Under the pieces are notes generated by a model, which saw only the letters and a program-made list of their open reading frames with translations, ran no database searches and was not told where the DNA came from. From a virus, in IMG/VR virus record IMGVR_UViG_3300047443_000155, positions 1 through 21,881 of that record: DNA of 21,881 bases; one strand, written 5' to 3'. The position numbers and the translations under genes are program-made. Numbering within the stretch: position 1 is the stretch's first letter; every line of letters starts with the position of its first letter. Below are positions 1 through 21,881 of the stretch, in pieces.

Positions 1-24
1 GCCTCGAATTCGATCACACCGTCA

Positions 25-89
25 ACGTGACACGCCATCCCATGCCACGCGAGATGTCGCATACGTGGCACGCCATAGCATGCTATGTC
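25..89 (+). promoter_or_regulatory. Operator-like palindrome and repeats before the first gene
   Basis: A perfect 14-bp palindrome, CATAGCATGCTATG, lies at 74-87. A 14-bp direct repeat (ACGTGACACGCCAT at 25-38, ACGTGGCACGCCAT at 63-76, one mismatch) runs into it. An extended -10-like TGCTATGTC (81-89) overlaps the palindrome about 12 bp before the ATG at 102. This arrangement suits a repressor covering a promoter, but no -35 is clear and the regulator cannot be identified. Confidence 0.4.
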
Positions 90-101
90 TAAGCTGCTGG
101 A

Positions 102-395
102 ATGCAGCCCCGCCCGCGCACGGCCGGGGGGAGACCGGCCGGTGAGCGGAGCGTCGACGTGGACGAGCGTAGAGAACCACCCCCTAAGCCCGTAACCCGG
201 CCGCCGGTCATAACCTCCGCCGCCGGAAACCTCTCCCCGCTCCAGCAGGCCTACAGCCGCTACGTCACCCACACCACGAACTGCGACGTCTGCCGGGACA
301 TCGACTGCAGCCCGTGCAAGGAGTCCGAGCGGCTGTGGAACGCCTACCGGGCGCAGGGGGATGAGGCGTACCGGCGGCTGTCCGAAGAGGCGTGA
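102..395 (+). CDS. Small CxxC-motif hypothetical protein
   Basis: A 97-residue protein of unknown function. The N-terminal half is Pro/Arg-rich and probably disordered. The C-terminal half (about residues 45-97) reads as a compact helical domain with CDVC and CSPC, a four-cysteine arrangement suited to one zinc ion. Small proteins of this kind (a Tyr-rich helix, two CxxC knuckles, then an E/R-rich helix) are common in Streptomyces chromosomes and phages; that is recalled knowledge. There is no good Shine-Dalgarno before the ATG. The -10-like element about 12 bp upstream suggests a very short leader or leaderless mRNA. It could be host DNA next to an attachment site or a phage accessory gene; the sequence does not decide. 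Confidence 0.6.
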   Translation: MQPRPRTAGGRPAGERSVDVDERREPPPKPVTRPPVITSAAGNLSPLQQAYSRYVTHTTNCDVCRDIDCSPCKESERLWNAYRAQGDEAYRRLSEEA

Positions 396-403
396 CGGGA
401 TCT

Positions 404-416
404 TGCCTGACAGGCA
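404..416. promoter_or_regulatory. 13-bp palindrome in the 396-599 gap
   Basis: TGCCTGACAGGCA is a perfect palindrome around a central A, nine bases after the stop of the preceding gene. An 8-bp direct repeat GCGCTGGC follows at 425-432 and 449-456. It may be an operator or a weak terminator stem. Nothing else in the 396-599 gap reads as a gene. Confidence 0.3.
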
Positions 417-599
417 CTAAACGGGCGCTGGCGTTGCCGTCAAGGTAAGCGCTGGCCATGGATTGACCTGCGGTTACGGAAACGTGCGGGGTGCACAAGA
501 TGCGCGCAGATATATGCAACCTTCACACTTCCCTTACGACCTGCCGTGCTGTTGACTCGGGCTCAAGTCGCAACGGAACAACTCCTTCCGGGCGTCCCC

Positions 600-851
600 C
601 TAGCCGTGGAAGAGGTCAGTGACGTGCACCCGCAGGGCGTGAGCAATGAGCAGCAGATCCGAATACTGCGGGTCCCGCACCGCGTTCTCGTAGCGCTGGA
701 TCGACCTCCGCTCCAAGCCGGCGAGGTGGGCGAGCTGCTCCTGCGATAACTCCGCCTGCCGTCGCAGATCGGCGATGCGGTGGCCGAGGGCTCTTCGGCG
801 GTCGAGGACCCAGTCGGGTCGGGGATTGCGGCGGGCTGGCACCCGGGACAC
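600..851 (-). CDS. XRE-family HTH transcriptional regulator
   Basis: An 83-residue DNA-binding protein. After about 20 basic residues, residues 25-80 form a complete XRE/Cro fold: RIADLRRQAELSQEQLAHLAG is helix 1 to the turn, the recognition helix lies around LERRSIQRYENAVRDP, and the closing helices end in VTDLF. The GTG start at 851 gives this reading, but it has no clear Shine-Dalgarno and the in-frame GTG at 842 is an alternative. The gene is just large enough for the HTH and has no sensor domain. It is transcribed in the same direction as the integrase but lies beyond the attachment-site-like repeats, so it may be host or phage. Confidence 0.75.
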   Translation of the reverse strand: MSRVPARRNPRPDWVLDRRRALGHRIADLRRQAELSQEQLAHLAGLERRSIQRYENAVRDPQYSDLLLIAHALRVHVTDLFHG

Positions 852-1020
852 GCTTCGGTGTTAGTGATCTTGTGTCAGTACCCAAATGGTCGCCAGCCGA
901 GAAAGATTGGTTTCCGTGCGACGGACCGTCAGCATCCCGCCGTAGAACAGGTGGGTGTCCGCCCTGGGCGGCCCTGCGACGCACTGGCATATGCCGAAGG
1001 GTTGCGGGTAGTGTCAGACG

Positions 1021-1036
1021 TCGAACGCATGTTCTA
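1021..1036. promoter_or_regulatory. LexA/SOS-box-like palindrome
   Basis: TCGAACGCATGTTCTA differs at one base from the actinobacterial LexA pattern TCGAAC-N4-GTTCGA. A -10-like TATACA (1035-1040) overlaps its right end on the plus strand, with GTGTCA (1011-1016) 18 bp before it as a weak -35. The site lies in the gap between the XRE gene and the integrase. The match is seen directly; LexA binding is inferred. Confidence 0.45.
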
Positions 1037-1048
1037 TACATGAATGCT

Positions 1049-1083
1049 TCGGCGCCGCGGAGACCTGAACGCCGCGGCGCCGA
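1049..1083. terminator. 12-bp GC hairpin
   Basis: TCGGCGCCGCGG (1049-1060) and CCGCGGCGCCGA (1072-1083) are exact reverse complements around an 11-nt loop. No T-tract follows on either strand, so it is either a U-less terminator or a stable 5' structure of a plus-strand transcript starting near 1047. Confidence 0.5.
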
Positions 1084-1210
1084 GTGGACCGCCGACTGGC
1101 CGTGTACCCCCGGCTGGGAGGTGGACCAGTACGGGTGCCGGGGAGTAGTTGCCGGGTACCCGTGCGAACGAGTGAGCCGTGGGCCGTTATCGGTGTACGG
1201 GACACTCGTT

Positions 1211-1279
1211 GAAAGAAAAAGCCGGGCCCGGCTCCCACCATCGCCCCGAAGGGCGCTCCCGGGGGGAGCCGGGCCCGGC
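1211..1279 (-). terminator. Strong intrinsic terminator downstream of int
   Basis: Arms GCCGGGCCCGGCTCCC (1221-1236) and GGGAGCCGGGCCCGGC (1264-1279) pair perfectly over 16 bp and enclose a small hairpin (CGCCC/GGGCG, 1242-1255). Read on the minus strand the stem is followed by TTTTTCTTTC, the classic intrinsic form, so it would end leftward transcription from int. A 10-bp palindrome GCTTTAAAGC (1280-1289) abuts the right arm. Confidence 0.75.
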
Positions 1280-1314
1280 GCTTTAAAGCACTCGTCCCGG
1301 GGACAGTCTGCCAC

Positions 1315-1333
1315 TGGGAAACAAGTGGGAAAC
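1315..1333. repeat. Paired TGGGAAAC repeat, candidate integrase arm site (outer)
   Basis: TGGGAAACAAGTGGGAAAC contains two TGGGAAAC octamers exactly 11 bp apart. The same pair with the same spacing recurs at 1544-1562. Paired short direct repeats flanking the end of a tyrosine integrase gene are typical arm-type sites of attP. Confidence 0.6.
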
Positions 1334-1345
1334 GAGCATGGCCAC

Positions 1346-1372
1346 ACGTGGCTTTACGTGGCAAGAGGTGGC
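1346..1372. repeat. Three helically phased (A/G)nGTGGC repeats
   Basis: ACGTGGC (1346-1352), ACGTGGC (1356-1362) and AGGTGGC (1366-1372) are spaced exactly 10 bp apart, so all lie on one face of the helix just inside the outer arm-like repeat. They may bind an accessory protein such as an excisionase. Confidence 0.35.
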
Positions 1373-1543
1373 CACCACTCAGGCAGGAAACCGCAGGTCA
1401 CCCCGCATGAGCCAATCATCGCCCCAGGCAGCCGAATCCCAGCACGGAAGCCTCAGTTGTTCTGCAGGAAAAATCTATGAAGAGGTATTGAGGGGACTGG
1501 CAGGGACTCTGACCTGCGGCGGAGCTTACGCACAACTGCCGGG

Positions 1544-1562
1544 TGGGAAACGAGTGGGAAAC
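1544..1562. repeat. Paired TGGGAAAC repeat, candidate integrase arm site (int-proximal)
   Basis: TGGGAAACGAGTGGGAAAC has the same two octamers with 11-bp spacing as 1315-1333, 229 bp away and 11 bp beyond the integrase stop codon. Confidence 0.6.
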
Positions 1563-1566
1563 CGGT

Positions 1567-1582
1567 CGGGTCTCAAGACCCG
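1567..1582 (-). terminator. Short inverted repeat at the integrase stop codon
   Basis: CGGGTCT and AGACCCG form a 7-bp stem whose two-base centre lies in the integrase stop codon (1573-1575). It has no T-tract. It could be a weak terminator or a protein site next to the int-proximal arm repeat. Confidence 0.3.
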
Positions 1583-2859
1583 TCCCAGGTCTCCTGGAGC
1601 CTCTCCCACCGCTCCTGCAACGTCTTCATGATGGCACGCTCCATGGGAACCGTCACGCTGCTGTAGACGGCCTCGACGCCAGGCAGCTCGTGCCCCATCC
1701 GAGACTCCACAGCGAAGCGGCTGTGCTCGAAGTCCTCGTCGAGCCAAGCCTTGTGGCCGTGCCGGATCAGGTACATGCGCTTGCCGGCGAAGTCGGGCAC
1801 GGCAGGGATCGCCGGCCGCGGGTTCCTGCTCCCCGGCGCCTTCTTCCGCTCATCGGCGCCCTTGGAGATGTGGGGCCAGTAGTCGACGGAGAACGCAGCC
1901 GACCCCAGACAGCCACCCGCGATCGCCGGGAACACCCACTTGTTGTCATGCGAGGCGAGCAGCTTCTCCAGCATGTCCGCAAGGAACTGGGGGACCACCA
2001 GCGTGCGGTACGAGTAGTACTTGGGCGGCACCTCCGCCAGAGTGCCCTTCTCCTGCTGCACCTGCTGCTGAACGCGGATCGCCGGCAAGAGGCCCTCACC
2101 CTTGCCGTAGCGGAGCGCGTCTTCTTCGTACCGCTCCTTCTCATCCTCGTCCGGGCGCGGGTCGCTGGCAGGCCAGTTGGGGTAGCAGTACTCGCGGCGC
2201 AGTCCGAACAGCTCGCCGGGACGCATCCCGGTCATCGCCATCGTCCAGATCATGACGTAGCCGGGGTAGCCGAAGACCACTTCCGCGTTGCGCGCCAGTT
2301 GATCGACGGCGGCGATGTCCATGTCGCGCTTGCGTTCGCGCGTGGTGCGCTTCACGTAGCGGCCACGCTGCCGCTTGCGTTCGACAGGGGAAGTCTTGAT
2401 GAGCCGCGGCACCGCATCATCGAGGATCATGCCCAGCACCGTCATGACGTTGCGAGAACTGCCCGCCGCCGGCAGCTTCTTCTGGATGTGCTTCCGGAAG
2501 GCGCGGTAGGCGATCACGTCGATCTCTCCGACTGTCTTGCCTTTGAAGTACGGCCGGATGTGCTGGTTGATGATGGCCTTGTAGCTCTTGTACGTCGTGT
2601 AGGCGTGGTCCGTGGCGGCGAACCAGTCGTCGATCCAGTCGGTCATGAGCGTGGAGCTGTCGCGGTTTGAAATACCGGTTCCGCGCCGGATCTCCGACAT
2701 CTTCTCAAGGCCGTACTCGTAGGCCTCGTCCTCGTCGGTGAAGCCACCCTCGGACTCAAACCGCTTGCGACCGCTGGGGTGATAGTCGCCGCTCCACCAC
2801 TTCACGCGGCAGGTGCCGCCTCGCCACTCCGTGTAGACGTCCTGCGCGCGTCTGGCCAT
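1573..2859 (-). CDS. int: Tyrosine recombinase, phage integrase
   Basis: A 428-residue site-specific recombinase that would integrate the element by attP x attB crossover. The N-terminal 65 residues read as an arm-binding domain. Residues 70-160 form a SAM-like core-binding domain and residues 180-428 the catalytic domain. Visible catalytic residues are Arg213 in GMRPGEL, a possible Lys280, Arg366 in YLIRHGH, His390 in RMGH and nucleophile Tyr399 in VEAVYSSVT. The usual first His of the HxxR box is Tyr363, a substitution that seems tolerated in this subfamily. The ATG start at 2859 follows an excellent AAGGAGG four bases away. The gene lies 78 bp after a small CxxC gene, probably as one leftward operon, and paired direct repeats sit just beyond its stop. 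Confidence 0.95.
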   Translation of the reverse strand: MARRAQDVYTEWRGGTCRVKWWSGDYHPSGRKRFESEGGFTDEDEAYEYGLEKMSEIRRGTGISNRDSSTLMTDWIDDWFAATDHAYTTYKSYKAIINQHIRPYFKGKTVGEIDVIAYRAFRKHIQKKLPAAGSSRNVMTVLGMILDDAVPRLIKTSPVERKRQRGRYVKRTTRERKRDMDIAAVDQLARNAEVVFGYPGYVMIWTMAMTGMRPGELFGLRREYCYPNWPASDPRPDEDEKERYEEDALRYGKGEGLLPAIRVQQQVQQEKGTLAEVPPKYYSYRTLVVPQFLADMLEKLLASHDNKWVFPAIAGGCLGSAAFSVDYWPHISKGADERKKAPGSRNPRPAIPAVPDFAGKRMYLIRHGHKAWLDEDFEHSRFAVESRMGHELPGVEAVYSSVTVPMERAIMKTLQERWERLQETWDGS

Positions 2860-2937
2860 GTCGCCTCCTTCACTGCCGGTGGCGCGGAGGCTCGGCGTGT
2901 ACCCCTACTACCGCCTCGCCTCCGCGTCGCCATGATC

Positions 2938-3141
2938 TCAGCCCGCCTGCCCCAAAGGACAGCGCGGGCAGTGACCACATTCGCCACCGAGGTCCCTTAC
3001 CAACTCCCGCATCGAGGCCCGGGCTTGCGGCCTCTCCCGGATCTGGACCGGCACGACACAAATGATCCCGTCATCGGTGCGGACCGCCGTTCCATCGAAC
3101 CGTGGCCCGTAGTCGACTATGAGCGCGTCGCTTTGCTGCAT
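2938..3141 (-). CDS. Small CxxC hypothetical protein upstream of int
   Basis: A 67-residue protein of unknown function. Residues 1-35 read as a beta-rich segment (ALIVDYG, FDGTAV, GIICVVPVQI). The C terminus carries CGHCPRCPLG, so a zinc knuckle or redox-type CxxCxxC cluster is possible. The ATG at 3141 is supported by a GGGGGAG Shine-Dalgarno two bases before it. The gene reads leftward ahead of int and probably shares its promoter. Small proteins before int are sometimes directionality factors, but there is no HTH here, so I do not propose that. Confidence 0.6.
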   Translation of the reverse strand: MQQSDALIVDYGPRFDGTAVRTDDGIICVVPVQIRERPQARASMRELVRDLGGECGHCPRCPLGQAG

Positions 3142-3212
3142 GGCTCCCCCTTAAGTCGCCTGTAGGGAAGCCCCGAAGGACGTGAAACGACTCTGCCACA
3201 TTTGAGCCCTGT

Positions 3213-3232
3213 TGGGACTGACTGGGACTGAA
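3213..3232. repeat. 10-bp direct repeat TGGGACTGAM upstream of the leftward operon
   Basis: TGGGACTGAC (3213-3222) and TGGGACTGAA (3223-3232) are adjacent and helically phased. They lie between the putative leftward promoter and the CxxC-int operon, where a regulator could bind. Confidence 0.35.
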
Positions 3233-3246
3233 GTGATACGAGGAGT

Positions 3247-3274
3247 GACGTAACAGCAAAAGGTTGTACGTCAA
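3247..3274 (-). promoter_or_regulatory. Candidate leftward promoter for the CxxC-int operon
   Basis: On the minus strand TTGACG (3274-3269) and TACGTC (3252-3247) lie 16 bp apart. The two boxes overlap an inverted repeat, GACGTA (3247-3252) and TACGTC (3267-3272), so a dimeric repressor could cover both. It is placed just downstream of the repressor-like gene. Confidence 0.35.
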
Positions 3275-3289
3275 ATGGGTGAACTTCGG

Positions 3290-3724
3290 CTAGATGAGAC
3301 CCTGTTCGCGCAGGTCGCGTACTACCTGCTCGCTCATCTCCCGGATCTCCTCCACCGAAGTCCCCTTCGCCGTGGCGATCAGCGCCAGCTGCACCGTTTT
3401 CAGAGCCTCCCTGTCCAGCACCTCACGAGGCAGCGGCGACTTCTGGACATCCGGAGCGCCATCTTCCTTCATGTCGCTCACAGGGATGGGTTCACCGCCC
3501 TCGGCCACCTTGAGGCAACTGCCCGGCGCCCATTGCAGCAAGCCGTCGATCTTCACGTAGTTGGTCTCCCGGATGGGGAGGGCCTTCTCGACTCGCTGCC
3601 ACGTGCCCTTGGAGACGCCGGCCTTCTTGGCGTTGGCGTCGTTCAGGGCGATGCCGAGGTCGGCGCGGCGGCGTCGGGCTGCCCGCGCCAGCCTCTCGAG
3701 GTCGTGATCGGTAGGGGATGGCAT
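3290..3724 (-). CDS. Putative phage repressor, HTH protein
   Basis: A 144-residue protein read leftward, divergent from the Cro-like gene at 3901, so its position is that of an immunity repressor. Residues 8-48 resemble a divergent HTH: a basic helix LERLARAARRRRADLG, then NDANAKKAGVSKGTWQRVEK, where AGVSKGTWQRVE fits the turn and recognition helix. Residues 50-75 continue as the end of the fold. The C-terminal 50 residues are helical (EVLDREALKTVQLALIATA) and could mediate dimerisation; no peptidase Ser/Lys dyad is apparent. I chose the ATG at 3724 because the 41-residue extension to 3847 would run through the operator-like repeats. No clear Shine-Dalgarno precedes it, so a leaderless mRNA is possible. 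Confidence 0.7.
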   Translation of the reverse strand: MPSPTDHDLERLARAARRRRADLGIALNDANAKKAGVSKGTWQRVEKALPIRETNYVKIDGLLQWAPGSCLKVAEGGEPIPVSDMKEDGAPDVQKSPLPREVLDREALKTVQLALIATAKGTSVEEIREMSEQVVRDLREQGLI

Positions 3725-3726
3725 GG

Positions 3727-3887
3727 GGTCATCTTGGCAGGACTGGCGGGGACCAGCCAGGACTAGGGGCGACTTAGGCCCAAAAGAGACCCTGCGTTTG
3801 CCCAGCTCACAGGCTATCTGAGGCCTACAGGTGACAACTAGTGGCAACTCAAGGCCATCTATGGCTAGACGTCAGGGTCATCTAGGG
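3727..3887. promoter_or_regulatory. Divergent control region with four GGYYATCT operator-like repeats
   Basis: Four related 12-mers lie between the repressor and Cro-like starts: GGTCATCTTGGC (3727-3738), GGCTATCTGAGG (3812-3823), GGCCATCTATGG (3853-3864) and GGTCATCTAGGG (3876-3887). The third lies in a palindrome GCCAT-CT-ATGGC (3854-3865). A 10-bp direct repeat GTGACAACTA/GTGGCAACTC abuts at 3831-3850. The first repeat sits right at the repressor start and the last 13 bp before the Cro-like ATG, as expected for operators of an immunity switch. Confidence 0.55.
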
Positions 3888-3900
3888 GTAACTTCTACGC

Positions 3901-4146
3901 ATGGCACAAACCCCAACCACTTTCGAAGTGGACGGGACGGCTATCTGCACCAAGCGCATGCAAGCGGGGATGGAAGTCCAGCAGCTCGCCGACCTCGTCG
4001 GCATCACCGCGAACTACCTCCGAAAGCTGGAGCGCGGAGCCCGCACCCGCATGAGACCTGGCCACTACCAGGCCCTCAGAGCCGCCCTGGACGCACACCA
4101 GACCGAACTCCTCGCCCCCCACCCGGACCCCCCTGAAAGGAAGTGA
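3901..4146 (+). CDS. XRE-family HTH protein, Cro-like
   Basis: An 81-residue DNA-binding protein. After a short N-terminal strand, residues 18-70 form an XRE HTH: KRMQAGMEVQQLADLVGITA, then NYLRKLERGARTRM as the recognition segment, then a helix AALDAHQTELL. It is the first gene of the rightward transcript, divergent from the repressor-like gene and one base before the excisionase-like gene. By position it would act as Cro or as an early activator. AGGGG at 3884-3888 lies 12 bases before the ATG, rather far for a Shine-Dalgarno. Confidence 0.8.
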   Translation: MAQTPTTFEVDGTAICTKRMQAGMEVQQLADLVGITANYLRKLERGARTRMRPGHYQALRAALDAHQTELLAPHPDPPERK

Positions 4147-4147
4147 A

Positions 4148-4420
4148 GTGAACACCACGCAGTCCCCCACGGCCCCCACCACGGTGGACATCGACGGCCC
4201 GCGTTACTACGACCTGCGCGAAGTCGCCTCGATCCTCAAGTGCAGCGTTCGCACCGTGCGACGCCTCCTCGCTGACGGCCGACTCGGCTACAGCCAGGAG
4301 AAGAAGGGCGGCGTCATCCGCGTCAGCGACGCCGACATCGCCGCCTACTACGAGGCCAGCCGCATCGGGCCGGTCGTAGCGCACCGCTCCCGCCGTAGGC
4401 CGGCCCGCGCCGCCGCCTAG
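4148..4420 (+). CDS. Excisionase-like helix-turn-helix protein
   Basis: A 90-residue protein with a MerR/excisionase-type winged helix at residues 15-72. YYDLREVASILKCSVRTVRR is the HTH, RLLADGRLGYSQEK the turn with a wing, and VIRVSDADIAAYYEA the closing helix, which matches the DNA-binding excisionase (HTH_17) pattern. Proteins of this kind bend attachment-site DNA and steer integrase toward excision, or act as transcriptional regulators. The GTG start is preceded by GGAAGTGAA. The gene begins one base after the Cro-like gene, so the two are co-transcribed. Its distance from int fits expression on induction. Confidence 0.75.
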   Translation: MNTTQSPTAPTTVDIDGPRYYDLREVASILKCSVRTVRRLLADGRLGYSQEKKGGVIRVSDADIAAYYEASRIGPVVAHRSRRRPARAAA

Positions 4421-4424
4421 TACG

Positions 4425-4475
4425 GCCGCGGCCCCAACCGCCGGTTCGCACACCGACAGCCGGGGCCACCGCGGC
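4425..4475. terminator. Imperfect GC hairpin after the excisionase-like gene
   Basis: GCCGCGGCCCC (4425-4435) pairs with GGGGCC-A-CCGCGGC (4462-4475), with small bulges. No T-tract follows. It may attenuate transcription between the regulatory genes and the early block. Confidence 0.45.
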
Positions 4476-4525
4476 TCACGCCGCGCGATCCACCTCTCAC
4501 CATCCCAACAGAGATGAGGCAGACC

Positions 4526-4771
4526 GTGCCTTCCACTATCCCACCCACCCCCGGCACCCCGACTCCCGGCGCCTCCCCGCTGGTTGAGCAGTTGCCGAGC
4601 AACCTCACCGAGATCCGGATCATGCCGGGGTTCGGTAACCGTCTGCAGCTCGTGTACTGCGGCACGGAGGGCATGCCGGAGCCGATGCAGGGCGCGGTCG
4701 CCTCGGTGACCGTGTACGGCGACGGCCGCATCTCCTACGAGCCCATCCCGCAGACGGAGGTGCTGTCATGA
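4526..4771 (+). CDS. Hypothetical early protein
   Basis: A protein of 81 residues from the GTG at 4526. The in-frame ATG at 4514 would add four residues, but GAGG at 4516-4519 is spaced six bases before the GTG, which favours the later start. The first 25 residues are Pro/Thr-rich and probably disordered. The rest is beta-rich (LTEIRIMPG, LQLVYCGTEG, VASVTVYGDGRISYEP). I do not recognise a family. It opens the small-gene early block and overlaps the next gene by ATGA. Confidence 0.6.
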   Translation: MPSTIPPTPGTPTPGASPLVEQLPSNLTEIRIMPGFGNRLQLVYCGTEGMPEPMQGAVASVTVYGDGRISYEPIPQTEVLS

Positions 4772-5652
4772 CCGACTACCCCGACCTCGACCCGTTCTGG
4801 GTCAAGCACCGCGCCGACTTCCTGGCCGCGAAGAGCACCAGCGCCGACCCGTCCGCGTGTGGCACCTGCCGCGATCGGGCCGAGGCTGGCGCGCCGGTGA
4901 AGCACGACGAGTGCCAGCAGAGGGCCACGCTCCTGCAGGCTCCCGATCACCCGTACTACGAGATCCTCGCGGGCTTCTCCCTGGAGGAGAACGAGAAGCT
5001 CCCGGCCCGCTTCCACATCCCCGTTTTCGACGACTGCGGCGTCCCCAACTCGTGGCTGTGCGCGGTCTGCCAGGAGGAGGGCGTCGTCACGGGCTGGCCG
5101 TGCGCCACCGCCGTCAAGTACGGCACGAAGGTCTTCACCCCGCTGTACGAGGCGGAGACGGCGCAGGAGAAGCAGGCGGCCGAGCTGGCCGCGTACCGGG
5201 CACTCGAACTCGGCGACCCGGACGGCCGCGTCTCAGCATCCTGCGGCAACCCCGAGCACCCCACCTGGCTCCGTGCGCCGGACGACAGGAGCGGCTGCCC
5301 CTGGTGCCGCATCGCCGAGCTGGAGACCGCCCTGGCGGCTACCGGCCGATCCCTGTCGTCCTTCATCTTCGACTCGGACGATCCCGGTGCTGACGCCCTG
5401 GGCGCCCAGTGGCTCTACCACCAGGCGGTGCCGCAGATGGACGACCCGTTCGCCCAACCGCGCGCCTTCCGCTCCAGCGTCTTCTCCGAGGCGGCGAAGG
5501 CCGTCGAGGAGATGGACGGCCACACACCGGACGAGCACAGCAAGCGCCCGCAGGCGTACCTCGACGGCTACTCGGACGGCTTGCAGGACGCCGCCGAAAG
5601 CCTGGAGAAGCTCGCCGACCAGGCGGCCGAGGGATCCGAGGTGCAGTCATGA
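4768..5652 (+). CDS. Cys-rich hypothetical protein
   Basis: A 294-residue protein of unknown function with several metal-ligand-like clusters: CGTCRDR near residue 32, CAVCQEEG near 97, a CGNPEH segment near 159 and CPWC near 178. After each cluster come acidic, helical linkers. The C-terminal 100 residues have no cysteine and end in a helical segment (AYLDGYSDGLQDAAESLEKL). It is probably a multi-zinc-knuckle early phage protein, cytosolic, with no signal or membrane segment. It is coupled by ATGA overlaps to the genes on both sides. Confidence 0.65.
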   Translation: MTDYPDLDPFWVKHRADFLAAKSTSADPSACGTCRDRAEAGAPVKHDECQQRATLLQAPDHPYYEILAGFSLEENEKLPARFHIPVFDDCGVPNSWLCAVCQEEGVVTGWPCATAVKYGTKVFTPLYEAETAQEKQAAELAAYRALELGDPDGRVSASCGNPEHPTWLRAPDDRSGCPWCRIAELETALAATGRSLSSFIFDSDDPGADALGAQWLYHQAVPQMDDPFAQPRAFRSSVFSEAAKAVEEMDGHTPDEHSKRPQAYLDGYSDGLQDAAESLEKLADQAAEGSEVQS

Positions 5653-6389
5653 CCGACTACGAAGAGACTGGCCGCCACTTCGCCAGGGATTTCGCCGCCG
5701 CGACCATGACGGTGCGCCGCGAGGACGGTCTGTTCCGGCACATCGAATGGTCGGCGCCGAAGACCATGAGCAGCCTGACCATCATCACGTGGCCGCACAA
5801 CCTGCTGGTGGCTGGCAGCCACGGCTCGTACCACTTCCAGCGGTGGGGCGACGACGAGGGCGAGATCCTCGACTTCTTCCTCGGTCGCGACCCGCTGAAG
5901 AACCTGCCCGCCTGGGCAAACAAGCTCGCCAACGGCTGGGACTCGGTCCGAGAGTACGACCAGGAGCGCCTGGTCCAGCAGGTCAAGGACGAGTTGGCGC
6001 AGGCGGTCCTCGAGGGCGCGCCGCGAGGGCTGCGGGCTGCTGTCCGTGAGCAGATCCTTGAGAGCGATCAGCTCGGGTCTAAGGACTTGGCGATGCAGCT
6101 GGTCTACGACTTCGAGCACGGCGTGATCTATCGCTCGGAGTGCTCGTGCGGGGCTTCCAAGGACCACGACGACCAGAGCTCGGCGTACACGTGGGAGTTC
6201 TACAAGCATCCCATTCAGCGACTCGACGGAGACCACAAGGTCAAGGTGCGGGAGATCGGCGGCTTCAGTTTCTCGGACATCGGCGACTGGTCGATCCACA
6301 AGCTCAGCTACCACTTCGTCTACCAGTGCCACGCGATCGTGTGGGCCATCGGCCAGTACGACGCCGCCCGTCAGGCGGTGGCCGCGTGA
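5649..6389 (+). CDS. Hypothetical early protein
   Basis: A 246-residue soluble protein I cannot assign. The N-terminal half has alternating strands (MTVRREDGLFRHIEW, SLTIITWPHNLLVAG, YHFQRWGDDEGEILDFFL). It is followed by helices rich in charged residues and by an unusual CSCG pair near residue 176. The C terminus is aromatic-rich and ends in HFVYQCHAIVWAIGQYD. The start at 5649 is chosen because it forms an ATGA overlap with the previous stop; longer upstream readings only shadow that gene. It is probably translationally coupled. Confidence 0.65.
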   Translation: MTDYEETGRHFARDFAAATMTVRREDGLFRHIEWSAPKTMSSLTIITWPHNLLVAGSHGSYHFQRWGDDEGEILDFFLGRDPLKNLPAWANKLANGWDSVREYDQERLVQQVKDELAQAVLEGAPRGLRAAVREQILESDQLGSKDLAMQLVYDFEHGVIYRSECSCGASKDHDDQSSAYTWEFYKHPIQRLDGDHKVKVREIGGFSFSDIGDWSIHKLSYHFVYQCHAIVWAIGQYDAARQAVAA

Positions 6390-6850
6390 ACGCCGCAGAG
6401 TTCAACGCCCTGTACCCGATCGGCACTCCGGTCGTCGCCTACCCGGGCTGCCGCCCGGAGGACGACGCGAACGACGAGCGTCTCGTCACCTTCACCCGCA
6501 GCAGGGCCGAGGTTCTCGGTGGCCACACCGACGTCGTCTGGGTCGACGGGCACGACGCCTGCATCGCCCTCACGCACGTCGACGTGGTGTCGGAGAGCGA
6601 GCCGATCACCGACCTGCCCACGGCCGTCGAGGTCATGGGCGCCCTGCCGATGCCCGCCGGACCGGCATCCGCCACCCCCTGCTGGCACCAGCTCCGCACC
6701 GAGCTGATCCGCATGCTCCGCCCCTACATGCCGGAGACGGCCAGGACCAAGGCAGTCGACCTGGTGGACGAGGTGATCACGGAGGCGCTGCTCGAAGGCG
6801 CGAGGAACCCGTCGCCGCTCAACCTCACCGACAAGGGGGCGACCCGATGA
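6386..6850 (+). CDS. Hypothetical early protein
   Basis: A 154-residue protein starting at GTG 6386, which overlaps the previous stop as GTGA. The N-terminal half looks like a small beta barrel: IGTPVVAYPG, ERLVTFTRSRAEVLGGHT, DVVWVDGHDACIAL. The C-terminal half is helical (TELIRMLRPYMPETARTKAVDLVDEVI). The first part resembles phage proteins that begin 'lyPvGtpV.a.pg' and form an SH3-like fold, but I have no firm family. It is co-translated with its neighbours. Confidence 0.6.
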   Translation: MNAAEFNALYPIGTPVVAYPGCRPEDDANDERLVTFTRSRAEVLGGHTDVVWVDGHDACIALTHVDVVSESEPITDLPTAVEVMGALPMPAGPASATPCWHQLRTELIRMLRPYMPETARTKAVDLVDEVITEALLEGARNPSPLNLTDKGATR

Positions 6851-7044
6851 CCCGCCCGATCTCCGACCTGGACGTGAGCAGCAGCGTGGTGGAGGCGGAT
6901 ACCCGCCTGAACTCGCTGCTCGCCACACCGCCGCTCGGCCACGTCAAGGCCCTGCAGCCCGCCGCCTGGTACGAGCAGGTCTTCGACCTCCTCGCCTGCG
7001 CCCACCCCGAGAACTGCACCTGCACGCCTGAGGAGGCGTTGTGA
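6847..7044 (+). CDS. Small hypothetical protein
   Basis: A 65-residue protein with an acidic N-terminal helix and a C-terminal CAHPENCTC cluster, which could bind one metal ion. It overlaps the previous gene by ATGA and the next by GTGA. No family is recognised. Confidence 0.55.
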   Translation: MTRPISDLDVSSSVVEADTRLNSLLATPPLGHVKALQPAAWYEQVFDLLACAHPENCTCTPEEAL

Positions 7045-7415
7045 CCCTCTCCGAGATCTACCTGAAGGCCGCCGAGGTCATCGAGTCGAACGGCCACGCC
7101 AAGGGCGACTTCTACAGCGTCCCCGAAAGCGGAGTCGGCATCGAGAAGAGCCGCAGCGAGTACCCGGTGTGTGCGGCCGGGGCCCTGTCGGTCGTCATCT
7201 TCGACGACCCGGTCCCGCCCCGCGAAGGAGAAGACGGGCGCGCCGAGTTCGAAGCGGTCGTCGCACGCCTGAACGCCCGCATCGAGGACTTCCACCTGTA
7301 CAGCTTCCACGGCGAGCCGCCCGTGCTGCGGCTGACCGGCTGGAACGACGCCGCCGAACGCACCGCCGCCGACGTCATCGCCGCGTTCGAGCGCACTGCG
7401 AAGGCGGTGGCGTGA
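7041..7415 (+). CDS. DUF6197-like protein, copy 1
   Basis: A 124-residue protein. It follows the pattern of the DUF6197 family: an opening helix with AAEVIESNGHAKGDF, a middle VCAAGALSVVIF segment, and a closing WNDAAERTAADVIAAFERTA helix. The family is frequent in Streptomyces and its phages and has no known function. A second member lies at 8410-8766. The two share NGHxKxDxY near the start and WNDAxxxxxxxA near the end. This copy lacks the Cys seen in NGHCK of the other. The GTG start overlaps the previous stop. Confidence 0.7.
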   Translation: MTLSEIYLKAAEVIESNGHAKGDFYSVPESGVGIEKSRSEYPVCAAGALSVVIFDDPVPPREGEDGRAEFEAVVARLNARIEDFHLYSFHGEPPVLRLTGWNDAAERTAADVIAAFERTAKAVA

Positions 7416-7915
7416 TGGCGACCGTGATCGAACTCCGCCCGCTGGCCGACGACGTCGAGGAATCCCTCATCCAGCTGGACCGGGACTTCGCCGCCGTCTA
7501 CGGCCCCGACATGGGCGTCTGGGCGAAGGGCGTGCGCGGGGAGCTGCTGGAGATGCAGCGGGCCCGCCGTACCGCCGACCGCGAGACGCACCCATTGCAC
7601 CCGCGCCGGGCGTCAGCGTCTCGCCGGCGTAGGCACCTGAAGCAACTCTCGTGGCGTGTCCGCGCGATCGCGCCCGGCGCAGTCACGATCCTGGTCACCC
7701 CGCTTTGGACCGATACCACCGGCACTGGTGTGCGCCACGTTGTCGCCCGCGCCCTCACTGCCGACGGGCAGATCGTCAAGTTCCCGGCTGGCGGATCCAG
7801 GCAGATCACCGCACTCCTACAGGGCGCCTACCCGGGTGCGAACTGGGATCACCCCCAGACCTGGAGTGCCGCCGGTAACACGCTCACCGACCGCATCAGC
7901 AGGGAGGCGGCGTGA
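7415..7915 (+). CDS. Hypothetical early protein
   Basis: A 166-residue protein with a helical acidic N-terminal half (about residues 1-55) and a basic linker (HPRRASASRRRRHLKQ). The C-terminal half is beta-rich (WRVRAIAPGAVTILVTPLW, GVRHVVARALTADGQIVKFP) and ends in a helix with WDHPQTWSAAGN. The ATG at 7415 overlaps the previous stop as TGATG; a GTG one codon earlier is an alternative. The basic linker suggests nucleic-acid contact, which is inference only. No family is recognised. Confidence 0.6.
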   Translation: MATVIELRPLADDVEESLIQLDRDFAAVYGPDMGVWAKGVRGELLEMQRARRTADRETHPLHPRRASASRRRRHLKQLSWRVRAIAPGAVTILVTPLWTDTTGTGVRHVVARALTADGQIVKFPAGGSRQITALLQGAYPGANWDHPQTWSAAGNTLTDRISREAA

Positions 7916-8154
7916 TGGGCATGGAGCTCGCCGACTACAGCCCGAAGCCGCCCACCGCGAAGCAGGACGAGCAGCGCCGGGCCGCGGTCCGCATAGCCGA
8001 CCACATCGGCGCCGGGCATCCGCACCCGCTCGACGAGGCCATGCCGCGCATCGCCGGCGCAGTCCTCGCCAAGGACCCGGCGATCGCCGCCGGAGTGCTG
8101 GAGCTCCTCGCCGCACTCGGCATCCGACCCGACCAGATCCGGAGGACGCCGTGA
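7915..8154 (+). CDS. Small hypothetical helical protein
   Basis: A 79-residue, mainly helical protein. The ATG at 7915 is chosen because GGGAGG at 7902-7907 is spaced seven bases before it; the GTG at 7912 is possible. Ala-rich helices dominate (AMPRIAGAVLAKDPAIAAGV, LELLAALGI). It overlaps the previous gene by TGATG and the next by GTGA. No family is recognised. Confidence 0.55.
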   Translation: MGMELADYSPKPPTAKQDEQRRAAVRIADHIGAGHPHPLDEAMPRIAGAVLAKDPAIAAGVLELLAALGIRPDQIRRTP

Positions 8155-8309
8155 CCGCCCCGGTCCCGGCCCGCCTGTCGCCGATCGCGGGCCTGTTCAA
8201 CCACCTCGTCGCCTGGCTCAACAGCCAGCTCACCGACCGCGCGCTCCTGCTCGAAGCGGAAGTCGCCGTGGCCATCGCCGAAAACCAGCACCTCAAGGAG
8301 GGGCAGTGA
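8151..8309 (+). CDS. Small hypothetical protein
   Basis: A 52-residue protein started by GTG at 8151, with GGAGG at 8141-8145. It is an amphipathic helical peptide (GLFNHLVAWLNSQL, then LLEAEVAVAIAENQHL) without a clear membrane segment. It could be a small inhibitor or adaptor, but there is no direct evidence. Overlaps on both sides place it in the operon. Confidence 0.5.
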   Translation: MTAPVPARLSPIAGLFNHLVAWLNSQLTDRALLLEAEVAVAIAENQHLKEGQ

Positions 8310-8413
8310 AGACGCTCGCCCTCTGCATCACCCCGGCCGTACTGCTCGTCGCGTTCGCCGTCGCCTTCGTCCGCACCTTCTGCACCGTTGAGACGCCCGA
8401 GGAGGACCAGTGA
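8306..8413 (+). CDS. Tiny single-pass membrane protein
   Basis: A 35-residue peptide from GTG 8306 (GTGA overlap with the previous stop) to TGA 8411-8413, which in turn overlaps the next GTG. A Lys at position 2 is followed by a continuous hydrophobic stretch from about residue 4 to 22 (LALCITPAVLLVAFAVAFV), then an acidic tail ending in PEEDQ. This is a standard single transmembrane helix. The double overlap and AAGGAGGGG at 8295-8303 before the GTG support real translation despite the short length. Confidence 0.6.
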   Translation: MKTLALCITPAVLLVAFAVAFVRTFCTVETPEEDQ

Positions 8414-8766
8414 GCACGCTCGCCACCCCCACCGACGCCGAGATAGCCGACCTCCTCGGCAAGGCGGCCGACGTCATCGACACGAACGGGCACTGCAAGC
8501 GCGACCTGTACGACCACAAGCAGGCCGCGGGCGGCACCAAGCCGGCGAACTGCCGGGTCGACATCATCGGCGCCCTCAACATCGCCGCGCACGGCGTACC
8601 CGTGTACACCGGCCGCGACCTCCGGGTCTGGGCTGCCGAGCAGGCCATCCTCAACCGGATCCCCGAGGCGGCGATCGTCACCTGGAACGACGCCAGGGGT
8701 CACGGCAAGCGGGAGGCCGCCAAGCTGCTCCGCGACACCGCGAACGCACTCCGGGAGGCGTCGTGA
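8410..8766 (+). CDS. DUF6197-like protein, copy 2
   Basis: A 118-residue protein with the fuller DUF6197 signature: AADVIDTNGHCKRDLYD near the start, a central CRVDIIGALNIAAHG, and WNDARGHGKREAAKLLRDTA at the end. It is related to the 7041-7415 protein, probably by an old duplication. The Cys in NGHCK and the CRVD motif are kept here. The GTG start overlaps the previous stop and GGAGGA lies at 8401-8406. The function of the family is unknown. Confidence 0.75.
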   Translation: MSTLATPTDAEIADLLGKAADVIDTNGHCKRDLYDHKQAAGGTKPANCRVDIIGALNIAAHGVPVYTGRDLRVWAAEQAILNRIPEAAIVTWNDARGHGKREAAKLLRDTANALREAS

Positions 8767-9089
8767 TGGGCCGGGGCAAGCACCGCGCCAGCGCCGACAA
8801 CAAGCGGCTGCGGCAGCTCCGTCGCGAGGACCGGCAGTACATCCGTCACTGCCACGAACGGTTCGCCGAACTCGGCTGCAGGGTCCGCTACTGGAGGGCT
8901 CGCGCCGAGGTTGCCGAAGGGCGACTGCAGGCGAAGGAGCAGCAGGTCCAGCAGCAGGTCCAGCAACTGATGGCGCGGGACACCGAGCTGGAGGCGCTGC
9001 GACGCCAGTTGAAGGCGGCCAGCGACGACACCGTCGAGACGCAGATCCCGAAGCTCCCCAAGCCCGAACTCGCGGGCGCCACCACCTGA
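8766..9089 (+). CDS. Basic coiled-coil hypothetical protein
   Basis: A 107-residue protein. A strongly basic N terminus is followed by a long heptad-like helix, about residues 40-85, with Gln-rich EQQVQQQVQQL in it. The C terminus is Pro/Lys-rich. It is probably an elongated dimer with nucleic-acid affinity, by composition only. The ATG at 8766 overlaps the previous stop as TGATG, and GGGAGG at 8753-8758 is well spaced. It is the last gene of this tight block; a 12-bp hairpin follows. Confidence 0.6.
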   Translation: MGRGKHRASADNKRLRQLRREDRQYIRHCHERFAELGCRVRYWRARAEVAEGRLQAKEQQVQQQVQQLMARDTELEALRRQLKAASDDTVETQIPKLPKPELAGATT

Positions 9090-9093
9090 CTCG

Positions 9094-9127
9094 CCGACCG
9101 TGCGGCGATCCGCTCCCGCACGGTCGG
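9094..9127 (+). terminator. 12-bp perfect GC hairpin
   Basis: CCGACCGTGCGG (9094-9105) pairs exactly with CCGCACGGTCGG (9116-9127) around a 10-nt loop. It starts four bases after the stop of the coiled-coil gene and lacks a T-tract. It is placed as a U-less terminator or transcript-end stabiliser. Confidence 0.6.
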
Positions 9128-9201
9128 CGGTCCAACGCACAAACCCCCGAGCGCTAGAGACGCCCGGGGATCCGACACCGAGTATCCCATGGAGGGGTCC
9201 A

Positions 9202-9858
9202 GTGACCATCACGGCCGAGACCGTCACCGAGAAGTACGACCCGTCGATCCTCCCGCCGAACTGGTGGTACGAGCTGTTCCGTTGCGTCCGGGCGCGCTGC
9301 GAGTGCGGCAACTCGACGAGCGTTCGCGACGGAGCGCTGGCCACGCACGAGCCGAAGTCGACGTGGGACATGAACGGCCAACGCCGTCCCGTGATCAGCA
9401 ACGCGACTGGAATCGGGTGGACCTGCCGCTACAGCGGACGGACCGTCACCCTGGCCGCCGCCCTGGAGCGGGACAACACCCTGACGCCGGCCGAGCAGTA
9501 CGCCCGGGATGCCACGCTGCGCAGGCTTGAGGCCGGCATCGTGGACTCCGCCCCCGATGGCTACGCCCTGCCGAAGCCGGTCGCCTCCCTGCTCGCGTTC
9601 GCCGAGGCCAACGGCTGGACCGCTCAACAGGCGTGGGCGCCGCGCGACGACGGTTTCGTCCTGAACACCCGAGTAGGTCGAGCAGCCGCAGACGGCTCGA
9701 AGTGGCAGTACGACCTGTCGTACTTCGTCGCCCCGAGTGTCGCCCGCCGGACCTCGTTCGGACTGTGCACGACCCCGGACCGCAGGGCGCCGCACGACAC
9801 CCCCTCGATCAAGGCGATCCGCGCGGTCATCGAGCAGCACCCGGCACCTTCCGCCTGA
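9202..9858 (+). CDS. Hypothetical early protein
   Basis: A 218-residue protein from GTG 9202, chosen because GGAGGGG at 9191-9197 precedes it; longer readings run back through a hairpin. Residues 15-30 are aromatic-rich (PPNWWYELF). CVRARCECG near residue 31 is a Cys cluster. Residues 125-218 resemble a compact domain with a repeated helix-strand pattern (LLAFAEANGWTAQQAW, WQYDLSYFVAPS). No family is recognised. It stands as a single-gene unit between two hairpins (9094-9127 and 9872-9906), unlike its overlapping neighbours. Confidence 0.65.
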   Translation: MTITAETVTEKYDPSILPPNWWYELFRCVRARCECGNSTSVRDGALATHEPKSTWDMNGQRRPVISNATGIGWTCRYSGRTVTLAAALERDNTLTPAEQYARDATLRRLEAGIVDSAPDGYALPKPVASLLAFAEANGWTAQQAWAPRDDGFVLNTRVGRAAADGSKWQYDLSYFVAPSVARRTSFGLCTTPDRRAPHDTPSIKAIRAVIEQHPAPSA

Positions 9859-9871
9859 CCCCCACCAGCCC

Positions 9872-9906
9872 GTCGGCGGGCGTCGATCCCGCATCCGCTC
9901 GCCGAC
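9872..9906 (+). terminator. 11-bp GC hairpin
   Basis: GTCGGCGGGCG (9872-9882) pairs with CGCTCGCCGAC (9896-9906), with one G-T pair and a 13-nt loop. It begins 14 bases after a stop codon and ends 20 bases before the next ATG. No T-tract follows. Confidence 0.55.
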
Positions 9907-9926
9907 GCGACCACTTGGAGAACCCG

Positions 9927-10079
9927 ATGAACGAGCACAACACCGTCGAGACCTTCCAGCCCGCCCTGTTCCCGCTGTCCGCGGTGCAGACCAGCGGCTA
10001 CGCCACCCCCGAGCCCGAGTCGGACATCGACGCCGTCGCCGACGATGAGGCCCCGCAGCCCACAGAGGACGCGGCCTGA
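9927..10079 (+). CDS. Small acidic protein before the sliding clamp
   Basis: A 50-residue, very acidic protein (the tail is mostly Asp/Glu/Ala/Pro) of unknown function. GGAG at 9917-9920 supports the ATG. Its TGA overlaps the clamp ATG (TGATG), so it may serve mainly to couple translation of the clamp or to modulate it. FQPALFPL near residues 10-17 is a short hydrophobic peptide that could be a protein-binding motif; this is speculative. Confidence 0.5.
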   Translation: MNEHNTVETFQPALFPLSAVQTSGYATPEPESDIDAVADDEAPQPTEDAA

Positions 10080-11212
10080 TGCGCCTCACCATCCCGCAGC
10101 CGGAGCTGGCGGACGCCGTCAAGTGGGTCGAGAAGGGGCTGCCCGGCAACCCCCTCTACCCCGTGATGATGACCATGCGCTTCCAGGCCACCGGCGACCG
10201 CCTGCTCATCTCCGGCTGGGACGGCGACACCGCGCTACACGCCGAGCTGGACGCCGACGTCGAGGAGGAAGGCGTCGCGCTGCTGCCGGGGAAGTTCCTG
10301 GCCGGTGTCGTCGGCGCCCTGCGCAAGAGCGATCTGACGATCGAATGCGGCAAGGGGCAGGGGGTCCTGACCGCGCCCGGCGTCCGGGTCGACATCCGCC
10401 CCAGCGACGCGGGCCAGTGGCCGGACCTGCCGACTGCGCCTGCAGTGGCCGGGACGGTGGACGGGCCGGAGTTCATGCGGGCCTACACCCGCATCAAGCC
10501 CGCCTCGGTGAAGCCGAGCGAGGACGAGGTCAACGAGCTCTCCGGCGTCGGCAGCGTGCGCCTGGTGGCTGCGGACGGCGAGCTCCGGCTGGCGACGACC
10601 GACCGCTTCCGGGTCGGCCTGGAGTCCATCGCCTGGACGCCGGCTAGCGAGCTCGGTGACGCGTTCGCGCTCGTGCCGACCCAGGCGATCGAGCGAGTGC
10701 GGCCGTTCGCCAAGAGTCGCCTCACGCTCGCCCTTCCGGCCAACGGCGCCGGTACGGCCGGCCTGAGCGGCGAGGGGCGCGAGGTCGTCACGAAGCTGTC
10801 GATCCCGAAGACCTTCCCGAACGTCGACCGGGCGGTGCCGCAGAAGATCGTAGCCAGCGCCCGCCTGGAAGCGGCCGAGCTGATCGACGCGATCCGCACG
10901 GTCTCCATGGTTAACACGAAGATCACGCGCCCGGTCTGGCTGCGCTTCGACGGCGAGTCCGTGGCCGTCTCGGCGAGCGACATGGACACGGCCGAGGTGC
11001 GGATCGATGCCCGACTGGACGGCGATGTCGGCGAGTTCGAGGTCCCGTTCCGCGGCTACTTCCTGACCGACGGGCTCGCCCAGATCGAGGGCACCGCGCG
11101 GATCGACTTCAGCGGGCCGAAGCGTCCGGCTCTGATCCAGGGCGCCGAGGGCGGCACCTACCGGTACGTCGTGCTGCCGATCGGCGATCCCGGCAGGGCG
11201 TCCGCCACCTGA
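10079..11212 (+). CDS. dnaN: DNA polymerase III beta sliding clamp
   Basis: A 377-residue homologue of the bacterial beta clamp, the ring that tethers polymerase III to DNA. All three clamp domains can be followed. Domain 1 is about 1-125. Domain 2 is about 128-255, with the family-typical LATTDRFRV near 171-179 and the linker TFPNVDRAVP near 245-254. Domain 3 is about 258-371, with FRGYFLTDGL, PKRPALI and a C-terminal YRYVVLPIG matching the conserved clamp tail. The length is normal for the family. No phage DNA polymerase is visible in the window, so it probably works with host polymerase or recombination enzymes. It is coupled to the preceding acidic peptide by TGATG. Confidence 0.9.
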   Translation: MRLTIPQPELADAVKWVEKGLPGNPLYPVMMTMRFQATGDRLLISGWDGDTALHAELDADVEEEGVALLPGKFLAGVVGALRKSDLTIECGKGQGVLTAPGVRVDIRPSDAGQWPDLPTAPAVAGTVDGPEFMRAYTRIKPASVKPSEDEVNELSGVGSVRLVAADGELRLATTDRFRVGLESIAWTPASELGDAFALVPTQAIERVRPFAKSRLTLALPANGAGTAGLSGEGREVVTKLSIPKTFPNVDRAVPQKIVASARLEAAELIDAIRTVSMVNTKITRPVWLRFDGESVAVSASDMDTAEVRIDARLDGDVGEFEVPFRGYFLTDGLAQIEGTARIDFSGPKRPALIQGAEGGTYRYVVLPIGDPGRASAT

Positions 11213-11267
11213 CCAACAACCACAGTCCGCCGTGGTGCGCGCCCCCCTCGCGCTCCGCGGCATCCAG

Positions 11268-11306
11268 GGCCGCCGGGTCCGGATCCCCCCGCTGGACCCG
11301 GCGGCC
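11268..11306 (+). terminator. 13-bp perfect GC hairpin after dnaN
   Basis: GGCCGCCGGGTCC (11268-11280) and GGACCCGGCGGCC (11294-11306) are exact reverse complements with a 13-nt loop. It lies in the 124-bp gap after dnaN. It has no T-tract, as with the other early-region hairpins. Confidence 0.6.
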
Positions 11307-11336
11307 TGCACCTCACGACACCCGAAAGCAGGAACC

Positions 11337-11747
11337 ATGAGCACCAACAGCCCCACCATCCCGCCGGATGTCGCGGCGCACGTCCTCGCCCACTACGGCC
11401 GAGAGGGCGGCTACCAGGCCGGATCGTTCACCACGGACCTTCTCTCGGCCATGGGTAAGGCCGACCCGACGAACCTCGACCGCCTCGCCCTCGGCTTCCC
11501 CGAGTACGTGGCCGCGGTCACCGCCATCCAGTACGACCCGAACGGCGTCGCCCACCTGCAGGACATCGCGGCAGGCGAGGCGGTGGCTGGAGAGAACCCG
11601 GCGCCGCAGTGCCCGGAAGCCCTGATCAACCCGGACACCGGCGACCTCCGCCGCTGTGTCCAGCGCGGCCGCCACGACTGGCACCAGACCCCCGGCGGTA
11701 CCGAGTGGCGCGTCCCTGTCGACTCCTCGATCGAGAGCCCGTGGTGA
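11337..11747 (+). CDS. Hypothetical protein with C/H zinc-like C terminus
   Basis: A 136-residue protein. Residues 8-80 are helical (DVAAHVLAHYG, FTTDLLSAMGKAD, LALGFPEYVAAVTAIQYD). They resemble small phage proteins that begin 'l..hyg..Gg.....F..aLi.a...AD..N...La..FP..v.A'. The C terminus has QCPEALINPDTGDLRRCVQR followed by GRHDWHQ, a Cys-Cys-His-His set that could bind zinc. The ATG at 11337 follows AGGA at 11330-11333, close to the ATG. It overlaps the next gene by GTGA. No function is known to me. Confidence 0.65.
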   Translation: MSTNSPTIPPDVAAHVLAHYGREGGYQAGSFTTDLLSAMGKADPTNLDRLALGFPEYVAAVTAIQYDPNGVAHLQDIAAGEAVAGENPAPQCPEALINPDTGDLRRCVQRGRHDWHQTPGGTEWRVPVDSSIESPW

Positions 11748-11857
11748 GCCCCCTCGCCTGCCGTAACTGCGGCAACACCGCCGGGCCGTTCACCGCCGAC
11801 GGCCGCTGCGAAGACTGCGCCGACGCCGACACCGACACCAGCAAGGACGACGAATGA
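11744..11857 (+). CDS. Mini zinc-ribbon protein
   Basis: A 37-residue protein from GTG 11744 with CRNCGN and CEDCAD, the two knuckles of a minimal zinc ribbon, then a highly acidic tail. It overlaps both neighbours (GTGA, ATGA), which supports translation. It may be an adaptor protein; nothing in the sequence shows its target. Confidence 0.6.
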   Translation: MSPLACRNCGNTAGPFTADGRCEDCADADTDTSKDDE

Positions 11858-12051
11858 CCACCACCATCGAACCCGACGAGCTCGAAGCCCGCATCGAACA
11901 GCTGGAAACCGAGAACGGCGAACTCTCCGACAAGGTCCGCGACCTCGCCGAAGAGCGCGACGAGCTGAAGCGGCGCCACGACGAACTCGAAGAGATGGTC
12001 GACACCGCCAAGGACCTGGTCGACGAGCTGGCTCGGGGGTTGAACCGGTGA
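11854..12051 (+). CDS. Short coiled-coil protein
   Basis: A 65-residue protein that is almost entirely one acidic heptad-repeat helix (LEARIEQLETENGELSDKV, then RDELKRRHDELEEMVDTAK). It should form a parallel coiled-coil dimer or a partner helix. Since it lies directly before and overlaps the exonuclease gene, an accessory role with the recombination proteins is possible, by context only. Confidence 0.65.
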   Translation: MTTTIEPDELEARIEQLETENGELSDKVRDLAEERDELKRRHDELEEMVDTAKDLVDELARGLNR

Positions 12052-12902
12052 CCGCCGCGGTGGAGGTCGACGCCCCGCAGATCGTCGACGGCTTGTCCGC
12101 CGAGGCGTACCACGCCGATAGGACGTCGATCTCCTCGTCCGGCCTGCGCGCCCTCCTCGCACCCGGCTGCCCCGCCCAGTTCAAGTACGACCGCGACCAC
12201 CCGCAGCCGCCGAAGCGCGAGTTCGACCTCGGGCACGCCGCACACCTGTATGTGCTGGGGGAGGGCCCGGAGCTGGAGGTCATCGACTTCCCGGACTGGC
12301 GCAAGAAGGACGCGCAGATCCAGCGCGACGAGGCCTACCTCGCCGGCAAGGTGCCGCTGCTTGTGAAAGACCACGACATGGTCCAGGCGATGGCCGAGGC
12401 GATCCGCCAGCACCCCATCGCCGGCCCGCTGTTCACGCCCGGCAGCGGCGTCGCCGAGCAGTCGATCTACTGGACCGACTCGGCGACCGGGGTCCGCTGC
12501 CGGGTGCGCCCCGACTGGCGGCGCAGCGCGATCGCCGTCGACTACAAGACGATCAAAGACGCGGCGCCGGACACCATCTCCCGCGCCATCAAGGACCGGT
12601 CGTATCACCAGCAAGACGCCTTCTACGTCGACGGCATCGAGGCGGCGGGGCTCGCCCCCGACGGCGCCCGATTCGTCTTCGTCTTCCAGTCAAAGATCGC
12701 CCCCTACCTGATCACGGTTCGCGAACTCACCGATCAGGACCGCGACATCGGCCGCGCCCGCAACGAACGCGCCCTCCGCATCTACGCCGAGTGCACCGCC
12801 AACGACGTCTGGCCCGACTGGACCGGACCCGTCACCGAAATCCCCCAGATCGGAATGCCGAGCTGGGACACCCTCCGACAGGCAGAGGAATACCTGAAGT
12901 GA
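12048..12902 (+). CDS. RecE-like PDDEXK exonuclease
   Basis: A 284-residue nuclease of the PDDEXK superfamily, close to the DUF3799/RecE-type phage exonucleases that degrade 5' strands of dsDNA ends for annealing. Visible motifs in order: SSSGLRALL near 29-37, FDLGHAAHLYVLG (His66) as motif I, VRCRVRPDW with Asp156, VDYKT with Asp165 and Lys167 as the D-ExK core, and QQDAFYVDG (Gln188-Tyr193) as the QxxxY motif. The set is complete, so it should be active. It overlaps the next gene, a RecT-like protein, by GTGA, the usual Exo/annealase pairing for phage recombination. Confidence 0.88.
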   Translation: MTAAVEVDAPQIVDGLSAEAYHADRTSISSSGLRALLAPGCPAQFKYDRDHPQPPKREFDLGHAAHLYVLGEGPELEVIDFPDWRKKDAQIQRDEAYLAGKVPLLVKDHDMVQAMAEAIRQHPIAGPLFTPGSGVAEQSIYWTDSATGVRCRVRPDWRRSAIAVDYKTIKDAAPDTISRAIKDRSYHQQDAFYVDGIEAAGLAPDGARFVFVFQSKIAPYLITVRELTDQDRDIGRARNERALRIYAECTANDVWPDWTGPVTEIPQIGMPSWDTLRQAEEYLK

Positions 12903-13684
12903 CCAGCACAGACATCGCCCAGCGCGACGAGCAGCAGGCCGTCGCCACCACCCAGCCGCAGCCCCAGCAGCAGATCACCACCAAGAGCGCCCTCGTCCTC
13001 TGGGCCGAGGAAGCCCGCGTCGTCGCCAACATCGCCGTCTCCATCGCTAAGACGCCGTTCGCCGGTCAGCTCCGCGGCAAGCCCGAGGAAGTCACCGCCG
13101 TCATCCTCGCCGGCAACGAGCTCGGGTTTAAGCCGATGGCTGCCCTCAAGGCGTTCGACATCATCCAGGGCACCCCCGCGCTGCGAGCCCACGCCATGCG
13201 CGGCCTCGTGCAGTCCAAGGGCCACAAGATCCAGCTCGTCGAATCCGACGACAAGCACTGCGTCATGCGCGGTCGCCGGGACGACGACGAGGACTGGCAG
13301 GAAGTCACCTGGACCATCCCTCGCGCCGCCCTCATGGGCCTCGTCGGCAAGAACGAGTGGAAGAAGCAGCCGCAGACCATGCTCGTTGCCCGCGCGACCG
13401 GCGAACTCTGCCGCCTGATCGCCTCTGACGCGCTGCACGCGGTGCCGTACACGGCGGAAGAACTCCGCGACTCCTCCAGCAGCCAGGGCGAGTTCGCCGT
13501 TACCCGGCCCGCCCTGTCCGTCGCCCAGCTCACCGCGCCGTCCCCGCGGCCGGCTGCCACGACTGCGGCTGAGCCCGCATACACCGCCGCCCGCGACGAC
13601 GAGGAGGCCAGCGACGGGGTCTGGGACGCCGACGCCGCCGAAGGCTCCACCGACTGGCCCGAGCCCGCACAGCCCCCGCAGTAG
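12899..13684 (+). CDS. recT: RecT-like single-strand annealing protein
   Basis: A 261-residue protein starting at GTG 12899, overlapping the exonuclease. After a Gln-rich linker (11-26), residues 30-190 fit the RecT-type annealase pattern of actinophages: AVILAGNELGFKPMAALKAF, a GTPALRAHAMRGLVQSKGHK segment, and a late KKQPQTMLVARATGELCRLI followed by YTAEEL. Such proteins coat ssDNA made by the exonuclease and anneal it. The last 70 residues are acidic and Pro-rich with two Trp (near 242 and 253), probably a flexible protein-binding tail. The family call rests on motif memory; the exonuclease pairing strengthens it. Confidence 0.75.
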   Translation: MTSTDIAQRDEQQAVATTQPQPQQQITTKSALVLWAEEARVVANIAVSIAKTPFAGQLRGKPEEVTAVILAGNELGFKPMAALKAFDIIQGTPALRAHAMRGLVQSKGHKIQLVESDDKHCVMRGRRDDDEDWQEVTWTIPRAALMGLVGKNEWKKQPQTMLVARATGELCRLIASDALHAVPYTAEELRDSSSSQGEFAVTRPALSVAQLTAPSPRPAATTAAEPAYTAARDDEEASDGVWDADAAEGSTDWPEPAQPPQ

Positions 13685-13697
13685 CCCGCACACCGGA

Positions 13698-13724
13698 GGC
13701 CGGCCCGCGGGAATCGGGCCGGCC
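13698..13724 (+). terminator. 9-bp GC hairpin after recT
   Basis: GGCCGGCCC (13698-13706) and GGGCCGGCC (13716-13724) form a perfect stem with a 9-nt loop, 14 bases after the recT stop. There is no T-tract. Confidence 0.55.
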
Positions 13725-13744
13725 CCTCGACCCAAGGACATCAC

Positions 13745-14122
13745 ATGACCCGTCGTCTGTCTGTCGCCGAGCGGCTCGCGTCCACGGAGAAGGACGCCCT
13801 CCTCGACGACATAGCCAAGCACTCCGAGTGGGACCGCTTCCTCGTCGAGCAGGCCGTCCTCCACTTCGGGGAGCGGTACATCACCTTCTCCTGCAACCAG
13901 ATCCGCGAAGTCCTCCCCGACCTCGGGCCCGGCCTCCTCGGCGCCGTCATCAACAGCCTCCGCGGCGCCGGAATCATCGCCCACACCGGGCAGCTGGTGC
14001 CGTCCACGCAGGAGAACACGCACGGGCATCGCATCGCCGTCTGGACTTTGACCGGCAAGGGGCGAGTCATCGCCGCCAAGCGCCGTGCCGCCCGCAACGA
14101 GCAGCGGAAGGCGGCAGCGTGA
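13745..14122 (+). CDS. Winged-helix-like hypothetical protein
   Basis: A 125-residue protein. Residues 20-115 read as a winged helix: helices DRFLVEQAVLHFGERY and CNQIREVLPDLGPGLLGAVI, then SLRGAGIIAHTG and a beta wing with AVWTLTGKGRVIAAK. The C terminus is Arg/Lys-rich and could contact DNA. Similar small wHTH proteins occur near replication genes in actinophages. AAGGA at 13734-13738 supports the ATG. It starts a new unit after the recT hairpin and overlaps the following membrane peptide by TGATG. Confidence 0.65.
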   Translation: MTRRLSVAERLASTEKDALLDDIAKHSEWDRFLVEQAVLHFGERYITFSCNQIREVLPDLGPGLLGAVINSLRGAGIIAHTGQLVPSTQENTHGHRIAVWTLTGKGRVIAAKRRAARNEQRKAAA

Positions 14123-14235
14123 TGGACCGCCTCAACGACCTCAACTACGGCTGGCTGTACCTCGGCCTCGTCGCCTCCAGCGGGCTCGGAGTCCTCATCG
14201 GCTGGCTGTGCAGCAAGCCCTGGAGGCGGACGTGA
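14122..14235 (+). CDS. Tiny membrane protein
   Basis: A 37-residue protein with one clear transmembrane helix (about 11-29: WLYLGLVASSGLGVLIGWL) and a basic tail SKPWRRT, so the C terminus should face the cytoplasm. Start and stop overlap both neighbours. It precedes a second membrane protein, and the two may act together. Confidence 0.6.
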   Translation: MDRLNDLNYGWLYLGLVASSGLGVLIGWLCSKPWRRT

Positions 14236-14513
14236 GGGACAACCTGGCCGCCGTCCTCGAGACCGCCTTCTGGGGCCTGGCCATATCCGTGACGGTCCTC
14301 GTGGTCACCACGGCCGCGGTCGTCGTCATCGCCGGCTACTGGACTGCCCGCCTCGCCATCTGGGGCGGACAGCGGGCGCGTTACCGGTCGGACCTGCGGC
14401 GCATGCGACGACGCCCCGCACCCCCACGGACCGCCAGCGAACAGGCCGTCCTCGACTACCTCACCATCCGCACCGCCTGGAACCAGCCCACACGAGAGGA
14501 GGCACGACCGTGA
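14232..14513 (+). CDS. Small membrane protein with basic tail
   Basis: A 93-residue protein from GTG 14232. Residues 9-38 form a long hydrophobic segment (AFWGLAISVTVLVVTTAA, then VVVIAGYW). This is followed by a strongly basic cytoplasmic part (RARYRSDLRRMRRR) and a short helix ending in NQPTREEARP. Topology by the positive-inside rule puts the C terminus in the cytoplasm. Function is unknown; a membrane-anchoring or superinfection-related role is possible, but nothing shows it. Confidence 0.6.
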   Translation: MRDNLAAVLETAFWGLAISVTVLVVTTAAVVVIAGYWTARLAIWGGQRARYRSDLRRMRRRPAPPRTASEQAVLDYLTIRTAWNQPTREEARP

Positions 14514-15373
14514 CCACGGCCGCCGAAACCCACACCCCGAGCCGCGCCTGCTACCTCCGCGGCTGCCGTACCGACGCCTGCGCCCAGGAGAACTACCGCT
14601 ACGGCAAGAAGCTGGCCACCGAACACGTCCGAGGCGAACGCCGCCTCCACGACATCGCCCAGGTCCGCACCCACATTGAGCAGCTCCTCGCCAACGAGTG
14701 GTGGCAGGCAGAGATCGGCCGTGTGAGCGGAGTCTCCCGGTCGACCATCAGCCTGATCGTCCTGGGCCACCTGCCGCGCACCAACAAGCGCATCGCGCTC
14801 GCCATCCTGTCCATCCCGATCACCCCCATCGTCCGCACCGTCGATGGAGACCGAGTCGACGCCACCGGAACCATCCGCCGACTGCACGCCCTCGCCATCC
14901 TCGGACACAACTGGACAGTCGTCGGCGCCCGTACCGGCATGACACCGGACCGGCTCAGCTTTATCGCCCGCGGCAAAACGGATGTGGTCCGCCCCGAAGA
15001 AGCGCAAAGGATCGCCGCCGCATACCGGGACCTGTCGACAACGCCCGGCGCAATGAAGCAGATCGTCACCAGCGCACGCAACAAAGGCTGGCACGGACCA
15101 CTGGCCTGGGACGACATCGACGACCCGAACTGCAAGCCGGAAGAGGCCAAACCGTACAAGCCCGCCGACAAGTACCGGCGTGACCCCGACCGCACGCGGG
15201 AGATCGAACACCTCTACCTGCTCGGCGAATCTCCGCAGCAGATCACCAAGAAGCTCGGCGGCAACGAGAAGTACATCAGCGACCAGCTCAACGCGGTCAT
15301 CGCCAAGCGTGCGGCCAAGGCCGAACGAGAGCGACTCGCGGCCAAGCAGCAGCGGAAGCAGGTGGCCGCATGA
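14510..15373 (+). CDS. Multi-HTH DNA-binding protein of phage type
   Basis: A 287-residue protein with three HTH-like segments. Residues 63-88 include WWQAEIGRVSGVSRSTISLI. Residues 125-155 include LGHNWTVVGARTGMTPDRL. Residues 232-260 include LYLLGESPQQITKKLGGNEK. The start carries CYLRGCRTDACAQENYRYG, a short Cys motif common at the N terminus of actinophage HTH proteins. GWHGPLAWDDIDDP near 193-206 is another recurrent element of the group. The Lys/Arg-rich C-terminal helix (265-283) probably adds nonspecific DNA contact. It overlaps both neighbours. It may be a transcription regulator of early or middle genes; the exact role is unknown. Confidence 0.7.
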   Translation: MTTAAETHTPSRACYLRGCRTDACAQENYRYGKKLATEHVRGERRLHDIAQVRTHIEQLLANEWWQAEIGRVSGVSRSTISLIVLGHLPRTNKRIALAILSIPITPIVRTVDGDRVDATGTIRRLHALAILGHNWTVVGARTGMTPDRLSFIARGKTDVVRPEEAQRIAAAYRDLSTTPGAMKQIVTSARNKGWHGPLAWDDIDDPNCKPEEAKPYKPADKYRRDPDRTREIEHLYLLGESPQQITKKLGGNEKYISDQLNAVIAKRAAKAERERLAAKQQRKQVAA

Positions 15374-15789
15374 ACCGCGCCGCCATCGAGGAACTCCTGC
15401 ACGCCGGCTTCGGCAACAAGGCCATCGCCCAGCAGGTCCACGTGTGCCGCAGCCGGGTTGCCGCGGTTCGCGCCGAACTCGGCCTCCCCAAGAGCACCCG
15501 GCGGTACGAGGCCAGCAGCGCCGAGGACCTGTTCTGGCGCCGCACCCAGCCCGCCGACGGCGGACATCTCGCCTGGACCGGCTACCGCAACGGCAAGGGC
15601 GTGCCCGCGGTCCGCACCGTCGACGGCATGCGCACCGCCTACCGCATCGCCTTCCAGATCCGGTGGGGCCGCGAGCCCGTCGGCTACGTCAAGTCCGGCT
15701 GCGAATACGAGGGCTGCGTCCACCCCGAGCACGTCGAAGACCAGGCCATGCGCGACCAGTACGCGGCGATCTTCGGCGCAGCTGCCTAG
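15370..15789 (+). CDS. HTH plus HNH-like protein, nuclease residues incomplete
   Basis: A 139-residue protein. Residues 4-38 are a small HTH (LHAGFGNKAIAQQVHVCRSR). Residues 56-125 follow the layout of phage HNH endonucleases: FWRRTQ, HLAWTGYRNGKG, RTAYRIAFQIRWG, then CEYEGCVHPEHVE in the position of the usual 'CrnpxCvNPxHLe'. The conserved His of 'LdHlC' is absent (VKSG at that point). Zinc ligands Cys111, Cys116 and the His118/His121 pair remain. It may therefore bind DNA without cutting. The ATG overlaps the previous stop (ATGA). A strong hairpin follows 14 bases after the stop. Confidence 0.65.
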   Translation: MNRAAIEELLHAGFGNKAIAQQVHVCRSRVAAVRAELGLPKSTRRYEASSAEDLFWRRTQPADGGHLAWTGYRNGKGVPAVRTVDGMRTAYRIAFQIRWGREPVGYVKSGCEYEGCVHPEHVEDQAMRDQYAAIFGAAA

Positions 15790-15803
15790 CCGCACACGAC
15801 GAA

Positions 15804-15824
15804 GGCCCCGCCGGTGGCGGGGCC
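15804..15824. terminator. Bidirectional-type GC hairpin between convergent genes
   Basis: GGCCCCGCC (15804-15812), loop GGT, GGCGGGGCC (15816-15824): a perfect 9-bp stem with a 3-nt loop between the converging HNH-like and antitoxin genes. No T-tract is present on either side. It may end both transcripts. Confidence 0.65.
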
Positions 15825-15843
15825 GGGAGGAGGAGCAATGAGG

Positions 15844-16131
15844 TCAGAGAACGTCGTCGTCCGACTTGACGCGACGCTTCACGACGCGCCGCGGCGTGGC
15901 CTTGGCCAGCAGCTCCTCGTACAGGTCCGCATCCTCCGCCTTAAGCAGATCGACCAGCCGGCGCAGGGACTTGGCCTCCTCGTAGCGCTTGACGGAGACG
16001 AGCACGGCCTGCGGCTTGTCGCGGCGAGTGAGCACGAAGTCGACGTCGAGCAGCCGAGCCTCGGCGATGACCTCGGTCATGTTCGCGCGGGCTTCGGAGA
16101 CTCCCAGTTCCCGAATCTTCGGCTCACTCAT
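15844..16131 (-). CDS. Phd/YefM-family antitoxin without a toxin partner
   Basis: A 95-residue protein (ATG 16131; an alternative GTG at 16146 adds five residues). Residues 5-52 match the Phd/YefM DNA-binding fold: IRELGVSEARANMTEVIAEA, then FVLTRRDKPQAVLVSVKRYE, where the 'tr.gkp.avlvs...ye' strand pair is typical. The C-terminal 40 residues are helical and basic, the part that in the family binds toxin. The gene is the only minus-strand one right of 3724. No toxin lies downstream: a hairpin and the converging HNH-like gene follow. It may protect against a host toxin-antitoxin response or act as a repressor. A TGTACA operator lies upstream. Confidence 0.85.
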   Translation of the reverse strand: MSEPKIRELGVSEARANMTEVIAEARLLDVDFVLTRRDKPQAVLVSVKRYEEAKSLRRLVDLLKAEDADLYEELLAKATPRRVVKRRVKSDDDVL

Positions 16132-16156
16132 GAGACCAGCATACACAGAAGCTCGC

Positions 16157-16182
16157 TTGTACCGTCCGTCGGGTTGTACAAT
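16157..16182. promoter_or_regulatory. TGTACA-type operator and promoter at the antitoxin start
   Basis: A palindrome TTGTACAA lies at 16174-16181 and a half-like TTGTACCG 17 bp away at 16157-16164. YefM-type antitoxins are known to bind palindromes with a TGTACA core, so autoregulation is likely. On the plus strand TACAAT (16177-16182) is a good -10 within the palindrome. It could serve the initiator gene at 16289 under the same control. Confidence 0.55.
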
Positions 16183-16288
16183 TCAGTGGTTGGCGAAGCT
16201 CCCGCACCACGAGCGACGCCGCCCCCATGAGGGCTGCCTCAAAACAGCGAACCACCAGCAGAGACACCCTCCTGAGAGAAGAGAACTG

Positions 16289-17200
16289 ATGGGCTACGAG
16301 CTCCGCCGCGAGATCCGTGAGGCGTTGGGTCCCAACGTCACCGGCCTTCAGCGCGCCGTCGCGCTGGAGATCGCCGATGACGCGCGGCACGACGCTGACG
16401 GGCGCCGGAGTCGGGCCTCCCTGAAGGACTTGGCTCGCTGGAGCGGTGCCAAGGACACGGCGGTCGTCCGCAACGCTCTGAAGCGCCTCGCCGAGGCCGG
16501 CTGGGAGTTCCGCGTACCGATCGGTAAGGGCAAGGACGGCCGGATCCTCTACGCGACCCCGGGCCACTCCATGGAGTTCAGGGTTCCGTACCCGCCAGAA
16601 GGTGCCCCTGCTCACTCTGAAGGAGCCCCTGCTCACTCTGACGAAGAGAACGAAGAAGGAGCCAGGGCTCATTCAGAAGGAGCAGGGGCTCACTCAGAAG
16701 GTGCCCCCGCTCATTCAGAAGGAGCCGGGGCTACCCCCCCCTCACAAATCACAACCCACATACCAACTACTCCCGCTGACGCGGCAGGCGACGAGTCCGC
16801 TCGGGGTGACGCCGAAACGCAGCAGCGGGACGACTCCACCGGTGTCGCCGCCAAGAAGCCGGCGAAGAAGGTCAGTCGCAAGCCAGCCGCCAAGAAGGCC
16901 GCCGAGTATCCCGTCGCTGACGAACTCACTGCCGCCTTCTGGGACCGGCACGGCAAGGGGCGCGCCCAGTCCTTCGTCGCCGTCCGCTCGGTGATCCGTA
17001 CCGCTGTCGGCAACGGCGTCGAGCGCAACGACCTCGCCCGCGCCCTTGATCGCCTGGTCCGTGACGGCATGTCCGTCTCCGGCTCAACGATCGACATCGC
17101 CCTCAACAAGATCCGTCGCCCCGGAGGCCAAGCCGCGCCGGCCCCGGCGCCCCGCAACATGACCGAAGAGGAGAAGAAGCGTGCCCTCAAGTTCGGCTGA
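16289..17200 (+). CDS. Replication initiator-like winged-helix protein with internal repeats
   Basis: A 303-residue protein that by position (directly before a DnaC-like loader and DnaB) should be the phage replication initiator. Residues 18-98 form a winged helix: LQRAVALEIADDARHD, SRASLKDLARWSGAKDTAVV, RNALKRLAEAGW and a beta wing. Residues 104-149 consist of a repeated heptapeptide EGAxAHS, five full copies plus one partial. A Thr/Pro linker and a Lys/Ala segment like histone tails (189-205) follow. Residues 208-277 form a helical C-terminal domain (AFWDRHGKGRAQSFVAVRSV), probably for helicase or loader contact. The ATG follows GAGAGAAGAGA, a weak Shine-Dalgarno. It overlaps the loader gene by 20 bp. 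Confidence 0.75.
   Translation: MGYELRREIREALGPNVTGLQRAVALEIADDARHDADGRRSRASLKDLARWSGAKDTAVVRNALKRLAEAGWEFRVPIGKGKDGRILYATPGHSMEFRVPYPPEGAPAHSEGAPAHSDEENEEGARAHSEGAGAHSEGAPAHSEGAGATPPSQITTHIPTTPADAAGDESARGDAETQQRDDSTGVAAKKPAKKVSRKPAAKKAAEYPVADELTAAFWDRHGKGRAQSFVAVRSVIRTAVGNGVERNDLARALDRLVRDGMSVSGSTIDIALNKIRRPGGQAAPAPAPRNMTEEEKKRALKFG
16598..16735 (+). repeat. 21-nt repeat array (iteron-like) inside the initiator gene
   Basis: Repeat units start at 16598, 16619, 16655, 16676, 16697 and a partial unit at 16718, each about GAAGGNGCC..GCTCAYTCN. They are in phase except for a 15-nt insert at 16640-16654. GAGCCCCTGCTC (16623-16634) is the exact reverse complement of GAGCAGGGGCTC (16680-16691), and GAGCC-AG-GGCTC (unit 3) is a palindrome. 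Confidence 0.8.
16731..16774. other. G-free, lower-GC tract: candidate replication origin with the repeats
   Basis: Forty-four bases contain no G on the plus strand; 16741-16770 has 13 G/C of 30. This is a sharp break from the GC-rich surroundings, directly after the repeat array. Iterons next to an easily melted tract inside the initiator gene resemble the lambda O/ori arrangement. Origin function is inferred. Confidence 0.45.
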
Positions 17201-17804
17201 CGAACTCAGCCCCCGCGAATCCTGGCTCCAGGAGCGCAGTCAGTACGCGCTTCAGCGGTTCGACGAGCGGACCCCGCTCATCTACCGCCAGCCCATCAGC
17301 GTCCACGAAGACGTCCGCAAGTGGATCGCCGGCTGGGGAGGAACCAGCCTGTTCCTCACCGGATCCCTCGGCGTGGGCAAGACCCACACCGCCTGGCGGA
17401 CCTGCCGCCTGTGGCTCGAAGCCTGGTACGCGCCCACTCGGCCGTGGACCGCGGGCGGACCCGACGTCCGCACCTACCGGTCGACGTCGCTGTTCGACGC
17501 GCTGCGCCCGGACGGGCCCGACGAGGTGCGCCGCACCCTGGTCAGGGAGCTCCAGGACTGCCAGCTGCTGTTCGTCGACGACCTCGCCGCCGCCAAGGCG
17601 TCGGTGTGGACGCAGGAGCGGCTGTTCGAGATCTTCGACGAGCGGTACATCAACCGCCGCCCCGTGGTCATCACTTGTGACGTGCTGCCCGGCGAACTGT
17701 CCGAGGTGACGGGCCCGCGGGTCGCCTCCCGGCTTGCCGAGATGTGCGGCGACAGCATCGTCCTCCTCGAGGGCGACGACCGCCGTAAGGGGGCGGCGGC
17801 GTGA
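17181..17804 (+). CDS. DnaC-like AAA+ ATPase, helicase loader
   Basis: A 207-residue AAA+ protein of the DnaC/IstB type, which would load the replicative helicase on the origin. Motifs: Walker A GSLGVGKT at 61-68, Walker B LLFVDDL at 129-135, a sensor-1-like VVITCD at 162-167, and an arginine-finger-like GPRVASRL with Arg184. The first 40 residues (RSQYALQRFDERTPLIYRQP) are helical and could contact the helicase. Start GTG 17181 overlaps the initiator gene. It ends with GTGA overlap into the methyltransferase gene. DnaB lies one gene further, so the pair is probably functional together. Confidence 0.85.
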   Translation: MPSSSADELSPRESWLQERSQYALQRFDERTPLIYRQPISVHEDVRKWIAGWGGTSLFLTGSLGVGKTHTAWRTCRLWLEAWYAPTRPWTAGGPDVRTYRSTSLFDALRPDGPDEVRRTLVRELQDCQLLFVDDLAAAKASVWTQERLFEIFDERYINRRPVVITCDVLPGELSEVTGPRVASRLAEMCGDSIVLLEGDDRRKGAAA

Positions 17805-18823
17805 CGAACCTCAGCCTGTGCTCCGGCTATGGCGGTCTCGACCTTGCCGTCGAGCAGATCACCGGCAACAAGACCCTCGTCTACGCCGAGAACGACAAGT
17901 TCGCCGCCCAGGTCATGGAAGCCCGCTTCCCATGGGCCACCAACCTCGGCGACATCAGCAAGACCGACTGGGCTGCACTCGCCCAGGAGCACCACTTCGA
18001 CACCATCGCCGCCGGCTTCCCCTGCCAGGGACTCTCCAACGCCGGCCTCCGGAAGGGATTCCTCGATGCCCGCTCGGCGCTCTGGAAGAACGTTGCTGAA
18101 GCTGTTCGCGTCATTCGACCTCGCCTCGTCTTCCTGGAAAACGTGGCGGCGATCCGGTCGCGCGGCCTCGGCGAAGTCGTCGCCGACCTGGCCACGATCG
18201 GGTATGACGCGCGGTGGACGTGTGTACGAGCTGGAGACCCGTCCGTCGGCGCGCCGCACCCGCGCGACCGCTGGTTCCTCGTCGCCTATCCCACTGCTCA
18301 AGACCCCGACAGCGCAGCTTGGCGTGAACGGTGGACCGCAGCACCCGGACAAGCGGAAGGCCGGGGGGCACGGGCCGACCTTGGAGGACGAGGTGGTCTT
18401 CCTGTTCTCGCCGCCGCCGGCGGCATAGCGCTCCTGCCTACCCCGAAGGCCAGCGACGGGCCGAACGGCGGCCCCAACCAGCGTGACGGGCAGGGCAACT
18501 ACTACCTGCCCGGCATGGCGGTGCGCCTCGGGCAGGACTGGGTCGGTACGAACGGCTCCGACTACGGGCCGGCCATCCGGCGTTGGGAGGTCGCCACCGG
18601 CCGACCCGCACCCTTGCCGACCGAGCCCGGCGAGCGCACCAGCCGACGCCTCAACCCGCTGTTCGTCGAATGGCTCATGGGCCTGCCTGAGGGCTGGGTT
18701 ACCGACCTCGGCCTGCCTCGCGCGCAGCAGCTCAAGATCCTCGGCAACGGCGTCGTCACCCGCCAGGCCGCCGAGGGCTACCGCCGACTTCTGACCGCCG
18801 ACCTGGAGGCGATGGCCGCGTGA
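17801..18823 (+). CDS. dcm: C5 cytosine DNA methyltransferase (internal out-of-frame segment)
   Basis: A 340-residue C5 methyltransferase that would transfer a methyl group from SAM to cytosine and so protect phage DNA or mark it. Motif I is LSLCSGYGGLD (4-14). Motif IV is GFPCQ with catalytic Cys75. Motif VI is ENV (113-115), motif VIII GAPHPRDRWF (150-159), and motif X LKILGNGVVTRQAAEGY near the end. The target-recognition region is odd. Residues about 165-208 read as low-complexity text, while the +1 frame over the same DNA (18294-18425) encodes LLKTPTAQLGVNGGPQ, closely like the in-frame LLPTPKASDGPNGGPNQ that follows. Two compensating shifts are suspected, yet the whole ORF stays open. 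It sits between loader and helicase with overlaps on both sides. Confidence 0.85.
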   Translation: MTNLSLCSGYGGLDLAVEQITGNKTLVYAENDKFAAQVMEARFPWATNLGDISKTDWAALAQEHHFDTIAAGFPCQGLSNAGLRKGFLDARSALWKNVAEAVRVIRPRLVFLENVAAIRSRGLGEVVADLATIGYDARWTCVRAGDPSVGAPHPRDRWFLVAYPTAQDPDSAAWRERWTAAPGQAEGRGARADLGGRGGLPVLAAAGGIALLPTPKASDGPNGGPNQRDGQGNYYLPGMAVRLGQDWVGTNGSDYGPAIRRWEVATGRPAPLPTEPGERTSRRLNPLFVEWLMGLPEGWVTDLGLPRAQQLKILGNGVVTRQAAEGYRRLLTADLEAMAA

Positions 18824-20187
18824 CCACCGAAACCGACATCTGGGGCCCCGACGAGGCCCCGCCAGCCCCCGGCACCTCCGCCACCGAGGCTGAACGCGTC
18901 ATCGCCGCCTCCGTCATGGCCCGCCCCGAACTCATCGACGAACTCGCCGGAGAGTTCGACCCCGCCGACATGCAGATCGACGCGCTGCGCTGGGTGTGGC
19001 ACGCCGTCGACGAGATCCGCGAGGCCCTCACCAAGGGTGAGATCCGCTGGCAGGCCGTCGACCGGCAGCTGCAGGCCTGGCGCGCCACCGGCTACCTGCC
19101 CGTCCCGCCCCTGGACCTTGCCCAGCTCTCGCAGCTGTACGACCTCGCCCAGACCTCATACCCGGCCGGCTCCTACTACGCCAAGCAGATCACCGAGGCC
19201 GCCATCGCCCGCCGGTTCCTCGCGATCGGCTCCGACATCAGCCTGCGCGGACGGTCCGCGGCCTTCGACTCGGCCACCGACATCTCCGCCATCCAGGACG
19301 CCCTCGATGACGTCGTCCGCAACCGCGACACCAGCACCCCCAAGCTGCTGCGCGACATCATCGGCGGCGCCCTTCAGCGATCCGTCACCCCGCCCAGCCT
19401 GGAGCAGGTCGTCCCCACCGGATTTATCGACCTCGACGCGCTGCTCTCGGGCGGCTTCAAGCCCGGACAACTCGTCGTCGTTGCCGCCCGGCCCGCCATG
19501 GGCAAGTCGACCCTTGGCCTCGGATTCGCCCGCGCCGCCGCCATTCGCAACGGCATCCCGACCCTCTTCGAATCCCTCGAAATGGGCGACGCCGAACTCG
19601 GCGACAACATCCTCTCCGCCGAAGCCCGCGTCCCCCTGCACCACATCAAGCAGGGCATCGTCGACGACGCCGGCGTCCAGCGCGAAGCCCGCGCCATGCC
19701 CCGCATCAACGAGGCGCCGCTCTACCTCAACGACTCGGCCGAGCTGTCCCTGCCGATGCTGCGCGGGCGCGTCCGTCACCTCATTCGCACCGCCGGGCTC
19801 CGCCTGGTGATCGTCGACTACCTACAGCTCATGGACGCGCCCAAGGCCGAGAACCGGCAGGCCGAAGTCTCCAAGCTGACCCGCGGACTCAAGCTGATGG
19901 CCAAGGAGTTCGGGATCACCCTGATCATCCTCGCCCAGCTCAACCGGGGCCCCGAGCAGCGCACGGACAAGAAGCCGATGGTCTCCGACCTGCGCGAGTC
20001 CGGGGCGATCGAGCAGGACGCCGACATCGTGATCCTCCTGCACCGCGAGGACGCCTACGAACCGGACTCTCCGCGGGCCGGGGAAGCGGACTTCATCGTC
20101 GGCAAGCATCGGGCCGGCCCGAAGGCCACGGTCACGACCGCCTTCCAGGGCCACTACGCCCAATTTATCGACATGGCGCAAAGCTGA
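18820..20187 (+). CDS. dnaB: DnaB-type replicative helicase
   Basis: A 455-residue RecA-fold hexameric helicase. The N-terminal domain (about 20-110) carries the DnaB-type start EAERVIAASVMARPELIDEL. The C-terminal domain begins near 197 with VVPTGFIDLDALLSGGFKPG. Walker A is ARPAMGKST (223-231), the ESLEM element follows at 251-255, Walker B is LVIVDYLQLM (329-338), and the late motifs LAQLNRGPEQRTDKKPMVSD and LRESGAIEQDADIVILLHRE are intact. The length is normal for the family. The GTG start overlaps the methyltransferase stop. It would be recruited by the upstream initiator and loader and then work with host primase, since no phage primase is seen here. Confidence 0.95.
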   Translation: MTTETDIWGPDEAPPAPGTSATEAERVIAASVMARPELIDELAGEFDPADMQIDALRWVWHAVDEIREALTKGEIRWQAVDRQLQAWRATGYLPVPPLDLAQLSQLYDLAQTSYPAGSYYAKQITEAAIARRFLAIGSDISLRGRSAAFDSATDISAIQDALDDVVRNRDTSTPKLLRDIIGGALQRSVTPPSLEQVVPTGFIDLDALLSGGFKPGQLVVVAARPAMGKSTLGLGFARAAAIRNGIPTLFESLEMGDAELGDNILSAEARVPLHHIKQGIVDDAGVQREARAMPRINEAPLYLNDSAELSLPMLRGRVRHLIRTAGLRLVIVDYLQLMDAPKAENRQAEVSKLTRGLKLMAKEFGITLIILAQLNRGPEQRTDKKPMVSDLRESGAIEQDADIVILLHREDAYEPDSPRAGEADFIVGKHRAGPKATVTTAFQGHYAQFIDMAQS

Positions 20188-20474
20188 TGAACCATGACAT
20201 CGGCGACATCGCAGCCATGCGCCACGACGGCGACCTCAAGGACTACCTGCTCTCCCTGACTGTCGGTGGGCCCGCCTCCGTCAAGCCCAGGCCGGCCCCG
20301 GTAGCCCCCGCCGATCCCGCCTACCGGATCGCCCACAAGGGCGGCTGGCCCATAGGCACCACCGCCACCGGCCCCACCCCGACCCACGGCCGCTGCACCT
20401 GCCCGCAGTGCGAGCAAGCCGCCGTCGTCGCCCTGCCCCGCCCGCAAGAGCACGCCGAAGGAGAAGCCGCATGA
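20187..20474 (+). CDS. Small Cys-motif hypothetical protein
   Basis: A 95-residue protein that starts with the ATG overlapping the helicase stop (TGATG). It has a short helical N terminus, a Pro-rich middle and CTCPQC near residue 70, a potential metal site. It ends four bases into the next gene. No family is recognised. Confidence 0.55.
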   Translation: MNHDIGDIAAMRHDGDLKDYLLSLTVGGPASVKPRPAPVAPADPAYRIAHKGGWPIGTTATGPTPTHGRCTCPQCEQAAVVALPRPQEHAEGEAA

Positions 20475-20707
20475 CCCGCCGCAAGCCCACCGTCCGCGTC
20501 TTCCACCGTCCCGCCGGCTGGGTGCTGCCCGACTTCACCGACCTGGCGGACTGCACCAGCAACCACATCCCCGACAACGCCGGCCAGCCGCCCTGCACAG
20601 CCGCAGCCGTGTGGAAAGTCGTCGAAGACCACGGCATGCACCTCACGATCGGCTTCTACTGCGACGCCGACCTGCCGGCCGCGCACCGGCAGACCGCAGC
20701 CGCGTGA
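20471..20707 (+). CDS. Small Cys-rich hypothetical protein
   Basis: A 78-residue protein with Cys at about residues 28, 42 and 64 and a conserved-looking AAAVWKVVEDHG, GFYCDADLPAAHR pattern. Proteins of the same pattern ('wkvve.hG....gfyCD.DLP') occur in Streptomyces and their phages, without a known role. It overlaps the previous gene (ATGA). It is the last of the helicase transcript before a 112-bp gap that contains a small hairpin (CCCCC/GGGGG, 20732-20746). Confidence 0.6.
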   Translation: MTRRKPTVRVFHRPAGWVLPDFTDLADCTSNHIPDNAGQPPCTAAAVWKVVEDHGMHLTIGFYCDADLPAAHRQTAAA

Positions 20708-20819
20708 CGTCGCCCGTTGTTCCTCGCCCGTCCCCCGGCGTGGGGGTGGGGTGTGCGTCTGCCCGACCGGGGCGGGATGCGAAACCTGGACAAACCAACT
20801 CACCGACAGGAGAAGCCCG

Positions 20820-21320
20820 ATGACCGATCACAAGCCCGAGCCCTGGTTCTGGGAAGCCGCAAGCGACGACTGCCCCCACGGCGCCGAGCCGACCGACGAC
20901 ACCAGCCCCGAGTGGGAGGTCTGGGACGGCAGCCACACCGGCAGCCCGCAGGACGTCCGCATCTGCCTCGACGCGCCGGCGGGTGAGGCGTGCGGGGCCT
21001 GTTCCGAGGAGAACGGCGAGATGGTGCCGTGGTCCGCCTGCCGGTCCCGTGACCGCGCCCGCCGCGAGGAGAAGCCCGCGACCGGGCAGCCGACCGTCCA
21101 CGCCCCGATCACCGTCACCGGCGGCAGCCTCGAATGCCTGGAACGCGAGTGCGAGGACTTCTTCGACGACGAGGGCGACGAGATCCCCGGCAAGGAGACC
21201 TGCTCGCACCTCAGCGAGATGGAGATCTGCGAGGGCTGCACCGGCCCGCACAAGAACGGCGAGTTCCCGGTCGTCGTCGCGTGGGCGGACTGCACGCAGC
21301 GCCTCGCCGTCGCACGCTGA
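20820..21320 (+). CDS. Cys-rich acidic hypothetical protein
   Basis: A 166-residue protein with many cysteines: CPHG near 18, CGACS near 58, SACRSRDR near 72, CLERECED near 104 and a late pair CEGCTG. The spacing suggests two or more zinc sites. It is strongly acidic (DDEGDE segment). ATG 20820 is preceded by AGGAG at 20808-20812. It resembles the Cys-rich early protein at 4768 in style only. Function unknown. Confidence 0.6.
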   Translation: MTDHKPEPWFWEAASDDCPHGAEPTDDTSPEWEVWDGSHTGSPQDVRICLDAPAGEACGACSEENGEMVPWSACRSRDRARREEKPATGQPTVHAPITVTGGSLECLERECEDFFDDEGDEIPGKETCSHLSEMEICEGCTGPHKNGEFPVVVAWADCTQRLAVAR

Positions 21321-21374
21321 CTCGCCCGCAGTAGGCACAAACCCCAGCGAACCGCCCACCAGACAAGGAACCCC

Positions 21375-21881
21375 ATGACCGACCAGAAGCCCCTCACCGA
21401 GCAGCAGCTCGCCGACATCGAGACCCGCGCCACCGCGACCCCTGACGGGCCGTGGGTCCTCACCGACGACTTGGACGGCGACGGCTACCCCGGACACCTG
21501 TGGGTCGTCCGCACGCCCGCTAGCGGCCCGGACGAGCCCGACGAGCATTCGGCCGTGGTGAGCATCGGCAACCGCGCGCTCGGTGAGTTCATCGCCCACG
21601 CCCCGGAGGACATCGCCACGCTGCTCGCCGAGGCCCGCCGCCTTCGCGCCGAGCTGGTCGAACAGCGGGGCGAAGTCGACAAGCTGGTTCGCTGGCACCG
21701 CGAGGACGGCGCCGAGATGGACAAGCAGCGCGCCACCATCAGCCGCCTCCGTGCTCGCGTCGCCGAGCTGGAGGTCGGACTGAACGACCTGGCCGCCCTG
21801 GTGAGCCAGTGGTACGACCGCTCGAAGAATGCCGAGGCTCGCGTCGCCGAACTTGAAGGCGCGCTCACGGAGATCCGGCAC
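21375..21881 (+). CDS. Ea22-like phage protein, 3' end cut by window
   Basis: At least 169 residues; no stop before the window edge. The opening (TEQQLADIETRATATPDGPW) and the middle (EFIAHAPEDIATLLAEARRL) follow the pattern of phage Ea22/early-region proteins 'L..i..R..aatpgpW ... FiahAr.Dvp.LLaEvrrL'. After this comes a long coiled coil (RAELVEQRGEVDKLVRWHRE and further heptads to the edge). AAGGAA at 21365-21370 supports the ATG. It is common in Streptomyces phages and has no known function. The strong helix suggests an oligomer. Confidence 0.75.
   Translation, partial: MTDQKPLTEQQLADIETRATATPDGPWVLTDDLDGDGYPGHLWVVRTPASGPDEPDEHSAVVSIGNRALGEFIAHAPEDIATLLAEARRLRAELVEQRGEVDKLVRWHREDGAEMDKQRATISRLRARVAELEVGLNDLAALVSQWYDRSKNAEARVAELEGALTEIRH

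Follow-up and report, generated by a model that had tools for sequence, protein, structure and literature searches.

Proteins of the Phd/YefM family are best described from type II toxin-antitoxin (TA) systems such as YefM-YoeB and Axe-Txe, where the YefM/Axe operator consists of TGTACA cores with a 12 bp spacing (PMC7730913). A family member has also been linked to the expression of a replication initiator in a prophage: in Pseudomonas prophage Pf4, the Phd-type protein PfiA of the PfiT/PfiA pair is accompanied by a ParE-type toxin, does not bind its own promoter without that toxin, and has a palindrome that was not found elsewhere in Pf4 (PMC7264888). A lone Phd protein might therefore bind DNA weakly. 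Phd_YefM ORFs are also listed for the Streptomyces flavovirens phages SF1 and SF3 (KT221033, KT221034; PMC5336643), where they are annotated merely as antitoxin or hypothetical protein and the divergent gene has no assigned function. We found no description in the open-access literature of a Phd-type repressor of phage replication genes. The lambda CI-type immunity repressors have a divergent operator region, a leaderless mRNA and replication genes downstream, and their DNA-binding head and operator are exchanged together. Here we analyse a lone phd-like gene whose product, as judged from comparative sequence analysis, is most likely an on/off switch of the DNA-replication genes in a family of Streptomyces phages.

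The window, by which we mean the whole 21.9 kb stretch of an IMG/VR virus record that was analysed, runs from integrase-side genes on the left through a long rightward operon to replication genes on the right. The putative repressor gene (15844-16131, minus strand; 95 amino acids) is the sole leftward gene called within the rightward block. Its ORF has two in-frame starts, GTG 16146 and ATG 16131, of which the GTG is less likely because both the promoter spacing and the aligned relatives favour the ATG. The protein matches PF02604 (E-value 2e-10; 40.6 bits against a Pfam cut-off of 29.8), the only such match in the whole record, and TIGR01552. An AlphaFold model built from 31 relatives has a pLDDT of 85.7, and its top Foldseek structures (2a6q, 3hs2 and 4zlx) are YefM, RelB and Phd folds. 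A Phd/YefM DNA-binding domain is thus present. It forms the head of the protein (residues 1-50; 15982-16131, minus strand), with a median pairwise identity of 64% among the 31 relatives, and is followed by a C-terminal tail (residues 51-95; 15844-15981, minus strand) of helices and a disordered basic end (RRVVKRRVKSDDDVL). Between this gene and a convergent HNH-like gene (15370-15789, plus strand) lies a GC-rich 9-bp hairpin, GGCCCCGCC-GGT-GGCGGGGCC (15804-15824). Comparable hairpins are found downstream of most relatives' phd genes, and the element is likely to terminate transcription in both directions and so to separate the replication operon from the operon upstream. The original prediction of a real, lone antitoxin-like ORF, opposite to its surroundings and set between a hairpin and a palindrome, is confirmed by Pfam, TIGR01552, the fold and the coordinates.

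The intergenic region contains three putative operator boxes. The distal box O1, TTGTACAA (16174-16181), has a single occurrence in the window, 50 nt before the phd ATG. It overlaps the replication promoter's -10, TACAAT (16177-16182, plus strand), which lies inside the palindrome and has a predicted transcription start at about 16189. Box O2 is a second GTAC core (16159-16162) 17 bp from O1; some relatives keep GTAC at this position and in others it is degenerate. Box O3 is itself degenerate (GTAT, 16141-16144) and shares bases with the phd -10 (TATGCT, against a consensus of TATCCT; 16138-16143, minus strand); a full GTAC core stands at this position in three relatives (L048, L057 and L076). 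The phd -10 is only 6 nt before the ATG, and the phd mRNA is therefore probably leaderless. Support for the rightward -10 comes from four relatives in which the divergent ATG follows TACAAT by 6 nt (L054, L035 and L036) or 7 nt (L060), the spacing expected of a leaderless gene from its -10; homology with these loci places the expected start of the window's replication operon near 16189. The palindrome had been proposed to overlap a good plus-strand -10 ahead of the initiator. The -10 itself held up, but no -35 to match it was found by consensus scan, which leaves room for the involvement of an activator or for a start elsewhere. Such a scan also gave no sigma-70 promoters and no U-tract terminators of the classical kind.

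This layout shares the fold, the TGTACA cores and the autoregulatory arrangement with YefM-YoeB and Axe-Txe. It differs in that the window gene has no toxin gene and a tail that is not conserved, in that the putative operator extends over a divergent replication promoter as well, and in core spacing, which is 17 and about 18 bp here as against the 12 bp centre-to-centre spacing of the YefM type.

We collected 34 non-redundant loci from scans as the relatives of the window gene (the Phd-1 family); the seven from named genome contigs are all Streptomyces or an "Actinobacteria bacterium". The box TTGTACAA is exact in 33 of them, at -50 from the ATG in 29, at -51 in one and at -71 in three, while the remaining relative, L078, has CTGTACAA in its place. 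Exact conservation in 33 of 34 loci, mostly at the same distance, argues that the box is not due to chance. GTAC cores at -31 and -13 recur in some members. The consensus of the relatives reads TGAATTGTACAAnnCGACG, then TATCCT at -12 to -7, then the ATG, a leaderless layout. Thus the DNA-binding half, the leaderless promoter and an operator box at a fixed distance are what the 34 relatives conserve. When 393 Streptomyces genomes were searched with the pattern GAATTGTACAANNCGWCG, there were three matches, each 53 bp upstream of a phd-like gene; the reversed-pattern control gave none among the matches listed. A protein search of phage and plasmid collections with the window protein returned no match. 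The cultured phage SF3 (KT221034) has a similar organisation: a leftward, lone Phd of 71 amino acids and a next gene that runs divergently from it. Its GTAC cores are at -49 and -32, the positions of the window's TGTACA boxes, and it has no toxin and no leftward gene as a neighbour. The Pfam score of the SF3 protein is 21.0, below the cut-off of 29.8.

What does the conserved operator face? In the window, the putative target is a winged-helix, O-like replication initiator (16289-17200, plus strand), followed in the putatively controlled operon by a DnaC-like loader, a C5 DNA methyltransferase and a DnaB-like helicase (17181-20187, plus strand). Of 31 loci, 26 have the start of the divergent gene at a distance of 141-160 bp. 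Among these 26, the genes tested fall into several initiator PHROGs or encode DnaB-like helicases, and the five loci left over have an endonuclease or sliding-clamp gene at this place. The operator thus overlaps the promoter of genes that are mostly replication genes. Behind phd, no same-strand gene is found in 27 of the 29 loci that have downstream sequence, the two exceptions being a 59-amino acid hydrophobic protein and a DUF6042 protein. There is no cognate toxin gene in the same operon, and none adjoins any relative; nor did any window gene that was profile-tested (part of the genes, in a record that is a fragment) fall into a toxin family. The earlier statement that no toxin ORF is adjacent is therefore borne out, and a toxin beside the gene in close relatives, which would have counted against the original prediction, was looked for and did not occur. 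Compared with Pf4, which likewise ties a prophage Phd-family protein to replication-initiator expression, the window gene has no toxin partner and its putative operator lies at the replication promoter.

The inferred untranslated leader of the replication operon (16189-16288, plus strand) contains CCCCATGAGGGCTG at 16223-16236. The sequence around this motif also occurs in phages that lack phd and have other regulators and different initiators. It gave 24 matches, of which three (L087, L091 and L092) are in unrelated coding regions and reflect chance or other contexts. As a structured RNA, the leader has four predicted pairs with no compensatory changes and no Rfam match. A leader peptide (ATG AGG GCT ...) was rejected because, by eye, L089 is one base short, which shifts the frame. 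Within the initiator gene there are two arrays of 21-bp imperfect repeats (16598-16732, plus strand), possible origin iterons, and such repeats are also present in close relatives of the initiator. The lambda origin, for comparison, lies within gene O. Elsewhere in the window, a DUF6197 protein is encoded twice in one operon (7041-7412 and 8410-8763). A CI-like and Cro-like HTH pair lies near the integrase (3290-4146), followed by an HTH_17, excisionase-like protein (to 4420). The genes at 3290-4420 are a separate lysogeny switch, so the putative Phd repressor would not be the only lysogeny regulator.

The putative regulator next to the initiator can be exchanged. A scan with the window initiator gave 37 loci, which carry Phd-1, a second Phd family (Phd-2) or HTH-like proteins, and many of which have no divergent gene. 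In three of these loci the first 97 initiator residues closely match the window's, at 96% identity in L096, 96% in L097 and 92% in L098, and the initiator DNA is mostly 80-96% identical in the first 300 bases, yet L096 has a Phd-1, L097 a Phd-2 and L098 an HTH-like protein beside the initiator. For L097 and L098, the alignment does not continue into the DNA upstream. The Phd-2 family comprises 20 loci, and GTAC cores stand at -58, -31 and -13 in 17 of the 18 checked; the two proximal positions coincide with those of Phd-1. Its distal box, ATGTACAT, has a TGTACA core as TTGTACAA does in Phd-1, and in the same 17 loci is adjoined by a TATGAT/TATTAT-like -10 on the opposite strand. Several Phd-2 loci face genes other than an initiator. 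Four members (L143, L144, L146 and L147) have a further GTAC core at -8, over their own start region. In phages without phd, small proteins outside the Phd family are encoded divergently in its place, with upstream repeats of other kinds. One such group (L084, L085, L086, L089, L098 and L101) has repeated TTCGCG motifs upstream, and another, encoding a different HTH-like protein (L090, L093, L108 and L112), has TGTGGCCACA and TAGCCAACA repeats. The HTH assignment of these two replacement groups is weak (PF13384, E-value 0.002; PHROG 686, E-value 0.006).

We consider it quite probable from these comparisons that the window protein is an autoregulated repressor of the replication operon, with an antitoxin DNA-binding fold, and that protein and operator are exchanged as one cassette. 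Its N-terminal head would bind, as a dimer, the array of TGTACA-type operators in the intergenic region. Because O1 covers the rightward -10, its occupation is proposed to silence the initiator-DnaC-methyltransferase-DnaB operon, and boxes near -31 and -13 would cover the leaderless phd promoter, so that the protein would also regulate itself. The upstream terminator would make the replication operon dependent on its local promoter. The replication genes of a prophage, or of a phage early in infection, would remain silent up to the point where the repressor disappears. Head and operator would form a specificity cassette that can be swapped for the second Phd family or for HTH-like proteins, while the tail would be exchanged separately and be dispensable for the conserved function. 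The divergent operator region, the inferred leaderless mRNA, the replication genes downstream and the joint exchange of head and operator all resemble lambda CI. The differences are the Phd/YefM fold in place of an HTH fold, the location within the early operon and apart from the integrase-side CI/Cro-like pair, and the variation of the tail rather than the head. One option in the original prediction, that the protein represses the replication genes, receives strong comparative support from the position of the operator on the replication -10, the genes downstream and the HTH-like replacements.

The other option was that the protein neutralises a host abortive-infection toxin. As an orphan antitoxin, it would use its C-terminal half against host toxins during infection, with the DNA-binding half serving only autoregulation. 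Membership of the Phd/YefM family points this way, as does the annotation of its PHROG match (PHROG 2268) as antitoxin and moron, and phage orphan antitoxins against host toxins exist (T4 Dmd; DarTG work, as cited in PMC12548467). Variable tails would fit an arms race, and the tails are variable indeed. Median pairwise identity drops from that of the head to 9% in the remainder, and among 73 pairs with heads more than 80% identical, 36 have tails less than 25% identical. In a DNA comparison of L041 and L039, identity is about 76-96% between -170 and codon ~50 and 6-53% thereafter. But there is no conserved C-terminal toxin-neutralising segment: the tail is non-homologous or missing in most relatives, and some nine members are only 60-76 residues long, which leaves them hardly any toxin-binding half or none, yet they keep the operator.

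By sequence comparison, two tail types are shared between different heads. The DEDTSV tail is common to Phd-1 members L041-L043 and Phd-2 members L115 and L134 (raw score 157, shuffle maximum 43), and their DNA, about 50% identical in the head, reaches 90-93% identity in the tail. The RVVRVRRPKP tail is common to a Phd-1 protein (L077) and an HTH-like, non-Phd protein (L084; score 77 against 40), which is hard to reconcile with anti-toxin action. A Phd-2 protein (L140) has a similar end, RKVVVRRKKPASED, a likeness that rests on reading the proteins by eye and is unscored, the L140 and L077 DNA not aligning; AARNxAES, also by eye and unscored, is common to L062 (Phd-1) and L139 (Phd-2). Against 296 Streptomyces genomes, three tail types gave one match, in the same prophage slot, and none outside the slot. 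PADLOC has no match at the window, and the gene almost always faces replication genes. Action against a host toxin is accordingly not supported, and we regard it as unlikely.

Could the same protein instead be an activator, or mainly an autoregulator, that works from O1 on the leaderless phd promoter and hardly affects the replication genes? Lambda CI, which activates at PRM, provides a model, and O1 (centre -46.5) is placed as an activator site would be, upstream of the phd -35 region. However, every Phd-1 locus has O1 placed over the divergent -10, where a bound protein would be expected to obstruct the promoter, and we think this reading very improbable. That the gene is the decaying remnant of a TA operon that lost its toxin would suit the lack of an adjoining toxin gene and the irregular tails, but is hardly credible given a head and operator strongly conserved in 34 loci, none of which retains a toxin, and the same arrangement with other putative regulators.

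Returning to the repressor of the replication operon, it is conceivable, if doubtful, that the exchanged tails are receptors to which a freed host toxin or an anti-repressor of the phage binds to lift repression, head and operator defining a second, replication-specific immunity group. If so, the phage would sense toxin release or stress and then start replication. The proposal that the protein is a repressor can be tested in the cultured phage SF3. Lone Phd/YefM genes of phages are readily annotated as antitoxin or anti-defence genes, and the present case warns against an anti-toxin role as the default for orphan antitoxins. It suggests that in this phage family an antitoxin fold has been reused as a phage repressor, interchangeable with unrelated proteins.
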